Origin: Methanosarcina sp. MTP4 | Lineage (GTDB): Archaea > Halobacteriota > Methanosarcinia > Methanosarcinales > Methanosarcinaceae | Assembly (NCBI RefSeq): GCF_000970045.1 | Contig: NZ_CP009505.1 | Coordinates: forward strand, 682,001 to 746,000 | Direction: 5' to 3' | Length of the DNA stretch: 64,000 nucleotides | In this document: piece by piece, positions 1 through 64,000 of the stretch | Numbering within the stretch: the stretch's first letter is position 1 | How the letters are laid out: each line of letters begins with the position of its first letter | Translations under genes and position numbers: made by a program | Notes under the pieces: model-generated | What the model was told of the DNA's origin: nothing | Databases searched by the model: none | Seen by the model: the letters and a program-made list of their open reading frames with translations, nothing else

Positions 1-725
1 AGACCTATGTCCCCCCGAAAGCCGTTGCAAAGATCCCCATGGGAGAAGCCCTCAAGCAGACCTTCGGTGCCGGAATGAAGTTCTGGCCGATTGCCCTCTG
101 GTTCTTCTTCATGTACGGAAGCCTCATGGTCTACCAGGGTCTCTGGGCGGGTCCTTTCTTCAGGGACGTGCTCGGCTGGGAGAAGACAACCTATGCAAGT
201 GTCCTCTCTTTCGTTGCTGTTGGTATGGTCTTCGGGTGCCCGATTGCCGGTTACCTCTCGGATAAGGTGCTTAAGTCCAGGAAAAAAGTCCTGCTCGCAG
301 GCACTGCCGTGTACATCGTGATCTGGGCAGTTATCTGGTCTCAGGCAGGAAACATTACAAGCACTACGGCATACTCCGCGATCCACTTCCTCTTCGGATT
401 CTTCGGTGGGTTCTTCGTGGTCTCCTATGCCCAGGTAAAGGAATGGTTCCCCGCAGCAATTGTCGGGACTGCAACCGGTGCATACAATATCTTCCCCTTC
501 CTCGGCGGAGCACTCTTCATGACCCTGACGGGGAAGATGATGGCAGTTTCCGCAGGAGCCACTGCAACCGTAGGTCAGTACAAATCTGTCTGGTTCCTTA
601 TGCTTGTATGCATGGTCTTTGCCTTCGTCTGCCTCTCTATTTCAAAAGAGAGGGGTGCCGAAGAGGCCGTTGCACCTGCTGAAGTCACTGACAAGAGTGA
701 CTCCCCTTCAAGCTCGAAGCAGTGA
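1..725 (+). CDS. mtpP: MFS transporter MtpP, copy 1 (5' end outside window)
   Basis: This is the C-terminal half of a 12-helix major facilitator superfamily transporter; the reading frame is already open at base 3 and the start lies beyond the left edge. The visible 228 residues from the Met at 39 align without gaps to the C-terminal half of the complete copy at 7504-8871, and I count 22 substitutions, mostly conservative (Ile/Val/Leu) and clustered in the hydrophilic tail. By family knowledge (mtpCAP-msrH of M. acetivorans) the likely role is uptake of methylmercaptopropionate or a similar methylated sulfur compound; transport has not been shown here. Its presence implies that a second mtpCA pair lies just left of the window. 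Confidence 0.85.
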   Translation, partial: TYVPPKAVAKIPMGEALKQTFGAGMKFWPIALWFFFMYGSLMVYQGLWAGPFFRDVLGWEKTTYASVLSFVAVGMVFGCPIAGYLSDKVLKSRKKVLLAGTAVYIVIWAVIWSQAGNITSTTAYSAIHFLFGFFGGFFVVSYAQVKEWFPAAIVGTATGAYNIFPFLGGALFMTLTGKMMAVSAGATATVGQYKSVWFLMLVCMVFAFVCLSISKERGAEEAVAPAEVTDKSDSPSSSKQ

Positions 726-765
726 TAACTACCAGGCAATTCCTGAAAAATAAATGTTAATCCGT

Positions 766-797
766 CCCACTCCAAAAAGGGAGTGGGGCACTTTTTA
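766..797 (+). terminator. Hairpin terminator after mtpP copy 1
   Basis: Arms CCCACTCC (766-773) and GGAGTGGG (780-787) enclose an A-rich loop and are followed by GCAC and a T run. It lies 40 bases after the mtpP stop and is well placed to end the transcript. Confidence 0.6.
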
Positions 798-800
798 AAT

Positions 801-1255
801 GCTAAACTCGGTCATACTTGATTCAAAAACGGATGGAAAAACGGTTCAAGTTCAATTAAAAAACGTTGCTAAAATCGGTCAAAGTTGATTCAAAAACGGA
901 TGGGAAAACGGTTCAAGTTCAATTAAAAAACGTTGCTAAAATCGGTCAAAGTTGATTCAAAAACGGATGGGAAAACGGTTCAAGTTCAATTAAAAAACGT
1001 TGCTAAAATCGGTCAAAATTGATTCAAAAACGGATGTAAAAACGGTTCAATTTCAATCAAAAAACGTTGCTAAACTCGGTCGAAGTTGATTCAAAAACGG
1101 ATGTAAAAACGGTTCAATTTCAATCAAAAAACGTTGCTAAACTCGGTCAAAGTTGATTCAAAAAATGGATGTAAAAACGGTTCAATTTCAATCAAAAACG
1201 GATGGAAAAAAGGGTTCAAGTTCAATCAAAAAACGGTTGTGAAAATGGGTTGAAT
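801..1255. repeat. 67-bp tandem repeat array, about six copies
   Basis: GATTCAAAAACGGATG recurs at 820, 887, 954, 1021, 1088 and 1155, an exact 67-base period, with degenerate half-units after 1200. Every unit contains AACGGTTCAA. There are no unique spacers, so this is not CRISPR. The array sits in the same place after mtpP as the shorter-period array after copy 2 (8951-9254), and both share the AACGGTTCAA core. Role unknown. Confidence 0.9.
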
Positions 1256-1469
1256 TTTTTCCCTTCTATCTTTCAAATCCGCATAAACCTCCACATGAAA
1301 CCAAAAAAATCTCCACTCAAATAAATACTCCAACAATCCTCCAAAATAATATGTCAACACTGGACAACTCTCCATGCGAGTCAATCCCCAACAAAACCTC
1401 CAAAATTCTGAAGCGTATGGAGAAATCCTACCCCTTCATCCCCTGCTAACTTCAAAACCCTTTAAGATC

Positions 1470-2135
1470 CCATATTAAAGATAAAAGGTTCTTTGCTGCT
1501 TTTCGGGAGCTTCCTCCTGAAATGTGGAAAACTCAAAAAACGTTGAGTTCTCTTAGAGTGTCCGATGTACTTGTGCAATTTGTGCTTTGTATGTCTGGAA
1601 AACCATCAAAGAGCCAGTTTACACTTCCTTTTTCCAGAAAGGGAGTTATACCAATAAAATGCCCTGGAAACCATATAGGTCATGACGAGAACCTTTTCGG
1701 TCTCTGAAAGTACCTTCGGATACCTACAAAGAGGTTTCCGGGCTGATTTATCACACTGATAACAGTGCCTTCCATAACCCTCTCTCAAAAAGGCATTGTT
1801 GTCATATACCCCAAAAGTAAGTAAAAGACCTCCAATGTCCTTTGCAACTGCATTTTTGCCATTTATGCCGTTGCACGGGTCGAACATTCCCAAAAGTGAG
1901 TAAAGACCTGCAATATCCTGTGCAATTGCATTTTTGCCATTTATGCCGTTGCACGGGTCGAACATTCCCAAAAGTAAGTAAAGACCTGCAATATCCTGTG
2001 CAATTGCGTTTTTGCCATTTATGCCGTTGCACGGAGTTTGTATCTGATCGGGAAGCCCAGGTTCCGAGCCTGCTTCTTTTACCTCAAGGTTTCTCCTTTT
2101 CCCCTAGCGGTGAAGGAAGGTCTCGGAACATGGCT
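1470..2135. other. Conserved non-coding block upstream of msrH copy 1
   Basis: Stretches at 1480-1730 and 1800-2130 are clearly related to 9565-9770 and 10010-10190 downstream of the second mtpP, for example GGTTCTTTGCTGCTTTTCGG, ACACTTCCTTT and CTGATCGG-AAGCCC. No frame is conserved between the two, so the conservation reflects shared origin and perhaps RNA or regulatory function, not protein. Confidence 0.6.
1810..2036. repeat. 78-bp tandem repeat, three copies
   Basis: CCCAAAAGT(A/G)AGTAAA recurs at 1810, 1889 and 1967. Each unit ends in TTTGCCATTTATGCCGTTGCA. The equivalent place next to msrH copy 2 (10020-10100) holds a single unit, so the triplication happened in this copy or was lost in the other. 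Open frames through it on both strands are repeat artefacts. Confidence 0.85.
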
Positions 2136-3193
2136 TCTTGATACGATAGCAGATACCTTTTCACTCCTAATCTTCTTGTGAGCATTGCTCAATTAGAAAT
2201 ATTACATAGCTACGGCTTTGTATATCCATCTTCTAAGTTACCGTTGCAGGTAGCTCAATAGCTGGAGTCTTTTTAATTTTTTCTAGTTTTTCCTCAATTC
2301 CAACAAAATCCTAATATTTCATCCGAATTTGAGTAAACCAATCTCCTTATTTTAGGAATGTTTATTCATCCAGACAACAACTTCTGAATCTTTTTTTAAC
2401 AAATGCCTGTTTTTGTGGAAATTTTCATTAGCTTCCGCTACAGGTTTCAAGTTTAGATAATAAGTTTCGTATTCTCATCTAACCTTATTCATATTGGAAT
2501 CTTGCTCTCATTAAAGGTGAAAATCCTTTCCATTTACCAGTACTGAAACACTGTTTGTTGAAATAAGTAATAATTTATAACAAAAATTAGTTAGGAATCT
2601 ATCGGTTTTGAATGATCTTGCTTTGTCTACGATATCACCTGTAAAAGAAAATATCTGTTCCATTGTATGAAAGTACGATGTGAACTTTCATTTTTTTGTG
2701 CCTGCAATCCGGGAATTTCATGTGCGTTTTTTTGAAAATAAGACCTTCATTTTTTTTAATTTGAAGATGTGGAATGAACATGCTCCGTTGCTTGTAGCGG
2801 CGTGAACAAGTGCAATTTTGATAATATGATCCATCTAACTTGCCATTCAAAGAAGTGGTCAAAAAAAGTTTCAAGCAACCCTATTTTTATAGTGCCTCTC
2901 TCGCCATAACTCCTATTGCAATCGATTTTTTCCATTTAATTGTCCCGGCTGGCACAAGAATTCCATCGTTTAGCAGCTTGAAACTTTGAGTTTTTAATTT
3001 TTAATCGTGATGAATCAACAGTAAATAATTAATAGAAAATTATTTCATATATCAAAGTAGATATAATATAACTAAAATAATATCTGCGTTCTCACAATTT
3101 GTCAACTGGAACGTTTCTTTATGTGCAACGCCGATACTTCCCTGAATAAGAATCTCCTTTGAATAAGATTTCTATGTTTCCTGGTGATTGAGA
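2136..3193. other. Non-coding region upstream of msrH copy 1
   Basis: No open frame here has a ribosome binding site or protein-like composition. The last 170 bases resemble the region before msrH copy 2. The AT-rich block at about 3021-3085 (TTCATATATCAAAG, then TAGATATAATATAAC) is shared with 10639-10710 and is the likely core promoter. Confidence 0.5.
3021..3085 (+). promoter_or_regulatory. Putative msrH promoter block
   Basis: An AT-rich block with TATA-like TCATATATC and GATATAATATAA is conserved with the block at 10639-10710, 110-150 bases upstream of each msrH start. The exact transcription start is unknown. Confidence 0.35.
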
Positions 3194-4078
3194 GTGGACT
3201 CATCTAACCTTATTAATACAATATTGCTATCCGAAAAAAGAAAAAATGTACTGGTCTTGTTGCTGAAAGAGGGACCCAAGAACATAGATGAAATCAAAGA
3301 TGAACTTGATGTCAGTGCAAGTGCTTTGATGCCTCAGATAAAGAAGCTCCTCAAATGGGACCTGCTTATTTATGACTCCGATGAGGATATCTATATGTTA
3401 TCTGATATGGGGTCTTTACTAATTGAAAAAATAGCCGATTTCCTCAATATAGCTGATATTTATGTAGAGAACCGAAAGTATTGGAAAATCCGGGACCTCA
3501 GTGAAATCCCCTCCCATATAAGGAAAAGTATGGGTAACCTTGTGCACTCTGAACTGCTGGAGGCAAACAGGGATTGCCTTTTTGAGTTCCCACCCACTTT
3601 CGTGCAAAATGTTCTGGACTCAAAGTACGTAATGATGGTCAGTTCGACTTTCCAGCCCCAAACAGTCAACATATTTTCAAAGCTTTTGCGCAATAATTCA
3701 AAAGTTTCCTGGGTATTTACGGCGCAAATTTTAGATAAGTACCTGGAGGACTTTCCGGACCAGTTTAATAACTTCCTTACCCACGAAAATATGGACATTT
3801 ATGTGAGTAGCGGGCATATTGGCCCTCTTGCCATGGTTGTTACGGACAGGTTTATGGGCATGTGGCTTTTTGACAAGAACAGAAGGTTCGACGGGACTAC
3901 CCTAATAAATTATGAGGAGAGCGCCCTCAACTGGGGGCGGGAACTTTTCACTTACTATTCACAGATCTCTAACCGTGTCTACATCGACCCGGAGACAAGA
4001 AAGATGAAGATAACGGGAATGACATCAAAAAATCAAAAGGACTCTGATCCCGATCTTTGTCGTTTTTCCCTTTTTTAA
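3194..4078 (+). CDS. msrH: MsrH-type transcriptional regulator, copy 1
   Basis: A 294-residue regulator of the Methanosarcina Msr family: an N-terminal ArsR-like winged helix (roughly residues 5-75, with SEKRKNVLVLLL and LDVSASALMPQIKKLLKWDL) followed by a FilR1/DUF1724-type sensor domain ending near GRELFTYYSQISN. Family knowledge: msrH activates mtpCAP during growth on methylmercaptopropionate. I place the start at GTG 3194 because GGTGAT sits 5 bases upstream; TTG 3188 in the same frame overlaps that site. Oddity: compared with copy 2, a one-base deletion near codon 278 replaces the ending NITKANKF with a longer unrelated tail, which may or may not impair it. It is followed by a third, broken msrH copy. 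Confidence 0.8.
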   Translation: MDSSNLINTILLSEKRKNVLVLLLKEGPKNIDEIKDELDVSASALMPQIKKLLKWDLLIYDSDEDIYMLSDMGSLLIEKIADFLNIADIYVENRKYWKIRDLSEIPSHIRKSMGNLVHSELLEANRDCLFEFPPTFVQNVLDSKYVMMVSSTFQPQTVNIFSKLLRNNSKVSWVFTAQILDKYLEDFPDQFNNFLTHENMDIYVSSGHIGPLAMVVTDRFMGMWLFDKNRRFDGTTLINYEESALNWGRELFTYYSQISNRVYIDPETRKMKITGMTSKNQKDSDPDLCRFSLF

Positions 4079-4189
4079 TGTTTCACATCCCGGCTCTAAT
4101 TACCCGGTCAGGGATCAGTCAGATTCAGTTTTTATCTGGGATTGAAGTTGGTCAATTGTTTTTTGTCTCCATGTCTTGCAATGTTGATA

Positions 4190-4352
4190 TTCGGATGGGA
4201 CTGCCCTGATCAGTTATGAGGCCAGAGCCCTTAAATGGGGAAGGGAACTTTTCACTCATTACTCAAACATCTCGAACCTTGCTTACATCGATCCGGACAC
4301 CGGGAAAATGGGGGTCAAGGGGTGCAATATCACGAAGGCAAACAAGTTCTGA
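4190..4352 (+). pseudogene. msrH 3'-end remnant
   Basis: About 52 codons matching the very C-terminus of MsrH copy 2 (TALISYEARALKWGRELF, then YIDPDTGKMGV, ending NITKANKF and TGA). The first codons carry an extra base relative to copy 2, and nothing upstream encodes the rest of the protein. The preceding 100 bases also resemble the sequence that follows msrH genes, so this looks like the scar of a deleted third regulator between tandem locus copies. Confidence 0.85.
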
Positions 4353-5418
4353 ACATGCCTTTTTATTCCGGGATTCATATTTAAAAAAAAGTTGCCTGTA
4401 AAACACAGGCAATGTGGTTAATTTGGCATGAAAGTACCGCCGATTTCGCACACCGGGTCCTCATTCAAAATTTCTGGTTATATTGGGACTCAACATCACG
4501 TTTTTCTCCTGCTAAATTGATGACAGGGTCCGGAATGTGAACTTGAGGATGCTACGTCCTCACGTAATGTTAGTGTCCTCCTTCCCTACAATAGCAAATA
4601 TTTCGCTAATTATTGAGATTCGCTCATCAACTGAGAATGCTTCACTTTCAACAATCTTCCTCTTTCAACAATCTTCCTCTTTTGAACTTCTCACCTAGCA
4701 CTTGACGTAATAGACATTAATGGTCTGAACAAAAATTATTCTCTTCTCATCGAATCTTTATTCGAAAAACTTGAGAGAATAGGTGTAAAGCCTGTTAGAT
4801 ACCTGAAAATCCGTACTTCCTAAATCCAGTTCTTTATATTCGGTTGTTATAAATAGAAACTTATATATTCATTATGTATGTCTACATGTTTCACGTGCAT
4901 AAATTTTATATATTATAAACAGTTTTACTGCATTGTCTCACTCAATAACAAGCCTTTACGTCTTAATCCCCGCGAAAAGTAGCCGTCCGACATATAAGCT
5001 TTTTGGGAACTGGGGTTTCTGATCTCTCTATTCCTGGTGCTCCCCTTTCGAAAATCAACGGCGTTGATTCTGTAAACAGCGTGACGTTACTATTAACACT
5101 GTTTATTTTGCAAGCCTCTTGTTTTAATTAGCAACCATCTAATTTTTGAGTCGGATGTCTTCACATGGGGTTCTTTAATTTTGCACCGATTATTAATTAA
5201 ATAGAATATTATTGATTTTTTAATATTCGTGTTTATTTTTGTAGGGGCGCTGCTGAATCACTCTGCTTCGTTTTTCCGATGACGGTTAGTATATCTATTT
5301 TTGAAACGTATAACTGATTGCTTTCTGTGAGATATGGAGAAGATCCGGATCCTTCCCCTGCATACCTTTTCAGATGAATATGTGCAGTAGCATATGTAAA
5401 AGAATCAGAGGTGCAAAA
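4353..5418 (+). other. Long leader region of the mtpCAP operon
   Basis: One kilobase without a supported gene. It holds two TATA-like core promoters near 4855-4922. If either is used, the mRNA has a leader of roughly 480-540 bases, which fits the long 5' leaders known for Methanosarcina methyltransferase operons. MsrH probably acts somewhere here; I see no obvious operator palindrome. Confidence 0.4.
4855..4922 (+). promoter_or_regulatory. Tandem TATA/BRE-like elements upstream of mtpC
   Basis: GAAACTTATATATTC (from 4857) has the purine-rich BRE plus TATA form of an archaeal core promoter; TTTTATATATTATAAAC follows about 50 bases later. Assignment to mtpC is by position only. Confidence 0.35.
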
Positions 5419-6210
5419 ATGGATGATTTACCGGAAGAAGTCCAGGAACTGATGGAAGCCCTGGACGAAGCTGCAGAAGATGAAGAGGAGGATGAAGTAG
5501 AGGAACTCGCTCAGAAACTTCTGGACTCAGGGGTTGACATGAAACCCGTCACCCTCGAAAAACTCGCTCTCCTTGTCATGGATGGCGAAGAAGAAATGAC
5601 TGTGGGCTGGACAAGAGCAGCTCTCAAGTTCGGGCTGGACCCATTTGAAATCCTGCTCAAGGGACTCGCTGAAGGCATGAGCCTGATCGGTAAAAAGTAC
5701 GAAAATGGAGAGGCATTTGTGCCCCAACTCCTGATCGCTTCTACTGCAATGTACTCCGGGATGGATATCATTGCTCCCTTCATGAAGCAGGAAGAAGGCG
5801 GTACAAAACCCGCAACTGTGGTCATTGGTACCGTTGAAGGCGATGTCCACGACATCGGAAAGAGCCTTGTAAAAACTCTGCTCAGTGCAAACGGCTTCAA
5901 CTGTGTGGATCTTGGAAATGACGTGCCGAGTACCCAGTTCATTGAGGCAGCAAAAGAGAGTAAGGCAACAGCAGTTTCAATGAGCACGCTGATGACAACA
6001 ACCATGGCCGAGATGCCCAAAGTCGTCAAGATGCTCGAAGATGAAGGCATAAGGGACAAGGTTATGGTGATGGTTGGCGGAGCCCCCATTACAACTCAGT
6101 ACGCGGCAGAGATCGGTGCTGATGTATCTCCTAAAGATGCTGCCAGTGCAGCAAGCTGGCTGAAGAGTGCCATTTTTGACTTCCCCTCGGAAGCTGAGAG
6201 ATGGGGCTAA
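5419..6210 (+). CDS. mtpC: Corrinoid protein MtpC
   Basis: A 263-residue corrinoid protein of the MtaC/MtbC/MetH-like family. A strongly acidic N-terminal stretch (residues 1-35) precedes a helical cap domain (about 40-125) and a Rossmann-type B12 domain (about 130-250). The lower-axial cobalt ligand is His144 in DVHDIG, followed by the usual SMSTLMTTTM and MVGGAP segments. It should accept a methyl group and donate it to coenzyme M through MtpA. ATG 5419 is preferred over ATG 5374 because AGAGGTG lies 5 bases before it. It is the first gene of a C-A-P operon; the order corrinoid, methyltransferase, MFS matches mtpCAP and not M. barkeri mtsA-mtsB, where the methyltransferase gene comes first. 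Confidence 0.85.
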   Translation: MDDLPEEVQELMEALDEAAEDEEEDEVEELAQKLLDSGVDMKPVTLEKLALLVMDGEEEMTVGWTRAALKFGLDPFEILLKGLAEGMSLIGKKYENGEAFVPQLLIASTAMYSGMDIIAPFMKQEEGGTKPATVVIGTVEGDVHDIGKSLVKTLLSANGFNCVDLGNDVPSTQFIEAAKESKATAVSMSTLMTTTMAEMPKVVKMLEDEGIRDKVMVMVGGAPITTQYAAEIGADVSPKDAASAASWLKSAIFDFPSEAERWG

Positions 6211-6297
6211 GTTTTCTTTATAAATTTCTCATAATCTGATTGAGAATTGTGGATATAAAAACAATCAAGTCAAAAACAAAAAAAAGGAGCTAAAAAA

Positions 6298-7332
6298 ATG
6301 GTAGCTGAAATGACCTCCCTGGAAAGGGTTCTTGCAATGCTCAACAGGAAACCTGTTGACAGGGTTCCGGTAATCACCGGTTCTACAATGGTCAAAGAGT
6401 ATATCGAGAAGAGCGGTGGAGTTTGGCCTGATTATCATTCCAACGCAGAAATGATGATCAATGTCTCAGGGCTTATGCATACGGATGCCGGAGTCGACAA
6501 CGTGGTCGCACCTTTCGGCATGTTCGTCGAATCTATTGCCCTCGGGCTTGAGGTTAAGATGGGTAAGATTGACATCCAGCCCTCTGTCCGGAGCTTTTTC
6601 AAAAAGCCTGAAGAAGTTAATTATGATAATTTCCTTGAAGACAAGTTCGTCAAGAACACTCTCGATTCCATCAAACTCGCAAAGGAAAGATACCCCGATG
6701 CAGCTGTCACTGCTTTCCTTGTTGCCCCTATTACCCTGGCAGGAGACCTGATGGGTGCTGAAAATCTCTCTGTGCTCAGCATCAAGTGCCTGCAGAAGGA
6801 AAAACAGATGGAAAAGATGAAGGAATGGGTCGCAGTTGCCCTCGAGATCAACAAGATCTATGCCGAGGCCTGTGCCGAAGCCGGAGCTGACCTCCTGTAC
6901 TATTCCGATGCATCCGCATCCCCGAACCTTGTGATGCCCGAGTTCTACTATGAAGTAGGGGTCCCGGCAGATAAGGAGATCGGAGACTACTCTCACAAAC
7001 TCGGATGCCCCTGGGAACTCCACATCTGTGGTGACACAACCCCGATTATTGAGGGTATGGCAGCCACTGGTGCAGACTGTCTCAGTGTCGAACAGGTAGT
7101 TAATATGGAGGAAGCTACAAAGATTGCAGGTGATGTGCCTGTGGTCGGGAACGTGACTCCGCTCCTTATGGTTGAAGGCACCGAAGAACAGATCATCGCT
7201 GAAACCAGGAAGGCTCTTGACGGAGGAGCAAAGGCAAGCATGCTTGGCTGCGGAACTCCACCTCACAGTACCTCTGACAGGCTCAAGACCTGGGTTAAGG
7301 CAGCAACCGACTGGTCCGCCGAAAACCTCTGA
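6298..7332 (+). CDS. mtpA: Methylcorrinoid:coenzyme M methyltransferase MtpA
   Basis: A 344-residue zinc methyltransferase of the MtaA/MtbA/MtsA (uroporphyrinogen decarboxylase-fold) family. The zinc ligands are visible as His242 and Cys244 in ELHICGD and Cys318 in LGCGTPP. It transfers the methyl group of methyl-MtpC to coenzyme M; in the M. acetivorans system MtpA and MtpC are required for methylmercaptopropionate use. AAGGAG sits 8 bases before the ATG, and the gene starts 87 bases after mtpC, so cotranscription is likely. Substrate identity here is inferred from gene order and the neighbouring MsrH regulator, not proved. Confidence 0.85.
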   Translation: MVAEMTSLERVLAMLNRKPVDRVPVITGSTMVKEYIEKSGGVWPDYHSNAEMMINVSGLMHTDAGVDNVVAPFGMFVESIALGLEVKMGKIDIQPSVRSFFKKPEEVNYDNFLEDKFVKNTLDSIKLAKERYPDAAVTAFLVAPITLAGDLMGAENLSVLSIKCLQKEKQMEKMKEWVAVALEINKIYAEACAEAGADLLYYSDASASPNLVMPEFYYEVGVPADKEIGDYSHKLGCPWELHICGDTTPIIEGMAATGADCLSVEQVVNMEEATKIAGDVPVVGNVTPLLMVEGTEEQIIAETRKALDGGAKASMLGCGTPPHSTSDRLKTWVKAATDWSAENL

Positions 7333-7503
7333 TCCGGCGAAACCGTTGTGTGTAAAAAATTTACTATAAACAAATAGTTCGTGGTATCTTCCTGAAAAAG
7401 GAGCGGTGCCTGAATAAAGGGTTTCCTTCTACAGGGACCCAAAATTTCAGGTGCCCACATTTTCCACTTATATTCTGAGTTATTTTCATTGGGAGCGATA
7501 GCT

Positions 7504-8871
7504 ATGGGAATTAATTTAGAAAAAATGAATGAAGTGATGAAATATCGCTGGGTAGTATTTGTTATCCTGGCTTTTGCATACTTTTTCGTATACTTCCATA
7601 GGGTGTCAACCGCAGTGGTTGCATCTGACATTATGAGCACATTCGGAGTAGGGGCCGCATCTGTTGGGCTTCTGGGCTCTGCTTACTTCTATGCATACAC
7701 AGCAATGCAACTCCCGAGTGGGATCCTCAGTGACAGCTGGGGTGTTAAAAAGACAGCCGGGGTCTTTACCCTTGTGGCTGCCGCCGGTGCAATCCTTTCA
7801 GGTGTTGCAACCAGCTTTACGATGATATTGATCGGAAGGCTGCTTATCGGTGTCGGTGTGGCAATGGTCTACATCCCCGTGATGAAGATGCTTTCCATCT
7901 GGTTCAAGAAGAACGAGTTTGCCTCCATGTCCGGTATCCTGCTCGCTATAGGTAACATCGGCGCTTTGAGTGCAGCAGGTCCTCTGGCCTTTCTGGCTGT
8001 AATGCTCGGGGACTGGCAGAGGGTTTTCCTGATCCTTGGTGTATTCTCCGTCCTGCTGGCCGTAGTCATCCTGATGATGGTTAAAGATAAGCCTGAAGAC
8101 ATGGGTTGTCCCTCTATCCCCGAAATCGAAGCCTATGAAAAAGGTGAGACCTATGTCCCCCCGAAGGCTGTTGCAAAGATCCCCATGGGAGAAGCCCTCA
8201 AGCAGACCTTCGGTGCCGGAATAAAGTTCTGGCCCCTTGCTATCTGGTTCTTCTTCATGTACGGAAGTCTCATGGTCTACCAGGGTCTCTGGGCAGGTCC
8301 TTTCTTCAGAGACGTGCTCGGCTGGGAGAAGACAACATACGCAAGTGTTCTCTCTTTCGTCGCCATCGGTATGATCTTCGGCTGCCCGATTGCCGGTTAC
8401 CTCTCTGACAAGGTGCTTAAGTCCAGGAAAAAGGTCCTGCTCGCAGGCACTGCTGTGTACATCGTGCTCTGGGCAGTTATCTGGTCTCAGGCAGGAAACA
8501 TTACAAGCACTACGGCATACTCCGCGATCCACTTCCTCTTCGGGTTCTTTGGTGGGTTCTTCATTGTGTCTTATGCCCAGGTAAAGGAATGGTTCCCAGC
8601 CTCAATCGTAGGGACTGCAGTTGGTGCATACAACATCTTCCCCTTCCTCGGCGGAGCAATCTTCATGACTCTGACAGGGAAAATGATGGCAGTTTCCGCA
8701 GGGGCTACTGCTACCGTAGGTCAGTACAAGTCTGTCTGGTTAATGATGCTTGTATGCATGATCTTTGCCTTCGTCGCCCTCTTAGTTTCAAAAGAGAAAG
8801 GCGCAGAAAAGGCTGCGGCACCTGTAGAAGTTGCTGACAAGAGTGACTCTCCGGCAAGCTCGAAGCAGTAA
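7504..8871 (+). CDS. mtpP: MFS transporter MtpP, copy 2 (complete)
   Basis: A 455-residue major facilitator superfamily transporter with about 12 membrane helices; the loop after helix 2 reads LSDSWGVKKT, a form of the MFS signature, and the equivalent loop of the second half reads LSDKVLKSRKK. A central hydrophilic loop lies around residues 200-235. The hydrophilic C-terminus is rich in Ala, Lys and Ser. The start is ATG 7504 behind GGGAG; a TTG at 7489 is in frame but lacks a site. As third gene of mtpCAP it likely imports methylmercaptopropionate or a related methylated thioether. The C-terminal half is nearly identical to the partial gene at 1-725. Confidence 0.85.
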   Translation: MGINLEKMNEVMKYRWVVFVILAFAYFFVYFHRVSTAVVASDIMSTFGVGAASVGLLGSAYFYAYTAMQLPSGILSDSWGVKKTAGVFTLVAAAGAILSGVATSFTMILIGRLLIGVGVAMVYIPVMKMLSIWFKKNEFASMSGILLAIGNIGALSAAGPLAFLAVMLGDWQRVFLILGVFSVLLAVVILMMVKDKPEDMGCPSIPEIEAYEKGETYVPPKAVAKIPMGEALKQTFGAGIKFWPLAIWFFFMYGSLMVYQGLWAGPFFRDVLGWEKTTYASVLSFVAIGMIFGCPIAGYLSDKVLKSRKKVLLAGTAVYIVLWAVIWSQAGNITSTTAYSAIHFLFGFFGGFFIVSYAQVKEWFPASIVGTAVGAYNIFPFLGGAIFMTLTGKMMAVSAGATATVGQYKSVWLMMLVCMIFAFVALLVSKEKGAEKAAAPVEVADKSDSPASSKQ

Positions 8872-8917
8872 AAGCTGACAGGTAATACCTGACCAATAAG
8901 TAACGGTTAATCTGTTA

Positions 8918-8945
8918 CCCCCTGAAGGGGAGTGGGGCATTTTTA
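8918..8945 (+). terminator. Terminator after mtpP copy 2
   Basis: A short CCCC-TGAA-GGGG hairpin (919-930 of this kilobase) followed by GAGTGGGGCA and a T run. The downstream part matches the terminator of copy 1, but the left arm has diverged. Confidence 0.5.
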
Positions 8946-8950
8946 ATGCC

Positions 8951-9254
8951 AAAAACGGTTCAATATTCAAAAAACGGTTCAATATTCAAAAACGGTTCAA
9001 TATTCAAAAACGGTTCAATATTCAAAAAACGGTTCAATATTCAAAAACGGTTCAATATTCAAAAACGGTTCAATATTCAAAAACGGTTCAATATTCAAAA
9101 AACGGTTCAATATTCAAAAAACGGTTCAGATTCAAAAACGGTTCAATATTCAAAAAACGGTTCAGATTCAAAAACGGTTCAGATTCAAAAACGGTTCAGA
9201 TTCAAAAACGGTTCAGATTCAAAAACGGTTCAGATTCAAAAAACGGTTCAAAGG
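8951..9254. repeat. 18-19-bp tandem repeat array
   Basis: About 16 units of AAACGGTTCAATATTCAA or the variant AAACGGTTCAGATTCAA. The core AACGGTTCAA is the same as in the 67-bp array after mtpP copy 1, so the two arrays share an origin but have been remodelled with different unit lengths. A 115-codon frame through the array is a repeat artefact. Confidence 0.9.
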
Positions 9255-9295
9255 GTTGAATTTTTCCCTGAATATCTCCCCAAATTTGCATAAAT

Positions 9296-9372
9296 CTCCA
9301 ATAAAACCTCCAATAAAACCTCCACTAAAATCTCCAATAAAACCTCCAATAAAACCTCCACTAAAACCTTTA
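9296..9372. repeat. 12-bp CTCCAATAAAAC repeats
   Basis: Six to seven units of CTCCAATAAAAC or CTCCACTAAAAC follow the larger array. A decayed version (CTCCACATGAAACC, CTCCACTCAAATAAA) is seen at 1289-1350 after the first array. Confidence 0.75.
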
Positions 9373-9559
9373 TTTAAATTTCAACCCTTAATAACCCTCT
9401 ATAAACCAATCCCCCAACAAAACCCCTATAATTCCCGGTTCACACCACAACTGTGAAATATTCGGAGTTAAACGTGAATTAATAGCTGAATCGTATGGAA
9501 ATGGTTGAAACCTCAATTCCCTGATAACCCCAAACCCTTAAAAAACCCCAAAAAATTTA

Positions 9560-10817
9560 CGATAAAGGTTCTTCGCTGCTTTTTCGGGAGCAGTTCTTTC
9601 CCAAAACGTGCAAAAAAAGATCGAAAAAACGTGGAGTTCCCCCAAAACGTGTCTGAATGTATGTGCAATATGTGTGTTGTATGTTCCCGGGAAAACCGGT
9701 GAAGACCCTGTTCACACTTCCTTTCCTCAGAAAGGGAGATGATACCGAATGAAATGCTCGGGAAACCTGATATATAATACGGTGGAGGCTTTTTCGGCCC
9801 CTGAAAGTATCCTCGGATACGAGCCTGCCCTGGACTACTCTTCCAGAAGGGTTTTTTTCAGCGTTTCCGCTGTAAATGCGTCCTCCGTGGGTTACGGCGT
9901 CGGGGCTGCATCTCCATGCAGTATGCCCAGCGTTCGCAACTGGTTTCCGGGCTGATTAATCACGCTGATGACAGTGCTTGTCCATATCCCTCTCCTCAAG
10001 ATGGCACTGTTATCAAATATCCCCCAGAAGTGAGTAAAAGACCTGCAATACCCCCTTTGAAGCTGCATATTTGCCATTTTATGCTGCTGCAAGGGATGTT
10101 TTGTCTGATCGGAAAGCCCGGTTACGGGGCTGTTCCATTAACCGAAAAGGGTTCGCCATTTCCCGATCGGTGAAGGAAAGTCTCCGGTCGGGACTTTCCG
10201 AGATGACGGCAGAAACCTCTCCATTCCTAACCTCCAGGTTAGAGTGGTCCATAACTCTCTTCAATGGCTTCAAGACAAACTTTGCCTTTCTCTGCAGTCT
10301 TTTTTTCTTGGTACCTGCAGCCGAATCGCATGTCTTGAAGCCTTATGTTTTCTTTTTCATGTTCTCTTCCTATTTTCCCGTTTCCTGAACCCTCCAGATC
10401 GGAAAGATCTCCATTTTTATAATTTATCATTTTCTTTTTGATTTATCTTTTTTTCAAGGGCCAATAGTATAGAGGTTTCTTGCTTCTGTTTTTGATTTAG
10501 AAGTGTTCCTATTTTTTGAGGAGGGGATTTTTCTCTATATTTAATCTTTCTGTTTTTATTGTCTAATTATCTGGCTACTTTTGGAAAATAAATATCGAGC
10601 GCTTTTAACATACTTTAATTAACTTTTTGATACAGGTTAAAATAATAAATTATTAATAGCAAAATTACTTCATATATTAAAACTGATTATATTGTAAATA
10701 AAATAATAAACCTATTTTCCCGTGTTGATATTTGGGACGGTGCTTAGGTGTAGTACTGTTATTCTTTCAAGACGAATTTCCTTTGAAGAATATTCATATG
10801 TTCCCTGGTGATTGAGA
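9560..10817. other. Non-coding block upstream of msrH copy 2
   Basis: Paralogous to 1470-3193, but shorter by roughly 450 bases because it has only one 78-bp unit and lacks part of the spacer. No supported gene. The AT-rich promoter-like block at 10639-10710 (TTCATATATTAAAACTGATT) is shared with msrH copy 1. Confidence 0.5.
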
Positions 10818-11672
10818 GTGGACCCCTCCTGCCTTATTAAAACAATATTCCTATCCGAAAAAAGAAAAAATGTACTGGTCTTGTTGCTAAGAGAAGGCCC
10901 CAAGAATATAGATGAAATCAAAGACGCACTTGACTTCAGTGCAAGTGCTTTGATGCCTCAGATAAAGAAACTCCTCAAATGGGACCTGCTTACTTACGAT
11001 CCCAATGAAGATTTATACAAGCTGTCTGACATGGGGGCTTTGATAGTTGAAAAAATAGAAGAATTTCTCAATATTATAAACATCTATGCGGAGAATCATG
11101 AGTACTGGGAAACCCGGGACCTTAGTGAAATCCCCTACCATATGAGAAAACGTATCGGTAACCTTGTGCACTGTGAACTGCTGGAAGCAAACAGGGATTG
11201 TTTATTTGAGTTTCATCCAACCTTCGTGGAAAATGTTCTGAATTCCAAGTACGTAATGATGGCCAGTTCGACTTTCCAGCCTCATACAGTCAGCATATTT
11301 TCCAAGCTTCTCCGTAATAATTCAAAAGTTACCTGTGTGTTTACGGAGCAGATTTTCAACAAATATCTGGAAGATTACCCGGAACAGTTTAACAGCTTCC
11401 TTTCCCATGAAAATATGAACGTCTCCATGCGTAGCGGGCACATCGGCCCCCTTACCCTGGTAGTCACGGACAGGTTCATGGGCCTGTGGCTTTTTGATAA
11501 GAACGGAAGGTTCGACGGGACTACCCTGATAAGTTATGAGGCCAGTGCACTTAAATGGGGTCGAGAACTCTTTACTTACTATTCAAGCATCTCCAACCTT
11601 GTCTACATCGACCCGGACAGCGGGAAAATGGAGATCACGGGGTATAACATCACAAAGGCCAACAAATTCTGA
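10818..11672 (+). CDS. msrH: MsrH-type transcriptional regulator, copy 2
   Basis: A 284-residue Msr-family regulator: N-terminal ArsR-like winged helix (about residues 5-75) and a C-terminal FilR1/DUF1724-type domain. Family knowledge: MsrH is a constitutively expressed activator of mtpCAP. Of the two copies this has the standard ending (NITKANKF), shared with the remnant at 4190-4352. GTG 10818 is preferred over TTG 10812 because GGTGAT precedes it by 5 bases. It follows the complete mtpCAP operon on the same strand, with nearly 2 kb of repeat-rich sequence between, so it is probably transcribed alone. Confidence 0.85.
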   Translation: MDPSCLIKTIFLSEKRKNVLVLLLREGPKNIDEIKDALDFSASALMPQIKKLLKWDLLTYDPNEDLYKLSDMGALIVEKIEEFLNIINIYAENHEYWETRDLSEIPYHMRKRIGNLVHCELLEANRDCLFEFHPTFVENVLNSKYVMMASSTFQPHTVSIFSKLLRNNSKVTCVFTEQIFNKYLEDYPEQFNSFLSHENMNVSMRSGHIGPLTLVVTDRFMGLWLFDKNGRFDGTTLISYEASALKWGRELFTYYSSISNLVYIDPDSGKMEITGYNITKANKF

Positions 11673-12139
11673 TCCCGGATTTTTTAATTTTTTAATTTTC
11701 CCTTTTTTAAGTTTCACATTCCGGCTCTAATAACTCAGTCAGAGTTGTTTTTCAGCCGGAAACACTGGTGGTCAATTGAGTTTTTGGCCTTTTTAATTAA
11801 CAGTGATAACAATTGTCTTGTGTGAAATATGACTTCAGTCGGCTCCCTTAACCTGGTACAGGGCAACTTTTCCCTCGAAAAAAAGAACCTTAGACGATGT
11901 ATGATGAAAAATATTCTATGTGTTTAGCTGAATAGAAGTTAATAATTTTTAGTCGTTCTCGGATCAGGACTCACAGATCTGCAATTCGCAGCTGCTATTT
12001 GTATGTATAAATTAAATGTGTTTTTGAAAATTAAAGTCTGAAGTTGCCTGCAAATAAGGCAACTTTGGACAGCTCTTAATTTATGTTCTTTAATATTGTT
12101 CTAAAGAGTGATTTTTAGGTTATTCCCTTGCATATAATA
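11673..12139. other. Gene-free spacer after msrH copy 2
   Basis: The first 100 bases match the sequence following msrH copy 1 and the remnant (GTTTCACATTCCGGCTCTAA). Beyond that I see no gene. Confidence 0.5.
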
Positions 12140-12346
12140 TCATTCATTGGTCGTGGAGCTAAGGCCCCCGGCAATCCCCAGTGCAATAAGCGAGACTACC
12201 AGGGGGATTAAAATCACCATTAACAAATTTCCTTCCTCGGCATATTTGAACATGAAACTGAACAGAACAGTGCTCAGCAGTATCCCGATAGCTAGCAGGC
12301 AGAGAACTGGCGCCCCGTACAGGTTTTCAATCGTATTGCTCATCAT
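12140..12346 (-). CDS. Small two-helix membrane protein
   Basis: A 68-residue hypothetical protein with two hydrophobic stretches (about residues 12-34 and 41-61) joined by a short charged loop (KYAEEGN). GGGGGAAG lies just upstream of the ATG, which supports real translation. Not recognised; it stands alone. Confidence 0.55.
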   Translation of the reverse strand: MMSNTIENLYGAPVLCLLAIGILLSTVLFSFMFKYAEEGNLLMVILIPLVVSLIALGIAGGLSSTTNE

Positions 12347-13006
12347 CTTCCCCCCGTTTAATTGTGGTCTGTTTTTCAGCAGAACACGTTTCCTTTTTGG
12401 AAACTTCCCTACATATAATAAAATTGAGACAAATGTATATAAAACTTTAGGCTAAGTGTAATTTTTTTTTCATTCGGGAGGAGTTTTTGTTGTTCCCATT
12501 TTAAGCCTTTTTATCCTGCCTGGAATATCTTGCCTGAAGTCGAAATTTTAAACAACATCTAATTTTAGCTTTCTCCCATGGGCTTGTCCAATGCGTATGA
12601 GGCTGTTTTTGTCTTCAAAATTTTTACCACTAAAATAAATTTATACCTATCATTTTAAATAAATTTTTTTTATAGTTAAATTAATATAAGATGTGCTTTA
12701 ACTAAATAAATGGGAGTATTTATTTGAAAAGAACCGGTACCACCGTGGGGATATTTATTTTAAATGATCCGGAACTGCATCCTGGTGTTGAGTTGTGGTT
12801 TTCGGGAACGTTGCGTTCTAATGATCCCGTATTGGTCCGGAAGTTTTCAATCTCAACAAGATCTTAACGGTTAATGTGGGGGAAATTATTTGGGAAGAAT
12901 TTGACGTATTATTTAAAAACAGAATAAATAAATGTATTTAAATTTAAATCAAAATTATAACTGCAAATTGACATTAATTCAAACTGATCAGTTCAGGGGG
13001 AACTAT
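12347..13006. other. AT-rich spacer without a convincing gene
   Basis: A 47-codon frame (12724-12867) begins with a TTG behind GGGAGTATT in the same style as the microprotein genes just downstream, but its composition is not convincing. Nothing else is supported. Confidence 0.4.
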
Positions 13007-13188
13007 TTGGAAAAGAGGGGGTCCAAATCTTACTATCTGGATGCAATTCTTACGCAGTAATTTTTACGCAAATTGTGCTTCTGATGGTCCTGTACGTTCT
13101 TTGTGTGTTCATCGTCCTTAAGATACGCCAAAAACTGTTTTTGGGATCTGGAAGCCTGTTGTCGGAAAGCGGGCCGGATAAATTATAG
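13007..13188 (+). pseudogene. Microprotein paralog 1, broken by 11-bp duplication
   Basis: TTG 13007 behind AGGGGG opens a frame reading KSYYLDA, then stops. Removing ATTCTTACGCA (13046-13056), an imperfect copy of the following ATTTTTACGCA, restores the frame KSYYLDA-VIFTQIVLLMVLYVLC, which matches the membrane segment of the paralogs at 13211 and 13597. A tandem slip therefore broke this gene. Confidence 0.6.
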
Positions 13189-13210
13189 GGAAATTCAATG
13201 GGGGGGTATT

Positions 13211-13327
13211 TTGGCGAAGTTAAGGGTAAAAAGCTGGGTCGTGGATCTGGTTTTTATGCATGTGATGTTCGTGGTGATCCTGTATATTGTCTACATGTAT
13301 ATTGTGCCAACAATAGTTCCGATATGA
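13211..13327 (+). CDS. Single-helix microprotein, paralog 2
   Basis: A 38-residue protein: short basic N-terminus (AKLRVKSW), then one membrane helix (VVDLVFMHVMFVVILYIVY) and a Pro-containing tail (VPTIVPI). It starts with TTG behind GGGGGGTATT, the same arrangement as paralog 1. The pattern SxxxDxVFxxVxxxxxLYxVxxxxVP is shared with the neighbours. Function unknown; such short single-helix proteins often regulate a larger membrane complex, but nothing here says which. Confidence 0.5.
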   Translation: MAKLRVKSWVVDLVFMHVMFVVILYIVYMYIVPTIVPI

Positions 13328-13596
13328 TCTATACTTGCCCAGCTTTAAAATCTGGAATTTTTTGCCTCAAAATGAAAGGCAATAACCAAATAGAATTCTG
13401 AAAACTAAAGCTGGATGAGTATAAGAAGGAATGGAAATTCATGTTAAAAAGGATCATCAGGCCAAAGAAGATGTAAAAAATAGATTACTAAAAAAATAGA
13501 TTACTAAAAAAATAAAATTACTAAAAAAATAAAATTACTAAAAATATGGGGAATATGAAGTCAGAGAATATGATGTCCTATGAAGGGGGTAATTGC

Positions 13597-13788
13597 ATGG
13601 GAGAAGGAATGAAAAGTCAGGTTGCAGCCAATAAAGATAAGAAAAGAATGAAAACTCAGGTTGAAGGAGATTCTCAGGTTAGCGGAAGCCAGTCCAAGTC
13701 TTACTACCTGGATGTGGTTTTTATTCAGGTCTTGCTTTTGCTGCTCCTGTACGGGGTCTGCGTGCTTGTGGTGCCAAAACTTTCTTGA
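13597..13788 (+). CDS. Single-helix microprotein, paralog 3
   Basis: A 63-residue protein with a basic, Lys/Gln/Ser-rich N-terminal half and one C-terminal membrane helix (YYLDVVFIQVLLLLLLYGV) ending VLVVPKLS. GAAGGGGG precedes ATG 13597; an upstream ATG at 13546 in the same frame has no clear site. The helix and the SYYLD start of it match paralogs 1 and 2, so the three form a small tandem family. Confidence 0.55.
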   Translation: MGEGMKSQVAANKDKKRMKTQVEGDSQVSGSQSKSYYLDVVFIQVLLLLLLYGVCVLVVPKLS

Positions 13789-14593
13789 AACCCGGGATTC
13801 TGTTTGAACCACACTATTTGGCTTGAAACCAATTGGTAAAAAGCTGATTTTCATGTGTTTCTATCGGAAGAGACGTTTCTACTTTCGCTCTTCCGAAAAG
13901 GCACCACTTTATTTTTCTTGATTTTTTTCTGAGTTGTGGAATTTTTTATTTTTTGCATTGATTCTTGCTTATGATATTTTTTTTTCAGGCTTCCACTCTG
14001 ATTCGAAGGCTGCAACCTGTTTTTAGTACCTTTTAGTAGGACTTTGCTTCCTTACCTGTCTGCTATATGAAAACCGGGTTCTGAAACAAGAAGTCCTGAT
14101 TCTGAATTATTATGTCCAAGTTCTGAAAAATATCTTGCAATTCATGAAGAATTATTTTGCTAAAATTTTAGCTGGCAATTTGGAAGGAATAATCCGGACA
14201 TGTGCAATGAAAGTTTCATCAAAAATGGTGAAAACCCGCTGCATATCCCTTACAGGTTTGTGTGCGTCCTTCTGGGGTCAGGGCAGGTCCCTTTGGGAAG
14301 TCTCGAAAATGCCCTAACCCGTGGCAAAATCAAAAAATATTTCTATAAAATCCGGATTTTGGTGAATTTCTCTTTTTATATGTTTCAGGCCCTTCATCCG
14401 GTATTGCATTGTAACATGGTAAAATGCGGCTTCCTGTCCTGATTTTTAAATATTCGGTGTTACCCCTATGGATGTGGAATACAGGGCGGAAAACTCTAAC
14501 TTACAAAATAAATCCGCCTCCAGAGGAAAAATATTTAATACTGAATATATAGACATTAAATAAAAAAACGGGGATAGAACGGGAGGAATTAAT
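13789..14593. other. AT-rich spacer
   Basis: No supported gene. Short frames (for example 14135-14317) lack ribosome binding sites and protein-like composition. Confidence 0.4.
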
Positions 14594-15001
14594 TTGAAAA
14601 TAAGGGTTGTGAGTTCAAGAGATGAAATCTTTTCATTGAATCCAAATGAGCGAATAGTGCACATGGCTTTCAGGCCTTCGAATAAGGATATCCTTTCGCT
14701 GGTCGAAACCTGCCCGAAGATTGAGGTAATACAGCTCCCCAAATCATACCGACGGACTGTTTCAACGTCCATCGAAATGTTCCTTGAAATGCAGCGTATC
14801 CAGCTCATTGAAGGAGATGTCTGGGGACACCGGAAAGACATAAACGAGTATTACAGCATACCTCCATCGGTCATTGAGGAAATAAAAGAACTGAAAATGG
14901 AAGGCGAATCTGCCGAAGCTATAGAAGAAAAAGTTTCAAGGGCAAGAAAGCTTAACCCCGAAATGGTTGCATACATCATTAAAAAAGAAGTCACCGTCTG
15001 A
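14594..15001 (+). CDS. DUF1699 family protein
   Basis: A 135-residue soluble protein of the DUF1699 family, typical of Methanosarcina genomes. Recognisable segments are MKIRVVSSRDEI, HMAFRPSNKDIL and EGDVWGHRKDINEYY. TTG 14594 follows GGGAGGAATTAAT. The C-terminal third (EEIKELKMEGESAEAIEEKV) looks helical. Biochemical function is not known. Confidence 0.8.
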   Translation: MKIRVVSSRDEIFSLNPNERIVHMAFRPSNKDILSLVETCPKIEVIQLPKSYRRTVSTSIEMFLEMQRIQLIEGDVWGHRKDINEYYSIPPSVIEEIKELKMEGESAEAIEEKVSRARKLNPEMVAYIIKKEVTV

Positions 15002-15483
15002 GCAGCCGAAAATGTTTCAATTTCTTCATTTTTGGCTCGTTTTCAATATTTTTTGATTTTTTCGAATGTAGTGTGAATTTCAGTTTTTTTAGCTTTGCTT
15101 TTAGCCGGAGGGCCGAGTTTTCGAATTTTGTTTTTTGCTCCGAAATTCGGCGTTTTAAATGTCCTTGCATCAGAGTCAAAAAAAGTTAAGAATAGTTGGA
15201 TAAGAGTTGAATTGAGAGGTCAGGATTTCCTCTCAATTAAAGGGGTTATATCATTTTGGGGTTGCTATTTTAAGTTTACTTTTCCGTTTTTCAGGTTCGC
15301 ATGAACTTACTATTATATAATTGATTTTTAATAATATTTACTTTTTTTAATATTCAAATATATCAGTAGACTAAAAACATTTGATTAATATTATATTGCA
15401 TGGTAAATATCTCGATTTGGGGATATATGGATTAGCGATTCGGGTTTTTAGAACAGTTTCTCCCCCGGTCAACGGCGCGGTGT

Positions 15484-15641
15484 TCTTCGGGAGCTACAAA
15501 AGCCTGGTCCCAGGACCTTCGGGCGGGTTAGGTCGAAGGGTTCAGGGGGTTGAGGACGGGTTCGGGAAAAGAAAAAGGGAAGGAGAGGGGAGTGAGGGGG
15601 GACGAAAAGGAGAAGGATGGAGAAAGGGGAGAGGGGCGTTT
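15484..15641. repeat. Dispersed repeat copy A
   Basis: Contains the family landmarks AGCTACAAAAGCCTGGTCCCA, CTTCGGGCGGGTTAGGTCGA and GGACGGGTTCGGGAAAAG, then a purine-rich tract. It is noticeably GC-richer than its surroundings. Confidence 0.8.
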
Positions 15642-15746
15642 TGGATTTAATTTTCATGATATAGGTGATGTTCAAATCTCGGTTGATGTGCGTATAACAA
15701 TAATCATCTGAATAATCACAATGATGGGAAATAATAATGGGGAGAA

Positions 15747-15772
15747 TCCGTGATGAATCTGTTCATCACGGA
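15747..15772. other. Perfect 11-bp hairpin
   Basis: TCCGTGATGAA (15747-15757) and TTCATCACGGA (15762-15772) enclose a four-base loop TCTG. No T run follows directly, and no nearby gene explains it as a terminator. Confidence 0.6.
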
Positions 15773-16640
15773 CTTTCACGCTAAAAAGAGTAAGTTACTG
15801 ACAAACGCAGACCGGGAAGTGGACAGAGGAAAATGGCAACAAGGAAAATGAAATGGGTTTTCAGGCTCCGATTCAGGTCGGGTCTCAAGGAGATGAGGAT
15901 CCAGCAAGAAAAAAGGCCTTCTTTTTTAGCATAAAGAATTAAAGAATCCCTCTAACTGATTTATGATTTTTTTAAGTGATTAATGGGAATTTTAGAGCTA
16001 AATGTTGGAATCCAGAATCCTTCTATTTGCTCTACGAATTGACGACTATTTAAAAATATTTCATAAAATGAGTATGCCCAGGATGTGCAGCATCTCTTAT
16101 GTACAGCATTCTGGACATGTGTGAAGGAATTGCATAATTTAATATTTTAGTTTACTTGTCGTTATCCTATAATCGGAAAGACCAAGTTGAAGTCAATATC
16201 AACAATGATAGAGTCTTTAATCATCACAACCAGTATCAAAGAATTTAATACGTATAATTTCTGCTGTTTTGAGATCATGCATAAACCTCCTATAAAAATT
16301 CCTTTTCCAAAGATATGCATTTTTCAACTATACGGGTACAAAAACAGCATGTGGGAATAGGAAACTTAATCATTCTTTGACTAATATACTATATCATTTC
16401 ATAATTTGGATATTATATCAGTTGGAATGATTTTTATGGGCTCTTCGCTGTTTCGAGTGGGCAATTACATTCATTTCCTAAATCAAAGTAACATGTATGC
16501 GATTTAGAAACATTTGCTGTTGAAAATCAAATTCATTCTTGATGCTTCTATCTTTAGCCTGGTTACTTTCTAACCAAGCAATTATTTTCGACCCATAAAA
16601 AACAGCGCAAAGCTTTCTTATATTGTTAAGTGACTAACAA

Positions 16641-16780
16641 GCATACGGATATTAAAGAACAATATAGCCACTACAGCTACATGCTGTTTTAGTTGTATAG
16701 AATTTCTGGTAATCTGGCAATTATCAGAAATTCTGACTTTTGGTATTTACATAGCGTCCACCCTTTCCATCTTTTTTAGT
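16641..16780 (+). ncRNA. Candidate small RNA, copy 1
   Basis: Shares about 130 bases with 17125-17270. Common parts are ATTAAAGAACAATATAG, CTACAGCTACATGCTG and TTTAGTTGTAT, then an inverted repeat with arms 16699-16708 and 16725-16734 (AGAATTTCTG/CAGAAATTCT), then a T run CTTTTTTAG near 16771. A TATA-like TTATATTG lies about 30 bases before the conserved start. No frame is shared, so an RNA is more likely than a protein; a non-autonomous mobile repeat is the alternative. Confidence 0.4.
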
Positions 16781-17124
16781 TTATCTTATGTGTTTATTAT
16801 TATTTAACCTTTAGTTTTAAAATTATATTAATAAGTTTGTTATGTATTAACTGCTTTATTTTTTAAACATTAATTTTTCCAAAATTAAATTAAAACTTTA
16901 ATATATATCATCGCTCTTTAGTTTGAATTTTATATTAAAGCCTATCCGAAAAGTGCTGAGACCTAATTAATTTATGCAAAATGTAATGTACAAAATCGGA
17001 AAGGATTCTCGGATATTTAGATCTATTGTAACTTTTACAACATGCCATTATTAACACTTTTCAAACACCCAATTTAAAATCTTAATTAATATATTTATTT
17101 TGCACAACCTTTTATACTTTTGAA

Positions 17125-17270
17125 TATATACGGAAATATGGAAATTAAAGAACAATATAGCTACTACAGCTACATGCTGTTTTAGTTGTATAGAATTTCT
17201 GGTAATCTGGCAATTGCCAGAAATTCTAACTTTTGGTATTCACATAATATCCGCCCTTATCACCTTTTTT
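17125..17270 (+). ncRNA. Candidate small RNA, copy 2
   Basis: Paralog of 16641-16780. The inverted repeat is extended to 11 bp here (17192-17202 and 17217-17227): the extra pair G/C is a compensated change (copy 1 has GGTAAT...TTATC; copy 2 GGTAAT...TTGCC), which favours selection on pairing. TTTTATACTTTTG at 17110 is a plausible TATA box, and CACCTTTTTTAGG ends the similarity like an archaeal T-rich terminator. Confidence 0.4.
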
Positions 17271-17624
17271 AGGATAATTGCTTTATCTTATGTGCTTATT
17301 ACTTTTGACTCTTTTTAGTTTCTTCCAATAATTTTTAATTCTCAGCCAATAGTTTGTCATTATTTATAATTCCCTCATGAACTTCTACTAGATATTTCTT
17401 AAATTCTCTGGTAACTCCGTACTTCTCAAGTCGGCATACGAATAAAGGAGAATATAGAAAATAGGGTTGTTTGTCCGACCTTCATCTCGATTGACATTAG
17501 TTTTTTACTTGTGTTTAGAAGCAATGAATCTGTAAAACCTTCTACAGGGATGCATTCCACACCAAGAAGGGGGAAGTTTAGGATTGTTCAGGCTTTGTTA
17601 TAAATCTCCTCACCAGTATGCCTG

Positions 17625-17786
17625 AGGAATCTGGAGCTTCGTGTGTTCCTTGCATCTGCGGATCGGTTTACAAACCGGTTTATAGGTCGAAGGATTCAGG
17701 GGCTTAGAGGATGGGTTAGGGAAGAGGAATAAAGGAGTGAGGGGGACGAAAAGGAGACATGAGGAGAAGTGGGAGAAAGGGAGGAT
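17625..17786. repeat. Dispersed repeat copy B
   Basis: Contains GGAGCTTCG, TAGGTCGAAGGATTCAGGGG and CTTAGAGGATGGGTTAGGG followed by the purine-rich tract. It directly abuts the 3' end of the gene at 17798. Confidence 0.75.
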
Positions 17787-17797
17787 GACCTTAGAGT

Positions 17798-18742
17798 TTA
17801 ATTCACAAAATTTACAATTGTCCATTTTTTTTTCTCTTCTTCGATGATGTCTTCAAAAACTGTAGATACATTAAATTCGATGGTGGCAATGGAATCAAGA
17901 TGCCTTTTTACTTCCTCCGCCAATGAACTTCCAAAACTGCCGGTTATTATTTCATTCGTATCTTCAATCACAAATTCAAAGCTAAATGAACGTACATTTA
18001 CCCCAGTTAGCTTTCCATAATATGTTACTGTTTCATCAGGCATTTCAGCAACATCACTTATGGCGTCGTATATTCTTTTAGCTAAAGGACTAGTAATCTC
18101 TTTAGTATGAAATCCTTCTGGTACAATCTTGTCATACATTTTTATAGTTGCATTATTTTTATAAATGATCTCTACTAAATTTTGATATTTTTTCATTGAT
18201 CGTATCCCAATCTCTTTACTAATTGCCTTTATGGCTTCCTTGTCATCTTCACAGTCAGTTAATTCATTTAAACAGCAGAAAGCTTTTTTTTGAATAGAAT
18301 TTTCGAGGTGGGGTTGATGACTTGCCAAAATCATCCTAAAAGATCCAGGGGCAGTTGCTATTAAATCTAATTGAGACCAAGCGCAGATCTCTTTTGGTAT
18401 CGCCCCTTTTGCGGTAGGTTTGTCTATCATAGATTGAGAAATTGAGGTCACAACTTCTTGTAAAGCAGAGGTAAACTTTCCAAAAAATGATAATGATATC
18501 CGATGTTTTTGAACTATTTCTCCGTCAAAAACAAAATCAAAAGTATCTATGTTAAGTCTTTCATAAGCTTTTTCTAACTCCTTCAGCAAATATTCTTCTC
18601 TCTCCTTTAAGCTGTAAAGCCCAATTTTTAAAGAAAATTTATCCGGGTATTTCTCAACCAATTGTTCTTTATTTACAATTAACTCATTGAGTTCAGAAAG
18701 TTCTTCTTGTATTATAGAGGGGCGCCTAACTTTTTCAATCAC
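17798..18742 (-). CDS. Partner protein of the nucleotidyltransferase cassette
   Basis: A 314-residue soluble protein that I do not recognise. Residues 8-65 are rich in Glu, Leu and Lys and look like a coiled coil (ELSELNELIVNKEQLVEKY). The middle part contains HRISLSFFGKFTSALQEVV and APGSFRMILA; the C-terminal part (FEFVIEDTNEIITGSFG) looks beta-rich. It starts with GTG inside the end of the nucleotidyltransferase gene, overlapping by 8 bases, with GGAGGT 6-7 bases upstream, so the two are translationally coupled. The pairing suggests a two-component toxin-antitoxin or defence module, but function is not shown. Confidence 0.75.
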   Translation of the reverse strand: MIEKVRRPSIIQEELSELNELIVNKEQLVEKYPDKFSLKIGLYSLKEREEYLLKELEKAYERLNIDTFDFVFDGEIVQKHRISLSFFGKFTSALQEVVTSISQSMIDKPTAKGAIPKEICAWSQLDLIATAPGSFRMILASHQPHLENSIQKKAFCCLNELTDCEDDKEAIKAISKEIGIRSMKKYQNLVEIIYKNNATIKMYDKIVPEGFHTKEITSPLAKRIYDAISDVAEMPDETVTYYGKLTGVNVRSFSFEFVIEDTNEIITGSFGSSLAEEVKRHLDSIATIEFNVSTVFEDIIEEEKKKWTIVNFVN

Positions 18743-19268
18743 TCCCTATACCTCCAACACTATCTATATCGAAAGAACTATCTGATAAATCAAACTCAAT
18801 TATGCCCTTTGGATTATTTTTCCGGTCATGAGTAAACCATTTTGACCAATACTCTATGTTTTTTATCATATCCTCGTACAATTCAGAGAGTTCGGGTGGG
18901 TATATAATAATAAAGTAGACATCACATTTACATTCAGATTTTGCCCATTCTTTATCGATAATTTTGTTAAAATCTTCCTTTATTTCTTCATAAGATTCAT
19001 CTAGTTCAATACCACTGATGTGAGTTACAAAATCAATGTCATTGGGATCTATCTTATGTGTTGTATAACTTCCGTTTACCCATTGTAGAGTAGCTATATT
19101 GAGAGGTATAAGTAAAGAACAATATCTAATATACCCATCAAAGATTTTTTCTCGAGTAACCGATTCCGGAAAACCATTCACAAAACACATCTGAAATTCT
19201 GTTAATTTTGGTTTTATGAATCCTAGTGGTAAGTTTCCATTATCTTCAAATTCTGGAATCGCACTCAT
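18735..19268 (-). CDS. DUF6932-like nucleotidyltransferase-fold protein
   Basis: A 177-residue protein of the minimal nucleotidyltransferase type. The start MSAIPEFEDNGNLPLG resembles DUF6932 proteins. The catalytic pattern is intact: Gly66-Ser67 in VNGSY, Asp77 and Asp79 in DPNDIDFV, and a third acidic residue Asp116 in CKCDVYFI on the next strand. It would therefore be able to transfer a nucleotide to a protein or RNA target, as MenT/AbiEii-type and MntA proteins do, or be an antitoxin. GGGTGAGAGG precedes the ATG. It is the first gene of a two-gene overlapping cassette in an accessory region. Confidence 0.75.
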   Translation of the reverse strand: MSAIPEFEDNGNLPLGFIKPKLTEFQMCFVNGFPESVTREKIFDGYIRYCSLLIPLNIATLQWVNGSYTTHKIDPNDIDFVTHISGIELDESYEEIKEDFNKIIDKEWAKSECKCDVYFIIIYPPELSELYEDMIKNIEYWSKWFTHDRKNNPKGIIEFDLSDSSFDIDSVGGIGSD

Positions 19269-19359
19269 GAATATCCTCTCACCCCCAATTATAATCCTTT
19301 TCTTGATATTCTTCGTTTTAATACAAAATAAACTTTTTCCATTTGTTTATACCCTCCCT

Positions 19360-19562
19360 TCCCGGTGCACTGAGCTTCTCTTCATGATGTCCAGTCTGGC
19401 TCCCTCCCTTCCTAAAAATCCGGCCTTCATATTTGCCCTACATTCTCTTTTCTTGAATTGGTGCGTGTGTTTCTTCATGCTCCCTCAGTCCAGGCTCTCA
19501 GGGGCTTTCGGGAGAAAGGCAGCAGCCAGATCGGAGGGCTTGAGCTTCTCAGGGATCTTCTC
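19360..19562. repeat. Dispersed repeat copy C (5' part)
   Basis: Matches the left part of copy F at 25075: TTCATGCTCCCT, CAGGCTCTCAGGGGCTTTCG, CAGCCAGATCGGAGGG and CTGAGCTTCTC. It is cut off after TCTCAGGGATC, before the AGCTACAAAAGCC segment. A 117-codon frame across it is spurious. Confidence 0.75.
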
Positions 19563-19585
19563 CTTCTAACTGAGTACATTTATAT

Positions 19586-19900
19586 ATGAAGATGATTTTA
19601 CCTATTGTCATTATGTCTTGTAGTCTTTCCTTTGATGCACTCCTTGTTCTAAATATTCTATATTCGAACAGATGTTTTAGGGACAATAGAGGATATAATT
19701 CTAAAAAACTAGATAAAATTCTTACAAAAAAAATATCCGCAAAATACGAAGATGTTATTAAGGAACTTATAAGTCATGGATACATTACTCAAATTAAGAA
19801 AAAGGATATAAAATATTTCATATCGGATATTCCAAAAGCTATCTATGCTTTAGACTCGCATGGATTTTCGGTTACAAAAGGTAAGATTAGAAAGCTGTAA
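19586..19900 (+). CDS. Small putative winged-helix protein
   Basis: A 104-residue protein. After a hydrophobic start (MILPIVIMSC) the rest is Lys-rich and reads like a winged-helix domain: KISAKYEDVIKELISHGYI as recognition region and DIPKAIYALDSHGF near the end. No ribosome binding site is visible; TTTATATATG directly before the ATG suggests promoter sequence or a later start (ATG 19613). Unrecognised; it may be a DNA-binding regulator. Confidence 0.45.
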   Translation: MKMILPIVIMSCSLSFDALLVLNILYSNRCFRDNRGYNSKKLDKILTKKISAKYEDVIKELISHGYITQIKKKDIKYFISDIPKAIYALDSHGFSVTKGKIRKL

Positions 19901-20155
19901 ACTATTTTTTACACCTGTGTAAAAAATAATCTGCAAACTGTTTTATACTAGTAATGCTAGATGTAAATGTATATACCTGTATGCATATGTACACTTGATT
20001 CTTACTTGGACTTACGCAGTGAACTAAAAACCAAAAGTGGAAATGAAGTATATGTGTAAATCCAATAATTTTGACGAGTCACATGTACTTGGTTTTGTTC
20101 TTCAAGTGTATGAGTTCTATTTCCTTTACACATAAATATTGATAATTTATCGGAG

Positions 20156-20674
20156 ATGTGGGATCTCATGAAACCTTTCGAAGGCTTATTGGGAAATAAC
20201 TGTGAGTTGAGAATAATTGAATTTCTATTGCCTCTAGAAGGGATAGAATTCAATGTGACTGAACTTGCCGAGGAGGTCGGCGTGTCCAGACCCTCAGTCA
20301 TAAAATCAATCAAAAAATTTTTAGAATGGGGTCTGATTAAATCAAAGAGAGCAGGAAATTTAACATATTATAGCATGAATCATGAATCTCCAATTATTAA
20401 AAACATTCAGCAGCTTAACAATCTATTAATTGAAAAAATGCTTGGGGATGATGTGCTATATGAAATCCATGAATACATTGAGAGCAAAAGTTTTTCCGTT
20501 GAAACATCTGCTACAAAAATTTCTTTAAATAGGAACTTTGAAATGTCTAACTGGTCAGATTCTTTTTCAACTGAAATTCACAAGCCATTATGGTGTGATA
20601 CTTCTTTTAATCTTCCAGATGACTTCCGTTGTAGCGAACCCAGATCAAGTTATAGTCCATCGGGGGCAACGTAA
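20156..20674 (+). CDS. Winged helix-turn-helix regulator
   Basis: A 172-residue protein. Residues 15-80 form a clear winged helix (RIIEFLLPLEGIEFNVTELA, EEVGVSRPSVIKSIKKFLEW, GLIKSKRAGN with YYSMN as wing). The remainder is unrecognised and Ser/Thr-rich. GGAG lies upstream of both ATG 20156 and ATG 20168; spacing fits the second better. Its stop codon overlaps the next gene's start (TAATG), so it is coupled to the 138-residue partner. This could be an autoregulated two-gene module. Confidence 0.7.
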   Translation: MWDLMKPFEGLLGNNCELRIIEFLLPLEGIEFNVTELAEEVGVSRPSVIKSIKKFLEWGLIKSKRAGNLTYYSMNHESPIIKNIQQLNNLLIEKMLGDDVLYEIHEYIESKSFSVETSATKISLNRNFEMSNWSDSFSTEIHKPLWCDTSFNLPDDFRCSEPRSSYSPSGAT

Positions 20675-21090
20675 TGACACAAAAAAGATTCTTTGTAAAG
20701 GAGATTATTAAAGAATTAAGACTAATTGAAACATCAATGAAAAAAGAAGAAAACATCGAGAGAAAAATCTATTTATTTTCTGCAGCTTACGGAATTATGG
20801 GCCGCACATACAGATTTGAATTTTCTCCTGATTTCTTATTAGCAGAGTTTGTATTAAACAATAGTTATGGTGCATTGATCGATCGGTTTCAGAAACTAAA
20901 AAGTGGTGACACAACAGTTGAAATTGAACCGCTTCATTTTGAAAAAATTGAAGACGGATTAAAACTGTTAGCAGATTGCTTTGAAAATGGAATATCAATA
21001 TTAGAACCTTTAGAACTCATTTTAACAACTGCTTTCAGCACATCTGGTCCCGGAAACTATCTTAGAGAGAAAGGAATGTTGAAACTTTAA
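20674..21090 (+). CDS. Hypothetical partner of the winged-helix regulator
   Basis: A 138-residue soluble protein, unrecognised, with helical composition (KEIIKELRLIETSMKKEENI, FEKIEDGLKLLADCFENGI). It starts inside the stop codon of the regulator gene (TAATG), which implies coupled translation and a functional pair. No catalytic motif is visible. Candidate roles are toxin, effector or co-regulator; nothing in the sequence decides between them. Confidence 0.65.
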   Translation: MTQKRFFVKEIIKELRLIETSMKKEENIERKIYLFSAAYGIMGRTYRFEFSPDFLLAEFVLNNSYGALIDRFQKLKSGDTTVEIEPLHFEKIEDGLKLLADCFENGISILEPLELILTTAFSTSGPGNYLREKGMLKL

Positions 21091-21740
21091 CTTTTTCTTT
21101 CTCTTTCTCTTTTAATCAATCTTTTTTGCAGTTTCATCTATTTCCAAGAAAATAGGTCTATATACCATTTCTGTAAATCCACAAATGCTCACTCAGTCCA
21201 GGCTCTCAGGGACTTTCAGGAGCCAAGCAGCAGGCAGATCGGAGGGACTGAGCTTCTCCAGAAGCTACAAAAGCCTGGTCCCAGAGCTTCGTTTAATCTT
21301 TGCAGTTGTGAATAGGTTTACAAAAAGGTTTTTAGCAATGCATTTGTGTTCGGGCCGAATTATATACGAATATTAAGATATTATTAATCATATACTAAAA
21401 CGAGATATAAAACCACAATCTACCAGCATTTTATCCGGATGAATAGTATGATTTCTATGGTCTGAAGGTTAAGGTTGTGAATTGAGAATTTCAGGCAGGA
21501 TTACAACATGGGTTTTAAGGTGAAGTTCTAAGATACATTTTAATTTCTGTGGAGAGCATGGGGGATTAAAGTATGAAGTGAGAGGTTAAATCCAAAAGTA
21601 AAGCTGAAAAAGAATGGTGAATTATTTGTTTTAAGTGGAAACTGTGCAATCCCTTATCATTTAGGAGTTTTAATATATCAATCGCATAAACTGGATGAAA
21701 AAATGACTTCTAATGTATCAATCTATAAGGTTCTGATTTT
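21091..21740. other. Spacer with dispersed repeat
   Basis: No supported gene. It contains repeat copy D at 21187-21292; the rest is AT-rich and probably contains the promoter of the TPR gene that follows. Confidence 0.5.
21187..21292. repeat. Dispersed repeat copy D
   Basis: Carries CTCAGTCCAGGCTCTCAGGG, GCAGGCAGATCGGAGGG, CTGAGCTTCTCCAGAAGC and TACAAAAGCCTGGTCCCAGA. It joins the left part seen in copy C to the right part seen in copy A, which shows that all are pieces of one element. Confidence 0.8.
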
Positions 21741-22487
21741 ATGACTGAAAAATATGACGATTATAAACCTGGCCAATCAGAGAATAACTTGGCACATAAA
21801 AACGAATCTGCTGAATCATCGGGAACTGAATTAGGGGTAACAGAAGAAAAAAATGATCCTAATAAAGTAATTGGCTTAATCGAGTCTTTAATGTTAAATG
21901 AGAATTATCCGCTGGAAAACGAGAGTTCTCATACTATTGATGAAATGCTATCTTTTCTTAACAAAGAAATTGATAAAGATCCAAAGTTTACTGAATGCTG
22001 GCTAATTAAAGGTATGGTTCTTTACAAAATTGGAAAAGCTGGTAGTGCAATAGATGTTTTTGATGATGTTCTGGATCGCATGCCATTCGATACTTCCATA
22101 AATAAAGCGTATGTATGGAAAAAAAATAACTGGATGTCTTATAAGTACGCGTTGAAATTTAAGGCTCTATCCCTATGCAAACTTGGAAAATATGATGAAG
22201 CGTTAGATGAACTTAAATATGGACTTTACGAAATTTCGGATATCTTTCCAATGGACTCTGAAATGAAAATTTATAAAAATGTATTGGATAGTAAAAATGA
22301 ATTAGATTCACCTGATGAAACAATTCATATTTTAACGGGATGTGGGGCAGAGGTCCTCTCCGGAGATGTAAGTTCAAATCCAAACAAATACTATTGTAAG
22401 GATCATGGGTTTATCCCCCTTCTGGATATAAAATGGAGTGGTAAAGAACCCAATTGTCCGAAGTGTAATGAACTGCTCCATCCGTAA
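21741..22487 (+). CDS. TPR-like protein with C-terminal zinc site
   Basis: A 248-residue protein. Residues 1-40 are hydrophilic; 60-190 contain two TPR-like helical repeats (FTECWLIKGMVLYKIGKAGS and YALKFKALSLCKLGKYDEA). The C-terminus has Cys/His residues arranged like a zinc ribbon (TGCGAEV, KYYCKDHGF, PNCPKCNELL). It is probably a protein-interaction scaffold; partner unknown. There is no strong ribosome binding site before ATG 21741. A partial duplicate of its 3' end follows at 22497-22551. Confidence 0.65.
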   Translation: MTEKYDDYKPGQSENNLAHKNESAESSGTELGVTEEKNDPNKVIGLIESLMLNENYPLENESSHTIDEMLSFLNKEIDKDPKFTECWLIKGMVLYKIGKAGSAIDVFDDVLDRMPFDTSINKAYVWKKNNWMSYKYALKFKALSLCKLGKYDEALDELKYGLYEISDIFPMDSEMKIYKNVLDSKNELDSPDETIHILTGCGAEVLSGDVSSNPNKYYCKDHGFIPLLDIKWSGKEPNCPKCNELLHP

Positions 22488-22496
22488 ACCGAAGAG

Positions 22497-22551
22497 ATGT
22501 TATTGCAAAAATCATGGTTGTATCCCCTTTGATACTATAAAATGGAGGGGA
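22497..22551 (+). pseudogene. Duplicated 3' fragment of the TPR gene
   Basis: TATTGCAAAAATCATGG..ATCCCC..ATAAAATGGAG repeats, with changes, the coding sequence at 22390-22440 for YYCKDHGFIPLLDIKW, here reading YCKNHGCIPFDTIKW. No start or stop of its own; a decayed tandem duplication. Confidence 0.55.
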
Positions 22552-22985
22552 TACTCCTGAGAAAAATAGGCTTTGAACCTGAGTATATAAAAGAAAAATA
22601 AAAAAAGTAAAAAGCCCCGGGTGGGATTTGGACCCGCTACCTCATCCTTACCAGGGACATGCTACGATCCGGAGCCGCAAAGAAGTGGTTTTGCTGGCAA
22701 AATCACAGAACCTGGTGTTTAAGCCGTCTTTTTTCAATACTCAAACCTTTCTGTAAAATTTTTGTGCAAAATTTCCGGGGATGAAAAGGAAAACCCGGGT
22801 TTGGAAAATACTGAATCAAGTGACAACAGATTAATATACCCATATTTTTAAATATCCTATTTGATATAAATTAGCCCGGATCCGAAGAGGGGGAATAAAA
22901 CGGAGTAAAAACGGGGAAACAATAAAACCTCTTTCGGGTTTGATACTGGATTTTATGAAAAATTCTCTGGAATAGGGGTAACATA
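22552..22985. other. Spacer containing tRNA fragment
   Basis: Besides the decayed tRNA at 22614-22676 there is no supported gene. ATTAATATACCCATATTTTTAAATATCC near 22830 may belong to the promoter of the next gene. Confidence 0.4.
22614..22676 (-). pseudogene. Decayed tRNA-Thr 3' fragment
   Basis: On the minus strand this matches the 3' two thirds of the intact tRNA-Thr at 27259: anticodon loop CTGGTAA with GGT, variable region, T arm GCGGGTCCAAATCCCAC and acceptor strand CCGGGGC. I count seven mismatches in the 45 bases up to the start of the anticodon stem. The T stem has a mismatch and the D arm and 5' acceptor strand are lost. Same orientation as the intact gene: the pattern left by an element integrated into a tRNA 3' end. 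Confidence 0.6.
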
Positions 22986-23351
22986 ATGAAGGGGAGCGAC
23001 AAAAAGAAAGAGTTTTGCAATATATGTGGGCGGGAACTGCTGGAAGACGTAATGGTCGTCGATACCAGCCAGGAAATGAAACCAGTAAAATTCAAGGACG
23101 TTCACGGGGATAAGTCCGATCTGATATGCATGGAATGTGCAGCTGATTCGATTGAGAATCCGCCCTTCTTATGTTCGAGATGTGGGCAGCCAGTCGAATT
23201 GGGAGAGCACTTCTATATATTGAAGTTCGGAACCACAAAACCCGGGGGCCCGAAGGTGGACTCTGAAGAAGAATGTCCTGAGGATAAATACATCTGTATC
23301 AGATGTTATGATGAGTTCATGAACCTTGAAGAGGAACTGGAAAAAGACTGA
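22986..23351 (+). CDS. Zinc-ribbon protein
   Basis: A 121-residue hydrophilic protein with four CxxC pairs: CNIC (11-14), CMEC (about 49-52), CSRC (about 64-67) and CIRC (about 104-107), so two treble-clef or LIM-like zinc sites are likely. GGGGTAACA stands before ATG 22986. It is acidic at the C-terminus (NLEEELEKD). Role unknown; possibly protein or nucleic-acid binding. It lies inside the region bracketed by the two tRNA-Thr copies. Confidence 0.65.
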   Translation: MKGSDKKKEFCNICGRELLEDVMVVDTSQEMKPVKFKDVHGDKSDLICMECAADSIENPPFLCSRCGQPVELGEHFYILKFGTTKPGGPKVDSEEECPEDKYICIRCYDEFMNLEEELEKD

Positions 23352-23428
23352 ATGGAAAGCCGTGCCTCTAAACCCTGTTCATGCTCTGCCTTCAATCAAT
23401 CCCATGGCAGAAATCAGGACAGGTAAGG

Positions 23429-23482
23429 CCCGGTCGTGTCCAGAGCTTCGGGCGGGTTAGGTCGAAGGGTTCTTCATACCCT
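23429..23482. repeat. Dispersed repeat copy E
   Basis: A short copy: CCCGGTCGTGTCCAGAGCTT followed by CGGGCGGGTTAGGTCGAAGG. Confidence 0.7.
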
Positions 23483-23515
23483 TCTTTATTGTTGGAGCGG
23501 GTCCTATTTTATAAT

Positions 23516-23989
23516 TCAAGGTTCTTGATTTTGGGGCCCTATCCGGGTTTTGCTTTTGTGCACTTCAACTCCATCTTCGTCTTCGATCAGGGCTTCGATT
23601 TCATAGCTGGTATCTGGATTTTTCGGGACCCTCATTATAATTGGGGTGCGGGTTGAAACTTCCTCGTAATGGATTTTCTCAGCACTTTCCAGAGTGGTCC
23701 CGTTTTCTTTGATTTCGAAGCTAAAGTAGTAATTGGCGGTTTCATTTTGGTCTTCAGGGATAAATAAGAAGGCAAGGTGGTCATCAAAAGCTCTGACCTC
23801 TTCCAGAAACACATTCCCGGTCAGGTTTCTTTCCTCGAATTCAGTATATACTTCTGATGTATAGTTGGATGAATAACAGGTGATAAAGCTTCCTCCGTTA
23901 GAGGAATAAGCGGTAAAGATGACAAGGATTCCTCCGAAAATCATCATAAGTATTAAAAGAAAGGATAATACGAATTTCGAGTGTTTCAT
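23516..23989 (-). CDS. Membrane-anchored exported protein
   Basis: A 157-residue protein with one N-terminal membrane helix (residues 6-28, FVLSFLLILMMIFGGILVIF) and an extracytoplasmic domain of beta-rich composition (NYYFSFEIKENGTTLESAEK; YEIEALIEDEDG) resembling an Ig-like fold. Several N-x-T/S sites would allow glycosylation at the S-layer. GGAGGAATTTTT precedes the ATG. Unrecognised family. Confidence 0.6.
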   Translation of the reverse strand: MKHSKFVLSFLLILMMIFGGILVIFTAYSSNGGSFITCYSSNYTSEVYTEFEERNLTGNVFLEEVRAFDDHLAFLFIPEDQNETANYYFSFEIKENGTTLESAEKIHYEEVSTRTPIIMRVPKNPDTSYEIEALIEDEDGVEVHKSKTRIGPQNQEP

Positions 23990-24135
23990 AAAAATTCCTC
24001 CGATTCTATGATCTTGATTTTGTTTTCCTTATTTTACCTTGTTTCGGCAAAATATCTTCTATTCCAAATATATAACAAACTTCCCGAAATTCCAGAATTT
24101 TTCAAACTCCGGCTGCTTGAGCTATTGCGGTGGCT

Positions 24136-24250
24136 CGTTAAGTCGAAAGTTTCAGGGGCTTAGAGGACGGGTTCGAGAAAAGAAAAGGTAGAGGGAGAGA
24201 GGAGCAAGGGTAACAAAAAGGAGAAGGGGGGAGAAAGGGGAGAAGGGCCG
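24136..24250. repeat. Dispersed repeat copy (right part)
   Basis: Reads GCTCGTTAAGTCGAAAGTTT, CAGGGGCTTAGAGGACGGG and TTCGAGAAAAGAAAAGG, then the purine-rich tract; the right half of the element. Confidence 0.75.
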
Positions 24251-24489
24251 GAAGGTTATTTGAGGTTAAGATTTACAGATCCTGGGAAAACATGTTCTGG
24301 AGAGCTACTGCTGCAATCTTTCGTATTGACCGAATACAAATGGGTACAAGTCCGAACATGTAAACATCAAGGAAATCCAAATTGATGACTTACAAGTTCT
24401 AAAATATTTTATTCTTTGTAAACATCATGTGTAACTGAATATACCACTTAGTCTATCAAATCAATGTAAATATATAAACGAGGGGAAAT

Positions 24490-25086
24490 ATGTTTCAAGA
24501 AGATTTTTTACTTGAAGAATACAAAAGTCTAAGAGAAGAGATCTTAGATAAAATGGGAAAAAATTTCAAGACTCTTTCCCTTGGTGTTGGTGGGATTACT
24601 ATTATTTTAGGATTTGTTTTTAAATATGAAGTTAATGAATTATTTTTTGTCTTGCCTTTTCTGATAGTCGCAAACGCGTATCGTTATAAAGCGGAAACTG
24701 CTGCAATCTTGAACGCTAGTGAGTATATCCGAAAGATCGAAAATTCTATTTACAGGCTAAACAGTAACCTCGATAAATGTGTCTATGACCCTGTTTTTGG
24801 AGACCTCGGTTGGGAAAACTACTTGGAAAAGAATAATAAGAGAACTGTATATAGACCTCATTGGATTACAGCAGATTTTATTTTTGGCAGTTTATATTTT
24901 CTCTGTGCATACGAATCATGGTATCTCAATTTAAGCACACGAAAAATCACTACTATCTTTTTTACAATTGTGTTTATATTCATAGGTTTTCATTGGCTGC
25001 ACCAAATATATAAACAATTTAAAATGGAGAAGGAAAATCGTGAAAATAAGCTACCTCAAGTTATACGACCAGCCCGAAGTCCTTGA
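24490..25086 (+). CDS. Four-helix membrane protein
   Basis: A 198-residue protein with two pairs of hydrophobic helices (about residues 29-45, 50-63 and 126-145, 152-172) separated by an acidic-basic cytoplasmic region (ASEYIRKIENSIYRLNSN). GAGGGG stands 4 bases before the ATG. Its last codons (PQVIRPARSP) run into dispersed repeat copy F, so its C-terminus may have been altered by that insertion. Function unknown. Confidence 0.6.
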   Translation: MFQEDFLLEEYKSLREEILDKMGKNFKTLSLGVGGITIILGFVFKYEVNELFFVLPFLIVANAYRYKAETAAILNASEYIRKIENSIYRLNSNLDKCVYDPVFGDLGWENYLEKNNKRTVYRPHWITADFIFGSLYFLCAYESWYLNLSTRKITTIFFTIVFIFIGFHWLHQIYKQFKMEKENRENKLPQVIRPARSP

Positions 25087-25398
25087 GCTTCTCCAGGAAC
25101 TGCCCGACTTGGCTGCCTCCCATCTTAAAAACGGCCTTCAGATTTACCCTACATTCGCTTTTTTTGAATGGGTGCTTATAGTTGTTTTTCTTCATGCTCC
25201 CTTAATTTATGCTCTCAGGGGCTAGGAGCCAGGCAGCCGCCAGATCGGAGGGGCTGAGCTTTTCCGGGAGGTACAAAGGCCTGGTCCCGGAGTTTCGGGC
25301 GAGTTAGGTCGAAGGGTTCAGAGGCTTAGAGGGCGGGTTCGGGGGGAGGGAGAAAGGAACATGATGTCGAAAAGGAGAAAGGGGAAAAAGGGGAAATG
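25075..25398. repeat. Dispersed repeat copy F (longest)
   Basis: The most complete copy: TTGAGCTTCTCCAGGAACTG, the TTCATGCTCCCT segment, GCCAGATCGGAGGGGCTGAG, GGTACAAAGGCCTGGTCCCG, TTAGGTCGAAGGGTTCAGAG, GGCGGGTTCGG and the purine-rich tract. The insertion sequence at 25399 sits in or at the end of this tract. Confidence 0.8.
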
Positions 25399-27099
25399 CA
25401 GGCTGTCTCAAAACTATGCTTGATCGTACATTTGGGTAAGAAATATTAGGAATATTTATCTTTTTAAAAATATGTATTACATCTAAGTACACTATTTGAG
25501 AAAATTAATTCCAGTGTTTCACCATGTTCAAAAAGTACGATCAAAAGCAGCAATTTTTACTTCCATTAAGCCTGGAAGAGTTTGTTCCTGAAAACCATAT
25601 TGCCAGAGTGTTAAACGACCTCATAGATCTCGTTGATATCAGTGATATTGAGTCCACTTACTCTGAGGAAGGTTGTCCTGCCTATCACCCAAGATTTCTT
25701 TTAAAAATCTTACTCTACGGGTACCTTATAAACATTAGAAGTTCACGCAAGATAGAGCAAATGACACAAACTGATACTGCTTTTATGTACCTTGCAGCTA
25801 TGCAAAAACCTGATTTCCGCACTATTTGTCGATTCCGTTCAACTCATCTTGACTCTATTAAAGAAATATTTTCACAGGTTGTCACGTTTTGTAAGGAAAT
25901 GGATATGATTGGTTCCAGTATTTCGATCGATGGAACAAAGGTTAAGGCAAACGCTTCACCAAGACAAAGTAAAAGTTCCGACGCTCTCAAAAAAGAGATC
26001 GATAAGATACTCAAAGAAAGCATTGAGATCGATAAACAGGAAGACGAAATTTATGGTGATTCGACACCGTACCAGGTGCCAGAAGAACTGGTTAACAAGC
26101 AGAAAAGAGTAGAGAAAATCAAAGCTGCTATGAAAAAAATTGACGAAGAAAAGTTAAAAAAAGTAAACATCACAGACAACGATGCTAAAATTATGAAGCA
26201 TAAAGATGGAAGCAAGAAACCTTCCTATAATTGTCAGGTTGCTGTTGATGAAAAGGAACAAATAATCGTTGCATCAGACGTTGTCGATGAAGAAAATGAC
26301 TTGCATCAAGTTGTACCAATGATAGAAAATGTAAAGGAAACACTGGGATACAAGCCGACAATAGTGCTGGCAGATGCAGGTTATTTTTCATATGATAATG
26401 TGAAATTTTTACTCGATCAAGAAATTGATGCTTATATTCCTGATAACTTTTATGAAGTAGAGAAAAGGGGAAAAACAAAGAAGTTCAGAAAATCTCTCTT
26501 TAAATATGATCCGGAAAAGGACTGTTATTATTGCCCTGCTGCTTTTGAAATCCCATTTACAAGAATCCAAAAAAGGAATGATGAGCCAGATTTACGGTAT
26601 TATGTCTGCAAGTATTGTTCTTTGTGTGTGTTAAAAAATGCATGTACTGAGAGTGAAAACAGGACAATATCAAGAGATCCAAGGGAGTACCTCATGGAGA
26701 ATATGAGGGCTAAACTGAATACAGAAGAAGGAACGGAACAGTATCAGAAAAGAATGTGTACTGTAGAACCTGTGTTTGGCCAGATGAAACAGGATAGAGG
26801 ATTCAGGGAATTTCTTTTGAGAGGGAAAAGGAAGACAAAAATTGAGTTTCTTATGATGTGTACTGTACACAACATAAAGAAAATAGCAGATTTCATGAAA
26901 AGAGAAGGAAAAAGCCTGAAGGAAATACTGAATATGATAACCGGGAGAGGAAATGAATGTAGGAATAAAGGGGGAATTACTGCAAGAAAGGCAAGTATGG
27001 TACGTTGATCAATGAAAACTGATCTTTTTTTGAATAAAAATTGAAATGGAAATGGATATTACCCAATTGTAGAATTCAAAATGGTTTTGAGACAGCTTG
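25399..27099 (+). mobile_element. IS1182-family insertion sequence, intact
   Basis: A 1701-bp element. Left end CAGGCTGTCTCAAAACTATG and inverted right end CAAGCTGTCTCAAAACCAT form terminal inverted repeats of about 18 bp with two or three mismatches. AATG flanks both sides (25395-25398 and 27100-27103), consistent with a 4-bp target duplication. It contains one transposase gene and appears complete, so the insertion may be recent. Confidence 0.85.
25524..27008 (+). CDS. IS1182-family DDE transposase
   Basis: A 494-residue transposase. The N-terminal DUF772-like helical domain (LEEFVPENHIARVLNDLI) is followed by an RNase H-like core with catalytic Asp136 (SIDGTK), Asp284 (LADAGY) and Glu415 (VEPVFGQMKQDRGFREF). 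Between them is an insertion with a Cys cluster (YYCPA, VCKYCSLCVLKNAC) typical of the family. The full length and intact triad suggest an active enzyme. It cuts and joins the ends at 25399 and 27099. Confidence 0.9.
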   Translation: MFKKYDQKQQFLLPLSLEEFVPENHIARVLNDLIDLVDISDIESTYSEEGCPAYHPRFLLKILLYGYLINIRSSRKIEQMTQTDTAFMYLAAMQKPDFRTICRFRSTHLDSIKEIFSQVVTFCKEMDMIGSSISIDGTKVKANASPRQSKSSDALKKEIDKILKESIEIDKQEDEIYGDSTPYQVPEELVNKQKRVEKIKAAMKKIDEEKLKKVNITDNDAKIMKHKDGSKKPSYNCQVAVDEKEQIIVASDVVDEENDLHQVVPMIENVKETLGYKPTIVLADAGYFSYDNVKFLLDQEIDAYIPDNFYEVEKRGKTKKFRKSLFKYDPEKDCYYCPAAFEIPFTRIQKRNDEPDLRYYVCKYCSLCVLKNACTESENRTISRDPREYLMENMRAKLNTEEGTEQYQKRMCTVEPVFGQMKQDRGFREFLLRGKRKTKIEFLMMCTVHNIKKIADFMKREGKSLKEILNMITGRGNECRNKGGITARKASMVR

Positions 27100-27258
27100 A
27101 ATGGCTGTATTTTGTTGCTGATAAAGGGGAAGAAAGCTTTTGCTAAGAAATTTGATTTTGTCAAAATAAGAATGTACAGGAATAATAGAACTTTGAAAAA
27201 AAAGGTTATTTTTTATTTGTCAAAGCCTTCTAATGAATGAAGGCTTTGAACTGATTTA

Positions 27259-27330
27259 AGCCTCGGGCGGGATTTGAACCCGCGACCTCGTCCTTACCAA
27301 GGACGCGCTATACCCCTAAGCCACCAAGGC
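27259..27330 (-). tRNA. tRNA-Thr (anticodon GGT)
   Basis: Read on the minus strand: acceptor GCCTTGG pairs with CCGAGGC, D arm GCTTAGGGGTATAGC, anticodon stem CGTCC/GGACG with loop TTGGTAA (GGT, reads ACC and ACU), T arm GCGGG-TTCAAAT-CCCGC, discriminator T. No CCA is encoded and there is no intron. A decayed copy of its 3' portion lies at 22614. Confidence 0.93.
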
Positions 27331-27516
27331 ACTGTTGCTATAAGAGCATCACCAAAATATCACAGCAGAGATATAAAGGTTTCGACTGGAATTGTTTCTA
27401 TGGCGCAAAAATCTCTTTACTGTTTTAAAATCTCGTTCGGTTCGTAAAAAAACTTGAAAGACTGGCGGGGTAAATATGCCTGTCTTTTTGATATTTATTT
27501 TTGAGTTGGCCGGTTT

Positions 27517-28029
27517 TCAGAGTTTCCAGCGCTCATCTATGGGGAAGCGTTCGTTGATCCACATGAGGACATGGTTGTCGTGGACGATTTTATAGGTGCG
27601 GGAAAGGACCGGGATGCCGTCGAAAGTGGGTTCGCTTTCCAGGATTTCAAGTTCTGCCATGTCGCGGCGGGTCTCAAGGGCGTGGCTGCGCAGGATCCTG
27701 CCTATGGGAATGTCGGCACTCATGAGCTGCTCTCGCATGGTCCCTGGCATGCGCTCAAGAGGGGAAAGGGACCTTGCATGGACAAAGACCGTGCCGCCTG
27801 CATAGAGCCTTACCTTCCTGTCATTTACCTCGCTTCCTTCTTCTACTCCAAGGAGGGCAGCCATTTCTCTGTCAGCCTTGATTATGTGCTGGGACTCGGT
27901 CCTGACTTCCACGGGCTGGCGGGTCATTATCTCAAGGAGAAAGGTGACAGAGCCGTCTGTCCCGCAGCAGACCCGGAGGCAGGTGGGAATCTCCAGGCTC
28001 TTTAGTTTTTCCAGAAAATCGGTGTTCAA
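27517..28029 (-). CDS. Chorismate lyase family protein (DUF98)
   Basis: A 170-residue protein of the chorismate pyruvate-lyase/UTRA-fold family, archaeal DUF98 branch. Recognisable are VRTESQHIIKADREMAALLG, HARSLSPLERMPG and PIGRILRSHALETRRDMAEL with the conserved Arg and Glu residues. The probable reaction is chorismate to 4-hydroxybenzoate plus pyruvate, which in methanogens could feed a methanopterin precursor; this is an inference. It stands upstream of tRNA-Thr and downstream of the DUF5611 gene on the same strand. Confidence 0.75.
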   Translation of the reverse strand: MNTDFLEKLKSLEIPTCLRVCCGTDGSVTFLLEIMTRQPVEVRTESQHIIKADREMAALLGVEEGSEVNDRKVRLYAGGTVFVHARSLSPLERMPGTMREQLMSADIPIGRILRSHALETRRDMAELEILESEPTFDGIPVLSRTYKIVHDNHVLMWINERFPIDERWKL

Positions 28030-28098
28030 AGAAGATACCTCGGGCTAGGGGCTTTCAGGTGCCGGAAATTATAAAATAGCTTATTCGTGTCCGGCGGT

Positions 28099-28413
28099 TT
28101 ATTTGCCACTGACTTCTTTTTTTGCCTGCTTGAGGCGTTCTTTTCCCGTGTAGCCGGTAGCCTTGTAGAGGAAGTCCCGGAAATACCTGTTCGTCTGCAG
28201 GATAGTCTCATCGTCCATCATCGAGGGGTTGGAAACAGTATCAACGACAAGTTTCTTATTCTCGATCGAGACCGTGATCTTTGCCATTGCCCCATAAGCT
28301 GTCTCAAGGACATCTCCTTCCCTTACAATTTCTCCCGGGAAGCATTCCTGCATTACCGAGTAAATTCTTTCGATTTCGGGCTTAAAGCCGCGTTTTAACT
28401 TGTACTGCTGCAT
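28099..28413 (-). CDS. DUF5611 family protein
   Basis: A 104-residue archaeal protein of DUF5611: MQQYKLKRGFKPEIERIYS and NPSMMDDETILQTNRYFRDF are typical. ATG 28413 is preferred over ATG 28440 because AGAGGATAGCC stands directly before it. The fold is likely alpha/beta; function not known. It may be cotranscribed with the chorismate lyase-like gene 70 bases downstream. Confidence 0.75.
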   Translation of the reverse strand: MQQYKLKRGFKPEIERIYSVMQECFPGEIVREGDVLETAYGAMAKITVSIENKKLVVDTVSNPSMMDDETILQTNRYFRDFLYKATGYTGKERLKQAKKEVSGK

Positions 28414-28440
28414 GGCTATCCTCTTATAAGAGATTTTCAT

Positions 28441-28894
28441 CTCAGATAAAGTTTGCTTAGAGCGAAACCCCTTAATACCGGTACAGCCGGGCCTGAAAAT
28501 CTACCTGGTAAATAATGTTTTTTCAGGCTTTTTTCGGCATCTTTCGGCTTTTTTCGGTTTTTTTCGGGTCTTACCGGCTTTTTTACCAGGTCCATTTTTC
28601 ATTTTTCCGGCTCCTTTTGGCCTTTTCCGACTTTTTTAGCTTTTTAAGAGGCCCTTTTCCTTTTCAAGTTTCGTCAGGCATTTATTCCCTTGCTCTATAT
28701 TATGTTGCGTAAATTGCATAAAAGATCAGGATGTATAAATTAATGCACAGGTAATGATGCACATGTAATGGGTGCATAGGTATGATACACAGGTATGATG
28801 CACAGATATGGTGCACAGCTAATGAGTGCAGCTTAAATAGCACCCGTTGACCTGGAAATTGAACGAAAATCAAATCAAATAGGGGAATAGGATA
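28441..28894. other. Spacer with degenerate repeats
   Basis: 28515-28640 is T-rich with repeated GGCTTTTTTCGG. 28735-28835 holds about seven degenerate units of ATGCACAGGTA spaced 11-16 bases apart, directly upstream of the FMN protein gene. No gene. Confidence 0.5.
28735..28832. repeat. Degenerate ATGCACAGGTA repeats
   Basis: Units ATGCACAGGTA, ATGCACATGTA, GTGCATAGGTA, ATACACAGGTA, ATGCACAGATA, GTGCACAGCTA and a final GTGCAGCTTA run up to 60 bases before the start of the next gene. They could be clustered regulator sites or a decayed microsatellite. Confidence 0.7.
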
Positions 28895-29290
28895 ATGGTA
28901 AAACTTCCAGCAGATGTAAAAGAAGCGCTTGTAAACCAGCAGGTTGCCTCCCTGGGGACCGCTGATAAAAACGGGGTACCGAACGTATGCCTGATGGGTT
29001 TTGTCAAAGCCCAGGACGATGAAACACTGGTTATGGCCAACGTGTTCTGGAAAAAGACCCTGGCAAACCTTCAGGAAAACCCAAAGGCAACAGTAACGGC
29101 TTACCTGCCCCCCAAAGCTTATCAAATAAAGGGGAGCATTGAACTGGTTACCGAGGGCCCTCTCATGAATGAAATCAACGGGTGGGTTGCCTCCAAAATG
29201 GCAAACCTGAAGCCTAAAGGGGCGGCCCTCCTCCACGTAGAAGAAATTTACAGCTTAAGTCCCCCCAATGCCGGAGAAAAGATCACGTAA
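28895..29290 (+). CDS. Pyridoxamine 5'-phosphate oxidase-related FMN protein
   Basis: A 131-residue split-barrel flavoprotein of the pyridoxamine-phosphate oxidase family: VASLGTADKNGVPNVCLMGF (phosphate-binding strand pair), MANVFWKKTLANLQENPKAT and HVEEIYSLSPPNAG. Proteins of this size in methanogens bind FMN and are often called FMN-binding or general stress proteins; the substrate is not known. It is probably soluble and dimeric. GGGGAATAGGAT precedes the ATG. Confidence 0.8.
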   Translation: MVKLPADVKEALVNQQVASLGTADKNGVPNVCLMGFVKAQDDETLVMANVFWKKTLANLQENPKATVTAYLPPKAYQIKGSIELVTEGPLMNEINGWVASKMANLKPKGAALLHVEEIYSLSPPNAGEKIT

Positions 29291-29733
29291 AAAAGATGTT
29301 TTTACAAAGGGACTGTTTTTCTGAGTTTTTTTATCAGGTATGCCCTCTCAAAAGAGGGCTTTTTATCAGGTTCCGGGTTTTCAAATCCCGGAACAGGTTA
29401 TTTCAGGTTCTTTTCTCCCGTATTTCTTGCCTTTCCAACCTTTAAATTCGGTTTTCCTTTCAGACCCGCTTTTTTCTTCTTTGTCTCTGTCGTTTATTTC
29501 CGGAAGGAAGCTTGCTAACCTTTATAACTATGTGGATTAGTGGTCATAAAGAGGAATTGACAGGAATACAGGAATCAACCATAAATATGATCAAAAGCAT
29601 CAATAAAACTCATACTAAAAAGAAAATTGATAATTACTGCATTAACTCATTTAATTAATGTAATTTATGAAAAAAGACTGCTGTTTATTTTGACCTGGGT
29701 AACAGGAAAAACAAATGAGAAGGTGACCCTAAG
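29291..29733. other. Spacer between the FMN protein and hypothetical gene
   Basis: Starts with a hairpin-like TGCCCTCTCAAAAGAGGGCTTTTTAT (terminator, 29340-29363). The remainder is AT-rich with CTTTATAACTATG near 29520. No gene. Confidence 0.45.
29340..29363 (+). terminator. Hairpin terminator after the FMN protein gene
   Basis: GCCCTCT and AGAGGGC (7-bp arms around CAAA) are followed directly by TTTTTAT. Confidence 0.65.
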
Positions 29734-30069
29734 ATGAGCAAAACACTGAACCTGGACGATTTAATCGCAAAGAAACAAGCGGAAAGAGAAGCAAAAGAGG
29801 GGGAAAACGTTGAACTGGAGGGTTTCTATGACCTTGTTATCCCCCCCGGCACCTTGCTGTCTATCATCTACGACCTTGTGGAAGAATTCGACCTTGAACC
29901 TATCATCAGAAAGATGCAGGTAAAAATTGCAAACAGTGAGGAGCGGGAAGTCCTTGTCTTGCGCGGTTCTCTGGAACAGGTCCAGGCTGCGGAGAAATTC
30001 CTCTATGAGGAAATGAATTCCTGGCTTGCGGGTGATTCGGCAGGTTCGAAAAATCCCGATAAAGCCTAA
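29734..30069 (+). CDS. Conserved hypothetical protein
   Basis: A 111-residue acidic protein, unrecognised. A charged N-terminal segment (LDDLIAKKQAEREAKEGE) leads into an alpha/beta domain (YDLVIPPGTLLSIIYDLVEE; VLVLRGSLEQVQAAEKFLYE) whose ending resembles a KH-like or ferredoxin-like fold. AAGGTGACC stands before ATG 29734. It is a single gene between convergent or unrelated neighbours. Confidence 0.6.
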   Translation: MSKTLNLDDLIAKKQAEREAKEGENVELEGFYDLVIPPGTLLSIIYDLVEEFDLEPIIRKMQVKIANSEEREVLVLRGSLEQVQAAEKFLYEEMNSWLAGDSAGSKNPDKA

Positions 30070-30212
30070 TAAACTTTTATTAACCCCGATCCTGATAAAT
30101 GCTGGCAAATGCTGATAAATGCTGATCAGTCTTTATCGTTATTTGTAAGGTTTCATTGTCAGGCCGCAGGAGGGGAAAAAGGAAGCAGTTGAAAGCAGGC
30201 TGAAGCGTCGGC

Positions 30213-31193
30213 TTATCCGGTACTGATGCCTGTAATGCTGTCCTTTGAAAAGTCAAAAACCGTAACTTTGCCTGTGCTGTCGTATATATCGAGTTTTGAC
30301 CCTTCTTCGATTTTTCCGACTACTGCGGCGGTAAGTCCCGCTTCTTCAAAGACTTTTACACACTCTTCTGCTTTTTCCGGCACTGCGGTGAAGACGTATC
30401 CTGTTCCGGGGTGCACTTTTAACCACTGGGTGAAGTCCACGTCCTCGGGCCTCGGGACTTTTTCCAGGTCCATGGAGGCTCCGACCCTGCTCGTCTCGCA
30501 GAGCATGCCCAGGGTGCCTACGAGGCCAGGATTGCTGATATCTTTTCCTGCACTTGCGAGTTTAAGCTCCCCAATCTTCCGGGTCACCAGGTAGCGCTCC
30601 CTGACAATTTTCGGTTCCTTGTAGGAGGTGGTATCCCAGCTGTAAGGGGAGTTCGGGCCAATCTTCCCGTCCATGTCGTAGGCGGCAATAACAAGGTCCC
30701 CGGGCTTTGCGGTGTCGCTGCGGATTATACAGTCCTTTTTCGCAATCCCGATGATTGCAACGGAAAGGGAGGTGTAGTTTGTGTCAGGGTGCACATGCCC
30801 TCCGACGACGGGAACCCCGAACTTCCTGATCCCTTCCGCCAGGCCTTCCATCAGTTCCTTGCAGGAAGCATCGCTTTTTGAGGAAGCTATGTCCACCATG
30901 GCAAGGGGCCTTCCTCCCATGGCTGCGATGTCATTAACGTTTACGACCACGGCACCGTAGCCCGCCCACCAGGGGCTTGCGTCAAGCAGCCTTCCCCAGA
31001 TCCCGTCCGCTGCAAAGAGGATTACGTCATCCCCTCCTATGTCGATTACCGCCGCATCGTCCCCGAAGTCCACAATAGCGTCCTTATACTCCGGGCGGAC
31101 GGTCTCGAAGATCGAGACTATGTCTTCAATCTGTTTTTTGCGGGTGACCCCTTCAAAATTCCTTATCCCTTCTGCAAGCTCTTCAAGATCCAA
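30213..31193 (-). CDS. Methanogenesis marker protein 2
   Basis: A 326-residue protein of the AIR synthase/selenophosphate synthetase-like superfamily, methanogenesis marker 2 branch, found in essentially all methanogens. The N-terminal half carries the ATP-binding DFGDDAAVIDIG and VVVNVNDIAAMGGRPLAMVD; the second half has SNPGLVGTLGMLCETSRVGA and HPGTGYVFTAVP. The exact reaction is unknown; by family it should phosphorylate or activate a substrate with ATP. The start is TTG 31193 behind AGGAAG. Confidence 0.85.
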   Translation of the reverse strand: MDLEELAEGIRNFEGVTRKKQIEDIVSIFETVRPEYKDAIVDFGDDAAVIDIGGDDVILFAADGIWGRLLDASPWWAGYGAVVVNVNDIAAMGGRPLAMVDIASSKSDASCKELMEGLAEGIRKFGVPVVGGHVHPDTNYTSLSVAIIGIAKKDCIIRSDTAKPGDLVIAAYDMDGKIGPNSPYSWDTTSYKEPKIVRERYLVTRKIGELKLASAGKDISNPGLVGTLGMLCETSRVGASMDLEKVPRPEDVDFTQWLKVHPGTGYVFTAVPEKAEECVKVFEEAGLTAAVVGKIEEGSKLDIYDSTGKVTVFDFSKDSITGISTG

Positions 31194-31411
31194 TCAAAAG
31201 CTTCCTGTTGTTTTTATTATTTGTAAAATTATCTGGTAAGTTTTGGTGCAAACCCGATAAGGGCTTTGCTTTGCGAAAATCTGCGCAATTTTTTAACCAG
31301 TACGATACTCCGGTTATCCTTTATTTGTTTTTCTTTCTTGTGCTGATAGAGTAGAAGCGACAGCTTTTTATGAAATTATTCTATCCTTTATGTCGGCTTT
31401 ATATTACTACA

Positions 31412-31430
31412 AATATATATAAATACCCCA
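31412..31430 (+). promoter_or_regulatory. Ferredoxin promoter (TATA box)
   Basis: ACAAATATATATAAATACC has a clear TATA core 30-40 bases before the ferredoxin start, implying a very short leader. Confidence 0.55.
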
Positions 31431-31453
31431 CTATCTTGCGAGGAATGAAAAAA

Positions 31454-31627
31454 ATGGTAGCAAAAATCGATGCTGACTCCTGCACCGGGTGCGGAGCATG
31501 TGTAGACGAATGCCCTGCAGCTGCAATCGAACTCAAAGACGACCTTGCAGTTGTAGATGAAGATGAGTGCCTTGACTGCGGTGCATGCGAAGATGCCTGC
31601 CCGAACGGCGCCATCACAGTCGAATAA
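31454..31627 (+). CDS. 2[4Fe-4S] ferredoxin
   Basis: A 57-residue clostridial-type ferredoxin with two complete cluster motifs, [12 protein letters not shown] and [12 protein letters not shown]. It is strongly acidic and carries low-potential electrons, for example to hydrogenase/Rnf, CO dehydrogenase or, given the two NifB genes just downstream, radical SAM enzymes. ATG 31454 is preferred over ATG 31445 because CGAGGA then has the right distance. ATATATAAATACC about 30 bases upstream is a good TATA box. Confidence 0.9.
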
Positions 31628-31724
31628 ACCTTTTGAGTAAAATAAACCCTTTTAAGCAGATTTATAAACTGTTTTAAAAACCCTTTAGCGGAGTTTTTTT
31701 GACTCCGCTCTTTTATTAACCTTT

Positions 31725-32642
31725 TTATCGAGGCTGTTTTTTCATCTCTGCCTCGGTCTGGATTTTGATGAGCTTTCTGCGCTCCTCGCTCATCTGGGTC
31801 ATGTCCTGGTCAATGTAGCCGTAGGCATCAGCCCTGCACTGCCTGCAGTGGCGCATCTGCCTGACATAGGGTTCACAGGCGTCCTGGGCAGCCTGGCGCT
31901 CTTCCGGGGTCGGGGCTCTTATGTGGGCGAAAGCTCCCTGGGGGATCAGGGGCATGATATTCATTATGTACACTTCCCTTTCCCGGATCGTTTTTGCAAT
32001 TTCCACCATGTGCTGGTCGTTGATCCCCGGCACAAGTACGGTATTAACCTTGACAACAAGCCCTGCCTTTGCAGCGGCCTCGATACCTTCAAGCTGGTTT
32101 TTGATCTGGATTTTTGCCCCTTCGACTCCTTTGTAGGTCTTGCCGTGGTAATTGACATGGTCACAGATCTGCCCCTGGATTTCGGGGTCGACGGCGTTGA
32201 TGGTCACGGTCAGGGTCGCAACTCCAAGCTTTACAAGCTCCGGAAGTTTTTCCGGAAGCACGAGTCCGTTTGTGCTCATGCAAAACGTAATGTCCGGGAA
32301 CTCCTCCCTTACAAGCCGGAGGGCTTCGAAAGTCTCTTTGTTTGCCAGCGGGTCGCCAGGCCCTGCAACGCCTATCACTTTGATGAATGGGTAATCGGAA
32401 AGGGCTTGCTTTACTTTTTCAAGGGCTTCGGCTGGGGTTAAGACCTCCATGGTCACTCCCGGCCTGTTTTCGTTTACGCAGGCAAAGTCCCGGACGCAGA
32501 AGTTGCACTGGATATTACACTTCGGGGCCACGGCAAGGTGCATTCTCCCAAACCTGTGCCTGGCCTTTTCGCTGTAACAGGGGTGCTCGGCTATGATTCT
32601 ATAACGCTCTCTGTCAAAAGTGACGTTTTCTTTTTCGGACAA
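31725..32642 (-). CDS. nifB: NifB-like radical SAM protein, copy 1
   Basis: A 305-residue radical SAM enzyme of the short archaeal NifB type, without the NifX-like C-terminal domain. The AdoMet cluster motif is CNIQCNFC; the C-terminal Cys pair is in MRHCRQCRADAYG, and AEHPCY near the N-terminus supplies a further ligand for the K-cluster. NifB builds the Fe8S9C precursor of the nitrogenase cofactor. The start is TTG 32642 behind GGAGGA. A perfect palindrome (32730-32743) and a TATA box lie upstream. A closely related copy follows at 33108; why two are kept is unclear. Confidence 0.85.
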   Translation of the reverse strand: MSEKENVTFDRERYRIIAEHPCYSEKARHRFGRMHLAVAPKCNIQCNFCVRDFACVNENRPGVTMEVLTPAEALEKVKQALSDYPFIKVIGVAGPGDPLANKETFEALRLVREEFPDITFCMSTNGLVLPEKLPELVKLGVATLTVTINAVDPEIQGQICDHVNYHGKTYKGVEGAKIQIKNQLEGIEAAAKAGLVVKVNTVLVPGINDQHMVEIAKTIREREVYIMNIMPLIPQGAFAHIRAPTPEERQAAQDACEPYVRQMRHCRQCRADAYGYIDQDMTQMSEERRKLIKIQTEAEMKKQPR

Positions 32643-33107
32643 GTTTTTTCCTCCGGCAGTTAAAGGTCCCGGCGCGAGGGGTCGGATGCACCCGGGAATA
32701 GCAAAGAATGCGTATTTTCTTCTCGATTGTGCATAATTATGCATAATATATAAAGCATCCGTTTTCTGTGGCTTCAAGGTTTTTCCGGTTTAAGCCCGTT
32801 TCTGACTTAAAGCAGCCTCAATCCTTTCACAGGTAATTTTGCTGAAATAAGGGTCGGGGCAGAAAATCTAAAATAAGATGCTTATGGCTCTTTTTGCCGG
32901 GTGCCGGGTTTTCAGAACGCTTGCTTATGCAGTTTCTTTTGTAAAAAAGTTGAATTTCTCCGGCTCAATGGTGTCAAAGGCTGAGCCGGCAAAAAAAATG
33001 TACCTGTAAAAAATTAGGATTCCTTAATCTGAATAATGTCTGTTTAGACCTTCGGATTGAAGATTTTAGACTTCAGATTTCAGTCTAAAATCTTCAATCT
33101 TATTTTC
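32643..33107. other. Spacer between the two nifB genes
   Basis: Apart from the palindrome and TATA box of copy 1 there is a hairpin at about 33055-33105: AGATTTTAGACTTCAGATTT and its partner CAGTCTAAAATCTTCAATCTTA, likely a terminator for nifB copy 2. No gene. Confidence 0.45.
32730..32743. promoter_or_regulatory. Palindrome TGCATAATTATGCA before nifB copy 1
   Basis: A perfect 14-bp palindrome lying just downstream of TTTATATATTA (minus strand), so it overlaps the expected transcription start of the gene. It is a good candidate operator. Confidence 0.45.
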
Positions 33108-34079
33108 TCAGTCTTTTTCTTCCTTGCCGTTTTTGGCCAGGGTCTCTCTTGCTTTTTCCATCTCTTCTTTGGTCTGGATCTTTATGACTTCCCTGCGTTC
33201 TTCGCTCATCTGGGACATGTCCTGGGCAAGGAGCCCGTAGGCGTCAGCCCTGCACTGCCTGCAGTGGCGCATCTGCATTACATAGGGTTCGCAGGATGCC
33301 TGGGCGGCTTTTCTTTCTTCGGCGGTGGGGGGTTCCTTATCCGCAAAGGCACCTTGGCAGATAAGGGGCATGATGTTCATGATATAGACCCCGAGTTCGT
33401 TGAGTTTTTTTGCTATCTCGACAACATGTTTGTCGTTGACCCCGGGGACCAGGACAGTGTTGACCTTTAATACGATTCCTGCCTCAACGGCCGCCTTTAT
33501 GCCATCAAGCTGGTTCTTGATCTGGATCTCTGCGGCTTCAACGCCCTTGTAGACTTTTCCGTGGTAGACGATGTGGTCCACGATCTGCGCCTGGATTTCA
33601 GGATCGATGGCATTAACCGTCACCGTCAAAGTGGAGACGCCCACTCTCAGCATATCCGGGATTTTTTCCGGGAGCATCAGCCCGTTCGTGCTCATGCAGA
33701 GAGTAATGTCAGGGAACTCTTTCCTGATAAGCTCAAAGGCCTCGAAGGTCTCGTCATTGGCAAGAGGGTCACCTGGTCCTGCGACTGCCACGACTTTGAT
33801 GAAGGGATACTCTTTTAACACCAGCTTGGTCTTTTCAAGGGCCTCTTCCGGGCTCAGGACCTTGCTGGTGACTCCGGGCCGACTCTCGTTCACACAGTCG
33901 AATTCCCGGACGCAGAAGTTACACTGGATGTTGCATTTGGGGGCTACGGCCAGGTGGATTCGCCCGTACTTGTGTTGTGCCTTCTTGTCATAACAGGGAT
34001 GTTCCGCGATCTTTCTCCGGAGTTCTTCATCCATTATTGTATTGTTAGTATCAGTATCAGGATTGGTGTCTTCTGGCAA
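33108..34079 (-). CDS. nifB: NifB-like radical SAM protein, copy 2
   Basis: A 323-residue paralog of the preceding protein, with the same cluster motifs: CNIQCNFC, the C-terminal HCRQCRADAYG and AEHPCY. It differs in a charged C-terminal tail (ETLAKNGKEEKD) and an N-terminal extension of Asp/Asn/Thr residues. TTG 34079 is preceded by GGAGGAAAC. The likely role is cofactor precursor synthesis for nitrogenase, or a related cluster-building reaction. It is in tandem with copy 1 on the same strand, 465 bases apart, so each probably has its own promoter. Confidence 0.85.
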   Translation of the reverse strand: MPEDTNPDTDTNNTIMDEELRRKIAEHPCYDKKAQHKYGRIHLAVAPKCNIQCNFCVREFDCVNESRPGVTSKVLSPEEALEKTKLVLKEYPFIKVVAVAGPGDPLANDETFEAFELIRKEFPDITLCMSTNGLMLPEKIPDMLRVGVSTLTVTVNAIDPEIQAQIVDHIVYHGKVYKGVEAAEIQIKNQLDGIKAAVEAGIVLKVNTVLVPGVNDKHVVEIAKKLNELGVYIMNIMPLICQGAFADKEPPTAEERKAAQASCEPYVMQMRHCRQCRADAYGLLAQDMSQMSEERREVIKIQTKEEMEKARETLAKNGKEEKD

Positions 34080-34374
34080 TATGTTTCCTCCGTTCGGAGT
34101 TTAAAGCTGAAGTAAAACCCCCTATTGGGAAATTTCAAAATCTCTTAGCAGATTATAATGCAGCCCCTTGATATATATTGTGGAATTGTTTTTACTTCCT
34201 GTATGTATTTTGAGCAAAAAGCACCTGGTAATAAAATCACTCCATTTATATATAATTAATATACAGGATTTAAATTCACTCCAAGATTCTAATTCACTTC
34301 AATTTCGGGGTCGTGTAGAACAAAATCCTTCCTTTCCGATCGAAATCCTGAAAAATAAAAAAGAAAGGTGGATC

Positions 34375-34728
34375 TCAATCCGAAAAGTTGTCCATCTCGC
34401 ACCACTTCCCCTCTCCTTCCCAGACCCTTACCTTGAGGGGAAAACCGAACTTTTTGTGGAGACGGGCGTGGATGTTCTGGCAGAGGTGTTCGGAACTCGG
34501 GAACTCGATGAGGTCGTTGAGGAGTACGTGGTCATATTCCTGCAGGGTTTCCTTTATACCTTTTTTCAGGTCGTAGAAATCGATGACCATCCCGCCTTCT
34601 CCGACTTCCCCTTCTATAACTACCTCTATTTTGTAGGTGTGTCCGTGCACCCTTCCGCATTTGCCATGCCCCGGAAGGTAGTGGGCACTGTCAATGTAAT
34701 CAATAATTCCTAATCTCATTTTTGTCAT
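34375..34728 (-). CDS. queD: 6-carboxytetrahydropterin synthase QueD
   Basis: A 117-residue member of the 6-pyruvoyltetrahydropterin synthase family, QueD type. The zinc histidines are in SAHYLPGH and VHGHTYK; catalytic residues are Cys in GKCGRVHGH, and the Asp-His pair in EYDHVLLND, with Glu in WEGEG. It makes 6-carboxy-5,6,7,8-tetrahydropterin from 7,8-dihydroneopterin triphosphate, the first step of the preQ0 branch. ATG 34728 overlaps the stop of queE (TAATG) with GGGGTG before it, so translation is coupled. Confidence 0.9.
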   Translation of the reverse strand: MTKMRLGIIDYIDSAHYLPGHGKCGRVHGHTYKIEVVIEGEVGEGGMVIDFYDLKKGIKETLQEYDHVLLNDLIEFPSSEHLCQNIHARLHKKFGFPLKVRVWEGEGKWCEMDNFSD

Positions 34729-35636
34729 TATAAACACCCCCACATTCTGTGGGTCTGAGGTATGATGCGCGTATCTATTTTTTCAAGCAGCATACTTTGC
34801 AGTTCTATAAGGGTCCGTACTGAAGACTGCGTATTTATCCCGACTTCCGGGCTTTCAATTCTTGTTTCCGGCTGGAGGATTACACAGGACACATACCCTG
34901 CGATTGCGTCCACCGCTGAAACTACGCTTGCAGGGTCGCTATCCCTGCTTACCACTATCTTACAAAAACAGTCCCTGGTCTCGCTTTTTCTCAGAGTCCT
35001 GAAACATTCAATCGTATTTTCAATATGGGCTTCCCTGGTTTCCCTGGCTTCCGGATTTTCCAGGCCGAGGGCTTCAGGGAGTTTGAAATCCCCCGCCACG
35101 TATGCGACTCTATCCTTTACCTTCCTGGCCTGCTCTGGAAGGGTCATGTTGGATTCCAGGTAAAGGGGCGCAGATAAGTCCAGCTTATCCAGCTCTTCAA
35201 TGAAGTCTGTGTGCAGGAGCGGTTCCCCTCCTGTCAGGGAGACCGAGTGCAGGTTCTTGAAAGGCTGCAGCATGTCTTTGAGCTGCAAGGCACTGATGGG
35301 GTTTTGGGCTTTCTCAAAGCTACCGCTGCCTTCTCCCTTCTCATAATCGCAGGTCCCGGGGTTTGAAAAGTCCGTGTCGCAGTATTTGCAGTTCAGGTTG
35401 CAGCCGAAAAAGCGGACAAAAGCCTGCCTGGCTCCCACGTATGGGCCTTCTCCCTGCACTGAACAAAAAATCTCCCTGATAGGGGCTGATTCCCTGCATA
35501 GGGGCGACAGCAGCTCAGTGGCTGGCCCTGGCCCTGATGCAGGGATTGCTGAGGTTGACCTTCCTGAAATGGATCTTCCTGAACTGGGTATCTCTGGAGG
35601 GGAAATTTCTGAAGCGGATATTTCTGATGTGTACAC
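34728..35636 (-). CDS. queE: 7-carboxy-7-deazaguanine synthase QueE
   Basis: A 302-residue radical SAM enzyme converting 6-carboxytetrahydropterin to 7-carboxy-7-deazaguanine. Motifs: SVQGEGPYVGARQAFVRF, cluster CNLNCKYCDTDF and SLTGGEPLLH. GTG 35636 lies two bases beyond the stop of the DUF366 gene with GGAG before it. Oddity: the first 45 residues are an unusual low-complexity stretch rich in Ser, Pro, Glu and Ile (SEISASEISPPEIPSSG), with short repeats at DNA level. Family members usually start near the REIFCSVQGEG segment, so either the extension is real or translation starts further in. Confidence 0.85.
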   Translation of the reverse strand: MYTSEISASEISPPEIPSSGRSISGRSTSAIPASGPGPATELLSPLCRESAPIREIFCSVQGEGPYVGARQAFVRFFGCNLNCKYCDTDFSNPGTCDYEKGEGSGSFEKAQNPISALQLKDMLQPFKNLHSVSLTGGEPLLHTDFIEELDKLDLSAPLYLESNMTLPEQARKVKDRVAYVAGDFKLPEALGLENPEARETREAHIENTIECFRTLRKSETRDCFCKIVVSRDSDPASVVSAVDAIAGYVSCVILQPETRIESPEVGINTQSSVRTLIELQSMLLEKIDTRIIPQTHRMWGCL

Positions 35637-36197
35637 TTAAACCACTCCCAGAGGCCGGGATTTCCGGAGGTCCTTTTCGATATCTTCAAACTCCCGGACG
35701 TAGCATTCTCCTATCTCCTGCATGAGCCTGGCTATGTCTTCGGCTTTTTTGATCCCGGCTTCTTCAAGGTTGCCGTACACGTTGTGGGTAACATTGATCC
35801 CGAAATGGATTTTCTGGGACACGGGGGAGCTGCTTGCAATTGAGACGGTCAGTTTTTTCCCTTCCAGGAAAAGGTCGTCTCCTTCCCTTGTGGTTGCAAT
35901 CCCGCGCTCAACCAGGTATTCCCTGACGATTGCGGTAAAAAGGCGCTGGCGCGCATAGATAAGTTTCAGGTCTGTCGAGTCGAAGTGTTCTATTATAAAG
36001 CTCACCATGTCTTCGGACCAGATGGACTCGTTTGCCCGCCGGTCTTCCAGGTCGATCATGTGCTCTATTTTGACATCGCAGGAGCCCCTGAAAACTACGA
36101 TGGAGTCTTCCTGCACCCCGAAGCTGTTGTAGGCCCAGAGGGAAGAGATCTGGCTCCCGTCGTAATCGAACTTTTCGGATAGGATAATGGATTTCAT
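35637..36197 (-). CDS. DUF366 family protein
   Basis: A 186-residue archaeal protein of DUF366. Recognisable are WAYNSFGVQEDSIVVFRGSC, ARQRLFTAIVREYL and FGINVTHNVYGNLEEAGI. It lies between queC and queE on the same strand, touching queE, so it very probably works in archaeosine precursor synthesis or delivery; no reaction is established. GGAGT stands before the ATG. Confidence 0.8.
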   Translation of the reverse strand: MKSIILSEKFDYDGSQISSLWAYNSFGVQEDSIVVFRGSCDVKIEHMIDLEDRRANESIWSEDMVSFIIEHFDSTDLKLIYARQRLFTAIVREYLVERGIATTREGDDLFLEGKKLTVSIASSSPVSQKIHFGINVTHNVYGNLEEAGIKKAEDIARLMQEIGECYVREFEDIEKDLRKSRPLGVV

Positions 36198-36340
36198 ATA
36201 ATACTCCGTGAATATTCTGTAAGTTCTCTGTAATTTTCCGCGAATATTCTGTGAATTTTCCTTGAATATGCTGAAAATCCCTGTGAATTCTCCATTAATT
36301 CCTGCGAGTTTTTCTTGGCCCGGTTTTTCGGGTTCCGGTT

Positions 36341-37036
36341 TTAAAGCCCCATTCTTTTTAGGAGCGGGTCTTTTGCCCCGATTTCCCTGAAGGCCCGCTC
36401 CCTGCGCCTGCAGCTCTCACAGCTGCCGCAGGGCTTTTTTCCACCGTGGTAACAGCTCCAGCTGTATTCCAGGGGGGCTTTTGCTTCCAGGGCTTTTCTT
36501 ACGATTCCGGGCTTGTCAAGCTCTATTAGTGGGGCAAGCACCTTTACCCCGTTCTGGGTGGAGTAGGAGAGGCATTCATCAACGGCCCGGACGTATTCAA
36601 GGGAATTGTCCGGGAAGGTCCCGGCTTCTTCCCCGTTAAAGCCCACGATAAGGTATTCGCAGTCCCGACTTTCGGCAAAACTGGCCGCAATGTTCAGCAT
36701 GACCCCGTTCCTGTTGGGGACCCAGACCGCCTTTGCAGATGCTTCTGTAATTCCCGCAGGCGCGCTTCCAGAAATGTCTTCAATGGACAGTTCCGGAACT
36801 TCCGCATCCCTGTTCACCAGGGAGCTGGAGGTGATCCCGGCAAGCCAGTCCAGTTTTATTACCTGCTGCTCTATCCCGAAATGTTCGCAGACCTTTTGCG
36901 CGTATTCGATTTCCTGCTCTGCGGAACGCTGCCCGTAGTCAAAGGTCAATGCCATGTCAATTTCAAGGCTTTCCGCAGCAATCGAGAGGGCAGCAACCGA
37001 ATCCAGGCCGCTGCTGAGGAGGGGTATCGCTTTCAT
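36341..37036 (-). CDS. queC: 7-cyano-7-deazaguanine synthase QueC
   Basis: A 231-residue ATP-dependent amidoligase/nitrile synthase that makes preQ0 from 7-carboxy-7-deazaguanine and ammonia. The PP-loop is [27 protein letters not shown] and [12 protein letters not shown] are conserved, and four zinc cysteines occur in [15 protein letters not shown]. It is first in the operon queC-DUF366-queE-queD. In Archaea preQ0 is inserted into tRNA position 15 and converted to archaeosine. Confidence 0.93.
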
Positions 37037-37271
37037 CCGTGATCACTGAATCAATTGTAAAAATATGCTTCTTGAGCCGTATTTCAGTATTCTATATGTC
37101 CCCTGTATATATTCTTTAAATGTTCTTCTGATACTCTTCAAATGCTATTCTGATATTCTACAAATATTCTCTGGATAATATATCTGTAGTGTTGAGATCT
37201 ATTATTTAAAGATAGCTGTTCCTGCAGAGGCCTCCGAGTAGCTCATTAATGGCCTCTGAATGAGGGTCACT

Positions 37272-37530
37272 ATGGGTTCTGAATGACTTGAAAGTTCATG
37301 GATGGGTTCTGAATGACTTGAAGATTCATTTATGGGTTCTTAATGGCTTGAAGGTTCATGTATGGGTTCTTAATGGCTTGAAGATTCATGGATAGCTTCA
37401 GAATGGCTTGAAAGTTCATTGATAGCTTCATAATAACTTGAAGATTCATGTATGGGTTCTGAATGGCTTGAAGGTTCATGGATGGGTTCTTAATGGCTTG
37501 AAGATTCATGGATGGGTTCAGAATGATTCC
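37272..37530. repeat. 30-bp tandem repeat array
   Basis: GGGTTCTGAATG(G/A)CTTGAAG begins at 37274 and then every 30 bases through 37514, with variants such as TAGCTTC for GGGTTCT; eight full units and a partial one. Units are contiguous, with no unique spacers. Confidence 0.9.
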
Positions 37531-37581
37531 TTTTTCGTAATTTTGTAGCGGTGGTTTTTGTAATTGGGCCTGGTTTCGGTG

Positions 37582-37721
37582 GATTCATTTTAGGTGATTC
37601 ATTTTAGGTGATTCATTTTAGGTGATTCATTTTAGGTGATTCATTTTAGGTGATTCATTTTAGGTGATTCATTTTAGATGATTCATTTTAGGTGATTCAT
37701 TTCGGTGGATTCATTTCAGGT
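37582..37721. repeat. 14-bp tandem repeat array, ten copies
   Basis: GATTCATTTTAGGT repeats every 14 bases from 37582 to 37721, exact except for single changes in the eighth to tenth units. Confidence 0.92.
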
Positions 37722-37841
37722 ATGGGCAAGATATTGTCCTTAAAGGAAGGCTCTATGGCCCTGAATAGCTTGTTAACGGCATGAACTCAGGGTATCTCTT
37801 AAATCCCAGTAGGTCTAATATTATGTAGGAGGTGGGAATGC

Positions 37842-38342
37842 TTGATCGGAATAATGTCGGATTCACATGACAACCTGAAAGCAATCCAGAAAGCGGTGGA
37901 ATATTTCAATAAAAAGCAGGTAAAAGCAGTACTTCATGCAGGGGATATTGTTTCTCCTTTCACGGTGAGGGCTTTTAAAGATCTGGAACCGAAGCTCTAT
38001 TTTGTCTTCGGGAACAACGACGGAGACAGGGTAACCCTCACGAAATGGCTCGAAGAAATTGATGCAGTTTCCTGCGGGGATTTCGGAGATCTGACCATTG
38101 ATGGGCTTCATATCGCCCTCCTGCACGGGACAAATGAGACCCTGGTCAAAGCCATTGCCGAGTGTGAGGTCTTTGATGTGGTTATACGGGGGCACACCCA
38201 TGAACCCGGAGTAAAAATGATTGACGGGACCCCTGTAATTAACCCCGGGGAATGCTGTGGGGTTCTTTCCGGAAAAGCCACTGTTGCAACCGTTGAGATC
38301 ACTAACCTGAATGTAGAGATCACGGAACTGGACCTGGACTGA
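37842..38342 (+). CDS. YfcE/MJ0936-type phosphodiesterase
   Basis: A 166-residue metallophosphoesterase of the YfcE/MJ0936 family. Metal-binding motifs appear in order: SDSHDN, HAGDIVS, FGNNDGD, LLHGTNE and RGHTHEPG. Family members hydrolyse phosphodiester bonds in cyclic nucleotides or artificial diesters; the natural substrate is uncertain. The start is TTG 37842 with GGAGGTG 7 bases before. It follows a repeat-filled spacer. Confidence 0.85.
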   Translation: MIGIMSDSHDNLKAIQKAVEYFNKKQVKAVLHAGDIVSPFTVRAFKDLEPKLYFVFGNNDGDRVTLTKWLEEIDAVSCGDFGDLTIDGLHIALLHGTNETLVKAIAECEVFDVVIRGHTHEPGVKMIDGTPVINPGECCGVLSGKATVATVEITNLNVEITELDLD

Positions 38343-38575
38343 GCTTTTCAGCCTTTCTTCCAGTTCTCTTTTAAAAAACGTTTTTCAACACCTATTTTCA
38401 ACACCTTTTTTCGGCTTCTTTTCCGGATTCGGTCCTGCTTTTCCCACAGCATCTGACCGGTTTGCAGGTCACAATTGGAAATTCCATGCTTCTGCAAAAA
38501 ATAGTAAGTTATAAGTTCTTGAGGATATACTATTTCAATCCATTTTGAAACAGCTTATTTCAGAGGTTTAATATC

Positions 38576-38989
38576 ATGGAAGCCGCGGAAAAAAATGCTC
38601 TTGAAGCTCAATCTGGAACTGAGAAAGGACATGATGCACCTTCAAGGGGAAACGGGGGAACCCTTATTTTTGCCTGTTCGGGCCTTTCAAATACTGGAAA
38701 GCTCACCATGCAGGCTGCCAGCACTCTTGCTTTCAGGAGGCCTAACGTGTACAGGGCTGCAGCTGCACACAAAGGGGCTGATGCTGCCGAAGATGCGCTC
38801 TCCGAAGGTTTCAGGGTTCTTGCCCTGAACGGCTGTGAGGACCGCTGTGCCACGAAAAAGCTCGAGGAAGCGGGCTTACAGGCCGATTGTTCCCTTATGG
38901 TCACGGAACTCGGGATTGAAAAAACCAGGCCTTCGGACATAAAAAACGAATATGTTGAAAAAATTATCAGGGCGATTCGGGAAGTGTGA
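38576..38989 (+). CDS. DGC-domain putative zinc-binding protein
   Basis: A 137-residue protein of the DGC family (putative metal-binding). Cys residues are in FACSGLSNTGKLT and in LNGCEDRCATKKLEEAG, matching the Cys-x-Gly and GCxxxC pattern of the family. An Ala-rich N-terminus precedes the domain. Role unknown; related genes often accompany thioredoxin or metal-handling genes. GAGGT stands before the ATG. Confidence 0.7.
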   Translation: MEAAEKNALEAQSGTEKGHDAPSRGNGGTLIFACSGLSNTGKLTMQAASTLAFRRPNVYRAAAAHKGADAAEDALSEGFRVLALNGCEDRCATKKLEEAGLQADCSLMVTELGIEKTRPSDIKNEYVEKIIRAIREV

Positions 38990-39074
38990 ATGCCTTTTCC
39001 CCCTTGTGGTCTTAAAAATGAGTGGGGAATAAAAAGCTTGTGAAAAGCTTGTACACTTCTTTTCCCGCTTTTTT

Positions 39075-39776
39075 TCAGCTTCCTCTCCTGAGGATTGCGG
39101 TCAGTTCGTCTGCGTTTGGCATCCTTTCTTCGATCTTTGCGCAAACGGCTTCTATGTCGTACTCGAGGCGCAGGAGTTCTAATTCCCCTGTTTCGGTATC
39201 AAAGACCGCACAGCCCGCCCGGGTGTCCCCGTCTCTTGGCTGGCCCACGGAGCCCGGATTGATTATGGTTAGGTCCCCGAGTCTTCGGTTAAGGGGGGTG
39301 TGGGAGTGGCCTATTATGAGGATGTCGGCATCTACCGGTTCTGCTGCTTCCTCGATCATTTTCCGGATTTCTTCGTCCGGGGTATCGGGTTTTATGTACT
39401 CAAACATGGAACGGGGGCTGGCATGGGTTAAAAAGAGCTTCTTTCCGTCGATCTCTTCCTTGAGGACGAGAGGGAGCTTTTGCAGGTACTCCATCTGGCT
39501 CTCGTCAAGGACTTCCCAGGTATATTCCCTGGTCGCAATGGAGAGGTGCTTGTACTTGTAGCCGCACTGGCAGTCCATCTTGAAGGCAACGGCATTGTCG
39601 TGGTTGCCCCGGATTGTAGGGATTTCTTCTTTCCGGAGGAGGTCAATGCATTTGCCCGGGTCAGGCCCGTAGTCCACGATGTCCCCGAGGCAGATGACAC
39701 GGTCGTGGGGGACTTTGAGGACGGTCTGCAGGGCTTCGTAGTTGGCATGGATGTCTGCGATTAAAAGGAGTTTCAT
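39075..39776 (-). CDS. Metallophosphoesterase
   Basis: A 233-residue calcineurin-like phosphoesterase: IADIHANYEAL, CLGDIVDYGPDP, RGNHDNAV, LTHASPRS and IGHSHTPLNR give the full set of metal ligands, and NPGSVGQPRDG is the conserved end. It resembles the family of small archaeal and bacterial phosphodiesterases (MJ0912-like). GGAG lies 12 bases before the ATG. The substrate is unknown. Confidence 0.85.
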   Translation of the reverse strand: MKLLLIADIHANYEALQTVLKVPHDRVICLGDIVDYGPDPGKCIDLLRKEEIPTIRGNHDNAVAFKMDCQCGYKYKHLSIATREYTWEVLDESQMEYLQKLPLVLKEEIDGKKLFLTHASPRSMFEYIKPDTPDEEIRKMIEEAAEPVDADILIIGHSHTPLNRRLGDLTIINPGSVGQPRDGDTRAGCAVFDTETGELELLRLEYDIEAVCAKIEERMPNADELTAILRRGS

Positions 39777-40032
39777 AGTTTTTTATTTCTCCTCTAATTT
39801 TTTATTTCTCCTCTAATGATATATTTTGCTTTCTATTTAGTTAACGGTGTTATCTTATATATTTTCCTAGCCCTGCGGGTAATGGATGTGAAAGGTTTGA
39901 ATAATGAGAAATATTAGATGTTTGGTTATCGGGGGCCTGATTATTAGAGACTTCAGGTGTGGAAAAATCAGATTGGAAAATCAGATTGGAAAATCAGATT
40001 GGAAAAAAGTAAGTGGGGGCAATGGGGTATTT
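39777..40032. other. Convergent/divergent spacer with short repeats
   Basis: TTTTTTATTTCTCCTCTAAT is repeated twice right upstream of the phosphoesterase gene (39780-39820), and ATCAGATTGGAAA three times at about 39966-40004. The frame running through 39904-41211 on the plus strand is a shadow of the hydantoinase gene. Confidence 0.5.
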
Positions 40033-41961
40033 TTATATGTTGATTCCCCGCACACCCACTCCCACAACCAGCAGCTTTGTTTCCATCGGGGGATGGGTCC
40101 AGCCGTCGGGGGACATTGTCTTTTTCTCAACGGAGATTTCAACCTGTTTTCCACTCAGGCCGCAATCTTTCATGTAGTCTGTGACCAGTTTTTTCCCGAG
40201 TTCGGTTGCGGTATCCAGGGCTTCGACGTACTTTTCGAACTTCAGGCGGCCTGTGGGGGAGAAGACCAGGAAGTTTCTGTCAGGTTCCGTGAGGCTTTTG
40301 GGCCGGATCAGGATTTCCACTCTTTTGATACCCTTTCCAACAAGAGCTCCCACGGCGTTTCCTACTTCGGCGTGTTCGGGGACAAGGATGTCGGCGTCTA
40401 CAACCCCCTTCATTTCTTCCCTAAACGCCCGGACCGGGCCTCCGAGCAGGACTACCGGGACATTAAGTTTGAACTGGGCGGGAAAGCCCCCGTCAAGGAT
40501 TTTTTCCACGGAACTTTTCGGGACTCCTTCAAGGATATAGGAGAGCAGGTGAAGGGTCATATTCCGTGCGACCCTGTGTTTTACTGTGCTGCAGAACTCG
40601 TGTGGGGTCATGCGCATGAGGCGGGCAAGGCGTTCGGCCCCTACCCGGGAAGCTTCTTCGTTCCAGTCCGTGTAGTCTCCGAGCACGTGCATGGCATCTG
40701 TAGGTGTAAAGGCGATTGCCTGGACAAGCCTCTTCTGGATGAGGGAGTCGAAGACCTGGGGCATAGGGTCTTTTTTGATCAGGAGGGCGATTTCCGGGAC
40801 GGATACGGGTTCGCTTCCTATCGCGTCCAGGATTTCGGCTTCGGCTTTACTGAGTTCGCCTGCAGGGTAGCCCGAGCGCACGAAAAACTTTGTAGGCTGG
40901 ATGTTCTCGCAGAGGTCTTCTCTGGGGGGGATGGGCGTCCTTTTGAGAGTATTCAGGAATTCCGGATATTGCACCGCTGCCACACAGAGAGGCACGACCC
41001 TTCTCGGGCCGATGAAAAGTTCTCTGTTGCATGCCCAGACGTGACTGTCCCCGCCCGTGGCTGTGGTCTCCATGCGGATTGCCCTGACCCGGGTCTTCCA
41101 GCCGCCCACAACCGCTCCTTCATCGCTCAGGTCCGGGACGCCGGAGCAAATCGAGGAGATGTCCGTGCTTGTTCCTCCCACGTCCACCACGGCGCAGTTT
41201 TCAAGCCCTGAGAGGTAGGAGGCCCCGACAAGGCTTGCCGCGGGCCCGGAAAAGATGGTCTCTATGGGCTTTTGCAGGGCGTCCCTTATCCCCAGCACCG
41301 AGCCGTCGCACTTGAGCATCAGGAGCCTTGCGTCAATGCCCCGGGCTTTGATGTCCGTTATAATGGACTGCACGAACTGCCGGGTTATGGGGATTAGCTG
41401 GGCGTTCAGGAAAGCGGTTACAGCTCTTTCGTAAGCCCCCAGTTCCTGGGAGAGTTCGTGCCCGCAGACCGCAGGAAGGCTTGTTAGCTCGAGGATCCGG
41501 TCCCTGGCTCTCAGTTCATGTTCGGGGTTCCGGGTGCTGAAGTAAGAAGAGATGGCAAACGCTGAGACCTTGTCTTTTACCTGCAGGGCAAATTTCTCGA
41601 TTGCGCTGAGGTCCAGGGGAGACACTTCTTCTCCGTTATGGTTGTGCCCGCCGCCGGCGAAAAGTACGTGCTTTGTCGGAAGTTCCTTTTCAAGGGGGTG
41701 GTCCCCGATGAGAATCAGGGCTACCGGAAAACCGGTCCCTTCGAGAATGGTGTTAGTTGAAAGGGTTGTTGAAACCGAAACCAGTTTTACGTGTTCAAGG
41801 TACTCCGGTTTCAGGCTATCAATTACGTTTTTTATGCCGGTCAGGAGGTCGGGATAGGTGGTGAGTGCCTTATTGGAATCGACAATCTCGCCGTCAGAAT
41901 CCCTTATAAGCACCGCATCGGTGTAGGTGCCTCCTGCGTCAATGCCCAGGCTGTACTGCAT
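40033..41961 (-). CDS. Hydantoinase/oxoprolinase family protein, copy 1
   Basis: A 642-residue protein of the HyuA/hydantoinase A family. ASKHA-type phosphate loops are GIDAGGTYTDAVLI near the start and VDVGGTSTDISSI around residue 265; ATTLST-like and AFLNAQLIPI segments are conserved. Family enzymes use ATP to open amide rings such as hydantoin or 5-oxoproline, but this archaeal branch has no proven substrate. The start is behind AAGGAG. A very similar paralog is at 47847. It does not sit with a HyuB gene, so classic hydantoinase activity is uncertain. Confidence 0.8.
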   Translation of the reverse strand: MQYSLGIDAGGTYTDAVLIRDSDGEIVDSNKALTTYPDLLTGIKNVIDSLKPEYLEHVKLVSVSTTLSTNTILEGTGFPVALILIGDHPLEKELPTKHVLFAGGGHNHNGEEVSPLDLSAIEKFALQVKDKVSAFAISSYFSTRNPEHELRARDRILELTSLPAVCGHELSQELGAYERAVTAFLNAQLIPITRQFVQSIITDIKARGIDARLLMLKCDGSVLGIRDALQKPIETIFSGPAASLVGASYLSGLENCAVVDVGGTSTDISSICSGVPDLSDEGAVVGGWKTRVRAIRMETTATGGDSHVWACNRELFIGPRRVVPLCVAAVQYPEFLNTLKRTPIPPREDLCENIQPTKFFVRSGYPAGELSKAEAEILDAIGSEPVSVPEIALLIKKDPMPQVFDSLIQKRLVQAIAFTPTDAMHVLGDYTDWNEEASRVGAERLARLMRMTPHEFCSTVKHRVARNMTLHLLSYILEGVPKSSVEKILDGGFPAQFKLNVPVVLLGGPVRAFREEMKGVVDADILVPEHAEVGNAVGALVGKGIKRVEILIRPKSLTEPDRNFLVFSPTGRLKFEKYVEALDTATELGKKLVTDYMKDCGLSGKQVEISVEKKTMSPDGWTHPPMETKLLVVGVGVRGINI

Positions 41962-42407
41962 ATTAAACTCCTTTTTGACTCTGTTTTTATTTGAATGCTT
42001 GCTGCATATTGGTTGTGTAAAGTTTTGTGATAATAAAGTTTTATGGTAATTTAGGTATCTCGAAAAATAAATAAAAGTAACGGACCCGGGTTCTCACTGT
42101 GAACTATCAAATCGGCATCAGAAGCCCTGCAAGGCTGATCCGGGTGTATTGCCGGGTGAAGTGAGCCTGGTGAATAAGCTTGGTAAATAAGCCTGGTGAA
42201 TAAGCCGAATAAACTCTGGGAATAATTCATGTGAATAAGCCATGTGAGTAAGCCGAATGAACACGGTGAATACTCTCTTTGAATAAGCCGGGCGAATGAG
42301 ATCAGAGATGATCCGGGCTAAGCGTGAAAAAGAGAGTTCAGAAAATAAAAGTCCGATTTCATCCCTGAAACTATCGGTATAACATGTTTTTTCATCGATT
42401 CTTCGAT
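41962..42407. other. Spacer with degenerate AATAAGCC repeats
   Basis: GTGAATAAGCC and variants recur irregularly from 42165 to 42300 (about nine times). No gene. The promoter of the HyuA gene is expected near 42050, where AAAAATAAATAAAAG is seen. Confidence 0.5.
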
Positions 42408-43064
42408 TTATGGGGTTTTATGCTTCAGGATGATCTCAATAAAATCTTGTGTTTCTCTTTTTACATCCTCACTGCATACTATTGCAGAAATTGCAACCAG
42501 GCTGTCAGCCCCGCTTTCGATTACATTTCTGCAGTTCTCTTTGTTTATTCCGCCGATAGCAACCACAGGAATTTTTATTGCATTTTTAACTTCCCTTATC
42601 CTATCAGGCCCAATTCCCTTTCCCGCATCTTTTTTAGTTGAAGTATCGAATATAGGACCAAGTCCGACATAATCAGCACCTTTTTGTTCTGCTTCAATTG
42701 CCTCGTCCCTGTTATGGACGGTAAGGCCAATTATCTTCTCGGCACCAAGAAGTTTTCTTGCAATATCAATTGGCATATCGTCCTGGCCTATATGCACCCC
42801 ATCGGCGCCAGCCGCTAAAGCAACATCAATTCTGTCATTGACCAGAAATATCGCATTATCTCTGCATATTTTCTTGATTTCAGATGCCTCGTTAATCATT
42901 TCTTTTGTGTTTTTGTTCTTCTCCCGGTACTGGATAATCTTGCAGCCCGATTCAACTGCATCCCCTACATCGGATAAAGTGCCTTTCCTTGAGAGTTCGG
43001 AATCCGTCACAAGATAAAAGTCAATCTCGTCTAACAGGAATTTTTTCTGGTTCATAAATTTCAT
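42408..43064 (-). CDS. thiE: Thiamine phosphate synthase ThiE
   Basis: A 218-residue TIM-barrel enzyme that joins 4-amino-2-methyl-5-hydroxymethylpyrimidine diphosphate and hydroxyethylthiazole phosphate to thiamine phosphate. Motifs: [48 protein letters not shown] and VAIGGI. It lies 44 bases after thiM on the same strand, so one operon is likely. No strong ribosome binding site precedes ATG 43064; ATG 43055 is an alternative. Confidence 0.92.
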
Positions 43065-43108
43065 CTTTATTATTGATTAAAATTCTCCGGATACTTTTAA
43101 TTCCGGGA

Positions 43109-43894
43109 TTAACATTCTTCAAAATTCATCTTATTTTTTACGGTTTCATCTGAGAGGTTGAATGCCTCATCATACAAATTCACCTTGAAACTTCCCGGAC
43201 CGTTTGATTTTTCGGCTGCAAGTTCTCCTGCAACTCCAAAGTAGCACAGAGCATCCCTGGACGCGTCACAATAATCAGGATTTACTGCCGCAAATGAAGC
43301 AATTATTGATGCTGCTATGCATCCGGTCCCGACAATTGACCCCATTAACTCATGCCCGTTCTTTACAATAAAAGTCTTTTCCCCATTACTTATTATGTCT
43401 GCTTTTCCTGTCATCACAACGGTGCATGATTTTGATTTTGCAAGTCCTTTTGCAACCAGTCCGGGATCTGCGTCTATTGAAGTTGCTTCAACTCCTTTTG
43501 TTGCGGCGTTTTCGCCTGACAGTTTTGCGATTTCGGAATAGTTGCCTTTGATAACATCAATCTGAACGGAATCAAGGATTTTCGCAGCCATGTCATCCCT
43601 GAACTTCGTAGCCCCGACCCCTACGGCATCGAGTACTACCGGGATCCCCTTCTCATTTGCAGCAGTAGCGGAGAGAATCATAGAATCGATAATTTCAACT
43701 GTCAGGGTCCCGATATTAAGCACAAGAGCGGATGAGATCTTTGTCATGTCAGCACATTCTTCGGGTGCATGAGCCATTACAGGAAGGGCACCGATCGCTC
43801 TTGTCATATTTGCGCAGTCGTAAATGGTTACCCAGTTAGTGATATGATGTATCAGGGGTTTTGTTTCCCTTATTGTTTTTAGCGGGTCTTTCAT
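43109..43894 (-). CDS. thiM: Hydroxyethylthiazole kinase ThiM
   Basis: A 261-residue ribokinase-like enzyme phosphorylating 4-methyl-5-(2-hydroxyethyl)thiazole in thiamine salvage. Conserved are [47 protein letters not shown] and the active-site [14 protein letters not shown] 43894 with GAGGA is preferred over the upstream ATG 43996, which would add 34 unconserved residues. It leads the thiM-thiE operon. I looked for a TPP riboswitch upstream and found none. Confidence 0.9.
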
Positions 43895-44109
43895 GATATT
43901 CCTCGATAAACGTTTTAAGCGCTTCTTAGTCTGTAATCCGGCCAGGGTGCCAGATCCCACAGCATGTTGTTCCTGAAAGAAAATTCTAAAAAGCATTCAT
44001 CCATTGCAATTGGAATAAATGGTTCCGATTTACCATCTTCAACATTGCCGTATAACACTTTTTATAATCTGAGCGTAAAACCCGGGTCTTTATTTCCGGG
44101 AGCTAAGCG

Positions 44110-44277
44110 TCACTTAACCCTGCTAACGTATGTAACTTTCTGCTGTTTCTCTACTAATGTTTTCGATGGCACATCAGAAATATCCCTTACTCTAAGTGTG
44201 TTTACTTTGATTTTTGGGTCACTTTCAACAGATGTCTTTTCAAGGGAAGTCGGAACATCTGAGGGAAGTACGTTCAT
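44110..44277 (-). CDS. Small hydrophilic protein (55 residues)
   Basis: An intact 55-codon frame, MNVLPSDVPTSLEKTS to QKVTYVSRVK, with GAAGG 6-7 bases before the ATG. It is rich in Val, Ser and Lys, with no hydrophobic helix. Unrecognised; the opposite strand also has a longer open frame (43964-44317), but that one lacks a start site and has a less protein-like composition. It lies upstream of thiM, same strand. Confidence 0.4.
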   Translation of the reverse strand: MNVLPSDVPTSLEKTSVESDPKIKVNTLRVRDISDVPSKTLVEKQQKVTYVSRVK

Positions 44278-44299
44278 AATTAACCTTCTGGGGCCTCAG

Positions 44300-44535
44300 G
44301 TTAAAATTAAAATTTAATTTGAGGTCAAGTAGGGGTTAAAATTAGAATTTAATTTGAGGTCAAGTAGAGGTTAAAATTAGAATTTAATTTGAGGTCAAGT
44401 AGAGGTTAAAATTAGAATTTAATTTGAGGTCAAGTAGAGGTTAAAATTAGAATTTAACTTTGAGGTCAAGTAGGGGTTAAAATTAGAATTTAACTTTGAG
44501 GTCAAGTAGGGGTTAAAATTAGGGCTTAATTGGGG
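44300..44535. repeat. 35-bp tandem repeat array, six copies
   Basis: GAGGTCAAGTAG(A/G)GGTTAAAATT is found at 44322, 44356, 44391, 44426, 44462 and 44498 (period 34-36). It lies between the helicase 3' end and the small protein gene; the 55-residue protein's promoter must lie in or beyond it. Confidence 0.9.
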
Positions 44536-44620
44536 GGTCAAAGTGACCCCCGAAAACCCGGATTATGGGAGGTCTGGCTAATAAGAGGCCTGGCCAATGA
44601 GGTGTCAGGCCAATAAGAGC

Positions 44621-46354
44621 TCAGGCCGGGATTTTACTTGCTTTTTTGAATTTTTGTTTCCCGGCATGTTTTCCACCATCTCTGTTTTTCCAGTTTCCTC
44701 CTTGTTTCCGGCCTTCTCCCTGTTTTCCACCATCTCTCTGTTTCCAGTTTCCTCTTGGCCTATCATTTTTCCTGTTCTTTCCCTGGGCAATGTCCACAAA
44801 GGGTTTTCTTCCCTTTTTCCTGTTTTTAAACATACCCAGCAAGATTTCGGCCTGGGCGAATGGGACGGATACGAAGGAAAAGTGGGGGAAGATCTCGATA
44901 TCTCCTATTTTCATATCTTCTTCCCCGGCTTCGTTCTTTATGAAATCGCAGAGCTTGGTCGGAGTCATGTCGTCGGCTTTGCCCATGGCTATGAAAAGCC
45001 GGGTTTTTCCTGTTTTGTCGACATAGGAATTGCCGTTGATTTCCGAATAATTGCTCTCGTCGAAGGCGTCCTTGAAAGTGTATTTCAAAAGGGAAGCCAG
45101 GACCATTTCTTCGGGATATTCTTCCAGAAGGGTTTTGCTCATCTCAAGGAAGTCCTCGTGTCCACCTTCTTTTATGATGGCTTCGAGGTCGTTTTTCACC
45201 CTTGCTTTCCTGGCTTTTATAACGTCTTCTATTTCGGGGAGCATACCTTTTTTGATCTGGGATTTCGCACTCTTTTTTATGTAAGTCAGCCTGCGGTATT
45301 CCTTAGATGTTACAAAGGTAACTGCAGTCCCCTGTTTTCCTGCCCTGCCAGTTCTTCCGATCCTGTGTACGTAGGACTCCGGGTCCTGGGGAAGACTGTA
45401 GTTAATTACATGGGTCAGGTCCATGATGTCGATTCCCCTTGCTGCAACGTCGGTTGCCACCAGGATGTTGAGCTTCTGTTTCCTGAAATGGTTCAGGATC
45501 TTTTCTCTTTCCTGCTGGCTCATATCCCCGTTAAGGGCATCAGCGGCATAGCCTCTGTCCCCTAGTTTCTGGGCAATCTGGGTGGTGTCGTTTTTTGTCC
45601 GGCAAAAGACCAGTCCGTAGAACTCCTCTTCGATATCGATAATCCTGCAGAGGGCTTCGAACTTATCGCCTTCCCTGACTTCAAAATAGATCTGCTCGGT
45701 CAGGTCCGTGACAGTTTCCATGTTACTTACGGAAACATGCTCGTAGTTTTGCATGTACTTCCGCGCAATGCCGAGGATCGGTTTAGGCATTGTTGCGGAA
45801 AAGAAGAGCATCCTTTTTTCAGGCCCTGAAGCCTTCAGGATTTCCTTCACATCATCGATGAAACCCATGTTCAGCATCTCATCGGCTTCGTCAAGCACGA
45901 AGTATGAAATGTTGTCAAGTTTCAGGCTTTTTCGCTGGATGTGGTCAATGACCCTTCCGGGGGTTCCCACAACGATGTCCACTCCGCTTTTCAGCATCCT
46001 GAGCTGCCGGGTCATGGACTGTCCCCCGTAGATCGGAATGATCTGCAGGTTCTTTCCTCCTTTAAGGGAGTTGAGTTCTTCCGAGACCTGAATTGCCAGT
46101 TCCCGGGTAGGGGTCAGGATTATTGCCTGGACCTTTCCTGTTTTTTCAGGAATTTTTTCGATAATGGGGGCCCCGAATGCTGCTGTTTTACCGGTCCCTG
46201 TCTGGGCCTGTCCGATAATGTCACATTCTCCTCCCAGGAAGAGAGGGATAATTTTTTCCTGAATAGGGGTTGGTTCTTCAAAACCTTTCTTTTGTAGGGC
46301 TTTCAATGTGCTTTCCGAAAGTCCAAGTTCCTTAAATTTTGCTAATTTTTCCAT
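44621..46354 (-). CDS. DEAD-box RNA helicase
   Basis: A 577-residue ATP-dependent RNA helicase. Motifs in order: Q motif region PTPIQEKIIP, I AQTGTGKTAAFG, Ia PTRELA, Ib GTPGR, II DEAD, III SAT, IV-V LVATDVAARGID, VI HRIGRTGRAGK. After the core comes a DbpA-like RNA-binding domain (about residues 455-530, LFIAMGKADDMTPTKLCDFI) and a very basic Gly/Arg/Lys tail with KRRDGGKQ-like repeats. It probably remodels rRNA or mRNA, as do DeaD/CshA proteins in the cold. No strong ribosome binding site is seen before the ATG. Confidence 0.93.
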   Translation of the reverse strand: MEKLAKFKELGLSESTLKALQKKGFEEPTPIQEKIIPLFLGGECDIIGQAQTGTGKTAAFGAPIIEKIPEKTGKVQAIILTPTRELAIQVSEELNSLKGGKNLQIIPIYGGQSMTRQLRMLKSGVDIVVGTPGRVIDHIQRKSLKLDNISYFVLDEADEMLNMGFIDDVKEILKASGPEKRMLFFSATMPKPILGIARKYMQNYEHVSVSNMETVTDLTEQIYFEVREGDKFEALCRIIDIEEEFYGLVFCRTKNDTTQIAQKLGDRGYAADALNGDMSQQEREKILNHFRKQKLNILVATDVAARGIDIMDLTHVINYSLPQDPESYVHRIGRTGRAGKQGTAVTFVTSKEYRRLTYIKKSAKSQIKKGMLPEIEDVIKARKARVKNDLEAIIKEGGHEDFLEMSKTLLEEYPEEMVLASLLKYTFKDAFDESNYSEINGNSYVDKTGKTRLFIAMGKADDMTPTKLCDFIKNEAGEEDMKIGDIEIFPHFSFVSVPFAQAEILLGMFKNRKKGRKPFVDIAQGKNRKNDRPRGNWKQRDGGKQGEGRKQGGNWKNRDGGKHAGKQKFKKASKIPA

Positions 46355-47066
46355 GTACTCACTCTAAGTTGACAGTATTTTTATTCCGAATTTGATAGCG
46401 ATCCCGCTTTCAAATATGCTGGTTCCGAATTTTGCCGGTTATGACATCTTTTGAAGCATACCCTGCAGTCTAACTTACGACAGGTCTTTCCCGTAACAGT
46501 TAGAACCACCTGTTCCATAGGACAGGTTCTCACAGGCTCTTTTCCGATTTCCACTTGCCCCAATCAAAACCAGGCATGAAATCCAGCTGAAGGTTCCAGG
46601 CATGAATACCTGATGAAGCAGCCGTATAAATGTCTAATATCAACGGCCCGGTGAATAGTGATTAAAACCAGGAAAGTTCAGTAGCAGTATTAACAAAACT
46701 TAAACAGCAAAAATATGAGTTTTTTGGATAAGTTCCGGCTATTACTTTTGACTTTTCCCCTGGATGCAGACAGGTACGGGGGTAACCTGTATTCAAATAT
46801 AAGCTATCTCCTACAGGAGTTACCTGTATATAACTGTTCTCCATCCCTGCCCGGGTTCCGGTCACGGCTTTTTTGTCCGAATATCCGTGAACAGGAAATC
46901 CAGGGTCAATGGGCAGAAAATTCTCTTTCCGAAGACCCGATTTGTCCGTATAGAAGAGTCCTGTGCAAAAAATCTTAAAACCCTGTTGCAGGTCCCCCTC
47001 TACAGAATCTGATGCGGATAATTCCCGGTCCCCGGGTACCTTCGGGATATCAGGTGCCTTTGAGTT
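46355..47066. other. Spacer without supported gene
   Basis: A 60-codon Cys-containing frame on the minus strand (46381-46563) is the best candidate but has no clear start site. Nothing else found. Confidence 0.4.
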
Positions 47067-47216
47067 TTAGTCTGTTTTTAATTCACTTATCGAATACATG
47101 AGCAGGAACACAATGGCCGCAATAAATGCCCCTTCTAATTCCGGTATATAATTATTCGAGATCATTGCTAAGAGGGTAAAAACAAAACTGAGTATAACTA
47201 ATGTATAGTTATTCAT
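47067..47216 (-). CDS. Two-helix membrane microprotein (49 residues)
   Basis: An intact 49-codon frame: MNNYTLVILSFVFTLLAMIS, a short polar turn NNYIPELEG, and AFIAAIVFLLMYSISELKTD. The two hydrophobic stretches suit a hairpin in the membrane. TTTATATTG lies about 25 bases before the ATG, so the mRNA may be leaderless. Unrecognised. Confidence 0.5.
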   Translation of the reverse strand: MNNYTLVILSFVFTLLAMISNNYIPELEGAFIAAIVFLLMYSISELKTD

Positions 47217-47846
47217 ATATCAAAATAGTCTTATCAATATAAATTCTTTTTCGTATGTCTTCCGGATTCTGACTCTTAAGATCGTTTTTTTCGATATATC
47301 ATTCTGGTGGAAAACCTGCTATTGTATCTGTTTTTTTGGATTGGAATTTTGTCTTTTAATTCCTGGGGAGTTGTGAAAAGATAAGAATTAAATGAATTTA
47401 TAAAAGTTGTATTGTGGTTTAATCGTATATCTCACTTCCCCCAGATGGCTTTTCAATTTTCAAAATTTCTCAAGATATCGTTTTTTCTGAAAACTACCCT
47501 GGTTATTCAAATGTTTATTTTTGAAATTTTAGGATTCGTGCCTTCATTGAAAGCTTCCAACTTCTATTTGCCGAAGTTCAGTTGAGATAATAATTGAGGA
47601 TTTTCGAGCAATTATCCAAAAACGATAGCAATAAAAATATTATTCTCTAAAGGATCTCTGCGGAAATTCGGGTATATTAAAAAAAGTTCCGGCATTGCTG
47701 CCGGAAAAATACTGTTTTTATATATGGAGTGTAAAACCCCCGGGCCTTTAGCTCAAGGGCAGTTCACTCGTTTACGCATTTACTTTCTTGTGCATTACGT
47801 GCTGGTGTAGTGCATTAAGTGCTGGGATATTCACACGCCCGGGCAT
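47217..47846. other. AT-rich spacer with tRNA-like fragment
   Basis: No protein gene. At 47742-47770 GGGCCTTTAGCTCAAGGGCAG resembles a tRNA 5' half, without matching 3' half. GTGCATTA(C/A)GTGCTGG occurs twice at 47791-47825. Confidence 0.4.
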
Positions 47847-49772
47847 TTATGCGCTTGCGTAGTCTCCCGTGCCGAGGAAGACCAGTTTTGTTTCCATGGG
47901 GGTCTGCCAGCCGGCCGGAAGTATGTCTTTTTTGTTGATGTCGATCTGGATCTTTTCAGGGTCCATGCCAGAGTCGGCCATGTAGTCCAGGATAAGCTGT
48001 TCGCCGAGCCTGTGGGCGTGGTCGAGGGCTTCGTTGTAGAGTTCGAACCTTTCCCTGCCTTTTTCGGAGAATACAAAGAATTCCATGTCAGGAGCTGCCA
48101 TGGAAACCGGGCGGATCAGGATCTCAGCCCTGCGGACTCCTTTTGCGGCAAGGGCTCCGACGGCGTTTCCTACATCTGAGTATTCCGGAACCACGATTTC
48201 GGCATCAATGATTTTGTTCAGTTCGTCCAGGTAGGCGGAAACAGGACCTCCTATCAGGACCACAGGCATTTCAACCTTGAATTTGGCGGGGGAATCGATA
48301 TCGAATATCTTTCTTATCTCGGTTTTCTCGATTCCCTCCAGGAAGAAGGAGATCAGTTCCGAAGCCATGTTTTTGGCAAATTCTCTCTTAATGTGCAGGG
48401 CAAATTCTTCCTTACTCATATCCGAAAGGGACCCGAGCATTTCCGCACCGATTTCGGAAGCTTCCGTTTCCCACTGGGAATAGTCCCCGAGCACGTGCAG
48501 GGCGTCGGTGGGGGTAAAGCCTATTGCTTGGATAAGGCGTTTCTGGATCAGGGAGTCCAGGATATAGGATGCAGGGTACTTCTTGCCCAGGCGGGTGTAC
48601 ATCTCGGTAATTGATGTGGGGGTCTCGCTGATCACGTCCAGGAGTTGCTTTTCCCCTTTGCTGATCTCGATTGGTTTGTACCCTGTCCTGATGTAGAACT
48701 TGGTGGGCTGGACGTTGACCCCCAGGATCCCTTTAGAGGGTATCGGGTTTGCCTTAAGCTGTTGCAGGAAGCCCGGGTAAAGCACCGCAGCCCTGCAGAG
48801 TGGGATTACCCGGCGGGGACCGATTGTGATCTTTCTCTCTTTGACCCAGACATGGCTGTCTCCACCCATTGCCGAGGTCTCCATCCTAATTGCCCTGACC
48901 CTGGTCTTCCAGCCGCCAACGGCTGCTCCTTCTTCGCTCATCTCGGGGATTCCGTTTTTGATCAGGGAGATGTCCGTACTTGTGCCTCCCACATCGATCA
49001 TGGCGCAGGTCTCGTTCCCGCTAAGGAAAGCGGCTCCTACAAGGCTGCCTGCAGGGCCTGAAAAGATGGATTCGATGGGTTTTTCGAGGGCTTTTTTGAT
49101 CCCGACGACGGACCCGTCACACTTGAGCATGAGGACTTTTGCGTCCATGCCGCGGTTTTCTATTTCCTTTCCCACGGTCTGCATGAATTTCTCGGAGATC
49201 GGGATCAGCTGTGCATTGAAGAAGGCGGTCACAGCTCTTTCAAAAGCCCCAAGGTCCTGGGAAAGTTCGTGGGCGCAGACCACGGGGAGGCCCGTCAGTT
49301 CGAGGATGGATTTCTTTACAGCAACTTCATGTTCGGGGTTTCGAATGCTGAAGTAGGATGAGACTGCAAAAGCTGAGACCCTGTCTTTTACATTCAGGGC
49401 AAACTCCTTTACGGCTTCCAGGTCAAGGGGCTCGGCTTCTTTCCCGTTGTACCCGTGCCCTCCTTTCACCTGGGCATAATGGGGGGTCGGAAGTTCCTGG
49501 TTGATGTCATAGTTCCCGACAAGGACCAGCCCCACGGGAAAACCGGTTCCTTCAAGGATGGTGTTGGTGGAAAGGGTTGTGGAAACAGATACCACCTTTA
49601 CGTTCCTGACATACTCTTCATCCAGCCCGTCAATTGCATTTTTGATCCCTTCGAGCGGGTCCGGATAAGTCGTAAGCGCTTTACTTGCGGCGACAACGGT
49701 GTCGTCATTGTTATTCACGATAACGGCGTCGGTATAGGTGCCTCCTGCATCGATGCCAAGGCTGTAGTGCAT
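47847..49772 (-). CDS. Hydantoinase/oxoprolinase family protein, copy 2
   Basis: A 641-residue paralog of the protein at 40033, collinear along its full length: GIDAGGTYTDAVIV near the start, VSTTLSTNTILEGTGFPVGL, AFFNAQLIPI and IDVGGTSTDISLI around residue 263. The ATP-dependent ring-opening chemistry is only a family inference. GGAGC lies before the ATG. It is 6 kb from copy 1 on the same strand and may have arisen by a local duplication followed by insertion or rearrangement of the thi and helicase genes. Confidence 0.8.
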   Translation of the reverse strand: MHYSLGIDAGGTYTDAVIVNNNDDTVVAASKALTTYPDPLEGIKNAIDGLDEEYVRNVKVVSVSTTLSTNTILEGTGFPVGLVLVGNYDINQELPTPHYAQVKGGHGYNGKEAEPLDLEAVKEFALNVKDRVSAFAVSSYFSIRNPEHEVAVKKSILELTGLPVVCAHELSQDLGAFERAVTAFFNAQLIPISEKFMQTVGKEIENRGMDAKVLMLKCDGSVVGIKKALEKPIESIFSGPAGSLVGAAFLSGNETCAMIDVGGTSTDISLIKNGIPEMSEEGAAVGGWKTRVRAIRMETSAMGGDSHVWVKERKITIGPRRVIPLCRAAVLYPGFLQQLKANPIPSKGILGVNVQPTKFYIRTGYKPIEISKGEKQLLDVISETPTSITEMYTRLGKKYPASYILDSLIQKRLIQAIGFTPTDALHVLGDYSQWETEASEIGAEMLGSLSDMSKEEFALHIKREFAKNMASELISFFLEGIEKTEIRKIFDIDSPAKFKVEMPVVLIGGPVSAYLDELNKIIDAEIVVPEYSDVGNAVGALAAKGVRRAEILIRPVSMAAPDMEFFVFSEKGRERFELYNEALDHAHRLGEQLILDYMADSGMDPEKIQIDINKKDILPAGWQTPMETKLVFLGTGDYASA

Positions 49773-50479
49773 GAGTGATAGCTCCTTTTTTGTTTTTTAT
49801 TGTTCTCGTGTCTTGTGTGCTGAATAGGATATGTAAAGAAAGTTAATATTCCCCTCCTTACATATACTTTTCTAATTTATTTTGTCACTGTTAACTTTCA
49901 AAAATCGCTATCAATCGCTCACTAATTTTAGTTTTGAAAGAACTTCAATTTATATATTTTTCCCTCCGAGGTCTTATGGCTTTTGCAGGTCTGTCCTGCT
50001 AACAGCTACCTCCGGTCAGGAGCTGAATTATGCTAGCAGGTATTTTATGCAGGGGTATGTCTCATCAGCAGTTTTCTCCCAGTATTTTTTTCACACCAGC
50101 TGTTTTTTCACACCAGCAGGTATCTTGTTGCATAAACAGGCATGCTGCAATTTCGCGCACTCTGATGTTATCCGGATAAATTGTATGAAAAAGGCGATAC
50201 TGAAAAGGGCCGCAAATTCCGGTTGCAGGATTCCGGTTTAAAATCTTGAAATGGTTGGTAGTAGCCCGGTTTTTTCCCTCAAATATCTGGTTCTTTGGGT
50301 GAGATAACAACTCAGTCAGGAATTTAAATTCGGTTCCGATTTTCAAACCCCGCCTGCCGCTGCGGGGATTTCTTGCTGCGACTTAAGTTAAAAACAGGTT
50401 TTACAGACTCTTAAGTGCCGGATGTCCTCAACACCAGCCATTGCTTTCCATGCTTCTTTTCTATGCTTCCTTTGTGTTT
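49773..50479. other. Spacer upstream of hydantoinase copy 2
   Basis: No supported gene. CACACCAGC(T/A)G is repeated at about 50092 and 50112. GAACTTCAATTTATATATTTTTCC near 49940 is a TATA-like stretch. Confidence 0.4.
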
Positions 50480-51277
50480 TTACTCTTTTTTTCTCCTGAG
50501 GACCTCTTTCTTGGCTTTCTTATAACATTCTTCAACCAGTTCCAGGCTGCCCTTTATATTAATTATCTCGAACCCGTACAGGTCCGCAAATTCCCGGACT
50601 TTTGCCTCGAACTCCTGTTCATAGTAAAGTCCGGTGTCTATTTGTGCAACTTTTCTGTATCCCGAAATGTCAAAGATCATTTTTGTCATTTCCACGTTTT
50701 CGGGTTCTGGTGTGACCCTGGAAGCTATCAGCATTTCTTTCCAGTAAACCGCCCCCACAGGAGTCAGGAAATACGTGCCTGCCCCGTTGGATGCCAGTTT
50801 TGAAAGAAAACCTTCCCTGCCTCCGAGCACTGCGCCTATGCAGTCGTCTACCATCGACCCCTCCCTGTCCTTCAGGATGAAGACCGGGCATTCCGGGACT
50901 GCACAGTCCCTTTCAACGTTTCCGAGCACGTTTCCGCAGAGCCCGTAAAGGAGCAGGATCCCGTCTGAATATTCCTGCATCTCTGCAATGGTCTCGTAGA
51001 CCTTTTCCCGGAGCTTCTCAGGCACCCCGTCCAGGGCAAATTCCAGCAGAATCACGATGAGTGTCAATCCGCTGCTGTTTTTTCTTCCGGACAGCTCAGG
51101 GATTTTTTCCAGTGGCAGGACCCTGTGAGGACCCCCTATATCTTCCAGTTTCCGGATTACTCCGACGTTGTTTTCATTTTCGACAACGATAACTTCTTCG
51201 AGTTCGGGCCCTTTTTCGATAAGGTGCACTACTTCATCCTCAAAAATCCGGCACCCGATGATGGTCATTACTGGCAT
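50480..51277 (-). CDS. DUF1638 domain protein
   Basis: A 265-residue protein of DUF1638, typical of methylotrophic methanogens and of bacteria with corrinoid methyltransferases. Conserved: MTIIGCRIFEDEVVHLI, LLYGLCGNVLGNV, VPECPVFILKDREGSMVDDC, and FLTPVGAVYWKEML. Three or more conserved Cys suggest metal or corrinoid contact. Function unknown, but its usual company implies a role with one-carbon methyltransferases. ATG 51277 behind GGAGGA is preferred over the ORF start at 51301. Confidence 0.8.
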   Translation of the reverse strand: MPVMTIIGCRIFEDEVVHLIEKGPELEEVIVVENENNVGVIRKLEDIGGPHRVLPLEKIPELSGRKNSSGLTLIVILLEFALDGVPEKLREKVYETIAEMQEYSDGILLLYGLCGNVLGNVERDCAVPECPVFILKDREGSMVDDCIGAVLGGREGFLSKLASNGAGTYFLTPVGAVYWKEMLIASRVTPEPENVEMTKMIFDISGYRKVAQIDTGLYYEQEFEAKVREFADLYGFEIINIKGSLELVEECYKKAKKEVLRRKKE

Positions 51278-51622
51278 GGAACGTCTTCCTCCGGCAGGCA
51301 ACTGAGATACGAACGGATGGGTTCGGGAATTTCCGGGTCTGTCATCCGGACATCCGCCGCTCAGTTTTGCCTCCCCAATTCTTCCAGATCAGCTATTTCA
51401 AATATATACTCTAATTTATATATCAGTTCTTATTTCTCTTCTTCTCTCTCTTCAATTCCTTTATTTTCTCTTTTCAATTCCTCCTCTTTATTTCTCTGTT
51501 TTTTGTTATATTTCCAAATGTATATATCCATCTTTTTCATAGTTATGCGGCGTTTACACTTTGAATTTACACTTTGAATTTGCACTGTGAGTTTGAGTTA
51601 CCTATAATTGGGGCAATTTTTG
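51278..51622. other. T/C-rich spacer
   Basis: A pyrimidine-rich stretch (51425-51530) and a duplicated TTTACACTTTGAA at 51553-51580. No gene. Confidence 0.4.
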
Positions 51623-52162
51623 ATGAAAACGGAGTATAAAGTAAGAAGTGCTGCCCTTGCTGATCTGCACAAAATTATGGCTCTGTATCGGGAGGTCACA
51701 CTGCAATTCGGTGGGATTGCAAGGGAAGCCGACGAAATCACCGAAGGGTACGTCCGGAATTTCCTGGAAAAAAGCCTCTGTTCGGGGGTCATCCTGGTCG
51801 CCGAAAATCCCTCGGATCCCGAAGAACTCATTGCGGAAGTCCACACCTATACTCCCGGAATCAAGGTATTTGCCCACGTTTTCAGCGACCTGACAATTGT
51901 CGTTCGCCCGGGTTTCCAGGGGAGAGGGGTCGGGAAACTACTCTTTGGCGCTCTGATGAAAGAAATCGAAGAAAAGCATCCTGAAATTCTCAGGGTCGAG
52001 CTGATTGCCAGGGAGAGCAACGAAAAGGCTATCGGGTTTTACAAAAGCTTCGGTTTCAAAGTTGAAGGAAGGATGGAAAAAAGGATTAACGGGACAATAG
52101 GAAGGCTGGAAGCCGACATCCCCATGGGCTGGTTTCGGTCTTTTTGCGGGGAGTCGGATTGA
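51623..52162 (+). CDS. GNAT acetyltransferase
   Basis: A 179-residue N-acetyltransferase of the GNAT superfamily. The acetyl-CoA loop is VRPGFQGRGVGKLLFGALM, followed by RVELIARESNEKAIGFYKSFGF and the ending EGRMEKRI. The acceptor is unknown. ATG 51623 has GGGG 9 bases before it; the TTG at 51608 overlaps that site. Confidence 0.85.
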   Translation: MKTEYKVRSAALADLHKIMALYREVTLQFGGIAREADEITEGYVRNFLEKSLCSGVILVAENPSDPEELIAEVHTYTPGIKVFAHVFSDLTIVVRPGFQGRGVGKLLFGALMKEIEEKHPEILRVELIARESNEKAIGFYKSFGFKVEGRMEKRINGTIGRLEADIPMGWFRSFCGESD

Positions 52163-52372
52163 GAGTATCTGATATAGGGTTTTTTTCAAAGAAAAATATT
52201 TCAAAAAGAGGACCAATGATCTTTTTTTAGTGGATTTTCACTTCTCTTTTGATGCATAATTATATTTTTAATGTTAACGGAGTTTCACACACCTTTCCTT
52301 TTTTCCCAATTGAAAACGATTTAAACTATAATATTCATATAATATTTCCGCTTTTATAATGGAGGTTTTTAT
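52163..52372. promoter_or_regulatory. Upstream region of the AhpD-like gene
   Basis: Contains TGCATAATTATAT (52253), similar to the palindromes before nifB copy 1 (32730) and the USP gene (55349), and ATTCATATAATATTTCC, a TATA-like stretch near 52335. Confidence 0.35.
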
Positions 52373-52720
52373 GTGTTATTCCTGGATGAAAGGCTGCCCG
52401 AAACTGCTGAAGCTTTCGGGCAAATGAGAAAATCCATCTTCAAGGACGGTTATCTTGACCTCAAATCAAAGGAATTGATTGCCGTTGCTTCCTCGGTCCT
52501 TATGCGCTGCCAGTACTGCGTGGACGTTCACTCCCGGAGGGCGATGAATGCAGGCGCCACAAAGAATGAAATTGCAGAGGCTATCTCAGTTGCAATGTTT
52601 ATTGCCGCCGGCTCCCAGGTCCACTGGTCAAACACAAGCGGAGGAGAAAACGTTTACGACAAAATTTTCGGCGTGGGGGAAGAAGACGAAGAATGCTGCT
52701 GCCGTGGCTCAAAGGACTGA
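52373..52720 (+). CDS. AhpD/carboxymuconolactone decarboxylase-like protein
   Basis: A 115-residue protein of the AhpD-like family. The redox pair is CQYCVDVHSRRA, the AhpD core CxxC-x-x-x-H signature, followed by GATKNEIAEAISVAMFIAAG. It probably reduces peroxides or a disulfide partner. The Cys cluster ECCCRGSKD at the end is unusual. GTG 52373 with GGAGG 7 bases upstream; the ATG at 52371 is in another frame. Confidence 0.8.
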   Translation: MLFLDERLPETAEAFGQMRKSIFKDGYLDLKSKELIAVASSVLMRCQYCVDVHSRRAMNAGATKNEIAEAISVAMFIAAGSQVHWSNTSGGENVYDKIFGVGEEDEECCCRGSKD

Positions 52721-52826
52721 GGAGCCTTTTTTGGCTCCTGGTTCTTAATCTTTAGCACCTGATGCTTTCCGGTAGCTCCGTTTCATTTATGAAATGATGT
52801 AACAAAGTAAATATATTTTAATTGTT

Positions 52827-53147
52827 TCATACTTCATCGAATACGATCTCAATGCTTCCTGCTTTTTTTGCGAGGGATTTTGCCACGAACCCGCTTTCCA
52901 GCTTGCAGAGATTGAGTATCGCGCAGGGCACCAGGCAGTTTGAGGAACACTGTGCCTCTTTTGCCCTATCCGTCACGTAATTGTCTTTTATGTCCATTGT
53001 TTCCATCATGGGAATTTCCATGTGGGAAAATTTTTTGATCTTTTCGCAGGGGGTTTCGATGTCCACAATAATTTTGCTGCCTTTCATTTTTCCACGGATT
53101 TTGTGGACAAAACCGCAGAGTGTGGAATTAACGGTAATTTCTGTCAA
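52827..53147 (-). CDS. DUF6951 family protein, copy 1
   Basis: A 106-residue small protein with conserved Cys residues: TPCEKIKKFSH, AQCSSNCLVPCAILNLCKLE, and the ending KKAGSIEIVFDEV. It resembles DUF6951, known from Methanosarcina. A Cys cluster of this form suggests metal or iron-sulfur binding. TTG 53147 behind GGTGACCA is the start by comparison with copy 2; the longer frame begins at 53180. It lies right after acr3. Confidence 0.65.
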   Translation of the reverse strand: MTEITVNSTLCGFVHKIRGKMKGSKIIVDIETPCEKIKKFSHMEIPMMETMDIKDNYVTDRAKEAQCSSNCLVPCAILNLCKLESGFVAKSLAKKAGSIEIVFDEV

Positions 53148-53291
53148 ATGGTCACCTTGGAATGTTTTTTTGTTTTGCAAACTTTTTTTGAGATTCTTTT
53201 CTTCAGTGTTCTTAGTTTCTTGCTGGTTCTATTTCTTTTTTATTATTTTTCTTCATTTTTCTGGCCTGATCAACGTTCTTTCCTTTCCAAT

Positions 53292-54344
53292 TTAAAACCT
53301 GAACTTCTCTCTGTTCCTGTCCATTATCTTCACCAGCGACAACATTACCGGAACTTCCACAAGCACCCCCACAACCGTGGCAAGCGCAGCTCCGGACTCC
53401 ATCCCGAAAAGGATCAGGGCTACTGCTACTGCCAGCTCGAAGAAGTTGCTGGCCCCGATAAAAGTGGAAGGGGCAGCTTCCATATAAGGGATTTTCAGGA
53501 ACTTTGCCCCTGCGTACCCGATGGAGAAGATCAGGTAGGTCTGCAGGACGAGGGGAATTGCGATCAGCAGGATGTGCAGGGGGTAGTTGATGATGTTATC
53601 TCCCTGGAAGACAAAGATAAGGATGAGGGTGATTAAAAGCCCGACCGGGGTAACCCATTCGATCTTTTTTATCAGGCGGTTTTCAAACCAGGTAATGCCT
53701 TTTTTCCTTATTACAAGCTGCCTTGTCAGCATCGCCAGGCCCAAGGGGATTGCCACGTAAAAGAGGACCGAGACGAAGATGGTCATCAGGGGCACGGGAA
53801 AGTCCGTGGTTACGCCCAGGAGGAATTTGCCGAGCGGGGCAAAAAGGACCAGGATGATCAGGTCGTTTACCGAGACCTGGATCAAGGCATAGTTGATGTT
53901 TGCCCGGGCAAGATAGGTCCAGACGAGCACCATAGCCGTGCAGGGGGCAAGGCCCAGCAGGATCATGCCTGCGATGTACTGAGCCTGGAGGTCGGCAGGA
54001 ATAAGGTCTGCAAAAAGGACGCGCATGAAAAGCCAGGCAACAAAAGCCATTGTAAAAGGTTTGATTGCCCAGTTTACTACCAGGGTGAGGGCGAGGGGCT
54101 TGAGGTTTGCTTTTACGTTCAGGAGTTCCTCAAAATTGATCTTCAGCATGACCGGGTACATCATTATCAGGAGCACGACCGCAACAGGGACCGAAACGTT
54201 TGCGATTTCGATCCCGCCCAGCGCATCCGCAAAGCCCGGAAAGACATAGCCTATTGCAGTGCCGAGGATGATGCAGATTGCGACCCAGACCGAGAGGTAT
54301 TTGCTGAAAAAATCAAGCTCTCTTTCTTCCTGCCCTTCCGGCAT
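53292..54344 (-). CDS. Arsenite efflux transporter Acr3
   Basis: A 350-residue membrane protein of the Acr3 (bile/arsenite transporter) family with about ten helices. The family's functional Cys is in LGLAPCTAMVLVWTYLA; NFEELLNVKANLKPLALTL and APSTFIGASNFFELAVAVAL are also conserved. It pumps arsenite (or antimonite) out using the proton gradient. ATG 54344 overlaps the stop of the USP gene (TAATG), so the two are coupled. No ArsR gene lies beside it, but ArsR control is seen 8 kb away. Confidence 0.85.
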   Translation of the reverse strand: MPEGQEERELDFFSKYLSVWVAICIILGTAIGYVFPGFADALGGIEIANVSVPVAVVLLIMMYPVMLKINFEELLNVKANLKPLALTLVVNWAIKPFTMAFVAWLFMRVLFADLIPADLQAQYIAGMILLGLAPCTAMVLVWTYLARANINYALIQVSVNDLIILVLFAPLGKFLLGVTTDFPVPLMTIFVSVLFYVAIPLGLAMLTRQLVIRKKGITWFENRLIKKIEWVTPVGLLITLILIFVFQGDNIINYPLHILLIAIPLVLQTYLIFSIGYAGAKFLKIPYMEAAPSTFIGASNFFELAVAVALILFGMESGAALATVVGVLVEVPVMLSLVKIMDRNREKFRF

Positions 54345-55273
54345 TAGCTGTCCTCCGTTTTTTCTTCTTTACTCCTGTTACCGCGTTCTCTTTCTTTCTT
54401 TCCTTCCTCTTCTCCATACTCTCCGGATTCCTTCTCTGCCGGGATGAGGAGGACAGGTTTTGTTGTCTTTCTGAGCACGTTTTCTGCAGTGCTTCCAAGC
54501 AGGAGTTCCCTAATTATCCCTTTTCCACGGGCAGTCAGCATGATCAGGGTGACCTCTTCTATTTCGGCAAGTCTCTTTATCTCTTCCGAGGGAACTCCCT
54601 CCACTACCCGGTACCGGACATCAATACCGGTGAGATGTTCCCCTATCTTTTTCAGTTCTTCCAGGGCTCTTTCTATCTGCTCGTCTAGCAGGTCCAGGTC
54701 TTCGATATCATCTATTATGTGTATCAGGACTGCTTCCCTGGTGATTCCGGAGAACCCGGAAAGTTGCTTTACTGCTCTCAGGGCTTCTTTTGAAAAGTCC
54801 AGGGGGACGAGCACCCGGAAAAAGGTTGCCTTGCAGGCTTTTTCATAGACTTCCTTACCTTCTTTAAGAGCATCGTACTTTTCAACGAGGAGCATCCGCT
54901 TTGATTTTCGGGCAATGTATTCGGCGGTCCTGCCAAGAAGTCTTCCTTTTATAATTCCTCTCGTGGTAGCCCCCATCACTATGCAGTCTACGTCCTCTTT
55001 TTCGGCAAGTTCCGTAATAGTCTTCCTGACGTCCCCCACAACAACCAGGGTTTTGGCTTCAAGTTCAAGTTCCCGGACAAAAGCCGCATATTCCTCGATC
55101 TTTTCCCGGGCGTTTCGCTCGAACATCGGGGCAAGCCCCTGGTCCCTCAGGATCTCGACCACATGAAGCAAGATCACTTTCTTCAACCCGGCGTTTTTCA
55201 GCTCCCCTATGCAGCCCAGCAAATCTTCGGTTTCTATGGTAAAATCCGTTGGCACAAGTACTGAATTTATCAT
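54344..55273 (-). CDS. Tandem universal stress protein
   Basis: A 309-residue protein with two UspA domains. The ATP-binding-type ends are VMGATTRGIIKGRLLGRTAEYIAR and LTARGKGIIRELLLGSTAENVLR with the G-x2-G-x9-G-S/T pattern. The C-terminus is an Arg/Lys/Glu-rich tail (EYGEEEGKKERERGN). ATG 55273 (MINSVLVPTDF) is chosen because the domain begins there; the longer frame from 55351 adds unconserved residues. It is followed without a gap by acr3, which suggests a stress/arsenite operon. Confidence 0.8.
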   Translation of the reverse strand: MINSVLVPTDFTIETEDLLGCIGELKNAGLKKVILLHVVEILRDQGLAPMFERNAREKIEEYAAFVRELELEAKTLVVVGDVRKTITELAEKEDVDCIVMGATTRGIIKGRLLGRTAEYIARKSKRMLLVEKYDALKEGKEVYEKACKATFFRVLVPLDFSKEALRAVKQLSGFSGITREAVLIHIIDDIEDLDLLDEQIERALEELKKIGEHLTGIDVRYRVVEGVPSEEIKRLAEIEEVTLIMLTARGKGIIRELLLGSTAENVLRKTTKPVLLIPAEKESGEYGEEEGKKERERGNRSKEEKTEDS

Positions 55274-55348
55274 CTGCGCTCTGCATCCCCCTCCGTTCTG
55301 GTCATTTTCAGACCTTTTTTTACAGTAACTATTTCTCTGACCCCAATT

Positions 55349-55361
55349 CATAATTATGCAT
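55349..55361. promoter_or_regulatory. Palindrome-like TGCATAATTATG motif
   Basis: On the minus strand TGCATAATTATGAATT lies about 80 bases before the USP start. It shares TGCATAATTAT with 32730 and 52253. Confidence 0.3.
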
Positions 55362-55426
55362 TTACGCTAATTTATGTTGTTATTGCTAATATCATGATGC
55401 AATAAAGTAAAAAAAGAATAATTGTC

Positions 55427-55522
55427 CTAAAGGAACCGGTTTTCTAAAGGAACCGGTTTTCTAAAGGAACCGGTTTTCTAAAGGAACCGGTTTTCTAAAG
55501 GAACCGGTTTTCTAAAGGAACA
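55427..55522. repeat. 17-bp CTAAAGGAACCGGTTTT repeats, five and a half copies
   Basis: Starts at 55427, 55444, 55461, 55478, 55495 with a partial unit at 55512. Each unit contains the palindrome AACCGGTT. It lies between DUF6951 copy 2 and the USP promoter. Confidence 0.92.
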
Positions 55523-55553
55523 AGCGCTTCAAAAAAGCGTTCTAAAAATTACT

Positions 55554-55874
55554 TTATAAGTCATCGAACGTTATCTCGATGCTTCCTGCTTTTTTTGCCA
55601 GGGATTTTGCAATAAATTCGCTTTCCAGTTTGCAAACGTTAATTATCGCACAGGGAACCAGGCAGTTTGCGCCGCAGTTTGCTTCCTGGGCTTTTTCCAT
55701 CACGTAGTTGTCTTTTATTTTCATAATTTCCATCATCGGGACTTCCAGGTGGGAGATCTTTTTTACGTTTTTGCAGGGGGTTTCGATGTCTATGATGATT
55801 TTATCTCCTTTGAGCTCCCCTTTAATTTTATGGACATGGCCGCATATTCTGGAATTTACTGTTGCTTCTGTCAA
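55554..55874 (-). CDS. DUF6951 family protein, copy 2
   Basis: A 106-residue paralog of the protein at 52827, equal length and collinear: TPCKNVKKISHLEVPMME, NCGANCLVPCAIINVCKLES and AKKAGSIEITFDDL. TTG 55874 lies behind AGGTGACCAG, the same arrangement as copy 1. Together the two bracket the USP-acr3 operon. Function unknown; the conserved Cys suggest metal binding, possibly in the same stress response. Confidence 0.7.
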   Translation of the reverse strand: MTEATVNSRICGHVHKIKGELKGDKIIIDIETPCKNVKKISHLEVPMMEIMKIKDNYVMEKAQEANCGANCLVPCAIINVCKLESEFIAKSLAKKAGSIEITFDDL

Positions 55875-55917
55875 CTGGTCACCTTCTTGTTTTTCAAAAT
55901 GAAATTGGTTTAAGTGG

Positions 55918-55985
55918 TTTTACTTATCATTGATTTTACTTTATCATCGATTTTACTTTATCATTGATTTTACTTTATCATTGGT
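55918..55985. repeat. 17-bp ATTGATTTTACTTTATC repeats
   Basis: Four near-exact units directly upstream of the DUF6951 copy 2 start. Confidence 0.85.
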
Positions 55986-56058
55986 TCTTTTCTTTAAAGG
56001 AATTATTGCTCTCAATTAAGCTTTTAAGAAGGGCAATAGAAATTAGCTGTATAAGCTA

Positions 56059-56556
56059 TTGAAAGGGTTTACCGCTAAATTCCGGGAAATCCAGGGTGGT
56101 ATCCATATACTCAGTCTTAAAAGCAAGTCCCGTCTGAAAAAAAGTGCCAGGAAGACGCTGAATGCGATAAACCAGAGCATTCCTGTCCTGCTGGGGGTAG
56201 TCTCGGCAATCAGCCTCCTGAATGCTGCGGTCCCGGAGGGCGCTTATTCGGAAATATTTTCCGGCAACATCTTTCTGGACCCGCTACTTGGGGGCATATT
56301 CGGCAGTATTGCAGCAGGAAACCCTATCACCAGTTATGTCGTAGGGGGCGAGCTTCTCAGTGAAGGCGTTTCTCTTGTTGCGGTTACGGCTTTTTTACTG
56401 AGCTGGGTTACCGTAGGGCTTATCCACCTTCCGGCCGAGATCGACCTGCTAGGGAAAAAATTTGCCCTGGCAAGGAATTTGATCTGCTTTATCGTTTCAA
56501 TCCCTGTAGCCATACTGGTGGTAATAACCGTGGAAATAATCGGGGCTTTATCTTGA
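56059..56556 (+). CDS. Half-size permease (DUF318/ArsP-like)
   Basis: A 165-residue membrane protein resembling one half of COG0701/DUF318 permeases. Helices include IPVLLGVVSAISLLNAAV and GGIFGSIAAGNPITSYVVGG, with the GxxxxSPxxS-like motif replaced by AAGNPITSYV, then VAVTAFLLSWVTVGLIHLP. No good start site; TTG 56059 is the longest choice and a start nearer residue 22 is possible. With the next gene it may form one heterodimeric transporter. Confidence 0.6.
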   Translation: MKGFTAKFREIQGGIHILSLKSKSRLKKSARKTLNAINQSIPVLLGVVSAISLLNAAVPEGAYSEIFSGNIFLDPLLGGIFGSIAAGNPITSYVVGGELLSEGVSLVAVTAFLLSWVTVGLIHLPAEIDLLGKKFALARNLICFIVSIPVAILVVITVEIIGALS

Positions 56557-56629
56557 GATGGTACCTGGGTCCCTATGATATTTATGGAGATCTTATGTTG
56601 AAAGAGGTTATGGAGAAAGGGGCCTTAAT

Positions 56630-57118
56630 ATGAAACAGTACTACTTTCTGGGCCTGATGGCTGCAGTTTACACTGCAGTATATTTTACGTTTCCTCAATT
56701 ATTCTATGAAGCTCTGGAGGGAACGTACTCGATTCTTTTGCGAGTGATACCTATTCTTATCCTGGTTTTTATTTTCCTCTTTCTTTTCGAACTTTTTGTA
56801 AAGCCCGAAAAGGTAAAAAAGAACCTGGGAGAGCATGCGGGAATAAAAGGCTGGTTCTTTTCAATCGCAACCGGAATCCTTAGCTCAGGCCCCATATACG
56901 TATGGTACCCTCTCCTTTCGGACCTCAGGAAAAGTGGGATGAGAACGTCCTTTATCAGTACTTTTCTCTATTCCCGTGCCGTCAAACTTCCGCTTCTGCC
57001 TGTGATGGTTCACTATTTTGGCATAACCTATACCGCTGTGCTTGCTACCTATATGCTGGGGACATCGGTAGTCGTGGGATATCTCACTGAGTTGTTTGTT
57101 AACGGCAGGAAGGGATAA
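56630..57118 (+). CDS. Half-size permease, second half
   Basis: A 162-residue membrane protein, again one half of a DUF318-type permease: LLRVIPILILVFIFLFLFEL, LGEHAGIKGWFFSIATGILS, SGPIYVWYPLLSDLRKSGMR and LPLLPVMVHYFG. AAAGGGG precedes the ATG by 9 bases. It lies 73 bases after the first half on the same strand. A full-length single-chain version, with both halves, is at 62131. Substrate unknown (metalloid or small organic). Confidence 0.65.
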   Translation: MKQYYFLGLMAAVYTAVYFTFPQLFYEALEGTYSILLRVIPILILVFIFLFLFELFVKPEKVKKNLGEHAGIKGWFFSIATGILSSGPIYVWYPLLSDLRKSGMRTSFISTFLYSRAVKLPLLPVMVHYFGITYTAVLATYMLGTSVVVGYLTELFVNGRKG

Positions 57119-57388
57119 TTTTTTCCCTGTAATAAGAAAGAAGTTTGTTTTTTTATCTTCTCTTCCTTTCTTGTTTTTTTCTTCCTTTTCCTTTTCCTTC
57201 CTCTTTTTTCTCTGCATTCGGTATCTTTTAATTTCATATTATTGTGATTAATTGCTAATAAAAACGAAATAGATATGTATTATGAATAATTAAGTAAAAA
57301 AAGTAAAATATTTTGTGTGAATATTTTTGTTTCATGTATGAATGTGGCCGGTGACCACTGTACATCATATTTCCGGAGCAGCGTATAA
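57119..57388. other. Spacer before the iron ABC operon
   Basis: T/C-rich, then AATAAAAACGAAATAGATATG and AAAATATTTTGTG. No gene; the promoter of the ABC operon is probably here. Confidence 0.4.
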
Positions 57389-58471
57389 ATGACAGAATAC
57401 ACGACACTGCATAACATCTTCAAAAGGATCGGGTGGGAAGAAGTTGAGGGTTTTTCTGAGCTGCATAAAACCCTCATTATTGCGGCACTCGCACTCCTGC
57501 TTGCAACTACGGCAGTATGGGCTGTGGTGAGCGGGACTTACCCGATCACTCCGGAGGATGTGTTTGCCACCCTCCTTGTTCACCTGGGCCTGGGAAATCC
57601 AGCTGAAATGCAGAGCTTGCATTCTACCATTATCTGGGATATCCGCATTCCCCGCATCCTCATGACAGTTTCCGTCGGAGGGGCGCTTGCAATTGCAGGT
57701 GCGGTCTTTCAGAGCGTCTTTCGAAACCCTCTTGTGGAACCTTACATCCTGGGCGTTTCCTCAGGCTCGGCATTTGGTGCGGCGCTGGCGATTGTTTATC
57801 CCTCGGTATTTTTCTCGATTCAGCTTTCGGCATTTTTCTTCGGAGCGCTTGCCGTAACCCTGGCTTACCTCCTCGCCCGGGTGAGGGGTGAAACTCCCCT
57901 TGTTACCCTGATCCTTGCCGGGGTTGTCATCGGATCTGTATTTTCCGCCCTTGTCTCTCTCCTGAAGTACTTTTCCAATGATACCGAACTCAGAGAGATT
58001 GTTTTCTGGCTGATGGGCGGGTTTTACTATGCCACATGGGAGGACGTCTTCCTCCTGAGCCCCGCGGTGATTGCCGCATTCCTCATTTTGTGGGCGCTTG
58101 CCTGGAAACTCAACATCCTTTCCATGGGAGATGAGGAAGCACGCAACCTCGGGATCAATCCGGAGCTCTATAAATTCGTGGTAATTGTCGTCGCCACCGG
58201 GATCACTGCATTTTCCGTCTCACACGTAGGGATAATCGCCTGGGTTGGCCTGATGATGCCTCATGCCTCACGGATGATCCTTGGGCCTGACAACAGGTTC
58301 GTTATCCCCGCATCGCTGATGATGGGCGGGATCTACGTCACCATATGCGATACTCTTGCACGTACGATGACCGGTTCCGAGATCCCGGTCGGCATTATAA
58401 CTTCAATTCTGGGAGCGCCTTATCTCTGCTACCTGCTCAGGAACAGGAGGGGCAGGGCAATATTCGGGTGA
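57389..58471 (+). CDS. FecCD-type ABC transporter permease
   Basis: A 360-residue permease of the FecCD/BtuC family with about ten membrane helices. Typical are GVSSGSAFGAALAIV, the cytosolic ATPase-contact loop GDEEARNLGIN and GIIAWVGLMMPHASRMILGPD. It forms the channel for iron-siderophore, heme or cobalamin uptake. GGAG is 11 bases before ATG 57389. It is the first gene of a likely operon with ATPase, methyltransferase and binding protein. Confidence 0.9.
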   Translation: MTEYTTLHNIFKRIGWEEVEGFSELHKTLIIAALALLLATTAVWAVVSGTYPITPEDVFATLLVHLGLGNPAEMQSLHSTIIWDIRIPRILMTVSVGGALAIAGAVFQSVFRNPLVEPYILGVSSGSAFGAALAIVYPSVFFSIQLSAFFFGALAVTLAYLLARVRGETPLVTLILAGVVIGSVFSALVSLLKYFSNDTELREIVFWLMGGFYYATWEDVFLLSPAVIAAFLILWALAWKLNILSMGDEEARNLGINPELYKFVVIVVATGITAFSVSHVGIIAWVGLMMPHASRMILGPDNRFVIPASLMMGGIYVTICDTLARTMTGSEIPVGIITSILGAPYLCYLLRNRRGRAIFG

Positions 58472-58519
58472 TATTTCGAGTAATATTTAGAGTTTTGAGT
58501 GATATTTCGGGTGATATGT

Positions 58520-59326
58520 ATGCTTAAGGTTAACGATATTCATTTCAGCTACGGGGGCGACCCGGTGCTCAGTGGGACTTCATTTCGGGTTAGGGAGGGG
58601 GAACTCTGCGGCCTCTTCGGGCCTAACGGGTGCGGGAAGACCACCCTTTTCAAGTGCTGCCTCAGTTTTCTCCGCTTTCCCAGGGGGAATGTCCGCATGG
58701 ACGGGTGCGATGTCGGGGATATGAGGGTTGCGGACCTTGCGAAAAAGGTTGCTTATGTCCCTCAGGAGCATAAGCCGCCGTTTCCCTATCTGGTCCGTGA
58801 AGTGGTCCTTATGGGCCGGACTCCGCATCTGGGAGGCTTTTTTGGTGTCAAAAGGAAAGACAAGGAAATCGCACTCGAAGCCCTCAAAAGGGTCGGGATT
58901 TCAGACCTGGCGAAAAGGCCCTATAATCAGCTCTCAGGCGGGCAGCGCCAGATGGTGCTCATGGCCCGTGCACTTGCACAGGATACCCCGCTGATGTTTC
59001 TTGACGAACCCACCTCCGCCCTTGATTTCCAGAACCAGATGCGTATCTGGGAGATCATGTGTGAGATCGCAGAAGAGGGGAAAACAATCCTTGCCTGCAG
59101 CCATGATCCCAATCATGTCGCGTGGTTCTGTGACCGTGTGGTGGTCATGTCTGATGGGGCTGTCATCTCAAATGGCGGGCCGAGAGAGGTTATCACCGAA
59201 GAGATGCTGGACAGAATTTACGAAAATACCTGTACTGTCCGTTCAATGGCTGATACGCAGATGGTTATGCCCCGCTGCATTGCCGCCAGAGAATGTGGTG
59301 CTTCGGAAGAAATGACAATGGTCTGA
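58520..59326 (+). CDS. FepC-type ABC transporter ATPase
   Basis: A 268-residue ATP-binding subunit. Walker A GPNGCGKTTL, Q loop YVPQEH, signature LSGGQRQM, Walker B LMFLDEPTSALD and H-loop CSHD are complete. It powers uptake through the preceding permease. ATG 58520 follows GGTGAT and lies 48 bases after the permease stop; the longer frame from 58499 has no site. The last 40 residues (AARECGASEEMTMV) are variable. Confidence 0.9.
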   Translation: MLKVNDIHFSYGGDPVLSGTSFRVREGELCGLFGPNGCGKTTLFKCCLSFLRFPRGNVRMDGCDVGDMRVADLAKKVAYVPQEHKPPFPYLVREVVLMGRTPHLGGFFGVKRKDKEIALEALKRVGISDLAKRPYNQLSGGQRQMVLMARALAQDTPLMFLDEPTSALDFQNQMRIWEIMCEIAEEGKTILACSHDPNHVAWFCDRVVVMSDGAVISNGGPREVITEEMLDRIYENTCTVRSMADTQMVMPRCIAARECGASEEMTMV

Positions 59327-59422
59327 TTATAGTAAATCCAAGAATTAATTACATTTTTCAAGACCAATAGACCAATTATACTCAAGGACCAAAATTCTTT
59401 CACCGATCTCAAGTGAAGGTTT

Positions 59423-59501
59423 AACCACAGAAAGCACGGAAAACACGGAATAAAGGAAATAGAAGCACAATCCTTCCGTGCTTTCCATGTCTTCCGTGGT
59501 T
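59423..59501. repeat. 28-bp imperfect inverted repeat (CACGGAA type)
   Basis: Left arm 59423-59450 (AACCACAGAAAGCACGGAA...) and right arm 59474-59501 (...TTCCGTGGTT) pair at 23 of 28 positions around a 23-base loop. Similar CCACAGAAAGCACGGA palindromes are widespread in unrelated genomes. It lies between the ATPase and the methyltransferase genes and may partly terminate transcription. Confidence 0.75.
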
Positions 59502-59617
59502 ATAATTTAAGTGTAAATATTTACTTTCGGGACTATAAATGACAATTATCCAATCCGCTGCTCACGAATTCAAGGTTAGCAGCCAAATTACACAGAGTCA
59601 GGAAGGAGAAAACAGGA

Positions 59618-60460
59618 ATGGATATTCACGAGATTGACTGGAACGAGGTCTGGAAAGACCTCTATGAGCAGAACCTTTCCAGAAGAGGGAAAGGGGAGTG
59701 CGCATCGATATGGGAAACCAAAGAGCGTGCCCGCGAATTCCTTGCACGTTCAAACGAAAACCCTCAGCGTGTTGCCCGGGTATTTGCCGATTTGGGAGCA
59801 GGACCTGCATCTAGGGTGCTTGATGTCGGAGCAGGCCCGGGTACCCTTGCAGTACCCCTTGCCTCCCGCTGTGCCCATGTGACTGCCGTAGAACCTGCAA
59901 CTGGCATGGTTGAGGTCATGAAGGAGTTTGCCCTTGAAGAAGGGGTTGAGAACCTGGAGGTCGTTGCAAAACGGTGGGAAGATGTTGATCCCACAGAACT
60001 TTCCGGGCTTTATGACATCGTATTTGCTTCCTACTCCCTCGGGATGCCGGACATCCGTGCAGCCTTGGAAAAGATGTGTAAACTGGCAACAAAGCGTGTC
60101 TGTCTCTACTGGTTTTTGGGAAGTTCCCCCTGGGAACGGTGGATGGTCGAACTCTGGCCGAGCCTTCACGGTCAGGAGTACCGCTCCGGTCCAAAGGCTG
60201 ATGTGCTTTTCCATGTCCTCTATGACATGGGTATCTACCCGAACATGGAGACCCTGCAGCTTCCGCATACCCGTGTATTCCCCGACTTTGATGCGGCTGT
60301 CGAGGACTTCAAACAAGAATACCGTGTTGAGACAGATGCCCAGGAAAAAATACTCCGGGAATACCTTTCCTCCGTCCTGCAGGAAGAAGGAGGTGAATTC
60401 GTTCTTTCCGGAAATTCAACGCGTGTAAAGCTCTGGTGGGAGGTGGATCAGTGCGCTTAA
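59618..60460 (+). CDS. SAM-dependent methyltransferase
   Basis: A 280-residue class I methyltransferase. The AdoMet loop is VLDVGAGPGTLAVPLA; EPATGMVEVM supplies the ribose-binding acid, and KRWEDVDP the next strand. It lies between the ATPase and the substrate-binding protein, overlapping the latter by 10 bases. Such a methyltransferase in an iron/cobalamin importer operon may modify a metal-chelator or corrinoid precursor; that is inference. GGAAGGAG precedes the ATG. Confidence 0.85.
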   Translation: MDIHEIDWNEVWKDLYEQNLSRRGKGECASIWETKERAREFLARSNENPQRVARVFADLGAGPASRVLDVGAGPGTLAVPLASRCAHVTAVEPATGMVEVMKEFALEEGVENLEVVAKRWEDVDPTELSGLYDIVFASYSLGMPDIRAALEKMCKLATKRVCLYWFLGSSPWERWMVELWPSLHGQEYRSGPKADVLFHVLYDMGIYPNMETLQLPHTRVFPDFDAAVEDFKQEYRVETDAQEKILREYLSSVLQEEGGEFVLSGNSTRVKLWWEVDQCA

Positions 60461-61680
60461 TGCCCGTTTTTATCCTCATCAGTGTACTCCTAGCAGTTCT
60501 TCTTGTTTCGGGATGTGTCAACACTGCGGAAACTTCCTCCAGCTCAGATCTTTCCGATTCCGGTCCATCTGGCTCCGACTCCTCCGCTCAGGTGCAGTAC
60601 CGCACGGTTACCGACATGAGGGGAAAAGAGGTTGTTATCCCCGCAGAACCGAAAAGGGTTGTTACCATCAGCAGGTCGTTAATTGATACCACGATGTATA
60701 TCTTCGGAGTAGAAGACTTGATCGTAGGGGGGAGTGTATACGACAAACCGCTCCAGATGGGCCAGTACATGTGGAATGGAACCGATTATACGGTGAACAC
60801 CTGGATAGGAAAAATCCTCAACCCGGGGCTTGAGAGCGTCACGAATGTGGGAGGTTTCGGTGGCCCCTACGGCTCTCCAAACGTGGAGACAATCGCATCC
60901 CTCAACCCTGATCTCCTCATTCTCCGGGACCTGGGGGCACAGAACGAGAATACGGAGAAGTTCATCTCTCAAATAGAAGCGATGGGCATCCCTGTTGTGG
61001 TACTGAAGTACCCCTCCTGTTACGACGAGCCCAGTGTGGAGACCATGTACGAAGAAATAAGGCTGCTGGGAGAGGTGTTTGGAAAAGAGGACAAAGCAGA
61101 AGAGATTGTGGGAACCGTAAGTTCGCGTGTTGAGTTCGTACGCAGCCGGACAGCTGATATTCCGGAGGAGGAACAAAAACGTGTGTTGTACTTCGGCGCT
61201 CCGACATGGGCTAAAGACAAAGGTGGGGCAGGCTACGCTTTCGGCTCAGGGTCAACAGAGGTGGCTATGATGGAAGACATCATCAATTCCCGCAGCGCAT
61301 ATACCGAATCCGGTATGAACATGGTTTCCGCTGAGCAGATACTCTCCCTCGACCCGGACAAGATCATTTTGTGCACCTGGAGCGGGTACCACCCGCCGCG
61401 CCAGCTCTACGAGGATTCCCAGTACAGTACCATACAGGACCTGCGTGCGCTCCGGGAAGGGGAAGTCTACTCCCTCGCAGCCACGCCCTGCAAATCCGAA
61501 AGGCTCGAATTCCCGATCAACCTGATGATCGAGGCAAAAGCCGTGTATCCCGAGCGTTTTTCGGACGTGGAACTCGAACCCTGGATCCGGGAATATTTTG
61601 TTGAGCTCTACGGCAGCAACGAAACCACAACAGATGAACTGATGGACGCCCAGATGCTGGAATATCTGGAGATTGTCTGA
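60451..61680 (+). CDS. ABC transporter substrate-binding lipoprotein
   Basis: A 409-residue periplasmic-binding-protein family member (PF01497 type). Signal peptide with lipobox LLVSGC around residue 23, a Ser/Asp-rich linker, then RTVTDMRGKEVVIPAEPKRV and NVETIASLNPDLLILRD. It captures the substrate (iron chelate, heme or corrinoid) at the cell surface for the FecCD/ATPase pair. GTG 60451 with GGAGGT 7 bases upstream lies inside the methyltransferase gene; ATG 60460 is an alternative. Confidence 0.88.
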   Translation: MRLMPVFILISVLLAVLLVSGCVNTAETSSSSDLSDSGPSGSDSSAQVQYRTVTDMRGKEVVIPAEPKRVVTISRSLIDTTMYIFGVEDLIVGGSVYDKPLQMGQYMWNGTDYTVNTWIGKILNPGLESVTNVGGFGGPYGSPNVETIASLNPDLLILRDLGAQNENTEKFISQIEAMGIPVVVLKYPSCYDEPSVETMYEEIRLLGEVFGKEDKAEEIVGTVSSRVEFVRSRTADIPEEEQKRVLYFGAPTWAKDKGGAGYAFGSGSTEVAMMEDIINSRSAYTESGMNMVSAEQILSLDPDKIILCTWSGYHPPRQLYEDSQYSTIQDLRALREGEVYSLAATPCKSERLEFPINLMIEAKAVYPERFSDVELEPWIREYFVELYGSNETTTDELMDAQMLEYLEIV

Positions 61681-61844
61681 CCCTGCTGCCGAATTACGGC
61701 AGCAATAATGTCCGGAAAATTAAGCCTGAAAAATAAGGTTTGAGAATTTTAGCCTGAAAAAAAAGTTTGGGAAATAAGCCTGCAATTAAGGAATGGAAAG
61801 TAGAGAAGGAAAGTGGAGAAAAGAATACTTCATTCTTCCCTTCC

Positions 61845-62078
61845 TTATTCCGTTATCCATTTCCTTATTTCTTCAGGGCTTGGTACCTTGCCTGCAAGCT
61901 TTACGTCTCCGTCAATAACAAGCGCAGGAGTGACCATTACTCCGTAGTTCAGGATGGTTTCAAAATCCTCAACTTTTACAACTTCGGCTTCGACACCTGT
62001 TTCTTTGAGGACTTTTTCAACGGTTTCTTTCGTTTTCTTGCACTTTGTACATCCGGTTCCGAGTATTTCGATTTTCAT
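61845..62078 (-). CDS. Thioredoxin-like redox-active disulfide protein
   Basis: A 77-residue thioredoxin-fold protein of the redox-active disulfide protein 2 family. The active site is GTGCTKCKKT (CxxC) and the cis-Pro is in VTPALVIDG. It starts at ATG 62078 behind GGTGA. It follows the permease gene on the same strand, so it likely reduces a permease-handled metalloid or the permease's Cys pair. Confidence 0.88.
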   Translation of the reverse strand: MKIEILGTGCTKCKKTKETVEKVLKETGVEAEVVKVEDFETILNYGVMVTPALVIDGDVKLAGKVPSPEEIRKWITE

Positions 62079-62130
62079 TTTATTCACCAATTTTTTCTTT
62101 TGTTAATGTGTTCAAAATTTTCATCAAGGT

Positions 62131-63102
62131 TCACAGCAGTATGTTAAACAGGTAACCTGTGAATATGATCGAGGCTGCAACAATCGAAACAAAGATTGCA
62201 ATCAGCTCTTTTTTCAGCACCTTTTTCAAGATGACCATTTCAGGGAAGGACACGGCTGTAACCGACATCAGAAAAGCCAGGGAAGTTCCTATTGGCAGCC
62301 CTTTTCCAATCAGGCTTTCTACAATGGGGATCATGCCCATGACATTTGAGTACAGGGGCACGCCCAGGATAACCGCTATCGGGACTGCAAGCAGGTTGCC
62401 CTCACCTGCGTATTTTTCGAGGATACCTTCGGGGGCATAGCCGTGGAAGATCCCGCCGATGCTTACCCCTATTATCACATAGATCCAGATCTTGCCAACG
62501 ATTTCTTTGACACCTTCAAATGCGGTTCCTGCTCTCTCTTTCACGCTCAGTTTATCCGGCTCGGAGGCTGCGTTTCCGACTTTGATTTTGTAAACAAATT
62601 CCTCAACGTACTTTTCCAGTTTAAGGACGCCAATCAGATAGCCTCCGAAGACCCCGAGCACGACACCCGAAATCACGTAGATCGCAGTTGCCTTGAAACC
62701 GAGGGTTGCCCAGAGCACGGCGACTGCGGCTTCGTTTACCAGGGGGGAGGTAATCAGGAAGGAAAAGGTCACTCCCAGGGGGACCCCGGCTTCCACGAAC
62801 CCGATGAACAAAGGTACCGAGGAGCATGAACAGAAAGGTGAGACCGTGCCTATCAGGGAAGCCACCAGGTGGTAGCGGAGCCCTTTCTTGCCCCCGAGCA
62901 CCTTCCTGGTTTTTTCAGGAGTGATATAGGTCCTGATGTAAGATATGGCAAAGATCATAACCGAAAGCAGGAAAAATATCTTCAGCACGTCGTAGATGAT
63001 GAAGTTGACACTGGCTGCAAGATGGGTTTCCGGATTTATTCCGATTACATCATAGGTCAGTTTGTCGGCGATCCATTGAAAGGGGTAAAAGATGTCGGTC
63101 AT
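62131..63102 (-). CDS. Permease (COG0701/DUF318, ArsP-like)
   Basis: A 323-residue full-length permease with about eight helices. Two motifs, VSPFCSCSSVPLFIGFVEAG (Cys-rich, likely metalloid-binding) and ITSPLVNEAAVAVLW, mark the ArsP/DUF318 family; the second half includes VILGVPLYSNVMGMIPIVES. Probable function: export of organoarsenicals or another thiol-reactive compound. AAGGAACC stands before the ATG. A palindromic ArsR-type operator lies just upstream (63158-63177). It forms an operon with the thioredoxin-like gene. Confidence 0.85.
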   Translation of the reverse strand: MTDIFYPFQWIADKLTYDVIGINPETHLAASVNFIIYDVLKIFFLLSVMIFAISYIRTYITPEKTRKVLGGKKGLRYHLVASLIGTVSPFCSCSSVPLFIGFVEAGVPLGVTFSFLITSPLVNEAAVAVLWATLGFKATAIYVISGVVLGVFGGYLIGVLKLEKYVEEFVYKIKVGNAASEPDKLSVKERAGTAFEGVKEIVGKIWIYVIIGVSIGGIFHGYAPEGILEKYAGEGNLLAVPIAVILGVPLYSNVMGMIPIVESLIGKGLPIGTSLAFLMSVTAVSFPEMVILKKVLKKELIAIFVSIVAASIIFTGYLFNILL

Positions 63103-63157
63103 TTTGGGTTCCTTCTTTTCTCATGGGGCGGTTTATGGGATGTATCATTATTTTGTT

Positions 63158-63177
63158 ATATCAACATATATTGATAT
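63158..63177. promoter_or_regulatory. ArsR-type operator palindrome
   Basis: ATATCAA-CATATA-TTGATAT, perfect 7-bp arms. It lies between the divergent permease and Cys-rich genes, just downstream of AAGTATATATCAAATTAC (minus strand), a TATA-like stretch for the permease. A similar half site ACATATATCAG is found before arsR (63875-63885), consistent with autoregulation. Confidence 0.65.
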
Positions 63178-63294
63178 AATTGTAATTTGATATATACTTT
63201 ACGCATCGAATAAAACCCTTTTATAAGAAAACGAAAGATCAGACCCTTAACAAAACCTGCTTGAAATACTGCAAGAAAATTCAGGAGCATGTCT

Positions 63295-63459
63295 ATGGTA
63301 AAATGCGCTATCTGCAAAAAGGAAGAAAACTCGCTGCTCAGGGCGAAACACAGGGAACTTGGAACGGTAAAGCTCTGTTTTGAATGCTGGGAGGTCGAAA
63401 ACGGTAATCAGAACCTTCTCCCCTCATGCGGGGGCGGCTGTGATTGCTGCCGCTTTTAA
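63295..63459 (+). CDS. Cys-rich microprotein (54 residues)
   Basis: A 54-codon protein with CAICKKEE, LCFECWEVE and CGGGCDCCRF at the end: nine Cys, likely two metal sites. GGAG is before the ATG. It is transcribed away from the permease and near the same operator, so it may bind the same metal or metalloid. Unrecognised family. Confidence 0.6.
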   Translation: MVKCAICKKEENSLLRAKHRELGTVKLCFECWEVENGNQNLLPSCGGGCDCCRF

Positions 63460-63605
63460 TCACATCTCATTTTTCCGGGCCTGCCGGTTCGTGCTAATGT
63501 CGGCTCGTGCTGAGTTTGATTGGGGAGTTTCCGGCAATTAAGAGCCCCAGATGCACATCCTGAACATATCTGAGACATATCTTAAGTGCAGCCGGAAAAA
63601 AGGAC

Positions 63606-63866
63606 TTATTCTTCAAGGATCTTCAAAATCTTCCGGACTTTTTCGTTATCTATGGAATAAAGCCTCATTTTCCCGTCCTTTCTCACCTTGATGATCCCCC
63701 AGTTCTGCAGTTTTGCCAGGTGCATGGAAGTGTTGGACTGGGTCTTGCCTATGAGGTCCGGAATCTCACAGGCGCAACGTTCCCCATCGAGCAGGACTTT
63801 TATGATTTTGTATCTTGTTTCTTCGCTCAGGGCTTTGAAGAGCTGCACATTTTCCTCATCAATCAT
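63606..63866 (-). CDS. ArsR-family transcriptional regulator
   Basis: An 86-residue winged-helix repressor: ALSEETRYKIIKVLLDGERC, the metal-binding CAC in ERCACEIPDLI (ArsR-type alpha-3 site), recognition helix SNTSMHLAKLQNWGII and RKDGKMRLYS wing. Arsenite or cadmium-type ligands would release it from DNA. ATATATATCC about 30 bases before the ATG with no ribosome site suggests a leaderless mRNA. It is the obvious regulator of the divergent module upstream. Confidence 0.9.
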   Translation of the reverse strand: MIDEENVQLFKALSEETRYKIIKVLLDGERCACEIPDLIGKTQSNTSMHLAKLQNWGIIKVRKDGKMRLYSIDNEKVRKILKILEE

Positions 63867-64000
63867 ATAATCATTTACTGATATATGTGGATATATATAG
63901 TTTTCTCAGGTGTATGATGATTGGTGCCCCCCATCAATCGGTTGATGTTGTTCCAGAATTTCCGGAAATGGGGCTTTGTAGAAACCGATCTAAATCAAAC

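Follow-up and report, generated by a model that had tools for sequence, protein, structure and literature searches.

A duplicated mtp operon in Methanosarcina sp. MTP4 whose catalytic genes were probably replaced by another corrinoid methyltransferase cassette

The three-part corrinoid systems of methanogens consist of a substrate methyltransferase (B), a corrinoid protein (C) and a coenzyme M methyltransferase (A); MtaB, MtmB, MtbB and MttB are known families of the B component. The closest described counterpart of the locus analyzed here is mtpCAP-msrH of Methanosarcina acetivorans (MA_4164-66 and msrH), which PMC7374477 links to the use of methylmercaptopropionate; for the findings on mtp of Fu and Metcalf (2015) and Fu et al. 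(2019), PMC7374477 and PMC11619418 serve as sources. Methylated sulfur compounds are also the substrates of the methylthiol:CoM methyltransferases MtsA and MtsD/F/H, which contain a UroD-type methyltransferase domain (PMC7374477, PMC10418091).

The window, a stretch of 64,000 nucleotides (positions 682,001 to 746,000 of contig NZ_CP009505.1), begins within a repeated region that extends to the left (Table 1). The right unit of this region is an intact mtpC-mtpA-mtpP-msrH locus that is orthologous to that of M. acetivorans in content, order and flanks. Its mtpC frame is open from an upstream ATG, and the true start is probably the one at 5419 (MDDLPEEV) that matches the relatives, rather than 5374. 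An earlier note on this DNA placed a complete mtpC-mtpA-mtpP between two msrH genes, with the end of a second mtpP on the left, and both are found there, the second mtpP reaching beyond the window. Alignments also bear out the repetition of the mtpP end, tandem array, non-coding block and msrH in the same order: the mtpP and msrH pairs are similar far above chance (E = 0), the non-coding blocks align piecewise at 72-82%, and the arrays, built of 67-nt and 18-nt units, have the core CAAAAACGGTTCAA in common. The left mtpP and msrH are orthologues in conserved order that are 90% and 76% identical, respectively, to the right copies. The MtpP proteins share 416 of 460 residues; of the 44 differences, exactly 22 lie in the last 228 residues, as counted before. 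An assembly artefact is excluded, since the two copies are 16-20% different at the DNA level and another genome of the genus (G003) independently has the upstream genes described below at the same site.

Table 1. Features of the duplicated region. Plain numbers are window positions; C1 coordinates are given for features, or parts of them, left of the window.
Feature	Location	Strand	Remarks
mtxC1	C1:675449-676114		Left of window; corrinoid protein gene
mtxB1	C1:676101-677201		Left of window; UroD-fold methyltransferase gene
Captured mtpC promoter block	C1:677699-677900		Left of window, before mtxC2
mtxC2	C1:678257-678898		Left of window; corrinoid protein gene
mtxB2	C1:678915-680015		Left of window; UroD-fold methyltransferase gene
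mtxA	C1:680032-681042		Left of window; MtaA-like coenzyme M methyltransferase gene
mtpA 3' remnant	C1:681149-681314		Left of window, between mtxA and mtpP1; frameshifted
mtpP1 3' end	1..725	+	Left MFS transporter gene; full gene C1:681343-682725, 460 aa (ORF 3-725)
Left tandem array	800..1198	.	67-nt units x 5.9
Left conserved non-coding block	1408..2173	.	Contains 2.9 copies of a 78-nt tandem unit (1810-2034)
msrH1	3188..4078	+	FilR1-type regulator; fast-evolving copy, C-terminus altered
Third msrH, 3' fragment	4194..4351	+	82% to msrH2; rearrangement scar
mtpC promoter/leader block	5188..5389	+	27-nt core 5276-5302; copy upstream of mtxC2
mtpC	5419..6210	+	Corrinoid protein; start at 5419 conserved, frame open from ATG 5374
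mtpA	6298..7332	+	UroD-fold methyltransferase; MMPA type by orthology
mtpP2	7489..8871	+	MFS transporter; slow-evolving copy
Right tandem array	8950..9251	.	18-nt units x 16.8
Right conserved non-coding block	9486..10233	.	Member of dispersed repeat family
msrH2	10812..11672	+	Regulator; orthologue of relatives' single msrH, 97.5% to G001

The earlier note took the region for a tandem duplication of the mtpCAP-msrH locus and named the absence of mtpC and mtpA left of position 1 as evidence against it. The upstream sequence contains neither mtpC nor an intact mtpA, and mtxC1-mtxB1 and mtxC2-mtxB2-mtxA (provisional names) are found there instead. Two intact mtp copies are thereby excluded, and a simple duplication of the complete locus, for which the repetition of mtpP, msrH and the non-coding blocks in the same order speaks, is highly improbable given that the left unit lacks mtpC and an intact mtpA and carries other catalytic genes. 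As an account of the present-day locus it is refuted, and it can hold for no more than an earlier stage in the ancestry of the locus. Compared with M. acetivorans, the left unit shares the promoter core, mtpP and msrH, but has mtxC-B-C-B-A in place of mtpC-mtpA, with a broken mtpA 3' end remaining. The 27-nt mtpC promoter core, which is near-invariant before mtpC in relatives, occurs at exactly two sites in the 4.2-Mb genome when up to three mismatches are allowed, before mtpC and before mtxC2, compared to no sites for the reversed control; the site before mtxC2 has no mismatches to the pattern, and the core is preserved fully at this position in two genomes. The mtpA remnant before mtpP1 bears 1-nt and 7-nt deletions. 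Because the mtpC promoter and the frameshifted mtpA end survive there, the left unit is identified as a former mtp copy that held at least these two elements. The claim of a duplication thus stands for mtpP and msrH, which were duplicated within the lineage according to the trees, and for the ancestral promoter and mtpA end, and fails for the catalytic genes of today's left unit.

These observations are probably best explained by a duplicated mtp operon in which the catalytic genes were replaced. A second mtpCAP-msrH copy would have stood beside the original, and its mtpC and most of mtpA would have given way to mtxC-mtxB-mtxA, a cassette derived from a different corrinoid methyltransferase system and closely preceded by one more mtxC-mtxB pair; the mtpC promoter of this copy, its mtpP and its msrH would have been retained. 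The DNA directly shows how the genes are ordered, the promoter block captured before mtxC2, what remains of mtpA, the faster change of the left mtpP and msrH and their intact frames under purifying selection. Genome comparison agrees with the previous statement that the locus is single in M. acetivorans: M. acetivorans and the nearest relative have one mtpCAP-msrH and no insertion, and in the nearest relative the coil gene joins mtpCAP directly. The synteny of the locus is kept in M. acetivorans and others, and other Methanosarcina have a single mtpP/msrH copy. In G003, the mtx genes and the promoter core are found at the same site, although the full composite could not be confirmed because its contigs break there.

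Relative-rate counts with G001 as the outgroup are strongly asymmetric (left:right, 34:6 for MtpP and 61:3 for MsrH), the reading frames of mtpP1 and msrH1 are intact, and dN/dS is 0.14 for MtpP and 0.18 for MsrH; judging from these values, the left genes evolve faster than the right copies yet under purifying selection. At synonymous sites, the two msrH genes are further apart (0.67) than msrH2 and G001 (0.18), so that the left copy may have originated elsewhere; for the mtpP pair, the corresponding values are 0.35 and 0.30. It is quite possible that the mtx genes, mtpP1 and msrH1 came together in a related lineage that has not been sampled and entered the mtp locus by recombination in the ancestor shared by G003 and this organism, with the same function as under replacement in a local duplicate. 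In favour of such a transfer, the tree places MsrH1 outside the msrH2 copies (G000, G001 and G003; support 86/87), and BM5 carries no trace of a copy having been lost. However, MtpP1 pairs with MtpP2, leaving BM5 outside (92/89), the distances of MsrH1 could be inflated by its fast evolution, and no donor genome for the composite block was detected among 112 genomes of the family.

The mtx genes encode a protein of each kind known from three-part systems. MtxA, which is close to MtaA/MtbA, belongs to the methylcobalamin:CoM methyltransferase subfamily NF004889 (378 bits, cut-off 244), falls below the equivalog cut-off of NF040654 for strict MtaA (355 vs 400 bits) and has a His-Cys-Cys zinc site (H234, C236, C312). 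The B components form a clade of UroD-fold proteins unlike MtaB, MtmB, MtbB and MttB that scores under the cut-offs of every named NCBIfam model, including TIGR01463 (MtaA/CmuA; 172 and 178 vs 235 bits for MtxB). The clade is rare and uncharacterised, being detected, with a strict cut-off, in 4 of the 112 family genomes and in 4 of 393 genomes sampled in the phylum. The predicted model of MtxB2 best matches the methylcobalamin:CoM methyltransferase 4ay7 (TM 0.82), and the ligands H256, C258 and C338 are kept in 12/12 aligned MtxB, a combination of UroD fold and His-Cys-Cys site that is expected of S-methyltransferases in this superfamily. Because this site is invariant, an S- (or Se-) methyl substrate is predicted by the zinc-ligand rule for substrate class (PMC10418091), and the mtx cassette is accordingly a candidate for demethylation of a methylated sulfur compound. 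In this predicted substrate and in the UroD-type domain, mtx resembles Mts, where both transfers are combined in one enzyme or fusion whereas MtxB and MtxA are separate, the two being set apart by description.

UroD-fold methyltransferases are likewise paired with a corrinoid protein in the Mto, Mtv and Cdm systems, and Mto loci contain two genes for MtoB together with one for an MFS transporter (PMC8630106). If mtx were such an O-demethylase or a dehalogenase system, MtpP1 would import a methoxylated acid. This is distinctly unlikely: MtxB keeps His-Cys-Cys, which O-demethylases lack, either replacing Cys or having no zinc (PMC10418091, PMC13222342); MtxB has 366 aa, compared to 47-48 kDa for MtoB; the solved CdmB is absent among the MtxB matches listed; and MtxA belongs with the CoM methyltransferases, whereas MtoA is MtrH-like. 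MtoB, MtvB and CdmB are larger first methyltransferases that have no His-Cys-Cys zinc site and work with folate- or pterin-type acceptor enzymes. The zinc ligands, the protein size and the nature of the partner enzyme, the three features on which MtxB was compared with MtoB/MtvB, all speak against methoxydotrophy for mtx.

With the cassette in the duplicated operon, a methylated compound would be imported by MtpP1, MtxB1 and MtxB2 would demethylate it with the corrinoid proteins MtxC1 and MtxC2 as methyl acceptors, and MtxA would transfer the methyl group to coenzyme M for methane formation. MsrH1, acting at the captured promoter, might turn on at least mtxC2-mtxB2-mtxA; mtxC1-mtxB1 lie upstream of this promoter and require another. 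MtpP1 has been retained with conservative changes, and this points to a small acid resembling methylmercaptopropionate, or to methylmercaptopropionate itself, as the substrate. It is unlikely that mtx is served by another transporter and regulator, with the left mtpP and msrH standing beside it as mere relics of the duplication. A hairpin-like sequence that might split mtxA and mtpP1 into two transcripts lies, with the mtpA remnant, between these genes, and a second mtxC-mtxA copy at C1:3.97 Mb works, if at all, without mtpP; the purifying selection on mtpP1 and msrH1 and the fully kept promoter core before mtxC2 argue against this view.

We tentatively propose that mtx represents a route of methanogenesis not described before, which starts from a methylated sulfur (or selenium) substrate beyond the known Mts/Mtp set, and that methanogens gain such substrates by cassette insertion into a duplicated operon that keeps its transporter, promoter and regulator. 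The suggestion that the copies diverged towards different substrates gains support from the swapped enzyme genes, not from drift of mtpP. What had looked like a mere gene duplication is thereby corrected to a case of traceable operon remodelling in methylotrophic methanogens, with junction scars that can still be read, which suggests how these organisms may acquire new food substrates. As a concrete candidate system for an unassigned methyl-sulfur substrate in a methanogen, mtx is relevant to methane formation from algal sulfur compounds, and MsrH1 and MsrH2 offer a natural test of specificity change in archaeal regulators. An Rfam scan of C1:674599-687499, which covers the mtx genes and leaders, the left array, msrH1 and the mtpC promoter, gave no matches. 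The mtx leader folds well, with a z of -4.5, but covariation is seen in no more than 2 of 79 predicted pairs in an alignment of four sequences.

The genome of Methanosarcina sp. MTP4 is a single contig (C1) of 4,211,468 bases, of which the window covers C1:682001-746000, and its mtpCAP genes are listed as MSMTP_RS03110-20 (PMC7374477). All features named in the earlier note (the end of one mtpP, a complete mtpC-mtpA-mtpP and both msrH genes) are found in their places, and the MtpP copies indeed differ at 22 of 228 C-terminal residues (44 of 460 over the full length). Thus, the observation is confirmed, and its interpretation as a tandem duplication of mtpCAP-msrH is supported in part: mtpP1 is complete, and the sequence left of position 1 contains neither mtpC nor an intact mtpA, an absence that the note itself took to speak against its proposal, so that a present-day duplication of mtpCAP is refuted. 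The genes located 5' of mtpP1 are mtxC1 and mtxB1, followed by mtxC2, mtxB2 and mtxA (Mtx-prefixed names are coined in the present analysis). The duplicated DNA comprises a first stretch from just 5' of mtpP into the arrays (84% identity), interrupted non-coding blocks in the middle (72-82%), and a last stretch of msrH with its upstream region (80%).

Features of the mtx/mtp region. Positions in locus L007 (C1:670000-688000) minus 12001 give window positions
Feature	Length	Position
mtxC1	221 aa	left of window
mtxB1	366 aa	left of window
mtxC2	213 aa	left of window
mtxB2	366 aa	left of window
mtxA	336 aa	left of window
mtpP1 (end)		window 725
msrH1		window 3188-4078
mtpC		window 5374-6210
mtpA		window 6298-7332
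mtpP2		window 7489-8871
msrH2		window 10812-11672

The conserved non-coding block (window 9940-10280 and 1733-2173) is a dispersed element, to which the genome has 11 partial matches, several of them adjoining genes for methyltransferases or Msr-type regulators. Further downstream (window 13061-13777), there are three copies of a 47-69-nt segment (64-71% identity), of which the last lies within a small ORF (13546-13788) with a hydrophobic tail.

The left unit, with mtpP1 and msrH1, retains pieces of mtp sequence. A 202-nt block between mtxB1 and mtxC2 is 78% identical to the mtpC promoter and leader (window 5188-5389). The promoter core CCGANNNCGGTTANTATATCTATTTTT, almost invariant 5' of mtpC throughout Methanosarcina, occurs with at most 3 mismatches at two sites in the genome, before mtpC and before mtxC2, and the reversed core, used as a control, at none. 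The interval from mtxA to mtpP1 contains a 166-nt remnant of the mtpA 3' end (74% identity), its frame broken by deletions of 1 and 7 nt, and downstream of msrH1 is a 3'-terminal piece of a third msrH (window 4194-4351) that is nearer to msrH2. Because of this captured promoter block, the mtpA remnant and the msrH fragment, we read the left unit as an apparent former mtp copy, promoter through msrH, with exchanged enzyme genes, in which mtxC2-mtxB2-mtxA would have taken the place of mtpC and most of mtpA.

The arrangement is new, its parts are of known kinds, and an uncharacterized methyltransferase clade is central to it. MtxC1 and MtxC2 contain both B12-binding domains, and MtxB and MtxA belong to the UroD family, where they form separate well-supported groups, each apart from MtpA. 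At 378 bits, MtxA exceeds the cut-off of 244 bits that NCBIfam sets for methylcobalamin:CoM methyltransferases, and MtxB1 and MtxB2 score below that for MtaA/CmuA (172 and 178 vs 235 bits). The mtxC-mtxB genes are present as two pairs with 84% DNA identity, one of these, mtxC1-mtxB1, upstream of the captured promoter and preceded by a leader of about 350 nt related to that of mtxC2. These conserved leaders (L007:5108-5449 and 7905-8257) fold better than shuffled sequences (z -4.5), with little covariation so far and no match in Rfam; a partial copy is located at C1:1584527-1584656.

The order hypF-DUF1699-coil gene-mtpCAP-msrH-DUF1699 is found in M. acetivorans and in most relatives with contigs extending far enough. 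In BM5, the nearest relative, the flank with the coil gene and that with mtpC are both colinear with MTP4 and about 0.7 kb apart; in MTP4, about 12.3 kb separates them. Another Methanosarcina genome (G003) carries mtxC1B1C2B2 with the promoter core at the same site; its contig ends there, and the assembly lacks the DNA from mtxA up to mtpCAP. Among 112 genomes of the family, two close mtpP genes occur only in MTP4, and one other genome has a distant second mtpP. Within the family, relatives of MtxB are found in Methanosarcina and Methanofrustulum, and one further genome of a phylum sample has them. The mtp locus varies in yet another way in a different Methanosarcinaceae MAG, where an MtaA gene (above the equivalog cut-off) is placed between mtpP and msrH (L028:12074-13102). 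In four loci of Methanomassiliicoccales and other MAGs (L032, L045, L046, L050), the gene directly after that for an MtpP-family transporter encodes a UroD-fold methyltransferase from another clade.

In phylogenetic trees, MtpP1 and MtpP2 cluster together (support 92/89) and MsrH1 falls inside the genus clade (98/96), both left copies on long branches. In relative-rate counts (left:right), MtpP has 34:6 and MsrH 61:3 when the relative G001 serves as outgroup, and 23:11 to 26:9 and 49:9 to 51:7, respectively, with more distant outgroups. The dN/dS between copies is 0.14 for mtpP and 0.18 for msrH, and therefore the left genes are not in free drift. At columns that are invariant in the other sequences, MtpP1 has 8 changes of its own, which are conservative, and MsrH1 has 23 unique changes; within the predicted DNA-binding part of MsrH, residues 41-62 are 91% identical between copies. 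The synonymous distance is 0.67 for the msrH pair vs 0.18 between msrH2 and G001, which argues that msrH1 may predate the split from BM5 or derive from another lineage. For this reason, introgression is retained as a strong rival account of the origin of the composite locus; this is a question of where the composite arose, not of what it is.

In a former mtp copy with exchanged enzymes, the transporter and promoter are kept and the enzymes are new, which suggests that MtpP1 would import a different or additional substrate for them. UroD-fold corrinoid methyltransferases with sulfur substrates contain a His-Cys-Cys zinc site that O-demethylases lack (PMC10418091). H256, C258 and C338 are kept in 12 of 12 aligned MtxB members, and the predicted MtxB model (pLDDT 87.7) best matches the M. 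mazei methylcobalamin:CoM methyltransferase (TM 0.82). From these residues and the model match, our best guess is that MtxB would act on a compound with a methylated sulfur or selenium atom, the probable candidates being methylmercaptopropionate itself and small acids that resemble it. When methyl-CoM reductase becomes limiting in M. acetivorans, mtpCAP goes up about 100-fold (PMC11267899), and mtx is expected to rise along with mtpCAP if the captured promoter works.

At 3.97 Mb of C1, a UroD methyltransferase gene, MtyB, lies beside mtxC and mtxA copies with 95% and 99% aa identity, respectively. These are most likely copies made from the composite locus or its ancestor after the arrival of mtx there, because the mtxA match continues through the broken mtpA remnant with identical deletions. 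There is more than one cassette exchange in the history of this genome. In this hybrid locus (L009, C1:3963000-3980000; 4980-12710), MtyB is different from MtxB and is accompanied by a transporter of the amino-acid-permease type and by two regulators of the Msr type. A second Mtx-like region (L071, C1:2521000-2540999) encodes three MtxB-like, three MtxC-like and two MtxA-like proteins along with a PAS/GAF sensor and an S-layer protein; the cluster recurs in L070 and L072 and is common to three genomes of the genus. Finally, a second mtpA paralogue (72% aa; L008:7301-8341, C1:2489301-2490341) stands alone, with no adjoining mtpC or mtpP, and is also found in G001 and G003.

Follow-up and report, generated by a model that had tools for sequence, protein, structure and literature searches.

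Two near-identical copies of a structured unit stand in one spacer of the Methanosarcina sp. MTP4 genome, and their sequence suggests, with a probability of roughly 0.6, that they are candidate sibling small non-coding RNA genes, arisen by duplication, served by different promoters and placed under the control of two signals. Paralogous structured RNA genes are the best reading of the repeat, and the pair is best taken as restricted to this lineage; it lies in a hotspot next to a candidate defence operon. What we infer goes further: that the copies are transcribed and terminated, how the RNA acts, and that each copy is controlled separately. The features are listed below by their positions in the window, the whole 64,000-nucleotide stretch of DNA that was analysed.

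16439–16614, no strand: MITE-like repeat 1, outside the putative RNA; stops three bases short of the TATA-like box of copy 1
16617–16624, + strand: TATA-like box of copy 1, TTATAT at 16618 (sequence, spacing test)
16643–16817, + strand: copy 1 of the duplicated unit, putative RNA about 16647–16777 (repeat, fold; ends placed from the TATA box and T-run)
16662–16698, + strand: copy 1 hairpin P1 (predicted fold)
16699–16734, + strand: copy 1 hairpin P2, 15 pairs, 6-base loop (inverted repeat, predicted fold)
16772–16777, + strand: T-run, putative terminator of copy 1 (sequence)
16939–17066, no strand: MITE-like repeat 2, located between the copies and decayed at its right end, outside the putative RNA (sequence matches)
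17075–17130, + strand: promoter module of copy 2, common to PEF-CTERM gene upstream regions (sequence matches)
17110–17117, + strand: TATA-like box of copy 2, TTTTATAC at 17110 (sequence, spacing test)
17136–17321, + strand: copy 2 of the duplicated unit, putative RNA about 17140–17270 (repeat, fold; ends placed from the TATA box and T-run)
17155–17191, + strand: copy 2 hairpin P1 (predicted fold)
17192–17227, + strand: copy 2 hairpin P2, 15 pairs, 6-base loop (inverted repeat, predicted fold)
17265–17270, + strand: T-run, putative terminator of copy 2 (sequence)

The repeat unit and its predicted fold

The original prediction of two copies sharing their 5′ part is borne out by an ungapped repeat of 137 bases (16643–16779 and 17136–17272), in which 123 positions match and 14 differ. 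The differences fall at 3 of 80 positions in columns 1–80 and at 11 of 55 in columns 81–135 (Fisher p 0.003, for a split chosen post hoc). Within the more divergent part, the stretch of columns 112–128 differs between the copies. Either a functional 5′ part that includes both hairpins or a gene-conversion patch would fit the low divergence of columns 1–80. Upstream of the first shared base, identity drops immediately to about 25%. Downstream, a weaker similarity passes the T-runs and reaches 16817 and 17321 (83% over 186 aligned columns, with a 9-base indel between the copies).

The 4.21-Mb genome (4,211,468 bases) holds two copies of the unit, from which we excluded two extra matches that are the complements of the hairpins themselves; at an E limit of 10, no further match longer than 24 bases turned up. 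Upon comparison by blastn with 111 family genomes, the genome’s own included, no full-length match appeared in the other 110, and a match in G046 covers 22 bases only. The covariance search among relatives that had been proposed, run with an RNA model (R1) built from the pair and under stricter filters, matched 1 of the 111, its own. Neither exact patterns of the unit in viral contigs and genome contigs, which diverged relatives would escape, nor a distant blastn against plasmids and phages gave a match, in collections that may omit records very close to the window’s genome.

On the + strand, copy 1 folds at −32.2 kcal/mol (z −3.4 against shuffles) and copy 2 at −40.7 kcal/mol (z −6.1); the corresponding z values on the − strand are −1.9 and −2.9, and the putative RNA ends give −3.6 and −5.6. 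Among 170 scan windows on both strands of the spacer (15200–17800), the 13 with the lowest z all overlap the copies, followed by one starting at 16302. In the predicted structure P1 lies 5′ of the 15-pair P2, and a closing helix P0 (columns 9–15 with 96–102), missing from several of the folds, is possible.

The inverted repeat, which has 15 pairs and a 6-base loop, was correctly foreseen in both copies, as was the T-rich end, which corresponds to the T-runs at 16772–16777 and 17265–17270. The ‘compensated extra pair’ ascribed to the inverted repeat was an overstatement, since none of the 36 pairs in the drawn structure is changed on both sides, and RNAalifold likewise finds none. Rather, 33 pairs are invariant, two vary on one side, and one, in P1, is lost in copy 1. 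Both one-sided changes (G-U/G-C and U-A/U-G) lie in P2 and retain pairing through G-U, which weakly fits a + strand RNA. Covariation is not to be expected here, because just two sequences exist. An Rfam search of the window reported one tRNA and no other family; a known Rfam family was rejected for the copies, where the best sub-threshold match reached 24.8 bits against a gathering threshold of 85.6. A leader or riboswitch was rejected as well, there being no plausible gene close downstream on the + strand, and the C/D and H/ACA guide RNA identities were weighed by eye only.

Putative promoters and upstream DNA

A TATA-like box precedes each copy, as predicted, but the predicted distance of about 30 bases to the shared start did not hold: the boxes lie 24–25 bases 5′ of that start and about 29–30 bases 5′ of a shared GG. 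Such a box 22–32 bases upstream is found at 5.2% of spacer positions, for a motif picked after the sites had been seen. Judged by this spacing, the shared unit should begin at the expected transcription start.

The DNA upstream of the two copies is otherwise unrelated. With MITE-like repeat 1 kept, 845 of 1000 shuffles reach the alignment score of the two regions; with the repeat removed in four ways, 609, 839, 664 and 594 of 1000 do so, and for the TATA stretch alone 379 of 1000. None of these alignments rises above shuffles, and the idea that the two upstream regions descend from one ancestor was rejected. The putative promoter of copy 1 directly abuts MITE-like repeat 1, and this repeat, lying upstream of the TATA-like box, may have broken it.

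The promoter region of copy 2 has relatives elsewhere. The segment 17075–17130 shares 93% identity with a site 2.5 Mb away in this genome, whose PEF-CTERM gene lies near genome position 3247375; the DNA around the segment is 83–93% identical to sites in G001, G002 (two) and G095. Conservation of the module thereby extends to five PEF-CTERM loci; of the four genomes that hold them, one is from another genus, and G003, a third genome of the same genus, lacks the module. Its similarity spans about 50–60 bases and stops just past the TATA-like box. In the same-genus search, the match at E 1.3e-10 was followed only at E 0.036 by the next; for a short module pattern with up to 3 mismatches, control hits were about as frequent as weak hits, and only exact hits were counted. 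All five sites lie upstream of a small gene whose product ends in PEFPTVALP.AAILGLVFIFGR.KE, and all three of the five small proteins that were scanned belong to TIGR03024, PEF-CTERM. Four of the sites are directly 3′ of a gene for a membrane protein of about 800 residues; the fifth follows an insertion-sequence-like stretch beside the first G002 copy. The module of about 50 bases stands before the PEF-CTERM surface-protein genes at L056:3376–3431 (−), L057:2363–2415 and 5297–5356 (−), L058:4361–4402 and L059:3942–3994, with a leader of about 300 bases between module and gene.

Neighbourhood, targets and rival readings

The pair sits in a hotspot 3′ of a DUF1699 gene, where G001 has about 12 kb in place of the window’s 15.1–21.2 kb, with insert genes that resemble, by eye, type I restriction-modification genes. 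A single repeat, about 270 bases long, recurs in fragments (15483–15637, 17634–17780, 19397–19555, 21185–21335, 24137–24248 and, the fullest, 25110–25378) that share one orientation and separate successive gene stretches; recombination between them may be how this variable site grows. Two of them bound the stretch of about 2 kb that holds the RNA pair, and the longest open frame lying entirely within that stretch has 57 codons. MITE-like repeat 1 bears the end GGCTCTTCGCTGTTT and its inverse and was aligned with counterparts in five other genomes, several of these counterparts being flanked, by eye, by short duplications; MITE-like repeat 2 bears the end AGCCTATCCGAAAAGT. The spacer segments holding repeats 1 and 2 have matches in 38 and 32 of the 111 family genomes, counts that include a few matches to other parts of the segments. 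No useful paper on Methanosarcina MITEs was found, judging by title. Short tandem repeats of a 16–17-base AAAAAATAGATTACTA-like unit occupy 13459–13540. On the − strand, 17798–19268 holds a two-gene operon whose proteins match the PADLOC candidates PDC-M63B and PDC-M63A (DUF6932). G105 carries the same operon, with a 314-aa protein that is 63% identical, adjoined there by a helicase-like gene (by eye); a genome-contig scan found no relatives of the 314-aa protein.

The original prediction had also pointed to antisense matches with mRNA leaders. This check, covering a small part of the genome (4 queries against up to 37 regions), yielded no convincing mRNA target above chance. The best pairing joins the copy 2 tail to the start of the DUF1699 gene (z −3.7), and the same tail pairs with the start of the DUF6932 gene at z −2.6. 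As a group, the tails pair with 34 gene starts at scores hardly above those for gene interiors (p 0.33 and 0.048), nor do they surpass shuffled tails.

Several lines speak for RNA genes: near-identical copies whose + strand folds stand out and whose P2 stays paired through G-U; a TATA-like box equidistant from both despite unrelated upstream DNA; and the low divergence of columns 1–80, the conserved promoter module of copy 2 and the absent coding signal. Counting against them are the lack of a homologue outside the genome, the P1 pair lost in copy 1, the MITE-like repeat at copy 1, the missing convincing target and the debris-rich setting. The main rival is a non-functional duplicated remnant, debris in a repeat-rich hotspot, with a hairpin left from a lost element and a module acquired by chance recombination. 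We consider it unlikely, yet the strongest of the alternatives: MITE-like repeats and long-repeat fragments lie all around, the 110 other family genomes searched hold no full match, and gene conversion could explain the conserved patch beside the 11 of 55 differences in columns 81–135. Against a remnant stand the outlying folds, a P2 left intact by two changes, a TATA-like box equally spaced before both copies and a conserved promoter module properly spaced from copy 2. That the unit is two copies of a mobile MITE is scarcely credible. It does lie among MITE-like repeats, but those have many copies, whereas the dozens of copies that the original prediction named as the mark of a MITE proved to be two, matched in full in none of the 110 relatives, and by eye the ends of the unit carry no terminal inverted repeats; a widespread MITE family is refuted by the copy number.

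Coding potential deserves separate mention, as the claim that no frame is shared was wrong: gap-free copies share every frame. One of these is stop-free over 57 and 64 codons and stays in frame across the 9-base indel, and being open in both copies it could be read as a duplicated gene for a small hydrophobic protein. We hold this very improbable. The frame has no common ATG, GTG or TTG start and contains the 15-pair hairpin; of 1000 shuffles, 114 and 100 have frames as long; among its changed codons, 3 are synonymous and 8 non-synonymous, with no third-position excess; and its translation finds no relatives in Pfam, plasmids or viruses. The corresponding changes are 1 synonymous and 10 non-synonymous in a frame containing TAG, a codon readable as pyrrolysine in Methanosarcina, and 5 and 7 in the third, which has many stops. 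The shared frames do not resemble coding sequence, and the pattern of change bears no sign of protein selection. More improbable still is that the RNA belongs to PDC-M63, the candidate defence operon next to it. Proximity, the match of both operon proteins to PADLOC candidate families and a pairing that the tail of copy 2 might form at the start region of the DUF6932 gene invite the idea, but G105 has the operon without a match to the RNA model, a repeat fragment separates the copies from the operon, and shuffled tails pair with gene starts as well as the real ones.

Proposed mechanism and known systems

Paralogous structured RNA genes thus remain the best reading of what had been predicted as twin small RNAs acting in pairs. 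Joint action found no support, with no convincing target and no covariation; the unrelated upstream DNA suggests that the copies are regulated separately instead. Under the preferred reading, each copy would be transcribed into a + strand RNA some 130 nt long, laid out as a short 5′ end, P1, the 15-pair P2, a mostly unstructured C- and U-rich tail and the T-run. Its exposed loops or tail might base-pair with messenger RNA, by analogy with known Methanosarcina regulatory RNAs. Because the upstream DNA is unrelated, one RNA answering two signals is the likely point of having two genes, and copy 2 would share its signal with PEF-CTERM surface-protein genes. A bolder extension, which we regard as doubtful, makes the pair a cargo module, consisting of RNA only, in a defence hotspot of an archaeon: the RNA gene was duplicated without its promoter, one copy seized a PEF-CTERM promoter, and cell-surface state and another signal now drive the same RNA. 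If true, this would be an archaeal case of sibling small RNAs where the origin of one promoter is still recognisable.

Expression of both copies would show a new archaeal RNA gene duplicated and rewired by another gene’s promoter, and a small RNA tied to the PEF-CTERM surface-protein programme. Should they not be expressed, the case would counsel caution in taking repeats in AT-rich spacers for RNA genes.

Bacteria offer well-studied sibling small RNAs, and the candidates resemble PrrF1/2, OmrA/B, AbcR1/2 and the duplicated CsrB in being highly similar genes in one genome, their RNA nature here being putative. Several bacterial pairs are described as standing in tandem (PMC4211561), and differential promoter control of the copies is stated as an advantage of duplicated CsrB (PMC6262261). 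Transcription and targets or roles are established for the bacterial siblings, whereas the present pair is a prediction from sequence, has an archaeal host and carries putative promoters unrelated in sequence. By title, none of the papers listed in a literature search treats an archaeal sibling pair, which is not proof of absence. Among archaeal small RNAs, sRNA162 of Methanosarcina mazei is described as an intergenic RNA acting on mRNAs (PMC3510493); by that description, which mentions no pair, it is intergenic like our candidates. The M. mazei sRNA154 is reported as highly conserved in Methanosarcina and as having an NrpR operator (PMC3177094, PMC5867862), whereas the RNA model of the present pair matches none of the other 110 genomes of the family, and by eye no such operator is seen. 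By its description, sRNA154 is nevertheless a close likeness: Northern blotting puts this intergenic RNA at about 130 nt (PMC3177094), and its predicted structure has two loops that pair with mRNAs (PMC5867862), to be set beside two intergenic candidates of about 130 nt, by their putative ends, with two predicted hairpins each. In M. mazei, such pairing of small RNA loops with mRNAs is described as stabilising the mRNAs or covering ribosome-binding sites (PMC5867862).
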